A DNA stretch of 64,000 bases from Flavobacterium sp. 140616W15 (GTDB taxonomy: Bacteria > Bacteroidota > Bacteroidia > Flavobacteriales > Flavobacteriaceae), in contig NZ_CP033068.1 in the NCBI RefSeq assembly GCF_003668995.1, positions 1 through 64,000 on the forward strand. The letters run 5' to 3'. Positions 1 to 64,000 of the stretch are shown here, one piece after another. The position numbers and the translations under genes are program-made. The notes under the pieces were generated by a model. It ran no database searches and was not told the origin of the DNA. It saw only the letters and a list, made by a program, of their open reading frames with translations. How positions within the stretch are numbered: position 1 is the first letter of the stretch; the number at the start of each line of letters is the position of its first letter.

Positions 1-1989
1 CACATTTTCATACTATTCAAGAAAGTTTAGAAGCTGTAGTTACTGCTATGAAGCATCATTTGTACACCTGTGAAATGATGGATGATACGATATTAGATTG
101 TACCAAAACAAATAGAGAACAAGCAAAAAACAGGTTTTTTATTGTAGGAGAACCTAAGGCAGTTATCATGCTCGAAGTAGGATCGCATCATAGTATGGAA
201 GATGCCGAATTACAGGCAGATGCCTTGATAAAAGACCTTGAGGAAAATAATTTTGGGTACGCTTTGCCTAAAATTTATGGAGCCGATATTGATAAAATAA
301 ACGAATTACGAAAAGCAGGACTTGGACTTTTAGGAAGTATTGTAGGTGATGATAAAGCAGCTGACTCTATTGAAGATACAGCTGTAGAACTAAGTGATTT
401 GCCTAATTATATCGCTGATTTCTCTGCCATGATGGAAAGTCATGGACAAAGTGCTATTTATTATGCACATGCAGGTGCAGGAGAAATTCACTTGCGTCCA
501 GTTTTTAAATTTAAAAACAAAAGAAGGATTACACCAATTTAGAAACATTGCTACCGAAGTGGCTATTTTTGGTGAAAAATATAGAGGTTCATTGAGTGGA
601 GAGCATGGAGACGGAATAGTTCGTGGAGAGTTTTTACCTTTTATGATAAATTATGAATTATTAAAACGAATCAAAAGCGCTTTTGATCCAGATACAATTT
701 TGAATGTTGGAAAAATTGTGAAGATGGATGAAAACCTTCGTGTAGAAGCGGGTAGAGTAGAGCCAGATATAAAAACAATTCAGGATTTCTCGGATAGCAT
801 GGGGATTTTGCGTGCTGCCGAAAAATGCAATGGTTCAGGTGATTGTAGAAAATTACCTTCAGCGGGAGGAACTTTATGTCCGAGTTATCGAGCTACTAGA
901 AATGAAAAAGATACTACTCGTGCCAGAGCCAATGCGTTGAGAGAATATCTAACTCATTCAGAGAAAGATAATAAATTTGATCACGAAATTATATAAGGTA
1001 TTTGAGTTGTGTGTGAGCTGTAAAGCCTGTGCAAGCGAGTGTCCAAGTAACGTAGATGTAGCGACTTTAAAATCGAGTTTTTATACCAATATCAAAAAGC
1101 AAATGGATTTTCTGTCCGCAATTCAAAACTTAATAAACTCGGGAGTATAGCACCGTCTATGACTAATTTTGTAGCCAATCTAGCTTTGGTTAAAAAAAGT
1201 ATGGGAATTGCATCCCAAAGACAGGTTCCATTATTAGCGCCAACGACTTTTAGAAAATGGTACGAAAAAAATAAAAAAATAGCAGGAAGCAATTCTTTTA
1301 CAAACGGAAAAGTCTATCTTTTTTGCGATGAGTTTACCAATTATTATGATGTTTCAGTTGGGATAGATGCCTATGAATTACTGACAGGATTAGGTTATGA
1401 AGTGATTGTAATAGATCACGAGGAAAGCGGAAGAGCTTTTATATCAAAAGGATTCTTGGAAGAAGCACAAGATATAGCCAATAAAAACGTGGGTATCTTC
1501 AAGGATTTAATTTCAGAAAACACAGGAATTGAACCCTCAGCAATATTAACTTTTAGAGACGAATACATTCGATTGGCAAAGAAAGCGCTGAAAAATTATC
1601 GAAAAATACATTTACTATCGAAGAGTTCTTAAGAAAGAAATTGCAACAGGAAAAATCCATTCTGGACAATTTTCGGATGTAGAAAACAATTAAAATTCAC
1701 GGACATTGTCATCAAAAATCATTGAGTACTGTTGAAGCTTCATTTGCAATGCTAAACGTACCTAAAATTTATAATTCAGGTTGTTGTGTATGGCAGGTTC
1801 CTTTGGATATGAAAAAGAGCATTACGAAATCAGTATGCAAATGGGTGAAGATACTTTGTTCCCAAAGATACGTTCAACCAAACAACTGCAATTGCAGCTG
1901 CAGGAACGAGTTGCCGCCATCAGATTTTTGACGGAACCAATAGAAAAGCAATGCATCCAGTGACGATTTTGAGGGATTGTTTGAAATAA
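1..1989 (+). pseudogene. FAD-binding/4Fe-4S oxidoreductase (YdiJ/D-lactate dehydrogenase-like), 5'-truncated and frameshifted
   Basis: This is the C-terminal two thirds of a large flavin and iron-sulfur oxidoreductase of the glycolate oxidase/D-lactate dehydrogenase type. The pieces read in order as an FAD-oxidase C-terminal domain with the SGEHGDG flavin-site motif (about 595-620), a linker with CNGSGDCRK, a CVSCKACASECPSNV 4Fe-4S motif (about 1012-1050), and a CCG-type domain (GHCHQKSL near 1705, SGCC near 1780). At least five reading-frame breaks are needed, for example an extra T in the run near 522 and a lost base near 1091. Following the frame, the real stop is at 1987-1989. The start lies upstream of the window. 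The family is clear, but the substrate (lactate, glycolate or another 2-hydroxyacid) cannot be told. Confidence 0.75.
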
Positions 1990-2099
1990 ATTTCTCGAAT
2001 ATAAATTTTATATTTTGTCAAAAGGTATCAGAAATAAAAAATCTCATACATTTTGAAGAAAAGCTATTGCCTTTTTTAACCAAAAGAAACTATAATTCT

Positions 2100-2856
2100 A
2101 TGAAAAAAACAATCTATATAGCTCTCTTAGTTTTCGCATTTTTTTCTGCCAAAGCAGCCAAGATTGATACTATACAAGTGTTTAGTACTTCGATGAATAA
2201 AAATATAAACGTGTGTAGTTCCTGATAATTATAAAAAAAGCAAGAAGAAATTACCAGTAGTTTATCTGCTTCATGGGTATAGCGGAAATTATGCAACTTG
2301 GGTAAAAAGTTTTAAAGAGGTTGGGCAACTGGTTGATAAATATGGATTTATAGTAATAGGCGTTGATGGAAATTTTTGATAGTCCGATTGACACAACTTT
2401 TAAATATGAAACTTATGTCATTGATGAGCTAGTTCCTTTCATAGACAAAAATTACAAAACGATTACAAGTCGTGAAGGCCGTGCTATATCAGGTCTTAGC
2501 ATGGGCGGACATGGCGCATTGTATCTTTCGTTTAAGCATCAAGAAGTGTTTGGAGCTGCAGGGAGTATGAGCGGAGGAGTAGATTTTCGTCCATTTCCTG
2601 AAAAATGGGATATAAAAAACGATTGGGTTCTATAACAGTTAAACACAAATTAGTAGAAAGTAATAAGCTAAATCTTATATTGATTGTGGTGTTGATGATT
2701 TTTTTATTGACGTAAACAGAGAACTTCATACAAAGATGCTCAGTCTAAAAATAAATCATGACTATATAGAACGTCCAGGGAAACATAATATTGAATATTG
2801 GGAAACTCCTTAAATTTCAATTACTGTTTTTTAATAATTTTTTTAATAGTTTGTGA
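2100..2856 (+). pseudogene. secreted esterase, CE1/PF00756-like alpha/beta hydrolase, frameshifted
   Basis: An N-terminal signal peptide (MKKTIYIALLVFAFFSAKA) is followed by VVYLLHGYSG (oxyanion region), then DELVPFIDKNYKT and the nucleophile elbow GLSMGGHGA (Ser near 2500), all typical of the putative esterase family PF00756 (about 270 residues). Near the end, KLNLIIDCGVDDFF holds the acid residue and RPGKHNIEYW the catalytic His. Frame breaks occur near 2215, 2365, 2635 and 2795-2815. Restoring one G and one T near the end extends the protein to a TGA at 2854-2856. It is probably a periplasmic or exported carbohydrate or acyl esterase; the substrate is unknown. It sits next to peptidoglycan-related hydrolases but is not clearly co-transcribed with them. 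Confidence 0.75.
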
Positions 2857-3107
2857 AATAAGTTCAAAGGGACAGAGAAAAAAAGGTTCAAAGGTTCCCT
2901 ATTGATATGCATATAAACGCATCGCAGTGCGTCTAACATAAAGGATTAAAAGATTTTTTTTACCACGAATTCAATCTGCTAAATCTGCTAAATCTGCGTG
3001 AGAAAAAGGTTCAAGGGTTTATAGATACGCATATTAGGTGTACAGTGTAGATACCCACCGCAGTGCGTCTAACACAATAATAACAACCAATAGATTAATA
3101 ATTGCTT
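2857..3107. repeat. intergenic dispersed-repeat block
   Basis: A 250-bp gene-free stretch made of short repeated words. CGCAGTGCGTCTAACA occurs at 2923-2938 and 3059-3074, each after a GATA(T/C)GCATAT-like sequence. The words GAGAAAAA(A)GGTTCAA(A/G)GG occur twice (about 2876 and 3000), and AATCTGCTAAATCTGC is repeated in tandem near 2970. The AATCTGC words also occur at 4920-4950 and 10260-10330. These look like dispersed intergenic repeats; no coding frame was seen. Confidence 0.6.
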
Positions 3108-4883
3108 ATGAAACATTCACTTTCCATAATATTATTGCTTTTTATAATTGCATCAGGGTTTTCTCAAAAGACAGAAAAATCAGAAAATATTAAGTTTGTA
3201 CAACTTACAGATTTGCATGTTTCAGTGGGGAACGAAAATGATTTTTTACTGCAAATATTAAAAGAAATTAATAATTCGGATAATGAATTTGTTGTACGGG
3301 GGATTTAACAAATCGTGGTGCAGATGATGAACTAAAACAAGTACATTCTATTTTGGGCAATTTAAAAATTCCGTATTATGTAATTTCTGGAAATCATGAA
3401 ACAAATTGGAGCGAAAGTGCTGGTTTGACTTATAAAAAAATATGGGGCGACGATCGATTTGTTTTCTCAAAAGGAGATTACCTTTTTATCGGATTTCCGT
3501 GTGGACCATATATGAAAAAGATGGGAAGATGAAGATGTTGGTTAATAAAACACTAAAAGACAGTCTTAAAAATAGCAATAAAAAGTTCTGAAATTATCCA
3601 CTAGATAATAGTGTTTATAAGTTCTTTCAGTTTTAGAAAATACCCAACAGTTGCAAGTGTGGTCATGGTTAAAAAATATGATTTTTCAGGATTGAGTGGT
3701 ATCATGGGAGCATCTATTACTTCTCGCGATGGTAAAACAAGAAGTTATAACGAGGTAATCATCAATAACGATAGTATTAGTATTTATCAGAAAGAGATAG
3801 CAAAAACAAGGTGTTTTTAAATTTTCAGTTCCTACTAAACCTTCAAAAATTGAAATTCCAAAAGATAATTTAGAAACTAATTTCTCTCATTCATAAAAGA
3901 TATTGCATCAGTTTATAGTTCCATGTTTTGATAAAAAAAGTCTTTATTTTACTAATTCTATTGGTGAGATACAATCGATTAATTTGAAAATAAAGTGCTG
4001 AATTGGAAAACAGAAACAGGAAACGCGATCTATTTCTCACCAATTATTGTAAAAAATATTCTTGTTATTGGTACGATAGAAGGAAACTTGTTAGGATTTG
4101 ATGCAGCGTCTGGTAAACAAAAATGGAACATACCAGTTGGCGGAGTATTGGTAGGTTCACCAATTGCAGAAAACAATAAAATTTATACAGCAAGTTCAAC
4201 AGCTTTTATTTGCATAGATGCTGTTAGTGGTAAGGTAATTTGGAAGAATAACTTGCCACAATCGTATTCGCAAGGAACTCCTTTAATACAAGATGATAAA
4301 ATTATTTTTGGAGCATGGGATAAAACTTATTGGAAATAATAATGGAAATGAAAAGCAAGTTTTGTATTCAGCAGGAAATATAAATGTAGTCTCATCAAAA
4401 AATAGACTTTATTTTGTGACACCCGAACGATTCTTAAAACACTTTTAAGAACCTCCAAATGGAAAGTTAGAGAATCGAAAGTCAAGATGGAAAGTGGTTT
4501 TATGCAAAAACAATGAATGGGGAACTTTTGAGATTGCCCCTTAATGATAATTTAGAATTAACGGAGAAAATTTGATTAATCAAAGTAAAGTTTTGGACTT
4601 AAAGCTTGGATATGAACACAATCCTGCACCATATTTTGAAAACAACAATAAATATACATAGGAAGCCGAAAGGGAAGTTTGTTATTGTAGATGCAGGGAA
4701 ATTTGAGATTCTAAAACAAATTAATTTAGGAAGCTCCAGCATAAATGGATTTTCAATTGATGATCAAGGAAGAGTATGGACATCGCTTATAGAAGGAGGA
4801 ATATATTTTAGAGTAAGTTGTTTCGTCGAAATGACAATATTGGGGAAAAACTTTCGAAAGTTGCGGTTGTTTTTTTATCATGA
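3108..4883 (+). pseudogene. metallophosphoesterase with PQQ-like beta-propeller C-terminal domain, frameshifted
   Basis: A signal peptide (MKHSLSIILLLFIIASGFSQ) leads into a calcineurin-like phosphoesterase: QLTDLHVS (D-x-H), GDLTNRG after correcting a break near 3300, SGNHE, and a later PLDNS..CGHGH-like region near 3650. From about 3990 the protein continues with PQQ/WD-like repeats (GNLLGFDAASGKQKW, AFICIDAVSGKVIW) that form a beta-propeller. This two-domain layout is known in Bacteroidetes exported phosphoesterases. Many frame breaks are present (about 3300, 3520, 3585, 3810, 3885, 3995, 4335, 4440, 4560). The last readable frame (RNDNIGEKLSKVAVVFLS) ends at a TGA at 4881-4883. The substrate is unknown. 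The + strand runs on to the glycosidase set. Confidence 0.65.
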
Positions 4884-5101
4884 CCCGAGTGAAAGCAAAC
4901 AGGATAAGCAATTACATGAATTAAATCTGCTTAATCTGCCAAATCTGCGAGAGAGAAAATAAAAGATTATATAGATTAAATGAAACCTTTGCGAGCTCTG
5001 CGGTTAATTTTTTGCCACAGATTAAAGGATTAAATAGAAAGCTTTGCGGTTAAATCCTCCGCTAAAGAAATATATATATTAACAAACCAAAAATAGAATT
5101 T
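4884..5101. repeat. intergenic dispersed repeats, including a copy of the GxxExxY-cassette end
   Basis: This gap contains ATTAAATCTGCTTAATCTGC-type words (4919-4950) and, at 5008-5026, TTTTTTGCCACAGATTAAA. That sequence matches the 19-bp inverted terminal repeat of the GxxExxY cassette at 49495-49996 at 18 of 19 positions (one T shorter). It also contains TTTGCG..CTCTGCGGTTAA and GCTTTGCGGTTAAAT words. No gene was seen. Confidence 0.6.
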
Positions 5102-6517
5102 ATGAAACCTTAAAAATTTTAATTCTAGTATTGCTGATTCAAGCCAATCTTTTTGGACAACAACCAGCAAAAAGAGAAATGCGGGCCGCTTGATACCGTC
5201 GATAATATAGATTGGCCATCAAAACCAGGGCTTTCAGAAGAAATGAAAGCTGAAATGATAACAATTTTAGATAATTTACGATCATATAATCTAAATACAG
5301 TAGTTTTTCAAATTCGTCCTACGGCCGATGCTTATTATAAATCTACAAAAGAGCAGCGTCACATTGGATAACTGGAACGCAAGGAGTGGCACCCGTTAAT
5401 GATAGATGAAGCAGGAAAAAGAGGGATGAGTGTTCACGTTTGGCTAAATCCATATCGTGTACAGAAAGACACAACCAAGGATGTACTTTCCAAAAACATT
5501 TGTATTTTAAGAAACCAGAGTTATTCCTTACTTACGGAAAAACTAGATATTTTAATCCGGTTACAAAAAACCAGAGATTTGTAGCTTCAGTAGTGGGCGA
5601 AATAGTTCGAAATTATGATATTCAGGCGATACATATGGATGATATTTTTATCCATATAAAAATGAAAAGAATTCCCAGACCAAGTTGCATTTGCCAAAGA
5701 ACCTCGACAATTTAAAGACAAAGACGATTGGAGAAGAGACAATGTCGATTTAATAATCAAGCAAATAAGAGATACAATAATTGCAAATAAACCAGAGGTC
5801 GAATTTGGAATTTCACCTTTTGGGGTATGGCGAAATATAGCAAGAGATTCACAAGGATCAAATACTATGGCAGGAGCAACAAATTATGATGATTTGTATG
5901 CTAATATCTTAAAATGGCAGAAAGAAAATAGACTATGTAACACCTCAACTGTATTGGCACATTGGTTTTGATAGAGCAAATTTTGAAGTTTTAGCAAAAT
6001 GGTGGGCAGAACACAAATATGGAGCAAATGTATATCGGTCATGGAGAGTATAAGATTTCCAAAACATCAAAAGAAGTAGAATGGAGAAGTCCTGATCAAA
6101 TTGTAAAACAAATAGAAATGATTAGAGCCTTACCATTGATAGATGGTTCTATGCATTTTACGGCAAATGTATTTAAAAGGATGGGAGATACACTTAGAAA
6201 ACCTATTATCGAAAAACAATATAAATATATCGCATTAACACCCGAAGCAAATAGAATCACAAGAATAAAACCGCCAAATAAGTGCTTCGATTACTCAAAG
6301 AGGAAAAAGGACAGCTTACTTGGAAGGCAGGATTAAACAATAAAAAATTTGTGATTTATAGATTTCCGAAAAATAACCGATTTCTCTAATCCAGAGAATT
6401 TACTACGTAACCACAGCTACAAAATTAGAAATACCAAATGCTAATTTTGAAAACTATATCTATGCTATTACCGCTTTGAGTACCACACAAACGGAAAGCA
6501 TTCCAATACAATTTTAA
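5102..6517 (+). pseudogene. family 10-like glycosyl hydrolase (GHL10/DUF187, DigH-like), frameshifted
   Basis: After a short signal peptide the reconstructed protein reads REMRAAW..TVDNIDWPSKPG, then LNTVVFQIRPTADAYY, GMSVHVWLNPYRV, IHMDDYFYPY, EFGISPFGVWRN, YVTPQLYWHIGF and HYGANVYIGHG-like motifs. These are the hallmark TIM-barrel strands of PF02638 (GHL10). The characterised relative DigH (YddW) of E. coli cleaves denuded peptidoglycan glycan strands, which fits the neighbouring hexosaminidase and NamZ. A C-terminal beta domain (TKLEIPNANFENYIYAITAL) ends at a TAA at 6515-6517. At least eight frame breaks are present, for example near 5110, 5185, 5365, 5500, 5650, 5930 and 6275. Peptidoglycan as the substrate is inferred from family and context. 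Confidence 0.75.
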
Positions 6518-6537
6518 CAAAAAAAAAACCAGAAAAG

Positions 6538-8944
6538 ATGAAAAAAAACATGCTACTAATTGCCGTTTTCTTGAGTTCCTTGAATGTATTACAAGCTCAG
6601 AAACTGGCGCAGCCAGTAAAAATAGAACAGAAAGGAACATTTGTAATTCCATCATCGGTACAAATTGTTGTAGATAAAAAAATACAAAAGAGTGCAGATT
6701 ATATAGGAAGTAATTTTCTTAAAAATACAGGAATTAAACCGATTGTTTCTATTGGGAAAGGTAATAAAAGAGACGGAATATCATTTTTAGTAGATGAAAA
6801 AATAAATCTTCCTAATGGTTATGAATTGAGCGTAACTAAAAAAGGAGTTCTCATAAAAGGAAAATCCACAAATGGAGTCATAAATGGACTTCAAACTTTA
6901 TTGCAGATTTGTTCAGCCAAAGAGGTGAAAAAAGGAACAATACCATTTGTGAAAATAGAAGATTATCCTCGTTTTGAATGGCGATGATGCTTGATGTATC
7001 AAGACAGTTTTTTGATAAGGAAACAGTTAAGAACTACATTGACTGGTTGGCAGCACATAAGATGAATGTTTTTCATTGGCATCTTACTGATGATAATGGT
7101 TGGAGAGCCGAAATTAAATCAATGCCAGATTTAACTTTAAAAGGAGCTTGGAGAGGACCAGGCGAAGTATTGTTGCCATCGTACGGTTCAGGAAACAAAC
7201 GTTATGGCAAGCCGATATGAAAGAAGTGGCGTATGCAGCAGCTCGTGGAATCTCAATTATGCCAAATTGAAATCCCTGGACATTCTCGTGCAGTAACAGC
7301 AGCGTATCCAGAAATAGGATGTGTTACAACTCAGGAAACAAAAAGTGTTCAGGGAGAAGTAAAAAATGTATGGTGTAGGACGCGAAGAAAACTATCAAAT
7401 TTTAGATTCTATTATTAGGGAGGTCTCAGAAATATTTCCTTTTGATTATATTCATGTTGAGATGAGGTAAACAGAGCCAATTGGGAACATTGCCCAAAAT
7501 GCCAGGCTTTGATGACGAAAGAAGGATTTACAGATAGTTTTCAGCTTCAGAATTATTTCTTTAGAAGAGTTCAAACCATTGTCGATAAATATCATAAAAA
7601 AACAAATGGCTGGAATGAAATTTTAAAAGGTGGAGAGATAAATCCAAATACTTTAATTAGTGCTTGGCAAGGAATAAACTACGGAATCGAATCGGCTAAA
7701 GAGGTTATGAAACCATTATGATGCCCGGACAATATTTATATTTTGATATGGCACAATCGGAAAACGAGCGAGGTCATCGCTGGCTGCAATCACTTATTCA
7801 TTCGAGCCAATTCCAGATAGTGACTTAACTCCTGAGCAGCAAAAATTGATAAAAGGAGTACAAGGAGCTTTGTGGAGCGAATATCTTCGTCCGACACGAT
7901 TTATGGAATATCAAAGTTACCCAAGAATTAGTGCTTTGTCAGAAATAGGATGGTCTAAAAAGGAATACAAAAACTGGGATGATTTTTATAGCAGGTTAAC
8001 CAATAGTCATTTACAACGTTTGGCCAATATGGGAATTGCTTTTAGAGATTTTCCACTACAGCAATTATAAAGTGGAATATACAGAACACACCTTATGAAG
8101 GAGCGGTTGTACGTTATGATGCGCAAGGAAACGAGCCTACAAGACAATCACCATTGTATACAACCAATTCAAACAAGATATGAGCAATACCAATTCGTAC
8201 TTTTTTAATGACGATACAGCAAGTCCAGCAGTAAAGTAGAGAAACTACCAGTAGCAACTTGACTACTTCAAAAGTGGAAACCTTAACTATTCAGAGGATA
8301 TTTCGGAGAATATTGACAAAAAAGGAATTTGTATTTAACTTTTAACCCAATAGCTGATGGAACAAATAATGGGTAATAAGAGCAGTTTCGCTTTTGAAAA
8401 CGATAAATTAATACAAAGTATTCTGAAGATAGGATTAATCAAAACCTCGTTGCGATTGTGATTGATAATTATAATGATAAAACACATATCGTTTAGAGTT
8501 ACCGTTGAAAATAAGAAGCAAAAGAATCTGCTGCAAAAGTAAATTTCAATTGCTCACCTTATATAGAACCTGAGGTAAAAGTAACCTCATCTATGGTTGA
8601 AAACCCGAAATTTCCATTCACAAGATTAGAAGATTATAATATAGAAAGCTATTTGCGTACAGATGCTCCGTGTGCAAATGGAGACTGGATTTTATACACT
8701 TTTACTAATCCAGTTACTTCTTCTAAAATTGATGTATTGACAGGATTCCGCATCATCCTAGATTTATTATCAACGATGGGCATGTAGAATATTCGTATAA
8801 CGGTATTGATTTTGAAAAAGGGATAGTTTTGATTATGGAAATGCTTCCATATATCCAAAGCAACCTGTAAAAGCTGTGAAGATTGATTACAGGAACAAAT
8901 AATGAGCCTATTATGCAGGTCAGGATTTAAGAATTTATCCTTAA
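6538..8944 (+). pseudogene. exo-beta-N-acetylhexosaminidase, GH20, with C-terminal domain, frameshifted
   Basis: A signal peptide (MKKNMLLIAVFLSSLNVLQAQ) is followed by a GH20b N-terminal domain (to about 6950), then the GH20 barrel: GMMLDVSRQFF, NVFHWHLTDDNGWR, MPEIEIPGHSRA (broken near 7240-7265), NGWNEIL, LISAWQG, and VQGALWSEYLRPTRFMEYQSYPR. The catalytic Asp-Glu motif (expected HVGGDEVNRA near 7453) has lost four bases. The tail (8590-8944) is a C-terminal beta-sandwich ending QDLRIYP. The size of about 800 residues fits Bacteroidetes secreted hexosaminidases. It removes non-reducing GlcNAc/GalNAc residues. Together with NamZ it would split GlcNAc-MurNAc chains. The end of this gene lies five bases before the next, so they were co-transcribed. 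Confidence 0.8.
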
Positions 8945-8949
8945 GAGGA

Positions 8950-10224
8950 ATGAAGAAAATAGGAGTTAGAATCGTACCTGTTTTTTGATCCTTTTAGGAT
9001 TAGTTGCCATTCCCTAAAAAACACAAAAGAGCCTTTGATACAAACCGAAATGAAGCTTACATTGATTCAATGGTGAATAATGCACTTCAAAAAGGATTTT
9101 TCCCAGGAGCACAAATTATTGTAGAAGCAAAGACTCAGTCTTTGTATTGAAAAATTATGATATCATGATTATTCAAAAACTGAATTAGTAAAAACAATGA
9201 TGTGTACGATCTAGCTTCTATGTCTAAAGTTTTGGGTGCAACTTTATAGCAATGCATTTAGTTGGAGAAATAAAATAAGCTTAGAAGACAAACTGGGAGA
9301 TGTAGTTGGCGTGTATAAAAATACTGCTATTGAAATTTAACTCTTTTTGAATTGTTGACGCATACTACGGGGTTAAAATCAGGATTGTTTTTTATCAAGC
9401 TTGCTTTCTACCTCAAACGGATTGCCGTTGTTGAGTAGTCAGCAATCAGAGGATTATACAGACTCATTTGATAATATGCATGTAAATAATAATATTATTT
9501 ACGATGCTAAGTATTGACATTTGAACCCAAGGATAATTATATTCAGATTTATAAAATATGTGGTTGAATCCCGAATTCTATAAACAGTTTATGATAAAAT
9601 AGCTTTGGCGAGTACGAATCCTAGAGTAATTATTTATACAGCGATTTAAATTTGATTCTTGCACAACAGATGATGGAAGCAAAACAGGTTGAAGCTTGAC
9701 GAATTGGCAAAGAGATTTACAGCGAATTAGGTATTTTAAAATTGGATATAATCCTCTAAAATGGACTCAGAACAAGATATTATTCCAAGAAGTTGATAAT
9801 TTTTTCAGAAAGGATACGATTAAAGGATATGTGCATGATGAGGCAGCAGCCATTTTAGGAGGAGTTTCGGAAATGCAGGGTTGTTTGCAAATGCAACATC
9901 AATCTCGGTAATATGCCAAATGTTGCTTAATAAAGGAAAGTATCAGGGAAGCAAATTTTAAAAGCAAAGGTAGTTGCACGTTTACAAATCACCTCTTGCT
10001 AAAAGGGAATTTATCGAGGACTTGGTTTTGATAAACGAAAACCAGATGAGTTTTATGAGAAAACAATTTTGGCATACAGGATTTACAGGAACGTTTTTCT
10101 TTTAAATCCCAATAATGATAGGTTTTTGATTATCCTTACCAATCGCGTAAATCCTACCAGAACCAATAAATTAATGTATAAAGATGATTTTAGCCCGAAG
10201 ATCTGGAAACAAATAAATAATTAA
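8950..10224 (+). pseudogene. beta-lactamase-fold serine hydrolase (AmpC/AmlB-like), frameshifted
   Basis: The ATG at 8950 follows AGAGG and the previous stop by five bases. The reconstructed protein shows a signal-anchor (MKKIGVRIVPVFLILLGLV), then YDLASMSKVLG containing the class C SxxK nucleophile motif, LLTHTTGL, YSDLNLILAQQ (YxN motif), and a late GYVHDEAAAILGGVSGNAGLFA, which is typical of the beta-lactamase family PF00144. In Bacillus subtilis a protein of this fold (AmlB) is encoded beside NamZ and NagZ, so a role in muropeptide processing is inferred rather than true beta-lactamase activity. At least ten frame breaks are spread through the gene; the final frame ends at 10222-10224. 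Confidence 0.75.
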
Positions 10225-10400
10225 GAAAGATTAGCCACAGATTATAAAATTTAAATTAAATCTGCCAGAATCTGTAAAATTTGCATGATACAATTTATTA
10301 TAATGTAAATCTCCAAAATCTGCGAGAGGCAAAAATTAGTGATAAAAATAATCCTTTACTCTCGATAGCTATCGGGAGTAGCAAAAAATAAATAAACTCT
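10225..10400. repeat. intergenic dispersed repeats with a 22-bp near-palindrome
   Basis: The gap holds GCCACAGATTA (10234-10244), AAATCTGCCAGAATCTG and AAATCTGCGAGAG words related to those at 2960-3000, 4919-5030 and 49495-49996. A near-perfect palindrome, ACTCTCGATAG/CTATCGGGAGT, lies at 10358-10379 with one G:T pair. It could be a dispersed palindromic repeat or a weak hairpin between the serine hydrolase and namZ. Confidence 0.6.
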
Positions 10401-11506
10401 ATGAAAAACTAACCATAATATGCGTACTAATTACAACTGTTTCTTTTGCGCAAAAATAAAGACAGGAGCAGAAAATTATACTGAATATTTGCCTTTACTA
10501 AAAGGAAGACTATCGGTATAGTAACCAATCAAACAGGAATTATTGACAAGAAAACCCATCTTGTTGATTTTTTGGTTGAGAAAAAAGTAAAGATAAAACC
10601 ATTTTTGCACCAGAGCACGGCTTTCGAGGACAGCCGATGCAGGCGAACACGTATCTGATGAAATCGATTCAAAAACAGGTTTGTCGATTGTTTCCCTTTA
10701 CGGAAAAAACAACAAACCAAGTGGAGAACAATTAAAAGGAATTGATGTCATGATTTTGATTTACAGGATGTGGGACAAGGTTATACACATACGTTTCTAC
10801 AATGCACAGAATAATGGAAGCATGTGCAGAGAATAATGTCCCGTTGATAGTAATGGATCGGCCAAATCCAAATATTGTATTGTAGATGGACCAGTTTTGG
10901 ATATTGTTTTTAAAAGTGGGATTGGGATGCATCCAACACCTTTGCTTCACGGATGACTCTGGGTGAAGAAGCCAAAATGATTAATGGAGAAAAATGGTTA
11001 AAAGATGGATTCAATGTGAACTTACGGTTATTCCGTGCTTAAATTATGACAGAAGTATGAGTTATAGTTTGCCTGTACGACCTTCTCCAAACTTGCCTAA
11101 CGACCAATCGATTAATTTATATGTTAGTTTGTGTCTTTTTGAAGGAACTAATGTGAGTATGGGACGCGGAACCGAAAAGCAATTTCAGATTTATGGATCT
11201 CCATACTTGCCCAAAAGTGACTTTGCATTTACTCCCAAGCCTAATTTTGGGGATAAAGACCCTCTATATAATGGAGTAGAGTGTAATGGAGAGGATTTAT
11301 CGGCAATACCTAAAATAGATAAACTAGAAATCAAATGGTTGATTAAAGCATACCAAATAACATCGGATAAATCTAAATTTTTTGATAAAAGAAAGTTCTC
11401 AATACGAGCAGGAAATGAAAAATTACAACAGCAGATAGAAGCAGGAACCTCCGAAGAAGAGATAAGAAATAGTTGGAAAGAAGGTTTACAAGCCTTTAAA
11501 AAATGA
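10401..11506 (+). pseudogene. namZ: NamZ-like exo-beta-N-acetylmuramidase (DUF1343, GH171), frameshifted
   Basis: The reconstructed protein reads [92 protein letters not shown], [42 protein letters not shown]. This is the complete motif series of DUF1343, now characterised as NamZ (GH171), which releases MurNAc from the non-reducing end of peptidoglycan fragments. The length (about 370-400 residues) fits. Frame breaks occur near 10410, 10515, 10590, 10645, 10755, 10785, 10955 and 11030, while the last 510 bases (10994-11506) are open. It closes the peptidoglycan-sugar gene set and is followed by a hairpin terminator. Confidence 0.85.
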
Positions 11507-11586
11507 GAAAGCAGTACTTAATTTATAAATAAAAATAATAAAGCCTATAAAAATGTTTTTTAGTTTTTAATTTTTGTTGGTAAATA

Positions 11587-11617
11587 AATACCGCCTCTAA
11601 CCATGAGGCGGTATTTT
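11587..11617. terminator. bidirectional terminator hairpin between namZ and the PepSY gene
   Basis: An 11-bp perfect stem, AATACCGCCTC/GAGGCGGTATT (11587-11597 with 11605-11615), has a 7-nt loop and T-rich sequence on both sides. It lies between the ends of two converging genes. Confidence 0.85.
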
Positions 11618-11632
11618 GCTTTTAATCAATCT

Positions 11633-12101
11633 TTATTTATCTATTCGGATAAAATTTCCTTCAAGATCAAATACAAGTTCCAGATTATTAGAAAGTTCTA
11701 TTTCGATATGAGTTTTTTCGTTGTCTATAGCTGTTACAGATTGATTAGGATAATTTTCCTTTACATAAGTATTGATTTTTTCAGGAATTAATTCAACAGG
11801 AATTGCTTGGTTATTTCCATCGATATCAACCCATTTTCCGTTTATATCAAAATCAATTTCAAAATTATTACTCAATAAAACATCATATACAGAACCATCA
11901 GAATCAGGAATGTTTTGCTTTTTTATTAGTTTATAAGTAGCAGTAGGGAAATATGAGGTAACAAATGTTGTTGCTGGTTGAGGTAAGTCTTTAGCGCTAA
12001 TTACAGATTCGTAGTCATTATCATTATCATCATCACTACTACAAGATGTTGCTGAGAATAAAGCGTTAAAGCAATAAAGCCTGATAAGATTATTTTTTCA
12101 T
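11633..12101 (-). CDS. PepSY-like (DUF2874) lipoprotein, two single-base frameshifts
   Basis: Reading from an ATG at 12101 and restoring one A in the run 12093-12098 and one base at 12060-12062 gives a lipoprotein signal (MKKIILSGFIALTLLFSATSCSSDDD, Cys lipobox) followed by two beta-rich repeats: SVISAKDLPQPATTFVTSYFP..YDVLLSNNFEIDFDINGKW, and AIPVELIPEKINTYVKENYPNQSVTAI..ELVFDLEGNFIRIDK. The repeat form (sPxxi..yi...yP...v..i......y.v.l.n..ei.fd..G) is the PepSY-like family PF11396. Such proteins are periplasmic and of unknown function. It is a paralogue of the next gene and probably belongs with the two-component system upstream on the same strand. Confidence 0.7.
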
Positions 12102-12126
12102 GATTAAAGTATTAAATTATTGATTC

Positions 12127-12569
12127 TTAATTATCGATTCTTATAAAATTACCTTTAGAGTTAAATTCTAGCTCTAAACCGTTACTTAAGTTTACTTCGT
12201 AACCCCAAGTACCTTTGTCAATTTTGGTTATTGTTGTATTGGCAAAATTGGTATTTATGTAAGATACAATTTTTTTGGAATTACAGATATAGGAATAGCC
12301 TGATGATTTCCATCTACTTCTTCCCAATTTCCTTTTCCATCAAATTCAACTTCTAAATTATTAGCAAACTGAACTTTGTAGTCTTTAGAGAACATTTCTT
12401 TGTCCTCAATTATATAAGTAGGCTCTTGTCCTGCAAAATGGGTTTTTAAAAAAGATTGAGCATTTGCAGGTAGTGCAGTTTTAGTGATTACTGTTTTTTG
12501 TGCATTTGCAGAAAGTCCAAATGCTAATCCTGCTATTAGGCACATAGCCAAGTTTAATTTAGTTTTCAT
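12127..12569 (-). CDS. PepSY-like (DUF2874) secreted protein, one homopolymer frameshift
   Basis: A Sec signal peptide (MKTKLNLAMCLIAGLAFGLSANA) is followed by two PepSY-like repeats: LPANAQSFLKTHFAGQEPTYI..YKVQFANNLEVEFDGKGNWEEVDG, and AIPISVIPKK-IVSYINTNFANTTITKI..YEVNLSNGLELEFNSKGNFIRIDN. The T run at 12270-12276 (7 bases) must be 8 for the frame to continue. With that correction the protein has about 147 residues. Both this and the following gene end in nearly the same words (GNFIRIDN/GNFIRIDK), so they are tandem paralogues. The gene lies 36 bases downstream of the histidine kinase stop and so could be co-transcribed with it. Confidence 0.75.
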
Positions 12570-12604
12570 AATTATTTATTTTTAATTCTAATGCAAGTGT
12601 ACAA

Positions 12605-13915
12605 CTAGAATTTGGAAACAATTAGGAAAAACATAGAAAAAAGACTACTTTTAGGAAAGTTGATTTTGAATTGATGATTTCCCGTAAATGAATATTCTAT
12701 AGTAATCGAATAGTTATTTATGATTGATTTTACAATAGATAAACCTAAACCAGTAGATTCATTTGTTGTGGTATGGCGATAGAATCTTCCGAAAATTAAT
12801 TCAGAATTTAAAGGAGGATTATTTCCAGTGTTCGAAATTATGATGTCATTCTTATTTATTATGAAATTCACAAAACCATCTGGATGATTATGTATTATGG
12901 CATTTTTTAATAAATTACTAATCAATGCAATTGCCAATCCTTTGTTCATCATAAAATATAACGAATCATTTTCTACGACTGTTATTTTTACTTTTTTGAA
13001 ATCAGCCAAATCTGTGTAGTCGTCAATTAGTAATAAAATGAGTTCATTAAAGTTAACATTTTCTTCTTCCGAATACTGTTGATTCTCTATTTTGGATAAC
13101 ATTAATAACGATTTATTCAACCTTGTTAAGCGAGTTAAGGTATCGGTTATTTTTCCTATTTCCATCATTTGTTCATCAGGAAGAACGGTATTTTCGGCAA
13201 ATAACTCGAGTTTGTTAATGCTAATTGCTAGTGGTGTTTGTAGTTCATGAGAAGCATTCTCTATAAATTGTTTTTGACTAGAATAAATTGTTTCATTGCG
13301 ATTTAGCATTTTTTCTACTTCTTTTGCTAAGATATTGAATTCATCGATAGGAGAATTTATAGGTTTTAATCGGCTGCCAGTTCCTAATTTAATTTCTTTA
13401 AGATTATCTAAAATGATATGAAACGATTTCCATATTTTTTTTAACAACAAGTGGTTTACTGCCAATATACTAATTACGAGCATAACATATAAACCAATTA
13501 AAGCAAGCAGTAAATCTTCTAGTAATTCATCTTCTTCAACGATTGATGCTTTTATAATTAGTTCATGAGGATTGCCTTTATCATCATTAAATATAGTTTT
13601 TAATGTCCTGATAGGTTCGTTATCATTATCATATTCCATGAATTCCTTAGAAGTAGAAAACTCATCTTTTCGAGAATAATTACCTTTTGGTAATGGTTTT
13701 ATAGTAAACTTGTTGATACCAAATTCTGGAGAATTTAATAATTTTTTGTCGGCAAAAGTGTGACGGATAATAATAATCTTAGAGTTTTTTAAATCATCAT
13801 CGATATTATCATGTACTTCATCTAAAATCAGCATATAAAAAATCCCTGCCCAGATTGGGATTACAATAAGAAGCGTAAGTGCCAGATAACGAAGGGTATA
13901 ATTTTGTAATTTCAT
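12605..13915 (-). CDS. two-component sensor histidine kinase
   Basis: A 436-residue membrane kinase. TM1 lies at about residues 9-30 (LALTLLIVIPIWAGIFYML), a periplasmic sensor at about 31-135, and TM2 at about 136-160 (LLLALIGLYVMLVISILAV). HisKA follows with the H-box FIENASHELQTPLAI (about 217-230), then the N-box LISNLLKNAIIHN, the D/F region IIISNTGNNPPL and the G-box STGLGLSIVKSII. Its ATG shares one base with the stop of the response regulator (TAATG), so translation is coupled. PepSY-like genes directly downstream suggest that it senses an envelope signal linked to those proteins, as is common for Bacteroidetes PepSY/TCS loci; the ligand is unknown. Confidence 0.9.
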   Translation of the reverse strand: MKLQNYTLRYLALTLLIVIPIWAGIFYMLILDEVHDNIDDDLKNSKIIIIRHTFADKKLLNSPEFGINKFTIKPLPKGNYSRKDEFSTSKEFMEYDNDNEPIRTLKTIFNDDKGNPHELIIKASIVEEDELLEDLLLALIGLYVMLVISILAVNHLLLKKIWKSFHIILDNLKEIKLGTGSRLKPINSPIDEFNILAKEVEKMLNRNETIYSSQKQFIENASHELQTPLAISINKLELFAENTVLPDEQMMEIGKITDTLTRLTRLNKSLLMLSKIENQQYSEEENVNFNELILLLIDDYTDLADFKKVKITVVENDSLYFMMNKGLAIALISNLLKNAIIHNHPDGFVNFIINKNDIIISNTGNNPPLNSELIFGRFYRHTTTNESTGLGLSIVKSIINNYSITIEYSFTGNHQFKINFPKSSLFSMFFLIVSKF

Positions 13916-14586
13916 TAATTCATTTTGTATCCAATTCCGTAAACTGCTTGAATATCAATTTCGGCATTACTGTCTTTTAGTTTTTTTCGCAAATTTTTAA
14001 TTTGTGAATATACAAAATCTAAATTGTCTGCCTGATCGGTGTGGTCGCCCCAAACATATTCGGCTATCGCAGTTTTATTAATTAATCGGTTTGGATTTAT
14101 TATAAAATAGTAGAGTAAGTCAAATTCTTTTCTGTTTAAGATTAGTTCATTATTATCTATGGTAACGGTTCGTTGTTCAGGGCAAAGAGTTACGTTCTTC
14201 CAAGTAATAAAATTATCTCCATTATAATTATTTCTGCGAATAGCTGATTTTATTCGTGCATGTAATTCTGACAAATGAAAAGGCTTACTTAAATAATCAT
14301 CAGCTCCTAAGTTTAAACCTTTTACTTTATCATCAACAGCATCTTTTGCTGAAATAATAATAACTGCACTTTGTTTTTTTTGTCTTTTTACTTCCAGAAG
14401 TAAGTCAAGGCCATTCCCGTTTGGTAGCATGATATCAATTAGAATACAATCGTAATCATATGCGCCTAGTTTGTCTAATCCAGAAATATAATCATATGCC
14501 GTTTCGACAATATATTTTTCTTTTTCAAGTGATTGTTGTACCACTTCACGTAAACCAGCCTCATCTTCTATTATTAAAATTTTCAT
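13915..14586 (-). CDS. OmpR-family response regulator
   Basis: A 223-residue regulator. The receiver domain at about 1-115 has the acidic pocket IIEDEAGLR, the phospho-acceptor Asp in CILIDIMLPNGNG (about residue 52) and the conserved Lys in DYLSKPF. The winged-helix DNA-binding domain at about 125-223 carries LNRKEFDLLYYFIINPNRLI, YVWGD and VYSQIKNLRKKL. It is the first gene of the operon with the kinase (one-base overlap) and probably the PepSY-like genes. The targets are likely the envelope genes nearby, but no operator could be identified. Confidence 0.93.
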   Translation of the reverse strand: MKILIIEDEAGLREVVQQSLEKEKYIVETAYDYISGLDKLGAYDYDCILIDIMLPNGNGLDLLLEVKRQKKQSAVIIISAKDAVDDKVKGLNLGADDYLSKPFHLSELHARIKSAIRRNNYNGDNFITWKNVTLCPEQRTVTIDNNELILNRKEFDLLYYFIINPNRLINKTAIAEYVWGDHTDQADNLDFVYSQIKNLRKKLKDSNAEIDIQAVYGIGYKMN

Positions 14587-14746
14587 GTTCTCTCTGTTTT
14601 ATGTAATTCAAAAGTATGAATACCAATCAAAATAAAACTGGATTTCTGGAAACATTTAGGAATAAATAGTTTTGTTAACTTCCTTTTTTAAAATAATGCA
14701 AGACATAATAATACTGATTTATACTTTTATAGAAGTGTGTAATTTA

Positions 14747-15148
14747 TTAATTAATATCTATGTCGACTCGATGTTTGTGTAAAAAACCATGTTTGTTGTC
14801 TTTTAAGAGTTTTTTTACAGACTCTGGAGTTTTATAAATAGTTTTGATGTTTTTAGTATCAAACTCAATAGTATTTACTGAATTTGAAAAATCATCAATT
14901 ATAGGATCAGACCAAACTCCAGCTCCAAAAGATATTTTTACAGTATTTTTTTGTTTTAGATTGAAGACAATAGAATCTCCATTTGATTTGTCTTTTATAA
15001 CACTCGAAGTGTAACTTTTAGCTTCTGGATTTAGATTGATTTTAATTTTAACATCTGAATCGGTTTTGTTTATGAAATTAAGATTTCTTATTGGATCACA
15101 ACTGGTTAATAGAAGACAAAAAAATAATAGAATTATTGATTTAATCAT
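14747..15148 (-). CDS. hypothetical lipoprotein
   Basis: A 133-residue protein with a clear lipoprotein signal (MIKSIILLFFCLLLTSCDPI, Cys 17), then a beta-rich, Lys/Asn-rich body (NFINKTDSDVKIKINLNPEAKSYTS, VFNLKQKNTVKISFGAGVW). The mature part opens like proteins that display an unstructured-to-beta 'NxTdxxVkI' motif, but no family could be named. It sits alone between the two-component operon and a divergently oriented DUF4421 gene. No function is assigned. Confidence 0.65.
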   Translation of the reverse strand: MIKSIILLFFCLLLTSCDPIRNLNFINKTDSDVKIKINLNPEAKSYTSSVIKDKSNGDSIVFNLKQKNTVKISFGAGVWSDPIIDDFSNSVNTIEFDTKNIKTIYKTPESVKKLLKDNKHGFLHKHRVDIDIN

Positions 15149-15409
15149 AATGTAAGTATTTAAGATGCTAATTTAATTGTAATATGAAAATAAAACGAGT
15201 TCAATAAATTATAAAAGTATAATGATAAGCTGTTTTTTGAGTAAAGTTGAATTCATTTATTAAATTATTGCAGTGTTTAATTCGCAGAAATCACATATTT
15301 AAAGTATGTATAAAAGATATATGATTTAATTAAGAGGTGTAGTTTTTATATTTTCTAAAGAATACTTTTGCGTAATAATAAGGGGCAATAAATTCCGTTT
15401 TATAGCATA

Positions 15410-16360
15410 ATGAAAACATATTTTTATTTTTTACTTTTATTTATTCTTCCTTATTTTAGTCAAGCTCAGGTTAAGGTTGATACTTCTTATATTAAACCAT
15501 TTGAAAATCATCTTTCTATTCGAATATATCAGTCGATGAAGTTTATTTCTATGGAACAAAACATAGGAGGCGAGACAAAGAAATTTATGCCAAATACACC
15601 AATGAATTTAGGTTTTGGAGTGTCTGTAAATAACACTATAATTAATTTAAGTTATGGATACGGCTTAAATTTTATGAAGGATAAAGATAAAGGGAAAACG
15701 AAAGCATTAGATTTTCAAATTCATAATTATGGGCGAAAGTTTATAATTGACCTTTTTGTTCAAAAGTATCGTGGATTTTATACTGCTGATGATAATGATA
15801 AAAACATACAGCTATACCCAGATTTAAAAATTCAGCAATATGGAGCATTTGGGCAGTATGTTTTTAATAACAAGAAATTCTCTTATAAAGCAGCTTTTAA
15901 TCAAAATGAAAGGCAATTAAAAACCGCAGGAAGTTTTCTCCTTGGAGGTGGAATTTATTTTACAAAAATAGATTCAGATAGTTCTTTTGTACACAAGGAT
16001 AAGAACTCATTACGGAATTTTCAGTTTGGTGTAAGTGGAGGTTATGCTTATACTTGGGCGATTAATGAAAAGTGGTTTGCTAGTGGTTCAGCAACAATGG
16101 GAGTTAATTTTGGGACTGAAAAAATAAATGATTTTGGTAAAAAAAAGATAGAAGTCTATCCTACATTCTTTCCAAGAGTTGCAATAGGATATAATAAAGA
16201 AAAATGGTCGCTAGGCTTATCCTATGTTAATAATCTTATCTTTTCTTCATTTTCTGATAATAATACTAGTAACATAGGATTGTCCTCTGGAAATTTTCAG
16301 ATTGCCTACATATGGAGGCTTGATTCTAATCCTTTTTGGGGTAACAAAAAGGCAGATTAA
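15410..16360 (+). CDS. DUF4421-like outer-membrane beta-barrel protein
   Basis: A 316-residue protein with a signal peptide (MKTYFYFLLLFILPYFSQAQ), then VDTSYIKPFENHLSIRIYQSMKFI, which is the typical opening of DUF4421 proteins. Many amphipathic strands with alternating aromatic residues follow (NLSYGYGLNFM, KFIIDLFVQKYRGFY, QFGVSGGYAYTWAI, WSLGLSYVNNLIF), and the last strand QIAYIWRLDSNPFWG ends near the C-terminus. This suggests a barrel of 12 or more strands in the outer membrane. Its role is unknown. It is monocistronic: the next gene converges on it with a one-base gap. Confidence 0.7.
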   Translation: MKTYFYFLLLFILPYFSQAQVKVDTSYIKPFENHLSIRIYQSMKFISMEQNIGGETKKFMPNTPMNLGFGVSVNNTIINLSYGYGLNFMKDKDKGKTKALDFQIHNYGRKFIIDLFVQKYRGFYTADDNDKNIQLYPDLKIQQYGAFGQYVFNNKKFSYKAAFNQNERQLKTAGSFLLGGGIYFTKIDSDSSFVHKDKNSLRNFQFGVSGGYAYTWAINEKWFASGSATMGVNFGTEKINDFGKKKIEVYPTFFPRVAIGYNKEKWSLGLSYVNNLIFSSFSDNNTSNIGLSSGNFQIAYIWRLDSNPFWGNKKAD

Positions 16361-16361
16361 G

Positions 16362-17891
16362 TTATCTGTCACTATTCCTAGGATTGAAAAGTTTATAACT
16401 CATTAATGCTAAAATCCATACACCAAAACCTCCATATAATAAGACTAGGTCAAAGCCATGAGCAAGAGCGTCATGTACAATTTTCCCTGAAGAATCTAAG
16501 GTTGCAAGCTCAGGAAAATCTTGATTGAGAGAAGAAAAATTTCCTACAGCTATTTTTTCTGCTATCGAGCGTAAAATTTCTGGTTCTAATGCTTTTGAAA
16601 AAGAAGTTGTTAAATGAGATAAGATTCCTTCAACTAATATAACTCCCATTAAAGCAATATTAAGAGATAACGTAATCATTCGGGCGCTCATGTCTATACC
16701 AGAGGCCATACCAGCTCGATTACTTGAAACTGAACCTGTGGTTGTATTAGTTACAGGAGTATTGGTTAAACCTAGTCCGATACCAGCCAATAGGGAACCG
16801 GGTAGCATTGTGATCCAGCTAGCATTTTCTGCAATGCTACCATATCGCATCATGATAAAACCTAATCCAAGAATAAATAGTCCTAAAGGAATTACAATGC
16901 CAGAGCGATATTTAACCGAAAGATATTCAGCAAATGGAGGAATAAATAAAGTTGGTAAAGTATAAGCAAGCAAAGAAAGTCCTACTGTAACAACATCATA
17001 ACCCAAATAGCTTTGAAAATAAATTGGCAAATAAATTATAAAGGGCCAAAAACTAAAATTCATGCCTATAGAACCAAATATAGCTCCTGAAAAAGTATTG
17101 ATTTTAAATACTGAAAAATCAAACATGGGATAGGGAGTTGTTTTTTCGACCCATATAAAAAGGATCAAACTTATTAAGGCAATAAGTATACTAGCTAGGG
17201 CAATTGGACTTAAGAACCCTAAATTTGGGCCTTGGGTAATGAAATAAGTGAGTCCGAAAATAGAGATAGATAATGTAATCATTCCCCATATATCTAATTT
17301 TTTGGTTTCAGAATCTTTTGATTCATTTACAGTGCTATAAACAAGAAAAGCAGCGATAATAGCTATTGGAACATGAATTAAAAACACCCACTGCCATGAT
17401 AACAAAGCTAGTATTAAACCACCAATAATAGGGCCAAAACCTAATCCGATACCAAGGATAATTCCCCAAGCACCAAATGCTTTACTACGCTCTTTACCTT
17501 CCTGAAATTGATATGATAAAGTGGCTACTTGACAAATAAGCATAGCCCCACCGCTTATCCCTTGAAAGAATCGACTAATAATTAATACCGCTGTATTTTG
17601 TGCTAAACCACAGATTAGGGAGAAAACACCAAATAAAAGTAATGTGATAATTAAAATGTGTTTTCGACCATATCGATCCGCTAAGGTTCCAGCAACCATT
17701 AAAATAGCAGTACAGCCAATGGTGTATATATTCATTATCCATTGCATGTCTCTGAGATTGGCATTTAGCACTTTTTCGAGAGTTGGTAAGATTACAGGAA
17801 CACTTGAAATTTCTAAAGAGAACATTAGATTAGCTAGACAAATCGCGATTAAGGCAATTGTATTTTTGTTTAAGTTGAATTTTTGCTTCAT
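16362..17891 (-). CDS. MFS multidrug efflux transporter, DHA2/EmrB-QacA family
   Basis: A 509-residue protein with about 14 transmembrane segments. It has the MFS signature after TM2 (GTLADRYGRKHIL, about 69-81) and motif C in TM5 (GIILGIGLGFGPIIGGLILA), which marks drug:H+ antiporters. The 14-TM layout is that of the DHA2 group. It is transcribed away from an AraC-type regulator with only 88 bases between the likely starts, so the regulator probably controls it. The substrate is unknown. Confidence 0.88.
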   Translation of the reverse strand: MKQKFNLNKNTIALIAICLANLMFSLEISSVPVILPTLEKVLNANLRDMQWIMNIYTIGCTAILMVAGTLADRYGRKHILIITLLLFGVFSLICGLAQNTAVLIISRFFQGISGGAMLICQVATLSYQFQEGKERSKAFGAWGIILGIGLGFGPIIGGLILALLSWQWVFLIHVPIAIIAAFLVYSTVNESKDSETKKLDIWGMITLSISIFGLTYFITQGPNLGFLSPIALASILIALISLILFIWVEKTTPYPMFDFSVFKINTFSGAIFGSIGMNFSFWPFIIYLPIYFQSYLGYDVVTVGLSLLAYTLPTLFIPPFAEYLSVKYRSGIVIPLGLFILGLGFIMMRYGSIAENASWITMLPGSLLAGIGLGLTNTPVTNTTTGSVSSNRAGMASGIDMSARMITLSLNIALMGVILVEGILSHLTTSFSKALEPEILRSIAEKIAVGNFSSLNQDFPELATLDSSGKIVHDALAHGFDLVLLYGGFGVWILALMSYKLFNPRNSDR

Positions 17892-17979
17892 TATTTTGTA
17901 TTATTTATATAAAGCAAAATTAAACTGAGTAATGCTATTTTTTCAGTATAATTTTATGATAATAAAGTATCTTTACAAG

Positions 17980-18819
17980 ATGAGAAAAGAAAATATGCAT
18001 CAATCTGTTGAGGTGATTTATAAGAAGATCAACGAATGTCCGATTGTAGATTCTAAATTCAGTTTCTTTCAGATGGTTTATGTAGTTTCCGGAAATGGGT
18101 TTCTTCACATTAATGGCAATCGTATCTCTTATCAAACAGGAAATTTAATGTTACTTACGCCAAATGATTTCCATAAGTTTGATACTGTAACGACTACTGA
18201 GTTTTTATTAGTTAAGGTTAATAGTGAGTATGTAAAAGAATATAAGTCGAAAAGTATTGACCATATCGAATGTTTATTGCATTATGCGACACATTTGTCA
18301 GGTTGTATTTTAAAAAATAAAGCCGATGAGTTCCTTGTTAGGTCTATAGCCGAATCTTTAATACATAGTATAGAAAATAAAGATATTTATGATGAAGATT
18401 TAGCTTCTCATTATGTAAATGCATTGATTGTAATTGCTGCGAGAAATCTAGCAAAGATAAAACCTGTTGGTATAAAAGAAAATGCAGATAAAAGAATCCT
18501 TGAAATCATTAATTATATTCAGGCTAATATTTTTTGTCCTCAAAAATTAAAGGCTTCAGCTATAGCAGAGAAATTTGATATATCTAATACGTATTTAGGG
18601 AGTTATTTTAAGAATCATTGTGGGGAAACGATTCAGTCTTTTATCTCAAATTATAAAATTAGATTGATAGAACATCGATTAAGTTTTAGTGATATGAGGA
18701 TCAATGAAATTGTAGATGAATTTGGTTTTTCTGACGAAAGTCATCTCAATAAATTTTTTAAGAAACACAGAAACATTAGTTTAACTGGTTATCGAAAGGC
18801 AAAAACTTTGATGAACTAA
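17980..18819 (+). CDS. AraC-family transcriptional regulator
   Basis: The N-terminal cupin-like sensing domain (VVSGNGFLHINGNRISYQTGNLMLLTPNDFHKF) is followed from about residue 180 by two HTH motifs: LKASAIAEKFDISNTYLGSYFKNHCGETIQSFI and RINEIVDEFGFSDESHLNKFFKKHRNISLTGYRK. In-frame starts exist at 17932, 17956, 17980 and 17995. I favour 17980 or 17995, because a TATCTTTA promoter-like element sits at 17967-17974 and the divergent efflux gene starts at 17891. It probably regulates that pump in response to an effector. Confidence 0.88.
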   Translation: MRKENMHQSVEVIYKKINECPIVDSKFSFFQMVYVVSGNGFLHINGNRISYQTGNLMLLTPNDFHKFDTVTTTEFLLVKVNSEYVKEYKSKSIDHIECLLHYATHLSGCILKNKADEFLVRSIAESLIHSIENKDIYDEDLASHYVNALIVIAARNLAKIKPVGIKENADKRILEIINYIQANIFCPQKLKASAIAEKFDISNTYLGSYFKNHCGETIQSFISNYKIRLIEHRLSFSDMRINEIVDEFGFSDESHLNKFFKKHRNISLTGYRKAKTLMN

Positions 18820-18931
18820 TATGATTAAATTGTTTTTTTACACAATTTTGGCTACGCTAGTTGATGAAGTAATTACACGAATTTTAACGAATGATAGTAT
18901 GCGAATTCTTTCCGTGGCCACTAGGTCTTTT

Positions 18932-19144
18932 TTAAAACTTAAATAATTCTATATAATCTACTTGTAGGGCATTGCATACTTTCTCTAAAGTTGAGAGCGT
19001 TGCATTAGCATTTCCTTTTTCTAATCTTGACATATTACTTTTTTCAAAATTGCATTTTGCTGCTAAATCCTGTTGAGAAATATTTTTCTCAATTCTAATT
19101 GTTTGAATTCGTTTTCCGACTTTTTGTTGTAAGCTCTGTTCCAA
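18932..19144 (-). CDS. small XRE/Cro-CI-type repressor with TTG start
   Basis: A 70-residue protein made almost wholly of one HTH_3 domain: RIQTIRIEKNISQQDLAAKCNFEKSNMSRLEKGNANATLSTLEKVCNALQVDY. The start is TTG at 19142-19144: no ATG is near, and an in-frame TAA lies three codons upstream, inside the first operator copy. The gene is divergent from a small unknown gene, and two copies of the same inverted repeat lie between them, so autoregulation is likely. Confidence 0.85.
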   Translation of the reverse strand: MEQSLQQKVGKRIQTIRIEKNISQQDLAAKCNFEKSNMSRLEKGNANATLSTLEKVCNALQVDYIELFKF

Positions 19145-19150
19145 AATAGA

Positions 19151-19166
19151 TTATCTTTTATGATAA
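19151..19166. promoter_or_regulatory. operator copy 1 for the XRE repressor
   Basis: The inverted repeat TTATCTTTTATGATAA (arms ATTATC/GATAAT when extended by one base) lies seven bases upstream of the XRE TTG start. An identical 16-bp copy lies 48 bases away. Binding is inferred. Confidence 0.75.
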
Positions 19167-19180
19167 TTCAAATTTTGTCA

Positions 19181-19188
19181 TATATTTG
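19181..19188 (+). promoter_or_regulatory. Bacteroidetes-type -7 promoter element TATATTTG
   Basis: The sequence matches TAnnTTTG exactly and lies between the two operator copies, reading toward the gene at 19231. A repressor bound at copy 2, which begins 11 bases downstream, would block transcription. Confidence 0.6.
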
Positions 19189-19198
19189 CCTAAACAGG

Positions 19199-19214
19199 TT
19201 ATCTTTTATGATAA
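19199..19214. promoter_or_regulatory. operator copy 2 for the XRE repressor
   Basis: An exact repeat of the 16-mer at 19151, with extended arms GTTATC/GATAAC. It falls in the predicted 5' leader of the gene at 19231. Confidence 0.75.
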
Positions 19215-19230
19215 CTATAAAAATAAAATT

Positions 19231-19563
19231 ATGGAAGCACATGAAATTATGAAATCGGAGGATTTTAGACAATTAATCGACAGATATTTCACGACAATAA
19301 AACCTGCAAATGATAAAAAGGGTGTTTGTGCCGTAGAAATCAAAGTATTAGGTTATTGCGAACTTTTATATATTATTTCTAATATGATTAAATTATGCAC
19401 CTTGGCGTTAGACCATGAAGAACTTGAAATTTCAAATGGGGTTAAAGATTCATCCATCGATATTGCGTTACTACTAAAAGTAGTTACTCAGTTGCTTCCT
19501 CTAGATGAAATCGAATTGTTGGATGAGATCAATAAAATGTTTATAGCTAATTCACAGTTCTGA
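19231..19563 (+). CDS. hypothetical protein paired with XRE repressor
   Basis: A 110-residue protein, predicted mostly alpha-helical and acidic, with no signal peptide: MEAHEIMKSEDFRQLIDRYF, a conserved-looking middle VEIKVLGYCELLYIISNMIKLCTLAL, and VVTQLLPLDEIELLDEINKMF. The ATG at 19231 is chosen because a longer TTG start at 19186 would overlap the promoter and the operator. I do not recognise the family. The divergent repressor with shared operators suggests a tightly repressed gene, for example part of a toxin-antitoxin, phage-defence or competence-like switch, but nothing in the protein shows which. Confidence 0.65.
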   Translation: MEAHEIMKSEDFRQLIDRYFTTIKPANDKKGVCAVEIKVLGYCELLYIISNMIKLCTLALDHEELEISNGVKDSSIDIALLLKVVTQLLPLDEIELLDEINKMFIANSQF

Positions 19564-19576
19564 GTAAAATTGACAA

Positions 19577-19608
19577 AAAAAGCCGAAGAGATTTTATCTT
19601 CGGCTTTT
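19577..19608. terminator. terminator hairpin
   Basis: A perfect 11-bp stem, AAAAGCCGAAG/CTTCGGCTTTT (19578-19588 with 19598-19608), is flanked by A- and T-rich tracts. It can serve both the + strand gene at 19231 and the - strand rpe gene. Confidence 0.88.
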
Positions 19609-19632
19609 GTATTTTTATTTGCTTTTGAAAAT

Positions 19633-20295
19633 TTAAAAAGTAGTCAGTGCTTTTAAATCGGCAATTGTTGCAGTTGGATTTTCTGCTTTAAAAACAAAAC
19701 TTCCAGCTACTAGAACATCAGCTCCGGCTTCTACCAATTTTTTTGCATTTTTATTGGTTACACCACCATCGATTTCTATAATAGTTGATGCGTTTTTTCT
19801 AGTGATTAAATCTTTTAGCTTTTTTACTTTAGCGTACGTATTTTCGATAAATGATTGTCCACCAAAACCAGGATTTACGCTCATGATGCAAACCAAATCA
19901 ATGTCGTTGATAACATCTTCTAATAAGTCAATGTTTGTATGCGGATTTATCGCTACTCCAGCTTTCATACCTTCAGCTTTTATGGCTTGTAAGGTTCTGT
20001 GAAGATGTGTACAAGCTTCATAATGCACGCTTAATATATTTGCTCCTAAGTCTGCAAAAGTTTTAATGTATCGATCAGGGTCGATAATCATTAAGTGAAC
20101 ATCGATAGTTTTATTAGCATGTTTGTTTATTGCTTCTAAAACTGGCATTCCAAAAGAAATGTTTGGAACAAAAACGCCATCCATAATGTCAATATGAAAC
20201 CAGTCGGCTTGACTGTTGTTAATCATTTCGATATCACGTTGTAAGTTTGCAAAATCGGCTGCAAGAACTGACGGTGCTATTAGTGTATTTTTCAT
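19633..20295 (-). CDS. rpe: ribulose-phosphate 3-epimerase
   Basis: It interconverts D-ribulose 5-phosphate and D-xylulose 5-phosphate in the pentose phosphate pathway. The 220-residue TIM barrel shows the family motifs: IAPSVLAADFANL, WFHIDIMDGVFVPNISFG (metal ligands His and Asp), DVHLMI (His), VNPGFGGQSFI (phosphate loop) and IEIDGGV (catalytic Asp). The start is set at 20295 (MKNTLIAPS), because the family begins there; an upstream in-frame ATG at 20319 adds an atypical eight residues. It is monocistronic. Confidence 0.95.
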   Translation of the reverse strand: MKNTLIAPSVLAADFANLQRDIEMINNSQADWFHIDIMDGVFVPNISFGMPVLEAINKHANKTIDVHLMIIDPDRYIKTFADLGANILSVHYEACTHLHRTLQAIKAEGMKAGVAINPHTNIDLLEDVINDIDLVCIMSVNPGFGGQSFIENTYAKVKKLKDLITRKNASTIIEIDGGVTNKNAKKLVEAGADVLVAGSFVFKAENPTATIADLKALTTF

Positions 20296-20549
20296 TGTGT
20301 AGTTGTGTTGTTTTTGCAAAAGTAGAATTTTAACCGCAAAGATTCACAAGCTTTTATACTAAGTTAGTGAAGAAAATTATTTTTTGAAGATAGAGGGTGT
20401 TTTGCGTGAAGGATTGAGTATTTGTTTGAGCTCTTTTTTTAATGATGTAACGGAGTGTAATTATTTAAAAAAAGCGAGTACGAAAGCCTGACCTGTAGTT
20501 TTTACGGAAGGGCACGCCCAATTATAAAATGCAGTAGGGCTAGTACAAA

Positions 20550-20580
20550 AAAATAAAACTCCGGTAATCAGCCGGAGTTT
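20550..20580 (-). terminator. terminator downstream of rpoD copy 1
   Basis: A 9-bp stem, AAACTCCGG/CCGGAGTTT (20556-20564 with 20572-20580), is followed on the - strand by TTTTATTTTTTT. The same hairpin, slightly altered, lies downstream of rpoD copy 2 (21694-21718). Confidence 0.8.
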
Positions 20581-20642
20581 CAATCATCAATCAAAAAACG
20601 AACAGTCAATCAAACTGTTGTTTGCGTTAAAAACATTTCAAG

Positions 20643-20683
20643 TTTAAGATTTCAGGTTACTCAAAGCAACTTGAAATCTTAAA
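20643..20683. repeat. 16-bp hairpin in rpoD 3' region
   Basis: The arms TTTAAGATTTCAGGTT (20643-20658) and AACTTGAAATCTTAAA (20668-20683) pair with one mismatch around a 9-nt loop, 18 bases after the rpoD stop. A diverged counterpart lies at about 21781-21826. Confidence 0.6.
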
Positions 20684-20700
20684 TCTGAAAATATATATTA

Positions 20701-21564
20701 TTATCCTAAGTAAGTTTTAAGAATTTTACTTCTTGAAGTATGTTTTAATCTACGGATTGCTTTTTCTTTAATCTGACGTACACGCTCACGAGTTAAGTCG
20801 AAAGTTTCTCCAATTTCTTCTAGAGTCATTGGGTGTTGGTCTCCAAGACCAAAGTATAAACGAACTACATCTGCCTCTCTTGGAGTTAATGTTTCTAATG
20901 AACGTTCGATTTCTGTACGTAATGATTCGTGAATTAACTCTCTGTCTGGGTTTGGTGACTCACCTGAACGTAATACATCGTAAAGGTTTGAATCTTCTCC
21001 TTCTACAAGAGGTGCATCCATTGATAAGTGACGACCAGAGTTTTTCATAGACTCTTTTACGTCATTAACAGTCATGTCTAGTTCTTTTGCAATTTCTTCA
21101 GCAGACGGTGGGCGCTCATTAGATTGCTCTAATAATGCATACATCTTGTTGATTTTATTGATAGAACCAATTTTATTTAACGGTAAACGAACGATACGTG
21201 ATTGTTCTGCAAGTGCTTGAAGAATCGATTGACGAATCCACCAAACTGCGTATGATATAAATTTGAAACCACGTGTTTCATCAAAACGTTGTGCAGCTTT
21301 GATCAAACCTAAATTTCCTTCGTTTATTAAATCAGGAAGTGTTAACCCTTGATTTTGATATTGTTTTGCCACTGATACTACGAAACGTAAATTGGCTTTT
21401 GTTAATTTCTCTAATGCTCTTTGATCACCGGCTTTAATCTTCTGTGCTAACTCTACTTCTTCGTCAGCGGTAATTAGGTCAACTTTTCCAATTTCTTGTA
21501 AATATTTGTCTAATGAAGCAGTCTCACGATTGGTTACCTGCTTGGTGATTTTAAGTTGTCTCAT
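20701..21564 (-). CDS. rpoD: primary sigma factor RpoD, copy 1
   Basis: A 287-residue group 1-type sigma-70, of the short form usual in Bacteroidetes (no region 1.1). Region 1.2 is [16 protein letters not shown], region 2 is [58 protein letters not shown], region 3 is around [11 protein letters not shown], and region 4 ends with the [32 protein letters not shown]. It directs RNA polymerase to housekeeping promoters. It lies 268 bases downstream of a near-identical copy in the same orientation, each with its own upstream region and 3' hairpins. Either may be the vegetative factor; copy 1 keeps the acidic Glu in the region 4.2 HTH (IGETF). Confidence 0.93.
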
Positions 21565-21693
21565 GTTTTTGTCTCCTCAATTTTTAAGTGTACAGTTGTT
21601 ATACGTATAGAGTTGCAAAAAAGTTACAATTAAATTAAAAATATTTTAGAATAATAAATCTACGGGTTAAATTAGTTCTAAAAAAAAAGAATA

Positions 21694-21718
21694 AAACTCC
21701 AGTAATCAGCCGGAGTTT
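21694..21718 (-). terminator. terminator downstream of rpoD copy 2
   Basis: AAACTCC pairs with GGAGTTT (21694-21700 with 21712-21718), followed on the - strand by TTTTATTCTTTTTTTT. One A-C mismatch replaces a base pair present in copy 1. Confidence 0.7.
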
Positions 21719-21832
21719 CAATCATCAATCAAAAAACGAATAGTCAGTCAAACTGTTGTTTGAGTTAAAAAAAGTTTCAGGTTTAAATTTTCAGGTTACT
21801 CCAAACAACATGAAACTTTAAACTAAATTGTA

Positions 21833-22696
21833 TTACCCCAAATAAGTTTTAAGAATTTTACATCTTGAAGAATGTTTTAATCTACGGATTGCTTTTTCTC
21901 TAATTTGGCGTACACGCTCACGGGTTAAATCAAAGGTTCCTCCAATTTCTTCTAATGTCATTGGGTTTTGATTTCCAAGACCAAAGTACAAACGAACAAC
22001 ATCTGCCTCTCTTGGAGTTAGAGTGTCTAATGAGCGTTCTATTTCGGTGCTCAATGATTCGTGGATTAATTTTTTATCTGGATTTGGAGATTCATCAGAA
22101 CGTAATACGTCGTAAAGATTGGAATCTTCTCCATCAACAAGAGGAGCGTCCATTGACAAGTGACGGCCCGAGTTTTTCATAGAGTCCTTTACGTCATGTA
22201 TTGTCATATCTAGTTCTTTTGCTATTTCTTCGACAGACGGCGCACGCTCATTAGTTTGTTCTAATATTGCATACATTTTGTTGATTTTATTGATAGAACC
22301 AATTTTATTAAGTGGCAAGCGAACAATACGAGATTGTTCCGCTAATGCTTGAAGAATTGCTTGTCGAATCCACCAAACTGCGTAGGATATAAATTTGAAA
22401 CCGCGTGTTTCATCAAAACGCTGTCCTGCTTTGATTAAACCTAAATTTCCTTCGTTTATTAAATCAGGAAGTGTTAAGCCTTGATTTTGATATTGTTTTG
22501 CTACCGAAACGACAAAACGCAAGTTGGCTTTTGTTAATTTTTCTAATGCATGATGATCACCGGTTTTAATCCTCTGTGCTAATTCTACTTCTTCTTCAGC
22601 GGTAATTAGGTTAACTTTTCCAATTTCCTGTAAATATTTGTCTAATGAAGCAGTCTCTCGATTGGTTACTTGCTTGGTAATTTTAAGTTGTCTCAT
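21833..22696 (-). CDS. primary-type sigma factor RpoD, copy 2
   Basis: 287 residues from the ATG at 22696 (MRQLKITKQ), which matches copy 1; an upstream in-frame ATG at 22711 is less likely. By eye about 27 residues differ from copy 1, roughly 90% identity. The changes fall mostly in region 3 and linkers ([27 protein letters not shown]) but also in region 4: [29 protein letters not shown] has Gly for Glu in the HTH and Arg for Lys. Region 2.4 ([21 protein letters not shown]) is intact. The frame is fully open, which argues for a functional protein rather than a decaying duplicate. Confidence 0.92.
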
Positions 22697-22775
22697 ATTT
22701 TCTCTTCTCAATTTTTAAAAGTGTACATAATGCTATGCATATGGAGTTGTAAAAAAATTACAATAATTTAGATTG

Positions 22776-23320
22776 CAAAAAAGTTGTTACCGCAATGAAA
22801 ACCGCTGTAATTGAATATAATTGTAATCGTTAAATAATGGGATAAAAGACTTGTGTCTGTAGTTTTTTGTTTTAATAAGTAAGGGGGATTACTCTAAATT
22901 AACAAAAAACAATTTATGCAGAATTAGAATTTATTCTGAGAAAATGAGACCAAAGTTTTTTAAAAACAGCTGTTATAGAATTATATTCTATTGATGGCTA
23001 TAACCCAAATATACTAATAAAAGGAGGGTGTTCCTAATGGATCGTGTAATCTGAGGTTTTAAATGGTTAAAAATCAAGTGAGTGAAAAATGATTGTGACA
23101 ATGAAGTAACAAGGTTTTTTAGGAAACCATAAGATAGCAGCTTAAATCATTCGGAAAGCTTAGTAATTACATATATAATTATGTTTTTGATAAAAGAGCC
23201 AATTATGTAAAAGGGTATGAGGATATTATGCTTATTATTAGTTTTGTACCAGCAGTTTTAGTTTTATTTATCTAAAAACGAGTCCCTTATTTAAGTATAA
23301 TTTGCTTTTTTTACACGAAA
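22776..23320. other. 545-bp gap upstream of rpoD copy 2: no supported gene
   Basis: The rpoD copy 2 promoter must lie at the left edge. The rest is AT-rich. The only notable items are AAAAGGAGGG at about 23021-23030, a strong Shine-Dalgarno-like word followed by a five-codon frame, and a 45-codon open stretch without a start (about 23142-23274) whose end is hydrophobic (MLIISFVPAVLVLFI). Neither is enough to call a gene. Confidence 0.5.
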
Positions 23321-23350
23321 AACCCCAATTCAAATAAATGAATTGGGGTT
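23321..23350. terminator. terminator, copy 1 of a repeated CCCCAATTCA hairpin
   Basis: The stem AACCCCAATTCA/TGAATTGGGGTT (23321-23332 with 23339-23350) has a 6-nt loop. The same hairpin occurs at 30005-30042 and 32522-32557. Here it ends the outer-membrane operon transcribed from 29897. Confidence 0.88.
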
Positions 23351-23417
23351 TACTAGACACTTAAATCTGATAAGAATCTCTTTTTCTATCGTATTTAAAT
23401 TAGAATACTAAATACGG

Positions 23418-25157
23418 TTATAAAGAATTTTTTACTTCAATGATTTCTTTTAATGAAATTGGAGTTCCAGTTTTGGTAAAACCTTCAAGTCTTACTTCAA
23501 ACGTTCCAGAAATGTCAGATGTATAAAATGAATTATTACTATCAGTATTTAGTTTCACATCAGGATTCCAAAACAATTGATTTCTGAAGTCTGGGATACG
23601 TTCGTTATCTGCTGAATCAGCATAAGTTATGTTGTTGTATGTTTTTTTGGGCTGTGGTCTCAAAACTGAGGCTTTTACAATATAACTTCCTGTTTGGTTG
23701 CTTTTGAAATCTTTATCGAATGTTGTAAAATTAATTAATCCATTAAAAGATTTTGGGCCCATATAATATCTTCCAATAACGACATCAATTTTATAAATAT
23801 TTTTCATGTTGTATGTCATCAGTTCATTTTGATTCTCTAAGTATAAACCATCAACTAGAACTAAAGCAGATTCAGGTAACTGTGGGAAATAAAGTGGATC
23901 AGAAACATATAGATAGGTTTTGTCTCCTTTTTGTTTATGATATATTTCTGTAGCAATTTCAGTCATTGTTTCTTTTAGTGTTCTGAATCTAGTAAAATCA
24001 TCTAATACATATTCTTTTGCAAGAGGGAAATAAAAAGGTTCTAATGTTGGCGTTTTTATTATGTTGTCTAACTTTTTATGATAATATGCATTTTCAATCT
24101 GGGCAGAAATAGATCTGTCCAAAAGACTTTCTTTTATGGAATATGATAAAGTAGCATTTGGATTAAAAGATAAATTTGAATAATCTATTTCTGGAGCATT
24201 GTTTATTTTTAGATCGTAATTACTAGCTTTATCATCAATGATCTGAATAATAACGTCTGGTGTATAATACGTTTTGTTTACATAGAAAATAAAATTACCA
24301 TTAGAATCTGTTTTTACAATTTTAAATGCAAAAGATTTTCCAGGTATTGATAATCCAACTGCTATGTTATTGGTGTTGTCAGTGCTGTTTTTTGCTAAAA
24401 TTTTTCCAGAAATGATTTCTCCTCTAATTTCAGGTAGGATTATTTTTTTATCTTGATTTTGTAAATCAAAAACTAGTGGGTATGATTGTTTAGAAGAAAA
24501 ATCTACAGCAGAAATTTGATCGTTTGCTGGTATATTGTCAAGTTTTCGAACTGATAAAGAGTACTCACCATCTTTGAGAATGGTATTTTCAGATTCGATT
24601 TTCAAATCTACTAATTCACGATTTGTAAACGTTTTTTTATTGAATTTAAAGGCAATGTTTTCATTTGTAATACTAGTCGATGAATCTTCAGTATTATTTT
24701 TTGATGAAGCTATTAGGCTATTCTCAGTTGTTTTCTTATCTACAACTTTGTACGGATTAACAATGTTAATGTCTAATTGGAATAGCTCTGAAATAGGTTT
24801 GTTTAACATCCAATTTGTGTAGCCAATTAGTTTGTAATTTCCAGTTTTTAAAGTGGTAGGGATAAAATAATCCCCTTGTCCAGTTGCATTTTCTAATGCA
24901 ATTTTTGTTTTAAAAACGGATTTCTTATCATTATCTACTAACTCAACATAAGCAATTTTGCTTATGTTGCTAGGAATCTTGTCAGTCGATTTTAGGCAGT
25001 AAATTTTATACTGTAAGGTTTCTCCAGACACAAACGATGAACCATTTGTGTGAATAAAAATGGTTTCATCTAAATTGATGATTTGTGGCGCTTGTGCTGT
25101 TATTATTTGTATTTTAATAAATACTAATAATAAAATGATTTTTTTTAATTTGTCCAA
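23418..25157 (-). CDS. MG2-like/TonB-plug-type envelope protein of a TBDR operon
   Basis: 579 residues with a signal peptide (MDKLKKIILLLVFIKIQIITAQA). The N-terminal part (IIHTNGSSFVSGETLQYKIYCLK, TGNYKLIGYTNWMLNK) looks like an MG2 macroglobulin-type beta domain, as found in large Bacteroidetes proteins that lack a beta-barrel. The later part (EYVLDDFTRFRTLKETMTEIATEIYHKQKGDKTYLYVSDPLYFPQLPESALVLVDGLYLENQNEL) resembles a plug-like carboxy region. It is the last gene of the operon and overlaps the DUF4249 gene by 13 bases. The role is unknown; co-operation with the receptor at the cell surface is inferred from the operon. Confidence 0.65.
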   Translation of the reverse strand: MDKLKKIILLLVFIKIQIITAQAPQIINLDETIFIHTNGSSFVSGETLQYKIYCLKSTDKIPSNISKIAYVELVDNDKKSVFKTKIALENATGQGDYFIPTTLKTGNYKLIGYTNWMLNKPISELFQLDINIVNPYKVVDKKTTENSLIASSKNNTEDSSTSITNENIAFKFNKKTFTNRELVDLKIESENTILKDGEYSLSVRKLDNIPANDQISAVDFSSKQSYPLVFDLQNQDKKIILPEIRGEIISGKILAKNSTDNTNNIAVGLSIPGKSFAFKIVKTDSNGNFIFYVNKTYYTPDVIIQIIDDKASNYDLKINNAPEIDYSNLSFNPNATLSYSIKESLLDRSISAQIENAYYHKKLDNIIKTPTLEPFYFPLAKEYVLDDFTRFRTLKETMTEIATEIYHKQKGDKTYLYVSDPLYFPQLPESALVLVDGLYLENQNELMTYNMKNIYKIDVVIGRYYMGPKSFNGLINFTTFDKDFKSNQTGSYIVKASVLRPQPKKTYNNITYADSADNERIPDFRNQLFWNPDVKLNTDSNNSFYTSDISGTFEVRLEGFTKTGTPISLKEIIEVKNSL

Positions 25158-26335
25158 AACGAAGGTATTACGTTAGATGAAAATGATGTGCAGTCTCCAC
25201 ATTCTATGTTTGTGGCATAATAAAGAATCCTGTCTGTGTTGTATAAATAAGATATTTTGTTTGCACTAATACGATCTATTAAAACATCGCCTCGACAAGG
25301 GATAGGGGCGCTTATACCAAAACAAAATTTATATTCCTCGATATCGCAATCTGTGATATAAGGGGGTAATAGTTCACCAGGGAATAAATCAGAATAATTA
25401 AAAAATATCCTTTTTGAAGAAACAGATGACACTTCAAAAAAGCCGATTGCTTTTTCATCGATATTAGATGTACATTTGATATTTCCATTAATAAAACCAG
25501 GTTGTTTTGGGGACAAAATACTAGAAGAACTTGATATGTCTTTCATTGTTTTTCGAAATGTATAAGATTGTAAGTTTTGAACATACTGTCTTACAAGTAT
25601 ACTGTAACGATGGCTAATAATATAGTTTTGATCACTAATAAAGCGAATTTGATAATTCACACGGTCTTCTTGTAAATTTGCAGTCGATGTTAAAATAATG
25701 TCATTAGATGTTTTTGTACTATAACATATTCTAGTGTCTGTTGAATTTTTGACGACATCTATAGATTCAGGACCTGTAAGTATAAGCTTACTGCCCGTCC
25801 AACGTGGAGCAATAATCTTGTATGTTTCTTCGTATTCGTATCTGTAATATTTTGAGGTATTAGCAGGGTCGTAGCTGTGTACTTTTATTTGAACTCCTCT
25901 ACCTTCTTTGCTGTCGGTTACAACAGTAGGTATTATGTTTTCAATTTCATTCTCGGTAGTTAAAACTTCATTTGAAGATTTATATTTCTTCCCGTTAGAG
26001 GTGGTAATCTCAAGTGTGTATTCTGTTTTTGGATCAGCTTTAAATTCAGTTTCAGAAATGTATTTTCCTGATTCTTCCTTGAATTGAAATGTATTTCCTT
26101 TATTGTCAAATACAGTGACATTTGCACCAGTTTCAATCTTTAATCCATCTTCTTCTAATCGTGAAGTCTTTGTGAGTTTTATTTCTTGTTTTTTTAATTC
26201 ATTTGTAATAGTTGCTTCAACTACTAAAGCTTCTTCGTAAGTATCGCTTTGAAGGTTAAACGACTCTGTGCAACTACTTATAATTAAGCTTAGTAGTAGA
26301 ATAAAGCATATTTTATTTTGATAGATGGTTTTCAT
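25145..26335 (-). CDS. DUF4249 lipoprotein
   Basis: About 396 residues. The chosen start is MKTIYQNKICFILLLSLIISSC with the lipobox Cys; an in-frame ATG five codons earlier is possible. The mature N-terminus LVVEATITNELKKQEIKLTKTS..LEEDGLKIETGANVTVFDNKGN is the typical DUF4249 opening. The C-terminal region has several Cys (YITDCDIEEYKFCFG, ATNIECGDCTSF). DUF4249 proteins are usually encoded directly after TonB-dependent receptors and are thought to be surface lipoprotein partners. Here the gene starts 27 bases after the receptor stop. Confidence 0.85.
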   Translation of the reverse strand: MKTIYQNKICFILLLSLIISSCTESFNLQSDTYEEALVVEATITNELKKQEIKLTKTSRLEEDGLKIETGANVTVFDNKGNTFQFKEESGKYISETEFKADPKTEYTLEITTSNGKKYKSSNEVLTTENEIENIIPTVVTDSKEGRGVQIKVHSYDPANTSKYYRYEYEETYKIIAPRWTGSKLILTGPESIDVVKNSTDTRICYSTKTSNDIILTSTANLQEDRVNYQIRFISDQNYIISHRYSILVRQYVQNLQSYTFRKTMKDISSSSSILSPKQPGFINGNIKCTSNIDEKAIGFFEVSSVSSKRIFFNYSDLFPGELLPPYITDCDIEEYKFCFGISAPIPCRGDVLIDRISANKISYLYNTDRILYYATNIECGDCTSFSSNVIPSFWTN

Positions 26336-26362
26336 GACTTTTGAATCCATTTAGATTGATAT

Positions 26363-29149
26363 TTAAAATTTAAAATTATAAGTGATGCTAGGAACAGGTA
26401 TTGAAAAAATCGATGATTTATACCCTTTTACTGATCCATTTTTATCAGTAACAAAATAAATAGAATAAGGATTGTTTCTGCCTAAAACGTTATAAATAGA
26501 AATATTCCAGAAGCTATGAGCTAGTTTTTTTATTTTATGGTTTCCTTCAATGTTGATTCCGATATCTAAACGGATATAATCTGGTATTCTATATGCATTT
26601 CTGTCGCTATAAAGTGTGTATTCAGCATTTCCATAGTTAAAAGTTCCAATTGGATAAGTAATTGGTCTTCCAGTTTGGTATAAGAAATTGGTTGATAAGC
26701 TATAACGTTTTGTGAATTTGTAATTTAAGATTGCGCTTAAATCATGTGGTTTGTCAAAATTTGAAGGGAAAAAGTTTCCGTTGTTTACCGTTTCAGAACT
26801 AAATTTGCTATCAAGTTTAATAAGCGATTTAGAATAAGTATAGCCAACCCATCCGTTTAATCTTCCTGTCGTTTTCTTTAGTAATAACTCTATTCCATAG
26901 GCTTTTCCTTCTCCTTGCAATAATTCAGTTTCAACTTTTTGATTTAATAAAAGCTGTGCTCCAACCTTATAATCAAGAATGTTTTTAGATGTTTTATAAT
27001 ACCCTTCAAGGCTTATTTCATATTCTTCATCTTTTAAAGTTTTGAAAAGACCTAAAGAAACTTGCTGTGCGCTTTGAGGTGCTACATTTGAGTCGGATAA
27101 TTTCCAAGTATCAGTTGGTGATTGTGTTACATTACTAGATAAAAGATGAATATATTGCCTAGTAAAATCGTATCCAGCCTTTACTGATAAATCTTCAGTA
27201 ATAAAATAACGTGCTGCTAAACGAGGTTCTAGGCCTCCGTAAGTTTTTATAACTTCGTTATTCGAATATTTTTCTGTCCCAATAAGTGTTTCATCGCTTA
27301 AAGGTAATCCAGGCTGATATTTGTTTACATCTGAGGGGCCTAGTGAAGCATAAAACGAGTATCGCAATCCTAAATCAATCAATAGTTTGTCGCTTAATTT
27401 ATAGCTGTCTGCTAAATAAATTGCTGACTCTAGCGCTCTTTCTTTTGCAATTTCTATAGGTACTAGAGTTGCTTCTGGATTTGTAGGATGTTGATATCCG
27501 GGTGAAATATTGTACAGTTTACTAGCAACACCATATGATAAATTGTGCTTTTTATTAAGTTGATAGTTCATTTTTAACTGTAACTGAGATTCATTTACTT
27601 TGTAGCCAAAATCAAATGAATTGATGTTTTCTGTGTTATAGTCAATATTAAATTTGTATTCGCTATTGGTAAATATTAATGCTCCTTTACTTTTTTCGTT
27701 GAAAGTATGATCCCATTTTACCGAAGCGAGTCTGTTACTGTATTTGTAAATAGAGTCAGAGCTTAAGCTAAAACGGTCATGACTATAGTACAAAGTAGCT
27801 TCAATCGAGTTGTTTTTGTTTATGTTGTTATTGTATTTTAGAATACCATCGTAAAAACCTGCTTGGCTGTTTTTTAGATTTTCATCATCTAAAGACTTCA
27901 AAATCCAATCAGAATATGTTGCACGAACTCCAAAAATGATACTGGATTTATTTTTTTTAATTGGAGTGCTAATGGTAAGATTTGATGTGATAGGGCCTAC
28001 AGCTCCTTCTCCAGAAAATTTCTCTAGATTACCATTCTTTGTTGTAATGTCAAATACAGATGACAAACGGCCTCCAAAATCAGCAGGAATACTTCCTTTG
28101 TAAATATCTGCTTTTTTTGCTGTGTAAGGATTTATCGCTGAGAAAAAGCCTAAAAAGTGTTGTGGATTATATAAGACAGCATTGTCTAAAAGAATTAAAT
28201 TTTGGTCATCTTTTCCTCCTCTAACGTTAAACCCTGCAGATCCTTCTCCTGTAGTTTTAACGCCCGGAAATGTAGTTGCAACTTTTAAGATGTCTCGTTC
28301 TCCAAGAATTAAAGGAACATTTTTTATTCCTTCAATGTCAATAGAAACTAAACCAGAAACAGTTGTTTCAATTGTCTTTTTACCTTTCTTCTTAATTACG
28401 ATTTCATCTAGTTGGTTTGATTTTTCATTGATATTAACATCAAATACACCATCCTCATAAACCATTAAAGTTTTTACAATTTCTTTGTGGCTTAATGATT
28501 TTATTTCAATAATATTTATCCCTCTTGGAAGTTGTAAGCTATAGTATCCGTCTGGATTGCTTGAGGTACTAATGTTTTTATTTTTTACTTTGATAAAAAT
28601 ATTTGCTTCAGGTTTACCAGTCTCTTCATTCTTTATAGTACCTGATACAACAAAGTTTTTTTTCGTTACCTCTTTGTTTTCCTTTCCTATAAAAACGATT
28701 GATGCTTTTTTTGTAACACTATAATTATTTAAGGTGTCATATTGTTGATAAAATACGGGATTATTGGAGTTGTTTTCACCATTGTTCCTGTCGTTAGTTA
28801 CTGGAGTATCTGCAAAATAATTAGCTGGTAAATCATCGTGAATAGTATTGTTAAGTGTTAGTATCACTTTGTTTTTTATAACAATAAAATTTAACTCAGT
28901 TTTATTTAATAGTTTCTCTAATAAATCATCGATTTTTATATCGGTATACGTTCCGGTTATAAGCTTATTATTAGATCTAATCCAAGTTGGATCAAAATAA
29001 AATTTGTAAGGGGTAGATGATTCTATAGATTTTAAAGCATTTTCTAAAGTTTCGTCATTGAAATTAATAGATAGTTTTTCATTAGAATTTTGTGCTATAG
29101 ATAATTGAAATGAAAATAAAATAAATAAGGCGAGTATAATTCTTTTCAT
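26363..29149 (-). CDS. TonB-dependent receptor with STN and carboxypeptidase-like domains
   Basis: 928 residues. After the signal peptide (MKRIILALFILFSFQLSIAQ) comes an STN domain (LSINFNDETLENALKSIESSTPYKFYFDPTW..ILTLNN, about 24-103). A carboxypeptidase-regulatory-like domain follows (VSGTIKNEETGKPEANIFIKVKNKNISTSSNPDGYYSLQLP, about 168-250), then a plug with GEGSAGFNVRGGKDDQNLILLDNAVLYNP (about 300-330) and a barrel ending in Phe (SITYNFKF). STN-containing receptors often signal through a FecR/sigma pair, but none is seen here. It takes up an unidentified large substrate with TonB energy. Confidence 0.92.
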   Translation of the reverse strand: MKRIILALFILFSFQLSIAQNSNEKLSINFNDETLENALKSIESSTPYKFYFDPTWIRSNNKLITGTYTDIKIDDLLEKLLNKTELNFIVIKNKVILTLNNTIHDDLPANYFADTPVTNDRNNGENNSNNPVFYQQYDTLNNYSVTKKASIVFIGKENKEVTKKNFVVSGTIKNEETGKPEANIFIKVKNKNISTSSNPDGYYSLQLPRGINIIEIKSLSHKEIVKTLMVYEDGVFDVNINEKSNQLDEIVIKKKGKKTIETTVSGLVSIDIEGIKNVPLILGERDILKVATTFPGVKTTGEGSAGFNVRGGKDDQNLILLDNAVLYNPQHFLGFFSAINPYTAKKADIYKGSIPADFGGRLSSVFDITTKNGNLEKFSGEGAVGPITSNLTISTPIKKNKSSIIFGVRATYSDWILKSLDDENLKNSQAGFYDGILKYNNNINKNNSIEATLYYSHDRFSLSSDSIYKYSNRLASVKWDHTFNEKSKGALIFTNSEYKFNIDYNTENINSFDFGYKVNESQLQLKMNYQLNKKHNLSYGVASKLYNISPGYQHPTNPEATLVPIEIAKERALESAIYLADSYKLSDKLLIDLGLRYSFYASLGPSDVNKYQPGLPLSDETLIGTEKYSNNEVIKTYGGLEPRLAARYFITEDLSVKAGYDFTRQYIHLLSSNVTQSPTDTWKLSDSNVAPQSAQQVSLGLFKTLKDEEYEISLEGYYKTSKNILDYKVGAQLLLNQKVETELLQGEGKAYGIELLLKKTTGRLNGWVGYTYSKSLIKLDSKFSSETVNNGNFFPSNFDKPHDLSAILNYKFTKRYSLSTNFLYQTGRPITYPIGTFNYGNAEYTLYSDRNAYRIPDYIRLDIGINIEGNHKIKKLAHSFWNISIYNVLGRNNPYSIYFVTDKNGSVKGYKSSIFSIPVPSITYNFKF

Positions 29150-29154
29150 TTGTC

Positions 29155-29897
29155 TTATATAGTTTGAATTGTAAGAGAGTTGCTAATGTATTTCATCAAG
29201 TTTCTCATGAATAGATTTGAGTTTGTTTTTTTAAGTTCTCTGTTCATTAAATAAAATTCGCTAATCTGTTTCTTTTGTTCAGGAAATAGTTTGATTAAGT
29301 CATTTTTGGATTTTATATGGTATACTGTGTTCTTGAGGTCGATGAAATAAGAAGGACTTTCTTTGTATAAATAAAATATCCCTTCGTCATTGGTAATCTT
29401 TTGTTGGTCTTTATAATGCTTAATGTAAAATGTAAAATAAGGATAATGTTTATTCTCCTCATAATACCCGTTTGATAATTTTAAATCTTTATTGTTTTGA
29501 TTGTTGATATTAACAAAGTTTATATCTTTTATTGAGAATGATTTGACTTTGTTTTTGATAATGTTAATTCCTATATTTTGAGCTTGGTCGGAAGGACTTA
29601 GTATTAGAATGTCTCTAAATATGTCGTATTTTAAATTTACATTGTAATAAATTTGTCCGTCATAAGTAAGGTTACCTAATTCGTACGCGTTTATGTAATA
29701 TAAATTGATGGACTCTTTAGCTGTTTTGTAAGGATTTGTGTGAGGGACACCATTGATTATGTCTAAATTTTCTTTGCCAATTGTATTGTCAAACCAGTTG
29801 TATGTATTGACGTCGTTGACTTGGCTTCTAATTATATGAATGTTTAGTATTAATCCAAATAAAATAAAGAATGATTTTTTTTATGATAATTTTTCAA
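29155..29897 (-). CDS. hypothetical exported protein, first gene of TBDR operon, start hidden by a homopolymer slip
   Basis: A frame open for 247 codons ends at 29155, five bases before the receptor ATG. It has no start as written: the codon before KKSFFILFGLILN is TAA, made by an 8-base T run on the + strand (29875-29882). Adding one base opens the frame to a TTG at 29895-29897 and gives a good signal peptide (MKNYHKKKSFFILFGLILN). The mature part is mixed alpha/beta and Asn/Lys-rich (NTYNWFDNTIGKENLDIINGVPH, GNLTYDGQIYYNVNLKYDIFRDILIL, YLYKESPSYFIDLKNTVYHIKS). No family is recognised. The spacing argues for a protein needed with the receptor. Confidence 0.65.
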
Positions 29898-30002
29898 AGG
29901 ATTGTTTGTTTTAGCGTTTTTTTGTTGATGTTTTAGCAAATATTAAAAAAAAATATGTTAAAAAAAATATTTATTGTGAAATATATTATAGTAGCATAAA
30001 AA

Positions 30003-30090
30003 CGAAAAAGCCCCAATTCATTTATTTGAATTGGGGCTTTTTCTATAAATAAACCTTTAGTAAGCTAAAATCTGATTACTCTTTTAAAAT
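30003..30090. repeat. left copy of an ~85-bp direct repeat containing a pnp 3'-end remnant
   Basis: From the hairpin through TATAAATAAACCTTTAGTAA and ATCTGATTACTCTTTT this matches 32519-32602 with few differences, only two in the last 45 bases. In the right copy this DNA encodes the last residues of PNPase (KSNQILVY, stop). Here the same codons (KSNQILAY, stop) follow the stop of the HTH gene and are out of context, so this is a duplicated remnant. Confidence 0.8.
30005..30042. terminator. terminator, copy 2 of the repeated CCCCAATTCA hairpin
   Basis: The stem AAAAGCCCCAATTCA with TGAATTGGGGCTTTT lies just after the end of the HTH regulator gene on the - strand. The 45 bases that follow match the pnp 3' end beside copy 3. 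Confidence 0.88.
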
Positions 30091-31045
30091 AGTAAATCGA
30101 CTTGAGAGTTGATTTTTTCGATATAATAATCTATTTTTCGAATGGCTCGATTATAAAATAAATTTTGCTCTTTGATTCCGGAGGCACCCAAAGCCTTTGA
30201 GTTGATTATTTGTTGCTTGAAGAATTGATGTACATTTTTACAACTGTCTGTATTGTCAGTAATAAAATAACCGAGTAACGTATAAGGAACAAACATCGTT
30301 AGTTTTTCTTCTGTTTCTATGAGCATATTATTGTTTAACAATATTAACTCATTGTAGTATATGGTGAAATTAGAATTTGGTCTATTGCCTTTTTCTTGGA
30401 TGGAATTGATGATCCTTTTTAAGTCTTTACAAAGTGCATTTGCATTTTTTAGGTTAAGTAAACCAGCCTCGTAAAAATATAAAATCTGTTGTAAGCTACT
30501 GTTTATTGTAGTGTCATTCCATACCTCATTTACAATAGCATTATCATAAACATTTTTCAATTTTTGCATGTATTCTGTAAAGGATTCTTCGATTACAAAA
30601 TTTTCAAAAGCAACTTTTTTTTGGTCCGTATTTAAAAGATTAAGCCATACAAAAGCTTTGAATTTTGATAAAATAGTTCCATCCATAAAATAGAATAACG
30701 GAATATCTTTGGCAGAATAAAAAAGGGTCGTTTTTGGATTTTTAGTTAAAAGCTCAATTTGTTCTGAAGAAGTTTTAAAATATTGAAGCATATCTTTTAA
30801 TGTCTCTATTTCAATTGTTTTCTCGACAATAACTTTTTCTTTTTTGAGAATAAATTATCTAATGAAATATTAAAATGATCTGCGAGTTTGATAGTTTCAT
30901 CTATAGAAAATTTACTTTTTTCAGATATTCTCCGATGTGATGCATCGTAGCTAATTTCTAATACAGAAGCTACTTCATCTATTAAAGAAATTGATTTTGA
31001 AACTTTACTTCGAATGGCTTTTAAAAATGATTCTTGATATTTCAT
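30084..31045 (-). CDS. HTH transcriptional regulator with long C-terminal domain, one homopolymer frameshift
   Basis: The N-terminal 75 residues form an XRE-like HTH (LIDEVASVLEISYDASHRRISEKSKFSIDETIKLADHFNISLDNLF). As written the frame stops, but one extra base in the T run at 30840-30845 joins it (KKEKVIVEKTIEIETLKDMLQYF) to a 235-residue helical domain (FYSAKDIPLFYFMDGTILSKFKAFVWLNLLN, NNMLIETEEKLTMFVPYTLLGYFITDN). The result is one protein of about 320 residues, a type frequent in Flavobacteria. The start at 31045 is preferred over 31063, which lies inside a perfect palindrome. It is divergent from two surface-protein genes that it probably regulates. Confidence 0.75.
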
Positions 31046-31046
31046 A

Positions 31047-31065
31047 ATTTGCGATAATCGCAAAT
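31047..31065. promoter_or_regulatory. 19-bp perfect palindrome, likely operator of the divergent HTH regulator
   Basis: ATTTGCGAT-A-ATCGCAAAT has 9-bp perfect arms and lies immediately upstream of the regulator ATG. A related site, GTGATAATTGCAAT, lies at 31103-31116, nearer the + strand genes. Confidence 0.75.
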
Positions 31066-31102
31066 ATAAGAAATAGTTTTATTCATTTAAGCAAATATAT
31101 GT

Positions 31103-31116
31103 GTGATAATTGCAAT
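31103..31116. promoter_or_regulatory. second, degenerate operator-like site
   Basis: GTGATAATTGCAAT resembles the core GCGATAATCGCAA of the palindrome at 31047-31065, about 51 bases centre to centre, upstream of the gene at 31149. Confidence 0.45.
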
Positions 31117-31148
31117 AGGTTTGTCTTGTAATTTTAAAATAATGATTT

Positions 31149-31892
31149 ATGAAAACGTCAATTTTAGTATTCCTGTTTTTAACATTTGGATTTATTCATG
31201 CTCAGGACGTAATCCAGATTCATACAGTTGATTCTGTAAAAACACATTCGCAGATTTTTAGTCTCTCGCCAATTTCTAAAAAAGTTGACCAAGTAAATGG
31301 GCTTGTGTTTGGTCTTGGACATATCAATAATAAAAATATAGAGCGTCAAACAATTAATGGTATAAATATAGAAGTAAATCCAGCACCTGTCGCTGGAGCA
31401 TTATATGCTTTTATGTTGTTAATGCATATTGATGATGTAATAAAGAACAATAAAATAAAAGTTATAAAAAATTCTGATGAAGATTATAAAATTAGGAATG
31501 TAAATTATACTCCTGATTTAAAATTGAATGGTTTAAATCTTAGTTCTGGGTGCTTTTTTACCACAACAAGTATGAATGGCTTAAATATTTCGGCTGGAAA
31601 CAAGTTCAACGATTTTAATGGCCTTTCAGTAACTGTTTTGGGAACAATTGCAGGTCATCAAAATGGATTTTCAATAGGTGTTTACAATGCTAATAATGAT
31701 TTAATTGGTTCTACAATTGGAGTTTATAATCAATCTTATGAGTTGAAGGGATTGCATTTGGGAGTTTTTAATCAAGCACAAATTAATAAAGGATTGCAGA
31801 TTGGTATTTTTAATAAATCAAATTCTACAGGTTTTCAGTTAGGACTTTGGAATGTAAATAATAAAAGGTCAATGCCTTTTTTAAATTGGTGA
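31149..31892 (+). CDS. LA_2272-like surface repeat protein
   Basis: 247 residues with a signal peptide (MKTSILVFLFLTFGFIHAQ). From about residue 50 the protein is built of short repeats of the type NGLxxGxxN (KVDQVNGLVFGLGHIN, DLKLNGLNLSSG, TSMNGLNISAGNKFNDFNGLSV, HQNGFSIGVYNANNDLIGSTIGVYNQSYELKGLHLGVFNQAQINKGLQIGIFNKSNSTGFQLGLWN). This is the LA_2272/LA_2273 surface-repeat pattern, predicted to fold as a beta-helix. Its cellular role is unknown. It is probably co-transcribed with the next gene, which starts three bases after this stop. Confidence 0.75.
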   Translation: MKTSILVFLFLTFGFIHAQDVIQIHTVDSVKTHSQIFSLSPISKKVDQVNGLVFGLGHINNKNIERQTINGINIEVNPAPVAGALYAFMLLMHIDDVIKNNKIKVIKNSDEDYKIRNVNYTPDLKLNGLNLSSGCFFTTTSMNGLNISAGNKFNDFNGLSVTVLGTIAGHQNGFSIGVYNANNDLIGSTIGVYNQSYELKGLHLGVFNQAQINKGLQIGIFNKSNSTGFQLGLWNVNNKRSMPFLNW

Positions 31893-31894
31893 TT

Positions 31895-32512
31895 ATGAGA
31901 AGTTTTTTATATCTATTAATTCTTTTGTTTTCGGAATTTGCATTCTCTCAAAATGAATCTCAAGATACGTCTGATGATTATGAAAGAATTTATATTGAAG
32001 CTGGTTTTGTTCAGCCAATCGAGAAACTTTCGAGTAAGTTTGATTTATCGCCATCATTTGGTTTTTGGTTTAGAAGTAAATTGAATCGGGAAGATTTTAT
32101 AGATTTTGGTTTTAATTTTTTTATACCTAAAAAAACCGTAGAGCCTAATTTTGAATATAGAGATACTATAGTTCAATATAAATCAAGTCATTTTGCAATA
32201 AATATCGGAACTCGTTTTGCAAAAGTTGTTCCTTTATCTTTGCGAAAAAAAGATTTTAATTTAGAATGGAATTCTGGAATAGGTTTGGCTTTAAATTTTT
32301 ATAAAGCTCCATACGAATTAGATTTTGAAGGCGGAGAGCATACAAAAGAAGTTTTGACTACATTTTATCTATCACAAGGAATTAAGCTCAATTATAAAAA
32401 TGTTGGCTTACAATGTCATTATCAATGGTCTCCTTATGGATTATTTAATGATAAGATTGAGAAGGATTTTGGATCGCAGAGTTTGATGTTCGGAATTGTT
32501 TATCGACAATAG
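31895..32512 (+). CDS. outer-membrane beta-barrel-like hypothetical protein
   Basis: 205 residues from MRSFLYLLILLFSEFAFSQ (signal peptide). Regular amphipathic strands follow (ERIYIEAGFVQPIEKLS, SFGFWFRSKLNREDFIDFGFNFFIP, HFAINIGTRFAKVVP, LEWNSGIGLALNFYKA, TFYLSQGIKLNYKNVGLQCHYQWSPYGLF, SLMFGIVYRQ). They suggest an 8-10-strand barrel ending in the outer-membrane style Tyr-Arg-Gln. It is paired with the surface-repeat gene under control of the divergent HTH regulator. No named family. Confidence 0.65.
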   Translation: MRSFLYLLILLFSEFAFSQNESQDTSDDYERIYIEAGFVQPIEKLSSKFDLSPSFGFWFRSKLNREDFIDFGFNFFIPKKTVEPNFEYRDTIVQYKSSHFAINIGTRFAKVVPLSLRKKDFNLEWNSGIGLALNFYKAPYELDFEGGEHTKEVLTTFYLSQGIKLNYKNVGLQCHYQWSPYGLFNDKIEKDFGSQSLMFGIVYRQ

Positions 32513-32518
32513 CTAAAA

Positions 32519-32602
32519 ACGAAAAACCCCAATTCAAATAAATGAATTGGGGTTTTTTCTATAAATAAACCTTTAGTAAACTAAGATCTGATTACTCTTT
32601 TT
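32519..32602. repeat. right copy of the ~85-bp direct repeat (functional pnp 3' end)
   Basis: This matches 30003-30090 in the same orientation. It includes the terminator hairpin and the last codons of pnp. The two copies flank the HTH/surface-protein module. Confidence 0.8.
32522..32557. terminator. terminator, copy 3 of the repeated CCCCAATTCA hairpin
   Basis: The stem AAAAACCCCAATTCA with TGAATTGGGGTTTTT serves converging transcripts: the gene ending at 32512 (+) and pnp ending at 32573 (-). Confidence 0.9.
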
Positions 32603-34726
32603 CTCCTCACGTGGAGGTCTTGGAAGAAGTGCTTTTCTTGACACTTTTTCTTTTCTAGTTTTAGGATCAAGTCCAAGATATTTAACTTGAAAAATATCTC
32701 CCATGTTTACTACGTCAGTAACGTTTTCAGTACGTTCCCAAGCTAGCTCAGATACGTGAAGTAAAACTTCATTTCCTGGTGCAGCAGTATATTCTACTAC
32801 AGCTCCAAAATCAAGCAATTTAATTACTTTAACTTCATAAGCTTCGCCCATTTGAGGTTTGAAAGTAATAGATTGAATTTTAGCTAAAACAGCTTCAATT
32901 CCTGCAGGATCTGTACCTAATATTTCGATAACACCTTGTTCATCAACTTCATTGATTACAATAGTTGTTCCAGTAGCTTTTTGTAATTCTTGAATTACTT
33001 TTCCTCCAGGTCCAATTAATGCTCCAATAAAGTTTCCAGGGATAGTTCTAGTGATGATTTTTGGAGAGTGTGCTTTAACGTCTGCTCTAGGAGCAGCAAT
33101 AGTCTCAGTTAATTTTCCTAAAATGTGTAAACGTCCTTCACGTGCTTGCCCTAAAGCTTGCTCCATGATGTCGTAACGTAAACCATCAATTTTGATATCC
33201 ATTTGGCAAGCTGTGATACCGTCAGCAGTTCCAGTTACTTTAAAGTCCATATCTCCTAAGTGATCTTCATCACCTAAAATATCAGATAATACAGCAAACT
33301 TTTCACCGTCAGTAATTAATCCCATAGCAATTCCAGAAACTGGTTTTACCATTTGAACTCCAGCATCCATCAAAGCCATTGTACCAGCACAAACTGTAGC
33401 CATAGAAGAAGAACCGTTAGATTCTAAAACCTCAGATACAATACGGATAGTGTAAGGACAATCAGCAGGAATCATGTTTTTTAACGCTCTTTGAGCTAAG
33501 TTACCGTGACCAACTTCTCTTCTTGAAGTTCCTCTTAGAGGTTTTGCTTCACCAGTAGAGAAAGGAGGGAAGTTATAGTGTAAGTAGAATTTCTCTTCAC
33601 CTTGTTCAGATGGAGAATCAATTTGGTTAGCTTCTCTAGATGTTCCTAAAGTTACTGTAGCCAATGCTTGAGTTTCTCCACGTGTAAATAAAGAAGAACC
33701 GTGAACTCTTGGTAAATAATCAGTTTCGCACCAGATTGGTCTGATGTCTGTTGTTTTTCTACCATCTAAACGAACACCTAATTCTAATACTACATTACGA
33801 ACAGCTTCTTTGTTTGTTTTGTAGAAATATTTAGAAACTAAATCTCCATCAGCAGCTAATTCTTCTTCAGTAAATAAAGCTTTTACTTCTTCTTTTACTT
33901 CGGCAAATGCAGCAGTTCTTTCGTGTTTAGCTGAACCAACTTTTGCAATAGCATATATTTTATCGTAAGCAGCAGCTTTTACTTTTTTGTAAATTTCTTC
34001 GTTTTCTTTCTCACCTTCGTAAGTACGAATTTCTTTTTTACCAAAAGCAGCTTGCAAACGCAATTGAGCCTGAATTTGAACTTTAATAGCTTCGTGAGCA
34101 AATTTGATAGCTTCTACCATTTCAGCTTCTGAAATTTCTTTCATTTCTCCTTCAACCATTGCAACTGAATCCATAGAAGCTCCAATCATCATGTCGATGT
34201 CAGATTTTGCTAAGTCTTCTCTACTTGGGTTGATTACAAATTTTCCATCGATACGTGCTACACGTACTTCAGAAATTAAGTTGTAAAAAGGAATGTCTGA
34301 AACTGCTAATGCTGCAGATGCAGCTAAACCAGCTAATGCATCAGGCATTACTTCTTCGTCATGAGACATTAATTGAATCATAACTTGCGTTTCAGCATGG
34401 TAATCATCTGGGAAAAGCGGACGTAAAACACGGTCTACTAATCTCATTGTTAATACTTCGCTATCGCTAGGACGAGCTTCTCTCTTGAAGAAACCTCCTG
34501 GAAAACGACCAGCTGCCGCAAATTTTTCGCGATAATCTACCGTTAATGGTAAGAAATCAACATTTGGGTTAGCGGTACGAGCTGAAACTGCTGTTGCAAG
34601 TATCATCGTGTCGCCCATTCTTACTACTACAGAACCATCAGCTTGTTTAGCTAAACGTCCTGTCTCGATTGTGATGCTTCTGCCATCACCTAAATCGATT
34701 TTTTCTACAAATAATTGTGGAATCAT
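32573..34726 (-). CDS. pnp: polyribonucleotide nucleotidyltransferase (PNPase)
   Basis: A 717-residue phosphorolytic 3'-5' exoribonuclease of mRNA decay. Two RNase PH-like cores are visible ([60 protein letters not shown] with [27 protein letters not shown]). A KH domain with GxxG ([21 protein letters not shown], about 565-620) and an S1 domain ([20 protein letters not shown], about 630-690) complete the standard architecture. It follows rpsO, the classical order. The last codons are duplicated at 30057-30090. Confidence 0.97.
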
Positions 34727-34845
34727 AAATTTTTTCCTTATTGATTATACAATGGGTTTTAGTTGTGTTGTAGTTGTTGTTGTGCGTAGTTAATGCCTAA
34801 AACCCAATGAAAAACCAAACTTTTTTCTTTGTTTGTTTAAAAAAC

Positions 34846-34873
34846 AAAAAGAGGCACTCTCGCACCTCTTTTT
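34846..34873 (-). terminator. hairpin between rpsO and pnp
   Basis: AAAAAGAGG/CCTCTTTTT (9-bp stem, 10-nt loop), eight bases after the rpsO stop. It probably ends or attenuates the rpsO transcript before pnp. Confidence 0.75.
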
Positions 34874-34881
34874 TATATTGA

Positions 34882-35148
34882 TTATTTTCTGATATTCAAT
34901 ACTTTGATAATCTCACGATATCTGTTGATTTCTTTTTTCTTCAAGTAATCTAACAATGATCTTCTTTTTCCTACTAGTAGTACTAATGAACGTTCTGTGT
35001 TATAATCGTGACGATTTTTTTTCAAGTGCTCAGTTAAGTGTGAAATTCTGTAAGTGAACAATGCAATTTGAGCTTCTGCTTTTCCAGTGTTTGTTGCTTC
35101 ACCGTGTTTTGCGAAAATCTCTTCTTTAATTTCTTTAGTTAAATACAT
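34882..35148 (-). CDS. rpsO: 30S ribosomal protein S15
   Basis: 88 residues, full family length. It shows EIFAKHGEATNTGKAEAQIALFTYRISHLTEHLKKNRHDYNTERSLVLLVGKRRSLLDYLKKKEINRYREIIKVLNIR, which covers the LGLR-like and HKHDHHSRR-equivalent rRNA-contact helices. It binds 16S rRNA in the platform of the small subunit. It lies upstream of pnp on the same strand, the common bacterial arrangement. Confidence 0.98.
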   Translation of the reverse strand: MYLTKEIKEEIFAKHGEATNTGKAEAQIALFTYRISHLTEHLKKNRHDYNTERSLVLLVGKRRSLLDYLKKKEINRYREIIKVLNIRK

Positions 35149-35236
35149 TCCAATATTATTTAATGATTTTTATGTATGTCATACATCTCTTGTAAGACGG
35201 GTGCAAAAATAGTATTTTTTTCTCTAAAAATAAATT

Positions 35237-36202
35237 TTATTGAGTCTTTTTTGCAATTGTTATGGGTAATGAGTAAATAAACCTTGTCGGAATGCCTCTT
35301 TCTAATCCTGGGTTCCATTTTTTACACCCTTTAATTACGCTAATTGCGCTCTCGTCTAATCCGTAACCAATCCCTTTTACTATTTTTGGTTCAATTAGAT
35401 TTCCTTCCTTATCCACAACAAAAGTCATGTGTATTTTTCCAAAAACTTTATTTCTAACGTCTATCGGAATAAACATTTCTCGTGCTATATATCTATAAAA
35501 TGTCTCTATTCCGTTTTTAGGACTTGGTTTTTCAGATACAACTTTGTAAGGGTGTTCAATGTTTAAGGAATCGATGCTTATGCCAGAGATTAATTTGCCG
35601 TTTTTATAGCTCTCGGTAAAAGTATAATTAGCTTTTAGGTTTTTCCCTTTCCAGATACCGTCAGGAAAGCCATTCTTTATTTTACCACTTCCTTCATAGT
35701 TTTCGTCTTCTACTTTACAGTCACCATTTCCTGATATTACTTTTTGCTCGTTTTGCTTGTTCCAATAATTATTAACTTTAAAAATAACCTCTCTGTTTTT
35801 GTCTTTAAAATATTCAAGCTCCGATTTTAAATAGCCATTGTCGTACCAGTTAAATTCTTTGCCGTCCTTTTTTGTATCGATATAACTAACTGCTGACTTT
35901 TTTTTACCGTTTTCATGGTAGTAAACAAATTGTCCGTCTCTTCTTAAAAAATCTCTATCTTTTGATGTTCCAATCATTTTGAGAGTCTTAGACTTGTAGT
36001 AATCTTTAAAAACATAAGATGTTCTGTTTTGATAATATCCCTCGACAATCCTAATGTATTTATAGTTTTCTGCTGTGGTTTCTGTATATGTAGAATCCAT
36101 GTAAATCATTTTGTTAAGGTCTAAGGAGCCTTGTGAGAATAATTTTGTCGTTACTAATAGAAAAAAGGCAATTGTAAAATAAGAAGGAAAGCTAAATTTC
36201 AT
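35237..36202 (-). CDS. TonB C-terminal-domain protein with MORN-like repeats
   Basis: 321 residues with a signal peptide (MKFSFPSYFTIAFFLLVTTKLFSQ). The middle carries MORN-type toxin-antitoxin-like repeats (DGQFVYYHENGKKKSAVSYIDTKKDGKEFNWYDNGYLKSELEYF). The C-terminus is a TonB-type domain (VFGKIHMTFVVDKEGNLIEPKIVKGIGYGLDESAISVIKGCKKWNPGLERGIPTRFIYSLPITI, about 250-318). It lacks the usual N-terminal TM anchor plus proline-rich span, so a classical energy-transducing role is doubtful. Such proteins are common and mostly uncharacterised in Flavobacteria. Confidence 0.8.
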   Translation of the reverse strand: MKFSFPSYFTIAFFLLVTTKLFSQGSLDLNKMIYMDSTYTETTAENYKYIRIVEGYYQNRTSYVFKDYYKSKTLKMIGTSKDRDFLRRDGQFVYYHENGKKKSAVSYIDTKKDGKEFNWYDNGYLKSELEYFKDKNREVIFKVNNYWNKQNEQKVISGNGDCKVEDENYEGSGKIKNGFPDGIWKGKNLKANYTFTESYKNGKLISGISIDSLNIEHPYKVVSEKPSPKNGIETFYRYIAREMFIPIDVRNKVFGKIHMTFVVDKEGNLIEPKIVKGIGYGLDESAISVIKGCKKWNPGLERGIPTRFIYSLPITIAKKTQ

Positions 36203-36242
36203 GTTTTTACATTTTTAAAACTGAAGAGATGTAATTGTGTTT

Positions 36243-36698
36243 CTAATACAGTTTGGCAACTTCTTGATTAACAAATTCTAAAAACTTTTCATCAGCTTCA
36301 GTAAATGGGTCAAGTACGTGACTATCAATATCAATTTGACCAATATTTACTCCGTCAACAAATAAAGGAACAACAATTTCTGATTTTACAGTAAAGCTAC
36401 AAGCAATATAATTATCCTGAGCAGCTACATCTGGGACTACAAAGTTTTCGTTAGAAACGGCAACTTGTCCGCAAATTCCTTTGCCAAAAGGAATAACAGT
36501 ATGATCCGTTTCAGCTCCTACATAAGGGCCTAAATGCAATGTTTTGTTTTCATGATTAGCAAAATAAAAGCCAACCCAGTTGTAGTAATCTATATTGTCA
36601 CTTAATAATTGACAAATGTTTAATAGTTTCTCATCTCTTGAGTGATTTGTGTCTGCTACAATCGCAGTTATTTTTGGTTGTAATTCTTGAAATGTCAT
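36243..36698 (-). CDS. free methionine-(R)-sulfoxide reductase, GAF domain
   Basis: A 151-residue single GAF domain. The fRMsr signature is present: WVGFYF, LGPYVG, IPFGKGICGQVA (Cys 76), NYIACSFTVKSEIVVPLF (Cys 100), IGQIDIDSH and FTEADEKFLE. The middle of the three family cysteines is not seen. The enzyme reduces free Met-R-sulfoxide in the cytoplasm and so counters oxidative damage. It is probably monocistronic. Confidence 0.85.
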   Translation of the reverse strand: MTFQELQPKITAIVADTNHSRDEKLLNICQLLSDNIDYYNWVGFYFANHENKTLHLGPYVGAETDHTVIPFGKGICGQVAVSNENFVVPDVAAQDNYIACSFTVKSEIVVPLFVDGVNIGQIDIDSHVLDPFTEADEKFLEFVNQEVAKLY

Positions 36699-36768
36699 CT
36701 TATTTTGTTTTTATACAAAAGTATTTAAAGCCAAATCAAAAAATACATAAATTTGTTAAAAATTTGTC

Positions 36769-37308
36769 TTGAAAAAATATTTAATTGAGTATAAGCCCTT
36801 TCTTCTTTTTATAGGTGCATTTTTTGCAACTTATATTATATTGACATTGGTTTATCAATTTTATTTGAGCAGTTTTGGAACTACAGGTAAGTTAGACGGA
36901 ATAACAAATTTAGTTGCGTATCATACGGAGCAATTATTGCGATTGTTTAAAGATGATGTTGAATTCGTGAAAATCCCTTCAGAGCCGTATGTAAGGATAT
37001 TGTATAATCAAAAAACAGTTGCTTCAATTGTGGAAGGTTGTAATGCAATTAGTGTTATTATTTTATTTGTATCTTTTATAGTTGCCTTTTCAGGGAAATT
37101 AAAACCAACGTTACTTTATATTTTAGGAGGTTGTCTTTTTATTTATGTCCTTAATATTTTTAGAATAGCATCATTGTGCACATTGTTATATTATTTTCCA
37201 GAGAAATCACATATTTTGCATGGGGTTCTTTTTCCATTGGTGATTTATGGATTGGTTTTTATTCTGTGGATTATTTGGGTAAGTAAATTTTCTAAATATG
37301 CTAAATAA
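36769..37308 (+). CDS. xrtF: exosortase XrtF
   Basis: 179 residues with about five TM helices and the exosortase catalytic triad in order: Cys in VEGCNAISV, Arg in LNIFRIASL, His in ILHGVLFPL. It is a membrane transpeptidase that recognises C-terminal PEP-CTERM-like sorting signals; XrtF is the flavobacterial form. The start is TTG at 36769, because an in-frame TAA lies four codons upstream and no ATG is near. It overlaps the partner gene by 11 bases. Confidence 0.9.
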   Translation: MKKYLIEYKPFLLFIGAFFATYIILTLVYQFYLSSFGTTGKLDGITNLVAYHTEQLLRLFKDDVEFVKIPSEPYVRILYNQKTVASIVEGCNAISVIILFVSFIVAFSGKLKPTLLYILGGCLFIYVLNIFRIASLCTLLYYFPEKSHILHGVLFPLVIYGLVFILWIIWVSKFSKYAK

Positions 37309-37739
37309 TATTCTTGAAAATAAGTTGAGAATTTTTCTCCTAATTGTTTTTGTGCTTCTTTTAGTAGGTGTAAGGGCTTTTGAAAGTCAGTTGTTTTATG
37401 ATCCTTTTCTAGTTTATTTTGAAAGAGATTATGAAGTGCTTCCTTTGCCTGAATTTGATTCGCTTCGTTTATTTTTCGGATTGCTGTTTCGATACACATT
37501 AAATACGATTCTATCATTGGGAATTATTTATGTGCTTTTGAAGAAATTGAAATGGTGAAATTCGCTTCGATTTTATATGTTGTTTTTTTCTGGTTTTAAT
37601 CATTACTTTTTCTGGTGTTGTTTATTTCTACGCTAATCATAATAATTTGATGCTTTTTTATGTGCGTCGATTTTTAATCCAACCTATTTTTATACTGTTG
37701 TTCATTCCGGGATTTTATTATCAAAAGCTAAGTAAATAG
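37298..37739 (+). CDS. exosortase F-associated membrane protein, two homopolymer frameshifts
   Basis: As written the frame stops after LLKKLKW at 37558. Restoring one A near 37552 and one T in the run after 37582 joins it to MVKFASILYVVFFLVLII..VVYFYANHNNLMLFYVRRFLIQPIFILLFIPGFYYQKLSK, ending with TAG at 37737-37739. The result is about 147 residues with four TM segments, the known size of the protein always encoded next to XrtF. The N-terminal part (FESQLFYDPFLVYF) is typical. It presumably assists the sortase; its biochemical role is not known. Confidence 0.8.
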
Positions 37740-37802
37740 CTCTTTTTTTTCGTATCTTTATTAGTCGGTTTGTTTTGTTTTAATGATCAAGTTAAGGAAC
37801 AG

Positions 37803-38633
37803 ATGAAAGTTGTAAAAAAATCAGGAGATTTTGTTGTTTTTGACAGGAAGAAATTAGAGAAGTCTCTGTTGAATTCGGGTGCAAACCAATTAATTGTTCA
37901 AGAAGTTCTACAAACAATAGAAAAAGAAATTTACGAAGGTATTTCTACCAAGAGAATTTATAAGATGGCTTTTAATCTGCTACGAAAAAAATCTCATTCT
38001 CATGCTGCACGTTATAACTTAAAAGAAGCCATTCAGTTATTAGGACCTGCAGGTTTTTACTTCGAAAAATATATCGCTAGACTTTTCTCCATTGAAAATT
38101 ATGAAACGAGAACTAATTTAACGCTACAAGGAAAGTGTGTTTCGCACGAAGTAGATGTTTTGGTAAAGAAAAATAATGTCATTGGAATGATTGAGTGTAA
38201 ATTTCATATGGGAAAAGAAGCATCTACAGATGTAAAAGTACCGATGTATATTTTGTCTAGATTTAATGATCTTAAAGAAAGAAAACATCTTGTTTTTGCA
38301 GAGAAAGATGCTATTTCAGAATGCTGGATAGTTACCAATAATAGATTTACATTAGATGCAATGACTTTTGGAACATGTTCTGGATTGAATTTATTAAGTT
38401 GGGATTATCCTGCAAATAATAATTTGAGAACAAAAAATGAGAATAATAATTTATATCCTATAACTTGTTTGACCACACTGACACTTGCCGAAAAAGATAA
38501 GTTATTGGCTTTGGATGTGATTTTAGTAAGAGAGTTGTTAAATAATCGCTATTGCTTAGAAGAAATAGGATTGAGTTCTCAAAGAATAAAAGGTATTATA
38601 AAAGAAGCATCGGAGTTGTGTAGGTATTCTTAA
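37803..38633 (+). CDS. ATP-cone domain plus PD-(D/E)XK restriction endonuclease-like protein
   Basis: 276 residues from MKVVKKSGDFVVFDRKKLEKSLLNSGA. Residues 1-90 form an ATP-cone (IVQEVLQTIEKEIYEGISTKRIYKMAFNLLRKKSHSHAARYNLKEAI), otherwise seen in nucleotide reductases and NrdR. Residues 95-205 form a nuclease fold with HEVDVLVKKNNVIGMIECKFHMG, which supplies the Asp and the E-x-K of PD-(D/E)XK enzymes. A nucleotide-gated DNA nuclease is inferred. A longer start at 37770 is less likely. The next gene, 41 bases downstream, encodes a beta-CASP nuclease. Confidence 0.8.
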   Translation: MKVVKKSGDFVVFDRKKLEKSLLNSGANQLIVQEVLQTIEKEIYEGISTKRIYKMAFNLLRKKSHSHAARYNLKEAIQLLGPAGFYFEKYIARLFSIENYETRTNLTLQGKCVSHEVDVLVKKNNVIGMIECKFHMGKEASTDVKVPMYILSRFNDLKERKHLVFAEKDAISECWIVTNNRFTLDAMTFGTCSGLNLLSWDYPANNNLRTKNENNNLYPITCLTTLTLAEKDKLLALDVILVRELLNNRYCLEEIGLSSQRIKGIIKEASELCRYS

Positions 38634-38674
38634 AAGTATAGTTTTTTATTTTATGTAATTTAAATTTGAATCAA

Positions 38675-40029
38675 ATGAAAGTTAAATTCATTGGTGGTGC
38701 GGGAACTGTTACGGGCTCTAAAACATTAATTGAGAGTAATGGTGTTAGGATTTTAATTGATTGCGGACAGTTTCAAGGGATAAAACCTTTACGAGAACTT
38801 AATTGGGAGCCTTTGTCGGTTGAGCCTTCAACTATAGATTTTGTATTACTTACCCATGGGCACTTAGATCATTGTGGTTTGTTACCAAGATTGGTGTATC
38901 AGGGGTTTAAAGGAAAGATATATTGTTCAGGTCCAACAAAAGAAATAGCTAAACTTATTCTTTTAGACAGTGCAAAGATTCAGGAAGAAGAGGCAAATAA
39001 GGCCAACGAAGAGCAATATTCAAGTCATGAAATTGCAGAACCGCTTTATACGGTAGATCAGGCTAAGAAAGTTTTTCCACTTTTTAGAGTAGTCAAAATT
39101 AATGAACCCTTTCTTCTAGAAACAGATATTTCAGCAGTTTTTTCTACTGCAGGACATATTATGGGAGCGTGTAGTATTGCGTTGACAGTTGAGAAAAAAA
39201 CGTTAGTTTTTTCAGGAGATATTGGTCGAGATGATGATGTATTATTGTTTCCTCCTGAAAAACCCCAAAAAGGAGATTATATATTTTTAGAAAGCACATA
39301 CGGAAACCGATTGCATCCTGATACAGATCCAAAAGAAGAGCTTGAGAAGCATATTAATACTACTTTCCAGAAAAAAGGAACGGTAATTATCCCCAGTTTT
39401 GCTGTAGAACGAGCACAGAGTATTATGTTCTTATTATGGCAACTAAAGAAGGAAAATCGGATTCCGAATATCCCATATATTATAGATACCCCCATGGGAA
39501 TTAGTGCTCTGGAAATATTTATTAATAATAAAGAATGGCATAAACTTACGATGGAGGAATGCATAGGAATGTCTAAAATGTTTTCTTTAGTCTCGGATTA
39601 TCAGGAAACAATGGATGTTATTTATAACAAAAGTCCAAAAGTTATTATTGCGGCGAGCGGAATGGCTACAGGAGGAAGAGTTTTGAATTATTTTGAGCAT
39701 TATATAGGAATGCGAGAAACTACAGTAATTATTGTAGGTTACCAAGCTGAAGGGACTCGTGGTAGGAAATTATTAGAAGGTGCGGATGAGATTAAAATAC
39801 GTGGAAAATATTTTCCAGTTAAAGCAAAAATTTTAGAAATAGGAGGGCTTTCGGCTCATGGAGATCAGGATGATTTACTTGCATGGCTTTCTGTATTAGA
39901 TAATAAACCTAAAAAAGTTTTTTGGTTCATGGAGAAAATGTTCCAGCAGATGCTCTTCGTATAAAAATTAAAGAGAAATATGGTTTCAATTGTGTTATTC
40001 CTTTGATGGGGCAGGAGTTTGAATTATAA
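38675..40029 (+). CDS. MBL-fold/beta-CASP RNA-processing exonuclease, one homopolymer frameshift
   Basis: About 450 residues. The metallo-beta-lactamase core shows FIGGAGTVTGSKTLI, IDCGQFQG, LTHGHLDHCGLLPRL (HxHxDH), AGHIMGACSI and FSGDIGRDDD. The beta-CASP region shows STYGNRLH, IPSFAVERAQ, ASGMATGGRVLNYF, VGYQAEGTRGRKL and LSAHGDQDDL. This places it with CPSF73-like bacterial RNases. The T run at 39918-39923 has lost one base; adding it gives FLVHGENVPADALRIKIKEKYGFNCVIPLMGQEFEL and a stop at 40027-40029. Start at 38675 (MKVKFIGG). It probably acts in RNA decay or maturation. Confidence 0.9.
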
Positions 40030-40102
40030 AAAAAGTAATTTTTAATTTTTTAACAAGAATTTCATTTGTGTAATTGATTATAATGCTAATTTTACAAACG
40101 AT

Positions 40103-40504
40103 ATGAATATAAAAAGATGTACTAGTTTGTTTTTAGCATTTCTACTATTGGTCTCCAATGTAGGATTAGCTTTTGATGTACATTATTGTGGAGGTAAGCT
40201 AGCCTCGATTTCATTGAATAAAACTTTAGAAGCACCTCCAGTTAAGAAATGTTGTGAGATTGCTACCAAAAAGAAAGCATCATGCTGTAAGGATAAAGTA
40301 GTTCATTTTGAGAAAAAATCAGATACAGCTACTATTAAAACATTTTTATTTCAGCTTGATTTCCCTTTTACCTTTCAAGAATTTAAAGCAGTTGTTTTTT
40401 TATTTATTCCAAAATTTAAGAGCAAACAGTTAAACACTTATTATAGCGATGCTCATGCACCTCCGCTATTTAAGCTCTATCAACAATATATATTTTACGC
40501 CTGA
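40103..40504 (+). CDS. HYC_CC_PP family exported protein
   Basis: 133 residues with a signal peptide (MNIKRCTSLFLAFLLLVSNVGLAFD). The name-giving motifs occur in order: VHYCGGKLASISL, KKCCE, ASCCKDK and AHAPPLFKLY. The CC pairs and His are likely metal ligands. It is the first gene of a set with a TonB receptor and an HMA protein, a recurrent Bacteroidetes arrangement that suggests extracytoplasmic handling of copper or another soft metal. The function is not established. Confidence 0.85.
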   Translation: MNIKRCTSLFLAFLLLVSNVGLAFDVHYCGGKLASISLNKTLEAPPVKKCCEIATKKKASCCKDKVVHFEKKSDTATIKTFLFQLDFPFTFQEFKAVVFLFIPKFKSKQLNTYYSDAHAPPLFKLYQQYIFYA

Positions 40505-40576
40505 TTTTAATGTTTTTTAAAGTCAAACCATTTGTTATGGTTTGAATCTATTTATTTAAATATTAAAATTATACTC

Positions 40577-42583
40577 ATGAAAAAAAATATAGCATTTTTC
40601 GCTATGCTTTTACTTTGTATTCCTGCTCTTGCTCAAGAGAATTTGGACGAAGTAAAAATTGTAAAGAAGCAAAAAGGAATTAAAAAATCATATACTCTTA
40701 CAGGAAATACGTCACTTATAACAAGTAAAGAATTGCTTAAAGCTGCTTGTTGTAATCTGGCCGAAAGTTTCGAAACAAATCCATCTATTGATGTAAGCTT
40801 TTCGGATGCGTTAACTGGAACAAAACAAATTAAAATGCTGGGGCTTACGAGTCCGTATTTGATGATTACCGAAGAAAATGTTCCTTCTGTTCGAGGGGCT
40901 TCTCAAGCCTATGGATTATCATTTACCCCTGGAACTTGGGTTGAAAGTATCCAGATTACCAAAGGTGCAGGTAGTGTTGTAAATGGGTATGAAAGTATCT
41001 CGGGACAAATAAATACTGAGTTGTTAAAACCAATGAATGATATCCCATTTTTCTTAAATGCATATGGTTCTACTGATTCTCGTTTCGAATTAAACACTCA
41101 TTTTACTAAGCAGCTTTCTGATAAATGGGCAACAAGTTTATTAGTTCATGGTAATGCACGAGTTGCAAAAACAGATATGAACGATGATGGGTTTTTGGAT
41201 AATCCATTAGGGAAACAAATCAATATTTTGAACCGTTATCAATATACGAATGCTGAGAAAGGCTGGGTTGGTTTTGTTAATCTTAGATACATGAATGATA
41301 AAAAGCAAACTGGCGAGCTAGATTTTGATAAGGATCGTGATAAAGGGACAACGAATTATTGGGGGTCAGAAATTAACACGGAACGAATTGATGTAGCTAC
41401 TAAAATTGGTTATGTTTTTCCAGATATGCCTTATCAGAGTATTGGTTTTCAGAATGCGTTTAATAGTCACAATCAGAGATCTTATTTTGGTTTAAATCAA
41501 TATGATATCAAACAGAATAGTTACTATTCTAATTTGATTTTTAATTCAATTATTGATAACACTAAGAATAAATTTGCTGCAGGGTTAAATTTTACATACG
41601 ATCAATATCAGGAGTTTGTAAATGTAAATGATTATAGCCGAATCGATAATTCTGTTGGAGCTTTCTTTGAATATACATATGATAACACGGATAATTTTAG
41701 TGTTATTTTAGGAGGGAGAATTGATAATCATAATCGTTTAGGGACTTTTGTAACTCCACGTTTACATGTACGATATAATCCTTGGGAGAAAGCAGTTTTG
41801 AGATTTTCAGCAGGAAGAGGGAAGCGTTCTGCTAATGTTTTTGCTGAAAATCAACAATTGTTTGCTAGTTCAAGAGTGTTTTCTATTTTGGATAATAACG
41901 GAAAAATTTATGGAATGAATCCGGAAATTGCTTGGAATTACGGATTGAGTTTTTCGCAAAAGTTTTCTCTTTTTAATAAGCATGCCGAAGTGGTTTTTGA
42001 TTTATACAGAACTGATTTCCAGAATCAGGTTGTTGTAGATGTAATGCAAAGCCCGCAAGAAGTTCTGTTTTATAATTTAAATGGGAAATCATATGCTAAT
42101 AGTTTACAAGTTGAATTTAACTATGAATTACTAAAGAATTTTAATTTCCGTTCAGCTTATAAATATTATGATATTCGAACCGATTATTTATCTGGAAATT
42201 TTGAAAGACCATTACAAGCAAAACATCGTTTTTTTGGTAATCTAGAATACGAAACTAATCTTGTTGATGGAAAACAATGGAAAATAGATTATACTTTTAA
42301 TTGGATTGGAGAGCAACAATTGCCAAATACAGCTTCAAATCCAGAGAAAGATAGATTGCCTGAGTTTTCACCTTCGTATTCTTTAATGAATGCACAAGTA
42401 ACAAGAGTCTTCTCTGATGTTTTTGAAGTGTATGTAGGAGGGGAGAATATTGGGAATTACCGACAAAACAAAGCGATTTTAGGTAGTGACAATCCGTTTG
42501 GACCAAATTTTGACGCATCGATTGTATATGCTCCAGTTTTTGGACAAATGTATTACGCGGGATTACGTTTTAAAATAAAATAA
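40577..42583 (+). CDS. TonB-dependent receptor of a metal-associated cluster
   Basis: About 668 residues from MKKNIAFFAMLLLCIPALAQ (signal peptide). There is no STN or carboxypeptidase-like domain; the plug starts soon after (NLDEVKIVKKQKG, then SLITSKELLKAACCNLAESFETNPSIDVSFSDALTGTKQIKMLGL). The AACCNLAESF motif is typical of receptors next to HYC_CC_PP and HMA genes. The barrel ends with GQMYYAGLRFKIK. The receptor probably imports a metal or metallophore; the identity is not shown by sequence. It lies 72 bases after the HYC_CC_PP gene. Confidence 0.92.
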   Translation: MKKNIAFFAMLLLCIPALAQENLDEVKIVKKQKGIKKSYTLTGNTSLITSKELLKAACCNLAESFETNPSIDVSFSDALTGTKQIKMLGLTSPYLMITEENVPSVRGASQAYGLSFTPGTWVESIQITKGAGSVVNGYESISGQINTELLKPMNDIPFFLNAYGSTDSRFELNTHFTKQLSDKWATSLLVHGNARVAKTDMNDDGFLDNPLGKQINILNRYQYTNAEKGWVGFVNLRYMNDKKQTGELDFDKDRDKGTTNYWGSEINTERIDVATKIGYVFPDMPYQSIGFQNAFNSHNQRSYFGLNQYDIKQNSYYSNLIFNSIIDNTKNKFAAGLNFTYDQYQEFVNVNDYSRIDNSVGAFFEYTYDNTDNFSVILGGRIDNHNRLGTFVTPRLHVRYNPWEKAVLRFSAGRGKRSANVFAENQQLFASSRVFSILDNNGKIYGMNPEIAWNYGLSFSQKFSLFNKHAEVVFDLYRTDFQNQVVVDVMQSPQEVLFYNLNGKSYANSLQVEFNYELLKNFNFRSAYKYYDIRTDYLSGNFERPLQAKHRFFGNLEYETNLVDGKQWKIDYTFNWIGEQQLPNTASNPEKDRLPEFSPSYSLMNAQVTRVFSDVFEVYVGGENIGNYRQNKAILGSDNPFGPNFDASIVYAPVFGQMYYAGLRFKIK

Positions 42584-42667
42584 AAAAACTTAAATAAATT
42601 TAATAAACCTTTAAAATAAAGCAAAATGAAACCGAAGACTCACGAATTCCAAAAAAAGAATAGAAAA

Positions 42668-43015
42668 ATGATGAATAAGAATGTAATAATAGTTCTACTG
42701 CTTACTTTTTTCTCATTTGCTGCTCAGGCACAAGATAAAAAGAATAAAAATGCAAAGTATGATACAGAGGTAAATGGTAATTGCGAGGATTGTAAAAAAC
42801 GAATAGAAAAAGCAGCTTTTAGTGTTTCGGGAGTGAAATCGGCAACATGGGATATTGGTACGCATAAACTAAATTTAATCCTGAATGAAGAGAAAACTTC
42901 TCTTGTAGATGTAAAAAATGCTATTGCTAAAGTAGGTCATGATACTGATGCTGCGAAGACTACACAAGATGTTTATGATGGACTTCCTGCGTGCTGTCAA
43001 TATGAAAGAAAATAA
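42668..43015 (+). CDS. exported heavy-metal-associated (HMA) domain protein
   Basis: 115 residues from MMNKNVIIVLLLTFFSFAAQAQ (signal peptide; a longer ATG start at 42626 would put charged residues in front). The single HMA fold has the metal site NGNCEDCKKRIEKAAFSVSGVKSATWDIGTHKLNLILNEEKTSLVDVKNAIAKVGHDT and a second Cys pair near the end (LPACCQYERK). It is probably a periplasmic copper-type chaperone working with the receptor encoded 84 bases upstream. Confidence 0.9.
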   Translation: MMNKNVIIVLLLTFFSFAAQAQDKKNKNAKYDTEVNGNCEDCKKRIEKAAFSVSGVKSATWDIGTHKLNLILNEEKTSLVDVKNAIAKVGHDTDAAKTTQDVYDGLPACCQYERK

Positions 43016-43146
43016 TATTGATGCTTAACTGAGGGTTGGGGCTTTTTTTAGCGTTAATAAAACTTTAAAATATCCCAATTTATTGTGGTTAAACTAATTT
43101 ATTATTACTTTCACCAACTTATAAATTTAACGAATAAATCGCTTAT

Positions 43147-43829
43147 ATGAATAATTTTGATTGGACTCAATTAATTAATCCAGAGTTTTATATTACCCTT
43201 ACCTTAGGTGGAGTTCAAATTGGTTTATACATTGTTATATTTATAGTTTTTGCCGAAACAGGACTTTTTGCAGGTTTCTTTTTACCTGGTGATAGCTTAC
43301 TTTTTTAGCTGGAATTTATAGCCGTGAATTAATTCAGAACATGGTTTATATAGAAAATGATTTTATAAATGTTTTTCTTCTTTCTTTAATGGTAGCTATT
43401 TCAGGAATTTTAGGTAATATGACTGGATATTGGTTTGGAGCCAAAAGCGGTTATTATTTATTTAAAAAAGAAGATACTTTTTGGTTTAAGAAGAAATACT
43501 TATTGCAGTCAAAAGATTTCTTTGAAAAATATGGAGGTAAAGCTATAATCTATGCACGTTTTTTACCAATTTTTAGAACATTTGCACCTATAGTTGCAGG
43601 AATTGTGTCTATGGATAAAAAGAAATTTATGTTTTATAATATATTAAGTTCATTTTTATGGGCTTTTATCTTAATCTTTTCAGGACATTACCTCTATGGG
43701 ATATTTTTGAAACAAGGAGTTGATTTGAAGCAACATATCGAATACATTATTATAATTATTGTTATCATAACGACTTTTCCAGTTTTAATGAAGTTACTAA
43801 AGAAAAGACCGGCAGATAAAATAGAGTAG
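43147..43829 (+). CDS. DedA family membrane protein, one homopolymer frameshift
   Basis: About 227 residues. The first part (MNNFDWTQLINPEFYITLTL, then FAETGLFAGFFLPGDSLLF) and the second (LAGIYSRELIQNMV..GNMTGYWFGAKSGYYLF, YGGKAIIYARFLPIFRTFAPIVAGIVSM) are joined by adding one T to the run at 43301-43306. Motifs ETGLFAGFFLPGD and ARFLPIFRTFAPIVAG are diagnostic of DedA/SNARE-associated proteins, which are linked to undecaprenyl-phosphate or phospholipid flipping. The real start is the ATG at 43147. A strong terminator follows. Confidence 0.9.
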
Positions 43830-43842
43830 TAGATGTTTAAAT

Positions 43843-43875
43843 AAAAAATCCGAAGTTATACACTTCGGATTTTTT
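43843..43875 (+). terminator. terminator downstream of dedA
   Basis: A 13-bp perfect stem, AAAAAATCCGAAG/CTTCGGATTTTTT (43843-43855 with 43863-43875), 7-nt loop. Confidence 0.92.
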
Positions 43876-44067
43876 ATTTCTATATTTTGTCAGGGACAAT
43901 TGGGTTGTTCATTATATGGTAATCTGTTTGATTGCTACTTAGATTATCTTTCTTGACAGTATAAAAGAGATTGCATTACAACAGGCTATTTAGTTGTGTT
44001 TTGAGCTAAATAGTTGTTTTTAAAATATAGAAATAAAAGGGAAATAGATTTTCAAATCAAAGCAAAA

Positions 44068-44099
44068 AAAATCCGAAGCTATGAAAAACTTCGGATTTT
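44068..44099 (-). terminator. terminator downstream of groEL
   Basis: AAAATCCGAAG/CTTCGGATTTT (44068-44078 with 44089-44099), followed on the - strand by TTTTTTTGC. The stem core is identical to the dedA terminator 200 bases away. Confidence 0.88.
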
Positions 44100-44126
44100 A
44101 TTTTTAGACTTAAGTCTGGAATAGTA

Positions 44127-45769
<1,643 letters not shown>

Positions 45770-45827
45770 TTAAGGTTTGAGTTGTTTCAGGTTTTACCTG
45801 ATACTTAATTCTAGAGACTTATGCTTT

Positions 45828-46103
45828 TTAGATTATCGCTAAGATATCGTCCTCACGCATAATCAAATAATCAGTTCCTTCATGTTTTAATTCAGTCCCT
45901 GCATATTTACCATAAAGTACTGTATCTCCAATTTTAACAGTCATAGTATGGTCTTTAGTACCATTTCCTACAGCTACAACAGTCCCTTTTTGCGGTTTTT
46001 CTTTGGCAGTATCTGGAATAAAAATCCCTGACGCAGTTTTAGTCTCTGCTGCAACTGGCTCAATAAGTACGCGATCTGAAAGCGGTTTAATGTTTAAAGT
46101 CAT
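45828..46103 (-). CDS. groS: co-chaperonin GroES
   Basis: 91 residues. [88 protein letters not shown] is a complete GroES with the mobile loop ([11 protein letters not shown]). It is the first gene of the groES-groEL operon. No CIRCE element is present upstream; a sigma-54-like TGGCAC element is. Confidence 0.98.
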
Positions 46104-46150
46104 GATTTTATAATTATGTTATGTTTATAATTTTTGTTTGTTTATAAACT

Positions 46151-46166
46151 TTCAGAAACTGTGCCA
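46151..46166 (-). promoter_or_regulatory. possible sigma-54-type promoter upstream of groES
   Basis: On the - strand TGGCACAGTTTCTGAA has a perfect -24 half (TGGCAC). The -12 half reads CTGAA, where TTGCA is expected, so GA replaces GC at the correct spacing. It lies 48 bases upstream of the groES ATG. This is a tentative call. Confidence 0.35.
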
Positions 46167-46195
46167 CCTTGAATAAACTGACATTATTTCTTATA

Positions 46196-46227
46196 AAAAA
46201 TGCCAGCTTTGACAGGCTGGCATTTTT
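46196..46227. terminator. terminator between secG and groES
   Basis: A 12-bp perfect stem, AAAAATGCCAGC/GCTGGCATTTTT (46196-46207 with 46216-46227), 8-nt loop, downstream of secG on the - strand. Confidence 0.9.
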
Positions 46228-46246
46228 GTATTCTATAAAGAATGTA

Positions 46247-46588
46247 TTATTTTGCTGGGTTAGTCGCAGCAGGTGTTTCTTGAACTGGAGCAGCAGGCGT
46301 TGTGCTTGGAGCTGTAGTAGCAGATTTCTCGATAAGTTTAGATTCTACATCACTTAAAGATCCTGTGAAACTTAAACTAGAAAGCAAGATTAATGCAATT
46401 AAGATTGTTGCTAATGTCCAAGTACTTTTGTCTAAAAAGTCAGTTGTTTTTTGTACACCACCTAACATTTGAGATCCACTAATTGTTGAAGATAATCCTC
46501 CACCTTTAGGGTTTTGAACCATGATTACTACGATCAATAGAAAACAAACTATTGTGATTAAAACTAAAAAAATTGAAAATGTGCTCAT
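46247..46588 (-). CDS. secG: preprotein translocase subunit SecG
   Basis: 113 residues with two TM segments (FSIFLVLITIVCFLLIVVIMV and TWTLATILIALILLSSLSF) separated by the conserved cytoplasmic loop QNPKGGGLSSTISGSQMLGGVQKTTDFLDKSTW. A Pro/Ala/Thr-rich tail follows, common in Bacteroidetes SecG. It supports SecYE protein export. It starts three bases after the stop of the TPR gene, so the two are co-translated. Confidence 0.93.
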   Translation of the reverse strand: MSTFSIFLVLITIVCFLLIVVIMVQNPKGGGLSSTISGSQMLGGVQKTTDFLDKSTWTLATILIALILLSSLSFTGSLSDVESKLIEKSATTAPSTTPAAPVQETPAATNPAK

Positions 46589-46591
46589 TGT

Positions 46592-47555
46592 TTAATTATT
46601 ATTGTTATTTTGTTGTAATGTCTTAATATCCGATATACGGTCTGCAAAGAAACTAATTTTTTCTGGATATTTCAAAATTAATATTTCATATGCTTGTATT
46701 GCTTTAGTGTATTTTTTTGTTCTAAATATACCTTAGCCAAAGTCTCAGTCATTAAGTAAGAATTGTCATCTCTATTGATGTCTATCTGAATGTTAGCAGC
46801 AACTGTTGTAGTAGATTTTACAGGAGAAATTTTTGGACTAGTTTCGATGAATTTATCGATTAATTCCGCTTTTTTCTTTTTTCTTCGTTGATTTCGATTA
46901 AAGAATTGTCTATTTCAATAGGAGGAACTTCTTGTTTTTCTTCTTTGTTTTCTTTCTTCTTTTCCTCTTTTCGTTCAATAGGTTCTGTTCTAGAAAGTTG
47001 AAGCCATTCTTGGAAGGAATGTTTTTCTTTTGCAGAAAAATCCAGAGGTTTTCCTAATTCTAGATTTTGTTCTGCAATTTCTATGGCCTGTTCTGTAGTT
47101 TCTAAATTTACTTCGATAGTAGGAATTGAAGCTTCTTTTATAGAAGTAAGGATAGATTGTTCGATAGGATCTATAATTTTTATAGGTTCTACTTTTTCTA
47201 TCACTTCTATTGTTTCGTCTTCAATTAGAACTTCAGGTAAAAGATGTTCGCTATCAATAACATTTATATCCAAAAGAGCTAAAGCTTTCTTGTCGTAATA
47301 TTCTTTTTGAATGGTTGAAAAAGTTTCAGATGTTATAAAGTCAAATAAAATAGCTCTATCTGTTGTATGTGCAGCAGTAACTTTTAAGGCATAATTATAC
47401 TTAAAACTGTTTTGACTATAAAGTCCTTTTAATCGCAATGCTCTTGCACTTTGGAAATAAGGAAATTCATTCAATACATTACCTAATTCATCCGTTTGCT
47501 TTTCGGAAATAGCATCGGGTCTATTTATTAGGTAAGTATAATCGTTAACATTCAT
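46592..47555 (-). CDS. tetratricopeptide-repeat protein, two homopolymer frameshifts
   Basis: About 321 residues. The N-terminal part (MNVNDYTYLINRPDAISEKQTDELGNVLNEFPYFQSARALRLKGLY) is typical of a flavobacterial protein encoded upstream of secG. A charged linker rich in Glu/Lys/Ile follows. Restoring one A at 46870-46882 and one in the T run at 46712-46718 adds a C-terminal TPR (TETLAKVYLEQKKYTKAIQAYEILILKYPEKISFFADRISDIKTLQ). It is probably cytoplasmic. Its exact role is unknown; its place between lptE and secG is conserved, which suggests a link to envelope biogenesis. Confidence 0.75.
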
Positions 47556-47650
47556 TATATTCTGTTATTTAATCGTTTAAATTGTTTATTTGTATACTCG
47601 TCTTTTTTTGAATCGAATTAACGATTAACCAATTAAACGAATTAACCTTT

Positions 47651-48154
47651 TTACCATTTTGCTAATGACTCATTAAATATATCTTGGGTAATACGGTCAA
47701 GAATTTCTTTTATAGCTGTATCTTTTATTGGCCCTATAAGTTGATCTCGTGCCGGGTAGTCATAATAAAATTCGAATGATTTTTCAAAATCATCTGTTTC
47801 TTTCTTTCTATTAGTGAATCGTACGTTTACACGAATTTTTAATCTGTTTTGTGATGCCTGTTGATCTGCAGTTGCAGTCATCGGACTAATTCTGTAATCT
47901 GTAATCTCTCCTTCGTACATTAAATCCGCACCTGAACTCACTAAGTTTAAGTTGGTTTGGTTTTGGATTAAATCTTGTAATTGTAAAGTAAAAGTACGAT
48001 CTAATCCTGGTTCAATTAAATCAGCGTTGTTCTGGAAGTAATTTACTTGAAATGTTTTTGCATCTATTTTACCCGTTCCTGTAAAGTTGTAAACGGAACA
48101 GCTACTAAAAGTAAAAACAATTACAATTATAATTAGGTACTGTATATTTCTCAT
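47651..48154 (-). CDS. lptE: LptE family LPS-assembly lipoprotein
   Basis: 167 residues from MRNIQYLIIIVIVFTFSSC (lipobox Cys). The mature part is YNFTGTGKIDAKTFQVNYFQNNADLIEPGLDRTFTLQLQDLIQNQTNLNLVSSGADLMYEGEITDYRISPMTATADQQASQNRLKIRVNVRFTNRK, the LptE fold with a conserved DY motif and a Lys/Arg-rich strand. It plugs the LptD barrel during LPS insertion in the outer membrane. A longer start at 48175 is possible. It is encoded between a sigma-54 activator and a TPR gene. Confidence 0.88.
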   Translation of the reverse strand: MRNIQYLIIIVIVFTFSSCSVYNFTGTGKIDAKTFQVNYFQNNADLIEPGLDRTFTLQLQDLIQNQTNLNLVSSGADLMYEGEITDYRISPMTATADQQASQNRLKIRVNVRFTNRKKETDDFEKSFEFYYDYPARDQLIGPIKDTAIKEILDRITQDIFNESLAKW

Positions 48155-48223
48155 TTTATTTTTTAAAAGCCCCAAAGGTATTTATTTTAGTTGTCAATTT
48201 TTACACAATTTGAATGTGTTATT

Positions 48224-49483
48224 TTACAAATCAAATTGTTTTATTTTTCTATACAAAGTTCGTTCCGAAATCCCTAGTTCGTCTGCTGCGGCTTTTCGTT
48301 TTCCTTTGTTTTTTTCTAATGATTTTTTAATCATTTCGATTTCTTTTTGCTCCAATCGTAAAACCTCTTCTTCTTCGATTGTTTCTGCAAATAAATAATT
48401 ATCTTCATTAGAAGACTGGTATTGTTCCTCCCGACTAGGAGTGGTCATAACAGCAGTTCTTGGTTCTTCTTCAAAATCAATTTCACTATCATTTTCTTGT
48501 GAACCATATATTTTTTTGATTAAGTTTTTATTGGCTTCTTGTACATTTGCATTACCATTTTGCATTAACTCAAGTGTAAGTTTTTTTAAGTCATGCAAAT
48601 CACTTTTCATGTCAAAAAGAACTTTGTATAAAATCTCTCTTTCGGTATTAAAGTCGCTATCATTTTTCTTCTCATTAATTACGGAAGGTAAATTTGGACC
48701 TTCTGTTGGTAGATAAGATTGTAATGTTGCAAGAGTGATATCCCGATTCGTTTCTAGAACTGAAATTTGCTCGGCTACATTTCGTAATTGACGAACGTTA
48801 CCGTTCCATCTAAATTTTTGTAATAGTTGAACTGCATCATCATCCAGTTTTAATGGAGGCATTTTGTATTTATGAGCAAAATCAGATACGAATTTTCTAA
48901 ACAATAAGTGAATGTCCTCTTTACGCTCACGTAATGGAGGTAAAGTGATTTCAACTGTACTCAGACGGTAGTATAAATCCTCACGGAATTTACCTTTTTC
49001 GATAGCGTTGAATAGGTTTACGTTGGTTGCGGCTACAATTCTTACATTAGTTTTTTGTACTTGTGATGAACCTACTTTTATAAATTCACCATTTTCAAGC
49101 ACACGAAGTAATCTTACTTGTGTTGTTAGTGGTAATTCTCCAACTTCATCCAGGAATATAGTTCCACCATCGGCAACTTCAAAATAACCTTCACGTGTAC
49201 TTGTAGCACCAGTAAAAGCTCCTTTTTCGTGGCCAAATAATTCACTATCAATAGTTCCTTCGGGAATTGCACCACAGTTTACAGCGATATATTTTCCGTG
49301 TTTTCTATGTGAAAGTGAATGTATAATTTTTGGAATACTTTCTTTACCAACACCACTTTCTCCGGTTACCATTACCGAAATATCGGTTGGTGCTACCTGA
49401 ATTGCTTTTTCTATGGCGCGATTAAGCTTAGGATCATTTCCAATAATTTCAAAACGTTGTTTTATAGCTTGAACTGTCTCCAT
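48224..49483 (-). CDS. sigma-54-interacting AAA+ activator, Fis-type, no receiver domain
   Basis: 419 residues. It starts directly with the AAA+ domain: Walker A VTGESGVGKE, the sigma-54 contact loop GAFTGAT, Walker B GGTIFLDEVGE, VRIVAATN, and FREDLYYRLSTVEITLPPLRERKEDI. A linker with NRNVRQLRNVAEQ-type residues and the C-terminal Fis HTH (GKRKAAADELGISERTLYRKIKQF) complete it. No REC or GAF sensor domain is present, so activity must be controlled otherwise. The place upstream of lptE is conserved in Flavobacteria. The next upstream gene is the GxxExxY cassette. Confidence 0.93.
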   Translation of the reverse strand: METVQAIKQRFEIIGNDPKLNRAIEKAIQVAPTDISVMVTGESGVGKESIPKIIHSLSHRKHGKYIAVNCGAIPEGTIDSELFGHEKGAFTGATSTREGYFEVADGGTIFLDEVGELPLTTQVRLLRVLENGEFIKVGSSQVQKTNVRIVAATNVNLFNAIEKGKFREDLYYRLSTVEITLPPLRERKEDIHLLFRKFVSDFAHKYKMPPLKLDDDAVQLLQKFRWNGNVRQLRNVAEQISVLETNRDITLATLQSYLPTEGPNLPSVINEKKNDSDFNTEREILYKVLFDMKSDLHDLKKLTLELMQNGNANVQEANKNLIKKIYGSQENDSEIDFEEEPRTAVMTTPSREEQYQSSNEDNYLFAETIEEEEVLRLEQKEIEMIKKSLEKNKGKRKAAADELGISERTLYRKIKQFDL

Positions 49484-49494
49484 TTATATTTTTG

Positions 49495-49996
49495 TTTTTT
49501 TGCCACAGATTAAAATGATTTTCACAGATTTTTTTAAGTGTTTTATGAAATATATCTTTTGTATTGAAGGGATTTTGTTTGGAAATTAACAAGTAATCCT
49601 ATTTCTGAGCTAGATAACTTCATGTAATTTATAATCTGAGCTATATGTTCATTTGAAAATTCCTTTATTGCTTTTACCTCTAAAACGATATCTTCATTAA
49701 TAATAAAATCTGCATAAAATTTATGAGGCAAAACTTTGCCTTTGTATTCAATTGAATATTCCTTTTCTCTTTCAAAAGGAATATTATTTTCTTTAAATTC
49801 TATTTCTAAAGCGTCTTTGTAAACTATTTCTAATAAGCCTGGTCCAAGATTTCGGTGTACTTCCATACAAATGCCAATAATTTTATAAGTCTCACTTTCT
49901 TTATAATGTCGCATAAATTAATTTGTTCTCCATGATTAAATGTAGGTAAAATAATATAAAAATCATTTAAAATCCTATTAATCTGTGGCAAAAAAA
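49495..49996. mobile_element. 502-bp cassette with perfect 19-bp inverted ends carrying a GxxExxY gene
   Basis: The ends are TTTTTTTGCCACAGATTAA at 49495-49513 and its exact reverse complement at 49978-49996. The interior holds one gene (GxxExxY) plus a CACAGATT sub-repeat at 49522-49529. The left end lies 11 bases upstream of the sigma-54 activator start, and the right end four bases from the miaB stop. No target-site duplication is evident. The end sequence recurs alone at 5008-5026. Confidence 0.6.
49543..49914 (-). CDS. GxxExxY protein, PD-(D/E)XK-like
   Basis: 123 residues. It opens with MRHYKESETYKIIGICMEVHRNLGPGLLEIVYKDALEIEF; the motif GLLEIVY is the GxxExxY signature. Then come PFEREKEYSIEYKGKVLPHKFYADFIINEDIVLEVKAI, where the D and ExK match a PD-(D/E)XK nuclease core, and HIAQIINYMKLSSSEIGLLVNF, typical of the family. 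The family is widespread, often in many copies per Flavobacterium genome, with no proven function. The gene lies inside a 502-bp inverted-repeat cassette, so it may be mobile or act on its own repeats. Confidence 0.88.
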   Translation of the reverse strand: MRHYKESETYKIIGICMEVHRNLGPGLLEIVYKDALEIEFKENNIPFEREKEYSIEYKGKVLPHKFYADFIINEDIVLEVKAIKEFSNEHIAQIINYMKLSSSEIGLLVNFQTKSLQYKRYIS

Positions 49997-50000
49997 GTAA

Positions 50001-51446
50001 TCAATTCATGTTGCTCAATCCTATCGCTTCACCTTTTAATGTACCACTGGTGCAACTTGTGATTTTGACATTTACAAAATCACCAATTTTATAATCTTCT
50101 TTAGGAAAAACTACAGTAATACTTTGTGAATTTCTTCCAGAGAATTCTTCTTTAGATTTTTTAGAAACTTTTTCAACTAAAACTTCTACAGTTTGACCGA
50201 TAAATTCTTCAGAACGAAACCAAGCGTGTTTTTGTTGTAGATCAACAATTTCTTGTAATCTTCTAGCTTTAGTTTCTTCGGTAACATCATCTTCCATTTT
50301 TCTTCCAGCCAAAGTTCCAGGACGTTCAGAATACGAATACATATAACCAAAATTATACTTTACATATTCCATTAAGCTCATTGTATCTTGGTGATCTTGC
50401 TCTGTTTCTGTTGGAAAACCAGCAATCATATCTTGTGATATTGAACTATTTGGAATTATTGTTTTGATTTTGTCAATCAAAGTCATGTATTCTTCACGTG
50501 TATGCAGTCGGTTCATCTCTTTTAGGATTCTGTTACTTCCAGACTGAACCGGTAAATGGATGTGTTTACAAATGTTAGGATATTTTGCAATAATATGTAA
50601 AACACTTTCGTGCATATCTTGTGGATTCGAGGTCGAGAAACGAATACGCATTTTAGGATAAGTCACAGCTACCATTTCTAATAATTGGTCGAAATTTACT
50701 GCCGTTGCCTTTTGCATATCTGATGCACTAACAAAGTCTTTTTTTAATCCACCACCGTACCATAAGTAACTATCTACGTTCTGGCCTAATAGTGTAATTT
50801 CTTTAAAGCCTTTGTTCCATAGATCTTGAATTTCATTCATAATACTCTGAGGTTCACGGCTACGCTCGCGTCCACGAGTAAAAGGTACCACGCAAAAGGT
50901 GCACATATTATCACAGCCACGGGTTATCGAAACTAATGCTGTGATTCCGTTGCTCATTAATCGAACAGGCGAAATATCACCATAAGTTTCATCTTTGGAT
51001 AAAATTACGTTTATAGCATCGCGTCCTTCTTCGACTTCGCTTAATAAATTAGGTAAATCTTTGTAAGCATCAGGGCCAACAACAAGATCTACTATTTTTT
51101 CTTCTTCTAGAAACTGACTTTTTAAACGTTCAGCCATACATCCCAAAACTCCAACTTTCATTTTTGGGTTAATACGTTTTACAGCATTGTATTTTTCCAA
51201 ACGTTTACGAATAGTTTGCTCAGCTTTGTCACGAATAGAACAGGTGTTTACTAGAACCAAATCAGCTTCTTCAAGAACCGAAGTTGTGTTGTAGCCACCA
51301 TCAGATAAAATTGAAGCTACAATTTCGCTATCTGAAAAATTCATCGCGCAACCATAACTTTCTATAAAGAGTTTTTTAGTATTCTCAGGTTTATTTTCTA
51401 AAACAAGACTTTCGCCTTGTTTGCTTTCTTCAATAATCTTTTCCAT
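50001..51446 (-). CDS. miaB: tRNA-2-methylthio-N6-dimethylallyladenosine synthase
   Basis: A 481-residue radical-SAM methylthiotransferase that adds the 2-methylthio group to i6A37 of tRNAs. The N-terminal cluster Cys are in ESYGCAMNFSD, VNTCSIRDKAE and LGCMAERL. The radical-SAM CxxxCxxC motif is GCDNMCTFCVVPFTRGRE. The TRAM domain at the C-terminus includes QSITVVFPKEDYKIGDFVNVKI. The length is slightly longer than E. coli MiaB because of an N-terminal extension of about 25 residues. Confidence 0.96.
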   Translation of the reverse strand: MEKIIEESKQGESLVLENKPENTKKLFIESYGCAMNFSDSEIVASILSDGGYNTTSVLEEADLVLVNTCSIRDKAEQTIRKRLEKYNAVKRINPKMKVGVLGCMAERLKSQFLEEEKIVDLVVGPDAYKDLPNLLSEVEEGRDAINVILSKDETYGDISPVRLMSNGITALVSITRGCDNMCTFCVVPFTRGRERSREPQSIMNEIQDLWNKGFKEITLLGQNVDSYLWYGGGLKKDFVSASDMQKATAVNFDQLLEMVAVTYPKMRIRFSTSNPQDMHESVLHIIAKYPNICKHIHLPVQSGSNRILKEMNRLHTREEYMTLIDKIKTIIPNSSISQDMIAGFPTETEQDHQDTMSLMEYVKYNFGYMYSYSERPGTLAGRKMEDDVTEETKARRLQEIVDLQQKHAWFRSEEFIGQTVEVLVEKVSKKSKEEFSGRNSQSITVVFPKEDYKIGDFVNVKITSCTSGTLKGEAIGLSNMN

Positions 51447-51562
51447 AAGTCACTTTCAAAAGTGTATTTTAATAAGGACACAAATGTACGATTATTTGAG
51501 TGATTATGACAAGATGTCAGATGAAGATTTAACATTGTTTTTGTATTTTTACTTAACATGAA

Positions 51563-51591
51563 AAAACTCTCTTTGTTTTAAAGAGAGTTTT
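51563..51591 (-). terminator. terminator of the glycerol operon
   Basis: A 12-bp perfect stem, AAAACTCTCTTT/AAAGAGAGTTTT, with loop GTTTT, 29 bases after the stop of the last gene (51620). Confidence 0.88.
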
Positions 51592-51619
51592 AACAAACAA
51601 ATTAAAAACCTAAATGAGT

Positions 51620-52411
51620 TTAGAACAGATTGACTTCTAGTTGCAATCTGGCAATTTTGTTTTCAGGATTCCACATTGCGGTTGCTGAAACAGGTAATTT
51701 ATAATTAAAAACAGAAATTTCTTTGGTTGCTTTTATTCCCGTATTTACAATACCGAAACTGCTTTCTGTTTTATTTGAGTATAGAAAAGTATCTCCATTA
51801 AGCGCATAGCCTGCTCCTAAGAAAACGTCTAAATTTACTTTTTGGTTTCTGATAGCGGGATAACTGAATTCGGTATAAGTTGTGTATTTGCTTTTGTAGC
51901 TGTTATTGCTATTAAGTTGTCTGTCTTTTAAACCGCTGTAAAGTATTATATCAACTTCTACTCGCAATGGAAAAGATTCCGGGAAACGATACGAAGTTCT
52001 TAAGTCTATAAGATGCGTCGATGTGAGTTTGTTGTAATTAAATACTTCAGGGTTTTCAATACCAGTAGTATTAAACAAATCCCATAATCCAATTGAAAAA
52101 TTATTTTTTTGATATTGAATGTAGTAGTTTATTTCACGGTATTTCCCGTCAAATCCTGCACCACCCCATATTCCGACTGTAAAATTTCTTTTTTTATCAA
52201 ATGTGTAATGAATATTTCCAGTAGCAGTCATACCGTCATTAATGACAAGTCCTCTCCATAGGTGGCTTGTTTTTAAGTCAACATTAAAGTCTAAACGGGA
52301 TGGTTCTGTGTTTTCTGTTGAAACGAAACTACTATCCGAATCCGCTGTTTTTTGAGCGTATCCAGTTAGCCCTATAATTGAGATTATAGAGAAAAATAGT
52401 GTTTTTTTCAT
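51620..52411 (-). CDS. outer-membrane beta-barrel protein of the glycerol operon
   Basis: 263 residues with a signal peptide (MKKTLFFSIISIIGLTGYAQ). The body is rich in amphipathic strands (RLDFNVDLKTSHLWRGLVINDGMTATGNIHYTF, FTVGIWGGAGFDGKYREINYYIQYQ, FSIGLWDLFNTTG, LRVEVDIILYSGL, LDVFLGAGYAL) and ends NKIARLQLEVNLF with the C-terminal Phe typical of outer-membrane proteins. The HLWRGLVIN opening resembles TorF/Gcw-type putative porins. It is 26 bases downstream of glpF, so it may be the outer-membrane entry for glycerol or glycerophosphodiesters; this is inferred only from the operon. Confidence 0.7.
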   Translation of the reverse strand: MKKTLFFSIISIIGLTGYAQKTADSDSSFVSTENTEPSRLDFNVDLKTSHLWRGLVINDGMTATGNIHYTFDKKRNFTVGIWGGAGFDGKYREINYYIQYQKNNFSIGLWDLFNTTGIENPEVFNYNKLTSTHLIDLRTSYRFPESFPLRVEVDIILYSGLKDRQLNSNNSYKSKYTTYTEFSYPAIRNQKVNLDVFLGAGYALNGDTFLYSNKTESSFGIVNTGIKATKEISVFNYKLPVSATAMWNPENKIARLQLEVNLF

Positions 52412-52437
52412 GATTTCTTATTTTATAAAAGAGATAT

Positions 52438-53166
52438 TTAAAGTAATGCCATATATAAGAGTGCTGCTAAACCTGATCCTATGATTGGTCCTATAATCGG
52501 AATCCATGCATAGTCCCAATTGCTACTTCCTTTAAAAAGAAGGGCGTGTGTGATACGAGGGCCCAAATCTCTCGCAGGATTAATAGCGTAACCTGTAGTA
52601 CCACCTAAAGAGAGTCCAATTGCCCATACTAAAATAGCAACTGGTAAAGCTCCAATAGAACCTAGACCTATTTTGACATCTGTGGCTGAGTTAAAGCTAA
52701 GCTCTGGACCTGCAATGTAGAAGATTACGAAAATAAGAACGAAAGCTCCGATTATTTCGCTAATTAAATTTGATACGTTGTTTCTAATTGCTGGTATAGT
52801 ACTAAAACAGGCTAATTTCGAGCCTTCATCCTCGGTGATAGAGAAGTGATCTTTATGGAATAGCCAAACTAAGAATGCGCCGAGCATAGCTCCTAGTAAT
52901 TGTGCGATGATGTAGGAAGCAACTTGACTCCAAGCAAATTTTCCTATAATGGCTAATCCAAGTGTTACTGCAGGGTTTAGATGCGCGCCACTAATTGGTC
53001 CTGAAACGGTTACGCCTACAAAGACTGCAAATGCCCATCCGGTAGTAATTACTATCCATCCAGAGTTGTTTCCTTTTGTTCCTTTAAGAACCACGTTTGC
53101 TACAACTCCGTTACCTAATAAGATAACGAGCATTGTGCCGATAATTTCTGCGATAAATGGTGACAT
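52438..53166 (-). CDS. glpF: glycerol facilitator/aquaporin (MIP family)
   Basis: 242 residues with six TM segments and both pore motifs: SGAHLNPAVTLGLA (about 58-71) and GYAINPARDLGPR (about 189-201, with the Asp after NPAR that marks glycerol-conducting members). It opens MSPFIAEIIGTMLVILLGNGVVANVVLKGTKGNNSGW, like other GlpF. It moves glycerol across the inner membrane for trapping by GlpK, whose gene ends 26 bases upstream. Confidence 0.95.
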   Translation of the reverse strand: MSPFIAEIIGTMLVILLGNGVVANVVLKGTKGNNSGWIVITTGWAFAVFVGVTVSGPISGAHLNPAVTLGLAIIGKFAWSQVASYIIAQLLGAMLGAFLVWLFHKDHFSITEDEGSKLACFSTIPAIRNNVSNLISEIIGAFVLIFVIFYIAGPELSFNSATDVKIGLGSIGALPVAILVWAIGLSLGGTTGYAINPARDLGPRITHALLFKGSSNWDYAWIPIIGPIIGSGLAALLYMALL

Positions 53167-53192
53167 CTTCTTGTTTTTTAATGGTTTGTTTC

Positions 53193-54689
53193 CTAGTCTT
53201 CAATCCAGTTTGTAGTGCGACCTACAGCTTTGTTCCAGTTGTGTACCAATTTGTCTACTTCGGCTTTTGGCATTTCTGGAGAGAATTCGCGGTCAATTGA
53301 CCATTGCTCTTGAAGTTCGTCTATGCTTTTCCAGTATCCTACAGCTAATCCTGCTAAGTATGCAGCTCCTAATGCAGTTGTTTCTAAAGTTTTAGGTCTG
53401 ATTACTTTAAATCCGAATAAATCTGATTGAAATTGCAACATTAAATTATTGACAACAGCTCCGCCATCAACTCTTAGTTCTTTTCCTTCGTTCCCAAAGT
53501 CGGCCTCCATTGATTTTGCTAGATCGAATACTTGATATGCAATTCCTTCTATAGTAGCACGTGCTATGTGTGCATTTGTTGTTCCTCTAGTAATACCAAA
53601 AATTGCTCCTCTAGCATATTGATCCCAATGAGGTGCGCCTAATCCTGTTAAAGCAGGAACAAAATATACACCACCATTATCAGGTACGCTTGCTGCTAAA
53701 CTTTCGATTTCATCAGATGAATCGATCATTTTTGCACCATCTCTTAGCCATTGTACTGCTGCGCCACCAACAAATACACTTCCTTCTAGTGCATAAGTTG
53801 TTTTGCCGTTTATTTTCCAAGCAACTGTTGTAAGTAAATTGTTTTTAGAATAAACTGGCTTGTCGCCAGTATTCATTAGCATAAAACAACCAGTACCATA
53901 TGTGTTTTTTACCATTCCTGGTTCTGTGCATAGTTGTCCAAAAAGAGCAGCTTGTTGGTCACCAGCTACACCAGCGATTGGAATTTTTGTAGAAAATAAT
54001 GTTGTACAAGTTTCACCATATATTTCGCTACTTTGTTTTATTTCAGGTAGCATTGCTTTTGGAATATTAAATAATTCCAATAATTCGTTATCCCATTCTA
54101 ATGTGTGAATGTTCATTAGTAAGGTTCTACTTGCGTTAGAAACATCTGTCATAAACATCTTGCCTCTGGTTAGTTTCCAGATTAGCCATGTGTCTACAGT
54201 TCCAAAGCATAGTTTTCCTTGTTCTGCTTTTTCGCGTGCACCTTTAACGTTATCTAAGATCCATTTTAACTTAGTTCCAGAAAAATAAGCATCTAGTTTT
54301 AATCCAGTTTTTTCTTGGATCATGTCTGTAAGGCCTTGTGCTTTTAATTCGTCACAATATTTTGCTGTTCGGCGATCTTGCCAAACAATAGCGTTGTATA
54401 ATGGTTCGCTAGTTTCTCTGTCCCAGACAATTGTTGTTTCACGTTGGTTAGTAATTCCGATTGCAGCAATTTCTTTTCCTGAAATCCCCATCTTTGCAAT
54501 AACTTCGGCAGCAACGCTAATTTGTGAATACCAGATTTCATTAGGATCATGTTCAACCCATCCCGGTTTTGGGAAGATTTGTTCATAAGGTTTTTGTGAA
54601 ATACTTGCTATTTTGCCATCATGGTTGAATATGATGGCTCGAGAGGAGGTGGTACCTTGATCTAGTGTTAGGATAAATTTGTTTTCCAT
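53193..54689 (-). CDS. glpK: glycerol kinase
   Basis: A 498-residue FGGY-family kinase that makes sn-glycerol 3-phosphate from glycerol and ATP. It shows [22 protein letters not shown] (phosphate loop), [60 protein letters not shown] (FGGY signature 1) and [20 protein letters not shown] (signature 2). The length matches the family. It lies 12 bases after glpD and 26 before glpF in one operon. Confidence 0.97.
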
Positions 54690-54701
54690 AATGGTGTATT
54701 T

Positions 54702-56291
54702 TTAATGGTGTTTTTCTTGAAAATCTGACAAAATAAATCCGTTTGCAAGATGTTTAAATTCTGATATTTGTCTTTGAGCCCATGTCTCGTCGTGGCCTAG
54801 TTCTTTAGCTAATAAATGAGCTACTTTTTCGCATGAAGCAATTGCAGCTCGTGCATCTAAAAATAACAAACGAACCCTTCTAGCCAATACGTCATCAATG
54901 GTTCTAGCCATTTCATAACGAATTGCCCAAGCTACTTCTGCCATCGTATATTCGTAATCTGGATGTAGCTTTTCTTTTAATTCAGGCTCTTTTTCTTGTA
55001 ATTCTAATATTTTAGGAATATCAGTTCCGTATATATATAAATGATTTTCTCTAGCTTTTGCATCGGTTTGTTTGTTTCCGTGAATTGCAATATGCTCAGT
55101 TTTACATTTTAATTTTGGTAAATGATGTACAGTAATTGCTTTGTCTATAATGTCTTCTGCAATTTTTCTGTAGGTAGTCCATTTTCCTCCAGTAATGGTT
55201 ATTAATCCAGTTTCAGAAACAATGATTTTGTGACTTCTAGAAACTTCTTTGGTGCTTTTTCCTTCTTTTTCTGGTGCAGCCAAAGGTCTTAACCCAGCAA
55301 AAACAGATAAAACATCAGCGCGAGTAGGTTTTTTTACTAAGAATCTTTGTGCAGTTTCTAATACGAATTCAATTTCTGTTTCTAATGCAATTGGCTCTAA
55401 GCTATGTTTTTTAATTAAAGTATCAGTTGTTCCAACTACTACTTTATTATGCCATGGCACAGCAAATAACACTCTTCCGTCACTTGTTTTAGGAATCATT
55501 AATGCTTGGTCGCTAGGTAAAAATGATTTGTCGAATACAAGATGAATTCCTTGGCTCGGAACAATATATTTTTTGTACACAGTGTCGTTTAGCTTCATTA
55601 TTGCATTAGTGAAAACTCCAGTTGCATTTATGACAGCTTTACCTTTTATTTCGTGTTTTTCTCCAGATTCATGATCTATTATCTCAACACCTGTAACTTG
55701 GTTTTTGTCATTTTTTAATAAGCCAATAACTTTGGCGTAGTTTAAAAGACAAGCGCCATTTTCTACTGCAGTTTGTGCAATGTTTATAGCTAGACGAGAA
55801 TCATCAAATTGACCATCTTGGTAAACAACTCCGCTTACTAGACCTTTTGGTTCTACAGTAGGAAGTAATTCAATAGTTTTTTTCTTTGAAATATATTTAG
55901 ATCGCCCTAAACTTAGTCTTCCTGCTAACAAGTCGTAAATTGTAAGGCCTATAGTGTAGAAGTAGCCTCCCCACCAATTATAATTAGGTATAACGAAAGA
56001 TTGATTTTTAACTAGGTGACCTGCATTTTGAGCCATTAGTCCTCTTTCTTTTAAAGCTTCTGTTACTAGAGAAATATCACCTTGCTCTAGATAACGAACA
56101 CCTCCATGAACTAATTTAGTACTTCTGCTAGAAGTTCCTTTGGCAAAATCTACTGCTTCAATTAAAACAGTTTTGTATCCTCTGCTTGCGGCATCAAGAG
56201 CTGTCCCTAGTCCGCTAGCACCTCCTCCAATAATGATTACATCCCATTCGGAGGTTTGTTTTAGTTTTGCTAATTGTTCTATTCGTTTCAT
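54702..56291 (-). CDS. glpD: aerobic glycerol-3-phosphate dehydrogenase
   Basis: 529 residues. The FAD-binding Rossmann motif DVIIIGGGASGLGTALDAASRGYKTVLIE is followed by DFAKGTSSRSTKLVHGGVRYLEQGD, VNATGVFTN, VPSQGIHLVFD and GGKWTTYRKIAEDIID, with the GlpD C-terminal domain (TMAEVAWAIRYEMARTIDDVLARRVRLLFLDA). It oxidises glycerol 3-phosphate to dihydroxyacetone phosphate and feeds the quinone pool at the inner membrane. It is the first gene of the glp operon, divergent from glpR by 154 bases. Confidence 0.97.
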   Translation of the reverse strand: MKRIEQLAKLKQTSEWDVIIIGGGASGLGTALDAASRGYKTVLIEAVDFAKGTSSRSTKLVHGGVRYLEQGDISLVTEALKERGLMAQNAGHLVKNQSFVIPNYNWWGGYFYTIGLTIYDLLAGRLSLGRSKYISKKKTIELLPTVEPKGLVSGVVYQDGQFDDSRLAINIAQTAVENGACLLNYAKVIGLLKNDKNQVTGVEIIDHESGEKHEIKGKAVINATGVFTNAIMKLNDTVYKKYIVPSQGIHLVFDKSFLPSDQALMIPKTSDGRVLFAVPWHNKVVVGTTDTLIKKHSLEPIALETEIEFVLETAQRFLVKKPTRADVLSVFAGLRPLAAPEKEGKSTKEVSRSHKIIVSETGLITITGGKWTTYRKIAEDIIDKAITVHHLPKLKCKTEHIAIHGNKQTDAKARENHLYIYGTDIPKILELQEKEPELKEKLHPDYEYTMAEVAWAIRYEMARTIDDVLARRVRLLFLDARAAIASCEKVAHLLAKELGHDETWAQRQISEFKHLANGFILSDFQEKHH

Positions 56292-56445
56292 TGTTCAGTT
56301 TTATTTGTTTCGTATTTCTTTAAAATGCTTTCGAATAACAAACTTAATGAAATTAAACGAAACTAAATAAAATAAAGTGAAATTTATTTTATTATTTAAT
56401 TTTTGTATCTTTCGCCATGAAGAATCTTAATATTAAAGCGACATT

Positions 56446-57219
56446 ATGACCATTATCAACAGAAGACAAGAGGATATACTTAAAGAATTAGATCAAAAAG
56501 GATATGTAAATGTGGTTGATTTATGTGAATTGTTTAATGTTTCAACCGTAACTATACGAAAGGACCTGAATTTTTTAGAAAATGAAAAGTTACTGCATCG
56601 TACACATGGAGGTGCGAGCAAAAAGCCAATTTATGCTTTTGAAAGAGATGTTAGTGATAAGGAAACGTTACAGGTCGAGCAAAAAAAGCAAATAGCTAAA
56701 GAAGCCTTAAAATATATTAGTGAACATGATTACATTATATTGGGGTCAGGTTCGAATATTCATTATTTGTCTCGAATAATTACAGGATTCCAAAAACTAA
56801 CAGTACTTACTCCTTCATTAAAAGTGTCTTTAGAGCTTAGTAAAGAAATTAATATTGATACGATACAATTAGGTGGAGATATTCGAAATAGTTCTACTTC
56901 TGCGGTTGGTCCAATTGCTGAAGCGACTTTGAGTCAATTTTCATGTAATAAATTATTTCTGGGTACAGACGGAGTTCATTTAGAATTCGGACTTAGCACA
57001 TCTAATGCTTTAGAAGCACATTTAAATCAAGCTATGATCGAAGTAGCTGAAAAGGTTATAGTATTAGCGGATTCTACGAAAATGAATATTAGAGGTTTTG
57101 GTAAAATTTGTAATTTAAATAAAATAGATGTGTTGATTACTGATGAAGGTATCGATCCAGAGTCGAAAATAAAATTGGAAGAAATTGGAATAGACGTGGT
57201 TATCGCTAGTAAACTTTAG
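56446..57219 (+). CDS. glpR: DeoR-family repressor, probable GlpR
   Basis: 257 residues. The N-terminal HTH is INRRQEDILKELDQKGYVNVVDLCELFNVSTVTIRKDLNFLENEKLLHRTHGGA (DeoR signature). The C-terminal DeoRC sensor carries YIILGSGSNIHYL, IQLGGDIRNSSTSAVGPIAEATLSQFSCNKLFLGTDGVH and ADSTKMNIRGFGKICNLNKIDVLITDEG. Divergence from glpD-glpK-glpF makes it the likely repressor, released by glycerol 3-phosphate. The intergenic region has TTTCG/CGAAA words (56318, 56360) and a TATCTTTC element at 56406-56413. Confidence 0.9.
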   Translation: MTIINRRQEDILKELDQKGYVNVVDLCELFNVSTVTIRKDLNFLENEKLLHRTHGGASKKPIYAFERDVSDKETLQVEQKKQIAKEALKYISEHDYIILGSGSNIHYLSRIITGFQKLTVLTPSLKVSLELSKEINIDTIQLGGDIRNSSTSAVGPIAEATLSQFSCNKLFLGTDGVHLEFGLSTSNALEAHLNQAMIEVAEKVIVLADSTKMNIRGFGKICNLNKIDVLITDEGIDPESKIKLEEIGIDVVIASKL

Positions 57220-57388
57220 TTTGGAGGGGTTGTATATAAATTCGGTCATTTTATAAGATAAATGGGTGGGTATATTTGAATTTTATATTGTAGGAAAATT
57301 ATATTATTTTACATTTGTGTTTGTATACTTATAAGTGGTATAAAATATTTTTAAAATTTAGTAAAGTGCAATATTTAAAAAAAATAGA

Positions 57389-57396
57389 TACTTTTG
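57389..57396 (+). promoter_or_regulatory. Bacteroidetes -7 element TACTTTTG of topA
   Basis: The sequence matches TAnnTTTG exactly, 19 bases before the topA ATG at 57415, which implies a very short leader. Confidence 0.5.
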
Positions 57397-57414
57397 TTCC
57401 AGAAAAATAGAGTA

Positions 57415-59934
57415 ATGGCAAAGAATTTAGTGATAGTTGAGTCACCTGCAAAGGCAAAAACGATAGAGAAATTTTTAGGAAGTGATTTTCAAGTAGAGTC
57501 AAGTTATGGGCATATTGCCGACTTGCCTTCAAAAGAAATCGGTGTAGATGTAGAGAATGGTTTTAAACCTAAATATGAAGTTTCTCCGGATAAAAAAGCT
57601 TTGGTGAGCAAGCTAAAAACATTATCTAAGAATGCCGAAATGGTTTGGTTGGCGAGTGATGAGGATCGTGAGGGTGAGGCTATTTCATGGCATCTTGCTG
57701 AGGAATTGAAGTTAGATAGAAAGAAAACCAAACGAATTGTTTTTCATGAGATTACTAAAACTGCAATCTTAAAAGCAATTGAAAATCCAAGAGAGATAGA
57801 TTATAACTTAGTTAATGCACAACAGGCACGTCGTGTATTAGATAGATTAGTTGGTTATGAATTATCTCCAGTTTTGTGGAGAAAAATAAAAGGAGGTTTA
57901 TCAGCAGGACGTGTGCAATCAGTTTCTGTGCGTTTAATTGTTGAAAGAGAACGTGAGATTCAGAATTTTAAAGCTGTTGCAACATATTCTGTTGTTGCAG
58001 AATTTACTAATGAAAGTGGTAAAACATTCAAGGCTAAATTGCCTAAAAATTTTAATACAAAAAAAGAAGCCGAAGATTTTTTAAATAAAAATATAGGTTC
58101 TTCGTATAAGGTTTCAGACTTAGAAACGAAACCTACTAAAAAATCACCAACAGCACCGTTTACAACTTCTACCTTGCAACAAGAGGCAGCGAGAAAATTG
58201 TATTTGCCAGTTGGAATCACAATGCAGTTAGCACAACGTTTATACGAAGCGGGACTTATTACTTATATGAGAACCGATAGTGTTAATCTTTCTAAAGATG
58301 CAATGGATGCTGCTCAGGCAGAAATTATCAAATCATACGGGAAAGAATTCTCAAAACCGAGAACCTTTACAAATAAAAGCAAAGGAGCTCAGGAAGCGCA
58401 TGAGGCGATTCGACCTACTGATATGTCACGTCATACGGTAAATATCGACAGAGATCAAGCGCGTTTGTATGATTTGATTTGGAAAAGAACATTGGCTTCA
58501 CAAATGAGTGATGCGCAATTGGAAAGAACCAATGTGAAAATTGAAGCTAATAATCATAGCGAAATATTTACTGCATCTGGTGAAGTTTTACTTTTTGAAG
58601 GATTCTTAAAGGTGTATCTTGAAGGTCATGACGATGATGAAGAGGAGCAAGAAGGAATGTTGCCTGCAATGAAAGTGAATGAGAAATTAATAAATAACTA
58701 CATCACGGCAACAGAAAGATATTCAAGACCACCAGCGCGTTATACAGAAGCATCTTTGGTTAAGAAATTAGAGGAACTTGGTATTGGACGTCCTTCTACT
58801 TATGCGCCAACAATTTCTACAATCATTAATAGAAATTATGTTGAGAAAGGTAATCTTGATGGGCAAGAACGTAATTATACACAACTTACGTTACAATCTA
58901 ACAAGGTAGGAGAGAAGTTACTTAAAGAAAATACAGGTTCGGATAAAGGGAAGTTGGTTCCGACTGATATCGGAACAATTGTTACTGATTTCTTGGTTAA
59001 GAATTTTGGGACGATATTAGATTATAACTTTACGGCAAAAGTAGAGCAAGATTTTGATGAAATTGCTGAAGGAAATATTGATTGGGCACAAATGATGCAG
59101 GAGTTTTACGATAAATTTCATCCAAATGTAAAAGATGTTGAGGCAAATGCTGAAAGAGAAAGTGGAGAAAGAATATTAGGTAAAGATCCGGTTTCAGGAA
59201 GGCCAGTGTCGGTTCGTTTAGGGAAATTTGGTCCAATGGTGCAAATTGGTGAGCCGGATGATGAAGATAAAAAGTTTGCTAGTTTAATGGCAGACCAAAA
59301 TATTGGGAATATAACTTTAGAGGAAGCTTTAAATTTGTTTTTATTGCCTAAAAAATTAGGTGAATATAAAGGAGAAGAAGTTGAAGTAAGTAATGGACGT
59401 TACGGACCCTATGTTCGTCATGGAAGCGTGTTTATTTCGTTGCCAAAAGGAGAAGATCCTTTGGATGTGACAATTACTAGAGCTCAAGAATTAATAGATG
59501 AAAAAGCACTTGCTGATGCGCCTATCGCTGTTTATAAAGGCGAAGGTGTACAAAAAGGAGTAGGGCGTTTTGGTCCGTTCATTAAATGGAATGGATTGTT
59601 TATTAATGTAAGTAAGAAATACGATTTTGATAATTTGTCACAATCGGATATAGAGGCATTAATTGAAGATAAGCTTCAGAAAAATATTGATAAAGTACTT
59701 CATAACTGGGAAGAAGAAGGAATCTTGGTTGAAAAAGCACGTTGGGGGCGTTCAGTTATCACAAAAGGTAAAATTAAAATTGAACTAAGTAAAGATGTTG
59801 ATGCTACAAAATTAACATTGGCCGAAGTTCAAGAAATGATTGCGAAGAAAACCCCAGTTAAAAAGACAGCTGCTAAAAAAGCGCCAGCAACCAAAAAAGC
59901 TGTTGCGAAAAAAACAGTAGTAAAAAAGAAATAA
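57415..59934 (+). CDS. topA: DNA topoisomerase I (type IA)
   Basis: 839 residues from MAKNLVIVESPAKAKTIEKFLG; a TTG start at 57394 would add seven residues and overlap the promoter. The TOPRIM domain has VIVESPAKAK and WLASDEDREGEAISWHL. The catalytic Tyr lies in LYEAGLITYMRTDSVNLS. Several C-terminal repeats follow (RFGPFIKWNGLFINVS, YGPYVRHGSVFISLPKGEDP), then a basic tail of Lys/Ala (VKKTAAKKAPATKK) that resembles histone H1 tails. It relaxes negative supercoils. The arginase-like gene begins three bases after the stop. Confidence 0.97.
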   Translation: MAKNLVIVESPAKAKTIEKFLGSDFQVESSYGHIADLPSKEIGVDVENGFKPKYEVSPDKKALVSKLKTLSKNAEMVWLASDEDREGEAISWHLAEELKLDRKKTKRIVFHEITKTAILKAIENPREIDYNLVNAQQARRVLDRLVGYELSPVLWRKIKGGLSAGRVQSVSVRLIVEREREIQNFKAVATYSVVAEFTNESGKTFKAKLPKNFNTKKEAEDFLNKNIGSSYKVSDLETKPTKKSPTAPFTTSTLQQEAARKLYLPVGITMQLAQRLYEAGLITYMRTDSVNLSKDAMDAAQAEIIKSYGKEFSKPRTFTNKSKGAQEAHEAIRPTDMSRHTVNIDRDQARLYDLIWKRTLASQMSDAQLERTNVKIEANNHSEIFTASGEVLLFEGFLKVYLEGHDDDEEEQEGMLPAMKVNEKLINNYITATERYSRPPARYTEASLVKKLEELGIGRPSTYAPTISTIINRNYVEKGNLDGQERNYTQLTLQSNKVGEKLLKENTGSDKGKLVPTDIGTIVTDFLVKNFGTILDYNFTAKVEQDFDEIAEGNIDWAQMMQEFYDKFHPNVKDVEANAERESGERILGKDPVSGRPVSVRLGKFGPMVQIGEPDDEDKKFASLMADQNIGNITLEEALNLFLLPKKLGEYKGEEVEVSNGRYGPYVRHGSVFISLPKGEDPLDVTITRAQELIDEKALADAPIAVYKGEGVQKGVGRFGPFIKWNGLFINVSKKYDFDNLSQSDIEALIEDKLQKNIDKVLHNWEEEGILVEKARWGRSVITKGKIKIELSKDVDATKLTLAEVQEMIAKKTPVKKTAAKKAPATKKAVAKKTVVKKK

Positions 59935-59937
59935 AAA

Positions 59938-61089
59938 ATGGAATTTGATTTTCTACAACCAGTTAACGAAGAAATTCTAAACTACGTTGATACATTGTCT
60001 TCTCAAGAATTGGGAAGTAAGATAGTTTTACATACTAAAGAACAATTTCCTGATATAACTAAAATTAATATTGCTATAATAGGAGTTTTGGATAATCGTG
60101 GAGATACAACTGCGATTAATGATGTAAATCTAAATCCATTTCGTAAAAAACTATATGGTATGTTTCCTGGAAATTGGGATATGTCTATCGCTGATTTAGG
60201 AGATGTTGTACAAGGGGATTCAGTAGATGATACTTACTATCTTTTAAAAAAAATAACAGCCGCTTTAATAAAAAATAGAATAGTGCCTATAGTAATAGGT
60301 GGTTCTCAAGATTTGACTTATGCTTTGTATCGTGCTTACGATGATTTAGAGCAGATGGTTAATTTAGTTGCGGTCGATAATAAATTTGATTTTGGGAAAG
60401 AGAGTGAAGATTCTTCAGCAACTTCATATTTGACTAAAATTATAGTAGATGCTCCTAATAACTTATTTAATTATTGTAATATAGGGTATCAGACCTATTA
60501 TAATTCTCAAGAAGAAATAGATTTAATCGAAAAATTATTTTTTGATGCATATCGTTTAGGAGAGATTTCAAATAAAATTGCGCTTGCTGAGCCAGTTTTT
60601 AGAGATGCTGATTTAGTCAGTTTTGATTTGAATTCAGTTAAATCTGCTGATTCAGGAAATACTATTGCTTTTGAGCCTAATGGTTTTGATGGTAAAGAGA
60701 TTTGTTCGTTGGCAAGGTATGCTGGAATTAGTGATAAAGTGTCTGCTTTTGGTTTGTTTAATCAGAATAGTACATTGCAAGAAGCTCCTTTAATGGCGCA
60801 AATAGTTTGGTATTTTATTGAAGGGTATCATTACCGTTCAAATGAGTATCCTTATGGTAGTCGAAAAAACTATCTAAAATATATAGTTCCGTTAGAAGAA
60901 GAAGAATTAGTTTTTTATAAAAGTGACAAAACAGATCGTTGGTGGATAGAGATACCTTTTATTTCAAATGGGAATAATAAATTGAAGAGAAATACGTTGT
61001 TATCTTGTTCTTACGATGAATATTTGATAGCGTGTAATCAGGAATTACCTGAAAGATGGTGGAAGGCACAGAGGAAAAACACGGTGTAA
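59938..61089 (+). CDS. degenerate arginase/formimidoylglutamase-fold protein
   Basis: 383 residues of the ureohydrolase fold, but the Mn-binding motifs are altered. The family GG(G/D)H is GGSQD (121-125), DAHxD is DNKFD (147-151), and SxDxDxxDP is SFDLNSVKSAD (228-238). Both metal-ligand His are absent, so the usual hydrolase chemistry is unlikely. The C-terminal third (SRKNYLKYIVPLEEEELVFYKSDKTDRWWIEIPF) is an extension not found in true arginases. It is encoded between topA and gldK, a place conserved in Flavobacteria, so a role tied to the gliding/type IX secretion locus is possible. Confidence 0.75.
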   Translation: MEFDFLQPVNEEILNYVDTLSSQELGSKIVLHTKEQFPDITKINIAIIGVLDNRGDTTAINDVNLNPFRKKLYGMFPGNWDMSIADLGDVVQGDSVDDTYYLLKKITAALIKNRIVPIVIGGSQDLTYALYRAYDDLEQMVNLVAVDNKFDFGKESEDSSATSYLTKIIVDAPNNLFNYCNIGYQTYYNSQEEIDLIEKLFFDAYRLGEISNKIALAEPVFRDADLVSFDLNSVKSADSGNTIAFEPNGFDGKEICSLARYAGISDKVSAFGLFNQNSTLQEAPLMAQIVWYFIEGYHYRSNEYPYGSRKNYLKYIVPLEEEELVFYKSDKTDRWWIEIPFISNGNNKLKRNTLLSCSYDEYLIACNQELPERWWKAQRKNTV

Positions 61090-61355
61090 TCGTTTTCGTA
61101 ATAAGATGTTAATGATTGAGGGGGGTTTTAAAATGATTGATTTTGTTTTCATTAATAAGGTTATACTTATAGATATTAAAATTTAACGTTTTTAAGCGGT
61201 ATTTTGTGGCAGTTTATCGACTAAATATTTTTTTTTTATTTTTTTTAACTTTAATTTTGGACCGTGAAAGAAATTACACAAAAAGCTATTGTTTTTTAGA
61301 AAAATAATAAATAGGTTTACGGACTTATAATAATGAATAGATAATCCAAATATAT

Positions 61356-62756
61356 ATGAAGAAGTTTATTGCATTTGCGGCATTTTTAACACTAATAGTT
61401 AGTTGTGGTAGGTCAAGTGACAAAGGAGAATTAGTAGGTGTTAAAGGCGGGAAATGGTATCCAGAAAAACCTTACGGAATGACTTTGATTCCAGGAGGGT
61501 CTTTTATCATGGGTAAGTCAGATGATGACTTGGCACAAGTAGAGGATGCACCAACAAAAACAGTTACAGTTCGTTCTTTTTATATGGATGAAACAGAGAT
61601 AACAAATAGTGAATACCGTCAATTTGTAGAATGGGTTAAGGATTCTACAATGAGAGTTCGTTTGGCAATTATGGCTGATGAAATGGGTCAAAAACCTGGT
61701 GGTGGAGCTGATGCTAAAGGTAAAAAAAGTGGGAGCATAGGTGATTATGCTTTTAATGATTCTGATCCTGAAAAAATGACTGCTTACGATAAGTACATGT
61801 ATGATAATTACTACAGTATCGGTACTGCTGATGATCCTTATGCAGGAAGAAAATTAAACAGAAAAGTTAAGTTAGCAAAAGGAACACAAGCCTATCCAGA
61901 TGAGTATTACGCTGAGGTGATGGATTCTATGTATATCCCTGTTGAAGAGTCTTACAATGGATTAAGAACTATAGATGTTAATAAATTAAAATTCAGATAT
62001 TCTTGGATGGATATTCAAGCTGCAGCTAAAGCTAAAGTAGGAAAAAGAAAAGAATTTGTTAAGACAGAAGAAGTTAAGGTTTATCCTGATACAACAGTTT
62101 GGATTAAAGACTTTACATACTCGTATAATGAGCCAATGCACAATGATTATTTCTGGCATAAAGCGTATGGAGATTATCCAGTAGTAGGAGTAAAATGGAC
62201 TCAGGCAAAAGCGTTCTGTGCTTGGAGAACTTTAAATAAAAACACTTACATAAAAGCTAAAAAGAAAGGACATGATTTAGTAAACTCTTTCAGATTGCCT
62301 ACAGAGGCAGAATGGGAGTATGCTGCTAGAGGAGGTCTAGAGTCAGGAACTTATCCATGGGGAGGTCCTTATATTAGAAACGATAGAGGTTGTTTTATGG
62401 CAAACTTTAAACCAAATAGAGGAGATTATGCAGCAGATAATGCTTTGTATACTGTAGAAGCAAAATCATATGACCCTAATGGTTATAATTTGTATAATAT
62501 GGCTGGTAACGTTGCTGAGTGGACAGATTCTTCATATAGTCCAAATGCTTACGAATATGTGTCTACAATGAATCCTAATGTGCAAGATGGCTCTAATAAG
62601 CGTAAGGTAGTACGTGGAGGTTCGTGGAAAGATGTTGCTTATTTCTTACAAGTAAGTACTAGAGATTTTGAATATGCAGATTCTGCAAGAAGTTTTATCG
62701 GTTTTAGAACTGTTCAAGATTATATGGGAACACAATCAACTGGAAACAAGAAATAA
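61356..62756 (+). CDS. gldK: gliding motility lipoprotein GldK
   Basis: 466 residues with a lipobox at VSCGRSS (Cys 17). The body is a formylglycine-generating-enzyme/sulfatase-modifying fold: GMTLIPGGSFIMGKSDDD, TVRSFYMDETEITNSEYRQFVEWV, YPVVGVKWTQAKAFCAWRTLN, FRLPTEAEWEYAARGGLESGTYPWGGPY, NLYNMAGNVAEWTDSSY, KVVRGGSWKDVAYFLQVSTRDF. GldK (PorK) forms, with GldN, the periplasmic ring of the type IX secretion system. It is followed by gldL after 79 bases. Confidence 0.96.
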   Translation: MKKFIAFAAFLTLIVSCGRSSDKGELVGVKGGKWYPEKPYGMTLIPGGSFIMGKSDDDLAQVEDAPTKTVTVRSFYMDETEITNSEYRQFVEWVKDSTMRVRLAIMADEMGQKPGGGADAKGKKSGSIGDYAFNDSDPEKMTAYDKYMYDNYYSIGTADDPYAGRKLNRKVKLAKGTQAYPDEYYAEVMDSMYIPVEESYNGLRTIDVNKLKFRYSWMDIQAAAKAKVGKRKEFVKTEEVKVYPDTTVWIKDFTYSYNEPMHNDYFWHKAYGDYPVVGVKWTQAKAFCAWRTLNKNTYIKAKKKGHDLVNSFRLPTEAEWEYAARGGLESGTYPWGGPYIRNDRGCFMANFKPNRGDYAADNALYTVEAKSYDPNGYNLYNMAGNVAEWTDSSYSPNAYEYVSTMNPNVQDGSNKRKVVRGGSWKDVAYFLQVSTRDFEYADSARSFIGFRTVQDYMGTQSTGNKK

Positions 62757-62835
62757 TCAAAATATTAAAAAGAAAGAAAATTAAATTCAATAACCAAATC
62801 CTTATTTTAAAACCTAAAACAAAACAAACAGAATT

Positions 62836-63483
62836 ATGGCATTATTAAGTAAAAAAGCGATGAATTTCGCTTACGGTATGGGAGCAGCAGTAGTAATCAT
62901 TGGAGCTTTATTCAAAATTACTCACTTTGAAATTGGACCGTTAACAGGAACCTTGATGCTTTCAATCGGATTAGTAACAGAAGCATTAATCTTTGCTTTA
63001 TCTGCTTTTGAACCAGTTGACGAAGAATTAGACTGGACATTAGTATACCCAGAATTGGCTAACGGACAGGCAAAAGCAAAAGTTGCAAAAGCTGAAAAAA
63101 CTTCAGATGCGCAAGGTTTACTTTCTCAAAAATTAGACGTTATGCTTAAAGAAGCTAAAATTGATGGAGAGTTAATGTCAAGCTTAGGTAATAGTATTAA
63201 AAACTTTGAGTCTGCTGCTAAAGGTATTGCTCCAACTGTTGATTCAATCGCTTCTACTAAAAAATACAGCGAAGAGTTATCTACTGCCGCTGCACAAATG
63301 GAATCATTAAATAGTTTATACAAAGTTCAATTAGAAAGTGCTTCTAGAAATGCAGAAGCTAATAAAGAGATTGCTGAAAATGCAACTAAATTAAAAGAAC
63401 AAATGCAATCAATGACTGCAAATATTGCTTCTTTAAACAATGTATATGGTGGTATGCTTTCAGCTATGAATAATAAAGGATAA
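62836..63483 (+). CDS. gldL: type IX secretion/gliding motor protein GldL
   Basis: 215 residues. Two TM helices (about 11-30 and 35-57) are followed by a cytoplasmic tail with coiled-coil periodicity. Lys 27 (GALFKITHF) and Glu 49 (GLVTEALIF) are present; Glu in TM2 is the residue linked to proton flow in the GldL/PorL-GldM/PorM motor of studied Bacteroidetes. The length equals that reported for F. johnsoniae GldL. It forms a pentamer around two GldM chains. Confidence 0.97.
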   Translation: MALLSKKAMNFAYGMGAAVVIIGALFKITHFEIGPLTGTLMLSIGLVTEALIFALSAFEPVDEELDWTLVYPELANGQAKAKVAKAEKTSDAQGLLSQKLDVMLKEAKIDGELMSSLGNSIKNFESAAKGIAPTVDSIASTKKYSEELSTAAAQMESLNSLYKVQLESASRNAEANKEIAENATKLKEQMQSMTANIASLNNVYGGMLSAMNNKG

Positions 63484-63531
63484 TTAGTTAAAGACAATTA
63501 TTATTAATAAAAAACTAATTATTTAGAAAAT

Positions 63532-64000
63532 ATGGCAGGAGGAAAATTAACCCCTAGACAGAAGATGATAAACCTGATGTATCTGGTTTTTATCGCAATG
63601 TTAGCAATGAATATGTCAAAAGAAGTTTTGTCTGCTTTTGGCTTAATGAATGAAAAATTTGAAAGTGCAAATGAGTCAGCTAAAATGACAAATGAGCAAT
63701 TATTGTCTTCGTTAGATCAGAAAGCTGCTGAGGCTAAAGGAGAATTTGAAACAGCTGCTCAAACAGCTCACAAAGTAGAAGCAATATCAAAAGATTTTTA
63801 TAGCTATATCGAAACTTTAAAAGGAGATGTTTTAAAAGGATTCGAAAAAGACAAAGAGACTGGAAAATTACCTTATGAGTCTATGGACAAAGGTGATAAT
63901 ATCGACAACTGGTTTACAGGTGAAGGTTATACTGCAAAAGGTAACGAAATCGTTGCTAAAATCGATAAGTACAAAGCTGATATGAAAGCTGTATTGGGCG
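63532..64000 (+). CDS. gldM: gliding motor protein GldM, 3'-truncated by window end
   Basis: 156 codons remain in the window. MAGGKLTPRQKMINLMYLVFIAMLAMNMSKEVLSAFGLMNEKFESANES has the single N-terminal TM helix (about 15-33) and the opening typical of GldM/PorM. The periplasmic domain D1 starts after residue 35. The frame is open to the window end. Confidence 0.95.
   Translation, partial: MAGGKLTPRQKMINLMYLVFIAMLAMNMSKEVLSAFGLMNEKFESANESAKMTNEQLLSSLDQKAAEAKGEFETAAQTAHKVEAISKDFYSYIETLKGDVLKGFEKDKETGKLPYESMDKGDNIDNWFTGEGYTAKGNEIVAKIDKYKADMKAVLG

Follow-up and report, generated by a model that had tools for sequence, protein, structure and literature searches.

The first 64,000 nucleotides of a contig of Flavobacterium sp. 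140616W15 (the window) carry two complete rpoD genes in tandem: a canonical housekeeping copy (c1) and, upstream of it, a diverged paralogue (c2). Taken together, the comparisons described below indicate that c2 probably functions as an RpoD-like alternative sigma factor of recent birth, one that would resemble group 2 sigma factors in its behaviour. As far as we have searched, its recent tandem birth, the split between the two upstream regions and the substitutions at sites where older paralogues vary too are new: a literature search, with subscription journals mostly outside its scope, returned neither a tandem Flavobacterium rpoD pair nor the upstream element discussed here.

Structure and reality of the gene pair

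Both genes have an ATG start, 287 codons and zero internal stops, and c2 lies upstream of c1 on the same strand (Table 1); the ORF listing also offers c2 an alternative TTG start at 22711. This bears out the description of two intact, head-to-tail genes in an earlier, sequence-only reading of this DNA, whose approximate count of 27 amino acid differences proved by alignment to be exact, and whose Gly-for-Glu replacement in the region 4.2 helix-turn-helix of c2 is real in the alignment (E253G). That reading was also right that the duplication covers the flanks and a hairpin after each copy, with homology reaching ~150 bases downstream, although the upstream homology is ~70 rather than ~80 bases long. 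Sigma-70 regions 1.2, 2, 3 and 4 score above the Pfam cut-offs in both proteins, and the best NCBIfam matches of both are RpoD models, under their curated cut-offs, with the general sigma-70 model passed. The segments WWIRQ and LTRERVRQI are the same in c1 and c2. An unusual primary sigma factor of Bacteroidetes was reportedly described by Vingadassalom in 2005; c1, short and without region 1.1, is presumably of the Bacteroidetes primary type, of which c2 is a diverged duplicate.

Table 1. Features of the rpoD locus (window coordinates)
Feature	Position	Strand	Basis or remark
rpe, downstream neighbour of rpoD	19633-20295	-	Locus comparison
Terminator-like hairpin 3' of c1	20554-20582	-	Hairpin scan; kept in relatives
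c1, canonical housekeeping RpoD gene, 287 aa	20701-21564	-	Near-identity to single-copy relatives, rpe neighbour, Pfam regions
TGTAAC-N17-CGTA element upstream of c1	21602-21628	-	ECF-type promoter by resemblance
Duplicate terminator-like hairpin 3' of c2, between c2 and c1	21692-21720	-	Hairpin scan
c2, diverged tandem RpoD paralogue, 287 aa	21833-22696	-	27 aa differences, c2 monophyly, dN/dS
Degenerate counterpart upstream of c2, TTGTAAT...ATGCATA	22734-22763	-	Alignment to c1 element; both boxes lost
TAnnTTTG box alone (candidate), 317 bases before c2	23006-23013	-	No TTG at 16-24 bases
pnp-like gene	32573-34726	-	Locus comparison; ~1 kb upstream of c2 in F. frigoritolerans

Each copy is followed by a terminator-like hairpin of 11 pairs with a T run; the scan found two where 1.5 were expected by chance, so the case for these hairpins is their conservation in relatives. 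An Rfam search over 20300-23500 gave zero matches, and E. coli-type promoters were found at the expected frequency (12 against 11.0). The source genome is a single contig of 4.94 Mb. An assembly artefact or a recent copying error is extremely improbable, because the copies differ at 107 of 864 nucleotides (12.4%) and the same tandem pair recurs in three further assemblies; nothing was found in favour of such an error.

Distribution and origin of the pair

A protein search of 398 Flavobacterium genomes, with at most six candidates scored per genome and the table read by eye, gave a match in 381 and two matches in five. Four of the 398 contain a tandem pair, in identical order: the source genome, Flavobacterium sp. 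ALJ2, F. frigoritolerans LS1R47 and a fourth genome, G276. In the fifth genome (G196) the second match is a 129-residue piece with c1 sequence that ends at a contig end, and it was rejected as a pair. A single rpoD, which the sequence-only reading had taken to be normal for Bacteroidetes, is thus the rule within the genus, and the pair is far from the ubiquity that the same reading had considered. The c1 proteins of the four genomes carry 0-1 changes relative to that of the window, and c1 differs by 0-2 amino acids from the rpoD product of each single-copy relative compared, the near-invariance characteristic of a group 1 RpoD; c2 lacks it, differing from c1 by 20-38 amino acids (87-93% identity), with 38 in G276. 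A search of 296 relatives at 1e-172 returned the source genome only, G313 (sp. ALJ2) and G298 (F. frigoritolerans) being outside that sample and a c2 like that of G276 falling below the cut-off, so that this search contributes little. Scanning named genomes for the E253G pattern retrieved only F. frigoritolerans, sp. ALJ2 and Cryomorpha ignava; in C. ignava two RpoD-like genes lie on separate contigs (L046, L054), and one of them encodes Gly at the residue matching E253.

In the DNA tree the four c2 genes are monophyletic (bootstrap 100 for the full gene; 98, 95 and 99 for its three thirds) and fall inside a clade (100) that also contains the c1 genes and rpoD of three single-copy relatives (G004, G385 and G175); their attachment within this clade is weakly placed (49 in the full tree, 76 with third positions). 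A tree of rpe from 12 species sets the four pair-bearing species apart from the eight others (support 72), which fits a single duplication without later loss. The protein tree groups c2 with Flavobacterium rpoD (98), apart from 46 sampled other RpoD-like genes, and so gives no common descent of c2 with the older extra RpoD-like sigma factors of the family. These trees support the birth of c2 inside Flavobacterium, by tandem duplication of rpoD in an ancestor of at least four species.

Spacer sequences 3' of the genes are more alike within a genome (0.87 between c1 and c2 of F. frigoritolerans, 0.81 in sp. ALJ2) than between the c1 spacers of these two species (0.54). Two independent duplications, which such likeness could indicate, were dropped because all four c2 genes share derived residues; we prefer partial gene conversion between the tandem copies at the 3' end.

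Downstream, the ORF that we take to be rpe, for ribulose-phosphate 3-epimerase, follows rpoD in all five genomes compared. The interval between rpoD and the presumed pnp-like gene is variable, and c2 is preceded by different genes in the source genome and G276, in sp. ALJ2 and in F. frigoritolerans. In single-copy G385 a gene resembling the window ORF at 23418-25157 (42% identity) stands directly before rpoD, and the upstream DNA of G004 is, by eye, similar to that of G385. The ~720 bases upstream of c2 in the window (22697-23417) align over their full length with G276 and have no Rfam match. In F. frigoritolerans the stretch before c2 (L040, ~5268-6340) has an end similar to that of the monooxygenase-like gene in L039 (3746-5128), contains no listed open frame of 90 or more amino acids and looks like a remnant.

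Selection and codon usage

The comparison of dN/dS between the copies, as proposed in the sequence-only reading, gave 0.027-0.102 among the c2 genes of the four species and values no higher than 0.014 among their c1 genes. The corresponding dS values are 0.45-0.90 for c2 and 0.08-0.21 for c1. Between the window genome and the other three, c2 (0.57-0.71) lies within the range of neighbouring genes (0.28-0.80 in 19 of 21 comparisons, with one at 1.8 and pnp at 0.096) and thus evolves at the usual synonymous rate, whereas c1 (0.08-0.19) is low like pnp and hence under the constraint expected where expression is high. These rates support purifying selection on c2 without the strong synonymous-site constraint of c1. 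Measured against the ribosomal-region codon set of each own genome, codon adaptation in the source genome is 0.676 for c1 and 0.560 for c2, the median of 38 window ORFs, some of them perhaps not genes, being 0.6045. The difference is similarly clear in G276 (0.674 against 0.538) and slight in sp. ALJ2 (0.639 against 0.618) and F. frigoritolerans (0.645 against 0.630).

The relaxed codon usage and faster protein change of c2, the latter up to 38 amino acids in G276, would also fit the slow decay of a redundant copy, kept as a back-up or for dosage and lacking a separate function, which is the main alternative to an alternative sigma factor, and the unevenness of the codon effect among the four genomes likewise tells against our preferred reading. 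The rarity of the pair in the genus and the unchanged WWIRQ and LTRERVRQI segments are in keeping with such a copy. We nevertheless consider a decaying duplicate rather improbable: weak expression is a poor means of raising dosage, dN/dS is well below 1 at a c2 dS of 0.45-0.90, eleven positions are consistently changed in four species, and the upstream element of c1 is lost in every c2.

A conserved upstream element absent from c2

ECF promoters are marked by AAC and CGT boxes, which the element upstream of c1 resembles. Of 97 distinct canonical rpoD genes (duplicates removed), 95 have TGTAAC-N16/17-CGTA no more than 150 bases from the start. Within the genus it is present in all 67, which were mostly chosen as best matches and so do not sample the genus at random; beyond the genus 28 of 30 have it, covering five families of the order, both misses being the two genes sampled from a further family (f6). 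None of the four c2 genes has the element, which places c2 outside canonical rpoD if the element is taken as a membership feature, a definition of our own rather than a textbook criterion. Cryomorpha lacks it before both of its RpoD-like genes, though one is presumably canonical. Among 46 other RpoD-like genes parsed from 48 loci (all but L129 and L130), only L088 has the element; because it is also the best rpoD match of its genome (G465), L088 is probably canonical and was left out of the counts of extra genes (n = 45).

Within the source genome TGTAAC-N16/17-CGTA is about as frequent as expected by chance, with 13 matches and, for a reversed control, 11, which rules it out as a frequent promoter of this genome, and none but c1's own lies within 5 kb of the sigma genes examined. 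The longer form TTGTAAC-N15-19-ACGTATAA occurs once. The eight genes of the four tandem pairs all lack a TTG-N16-24-TAnnTTTG promoter within 400 bases, which counts against our preferred reading of c2; like the window c2, that of G276 is preceded by a TAnnTTTG box alone, at -316. A CGT-box ECF motif (SM6) has been described in F. psychrophilum, and rpoD is absent from the selection of promoters printed there (PMC9723704).

The site of the lost element (~22747-22763 in the window; also L039 and L040) is occupied by an inverted repeat, TTGTAA-N4/5-TTACAA, seen by eye in the source genome and sp. ALJ2. The repeat has one mismatch and a shorter gap in F. frigoritolerans and is absent in G276; it is a possible operator.

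Residue changes in c2 and in older paralogues

Thirteen positions differ from c1 in all four c2 proteins. Eight carry the same residue throughout (D29N, D34E, A91G, S113A, V166I, E188D, E253G and K266R), D242 is Asn in three and Ser in one, and c2 has two kinds of residue each at G201, E209 and L144 and four at R49. With R49 and L144 set aside, the remaining eleven are invariant across a comparison set of 27 other Flavobacterium rpoD genes, whose only variable positions are 42, 49 and 152; L144 is constant in these 27 and different in other genera.

We contrasted 45 extra RpoD-like genes from the wider family with 40 canonical ones (27 from Flavobacterium, 13 from other genera), counting related sequences as independent, so that the figures are only a guide. 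Position 253 is changed in 29/45 extra and 0/40 canonical genes, and Arg at 266 (29/45 against 0/40), Ala at 113 (13/45 against 0/40), Glu at 34 (27/45 against 2/40) and Asn at 242 (15/45 against 3/40) are similarly distributed. Position 29 is changed in 24/45 against 0/40, mostly to Pro rather than Asn. The specific replacements A91G and E253G occur in none of the 45 extra genes, and there is no contrast at V166I (8/45 against 9/40) or E188D (4/45 against 4/40); the absence of enrichment for A91G, V166I and E188D weakens the case for an alternative sigma factor.

Residues 253 and 266 may act together. In the SigA of entry 8x6f, K and E stand at the positions of E253 and K266 of c1, a charge swap which suggests that the two residues pair. 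The 45 extra genes, which are related sequences, comprise 11 with E and K, five with E and another residue, five with another residue and K, and 24 with neither (p = 0.001). Having G253 and R266, c2 would break such a pair.

The different upstream region, and substitutions where older paralogues vary as well, could point further, to a fully specialised alternative sigma factor with a distinct promoter set and its own stress or nutrient signal. This seems unlikely, as only 20-38 residues differ and none lies in WWIRQ or LTRERVRQI.

RpoD-like genes in the wider family

Outside the genus, 129 of 296 family genomes gave one match at E<=1e-70, 163 gave two to four and four gave none. Searching 40 of the 163 again yielded 51 extra RpoD-like genes, 46-83% identical to c1, none of which adjoins the best rpoD of its genome; 45 of the 51 entered the residue comparison. 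The extra genes L087 and L089-L132 form several tree groups, and the upstream element is present in none of those parsed. A single rpoD therefore does not hold as the norm at family level, given the 163 genomes with two to four RpoD-like genes and the published homologues of Dokdonia. Dokdonia MED134, PRO95 and 4H-3-7-5 have two RpoD homologues, the promoter consensus of the second being reported as unknown (PMC3587595). The second Dokdonia protein is, like c2, an RpoD-type sigma factor beside a housekeeping one, in a marine flavobacterium (PMC3587595). In contrast to the non-adjacent older extras, c2 adjoins c1 and is far closer to it in sequence; the Dokdonia gene is compared here by its description only.

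Proposed role of c2

Group 2 sigma factors are RpoD-like and dispensable, as exemplified by RpoS and the cyanobacterial group 2 sigmas. Like these, c2 is an additional gene, with regions 2 and 4 close to those of the primary sigma and promoter-reading segments nearly identical to it; unlike them, it is much younger and stands in tandem with the primary gene.

The sequences support a tandem duplication of rpoD in an ancestor shared by at least four species of the genus, after which both copies were kept intact with separate terminator-like hairpins. The near-invariant c1 would have remained the housekeeping sigma; c2 has lost the TGTAAC/CGTA element and the c1-type constraint on synonymous sites and keeps purifying selection and shared derived residues. 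It may be made separately, at lower or conditional levels. As its promoter-reading segments are retained, c2 should work as an RpoD-type sigma factor, binding the same core, and because the DNA-contacting segments are unchanged it would read mostly the same TTG/TAnnTTTG promoters. The changes S113A beside the -10 reading helix, A91G near the core-binding region, and E253G and K266R in the region 4.2 helix-turn-helix would favour promoters or activators less dependent on the normal -35/region 4 contacts. The residue changes and the lost element together point to expression that is separate and probably weaker, and to a changed use of region 4. The sequence-only reading had suggested that the copies split roles or that c2 serves a subset of promoters; a split finds support in the conservation of c1 and in the divergence of c2, which has another upstream region and remains under purifying selection, and a role at a subset of promoters or conditions is plausible.

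A broader reading, which we offer tentatively, is that the Flavobacteriales housekeeping sigma is under a deeply conserved ECF-type promoter, that second RpoD genes repeatedly escape it while changing 253, 266 and 113, and that the present pair would be the first stage of this process, with c2 already an alternative sigma.

Implications

With parent and child adjacent and differing by 27 residues, in a genus for which genetic tools exist, the pair offers a natural experiment in the possible conversion of a primary sigma factor into an alternative one. Attention is also drawn to a strongly conserved, putative promoter-like element that precedes rpoD across several families of the order, and to second RpoD genes, the promoters of which the Dokdonia study reports as unknown (PMC3587595). 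From its sequence features c2 looks like a specialised helper of RNA polymerase, and second RpoD-like genes of such a kind occur in the wider family too.
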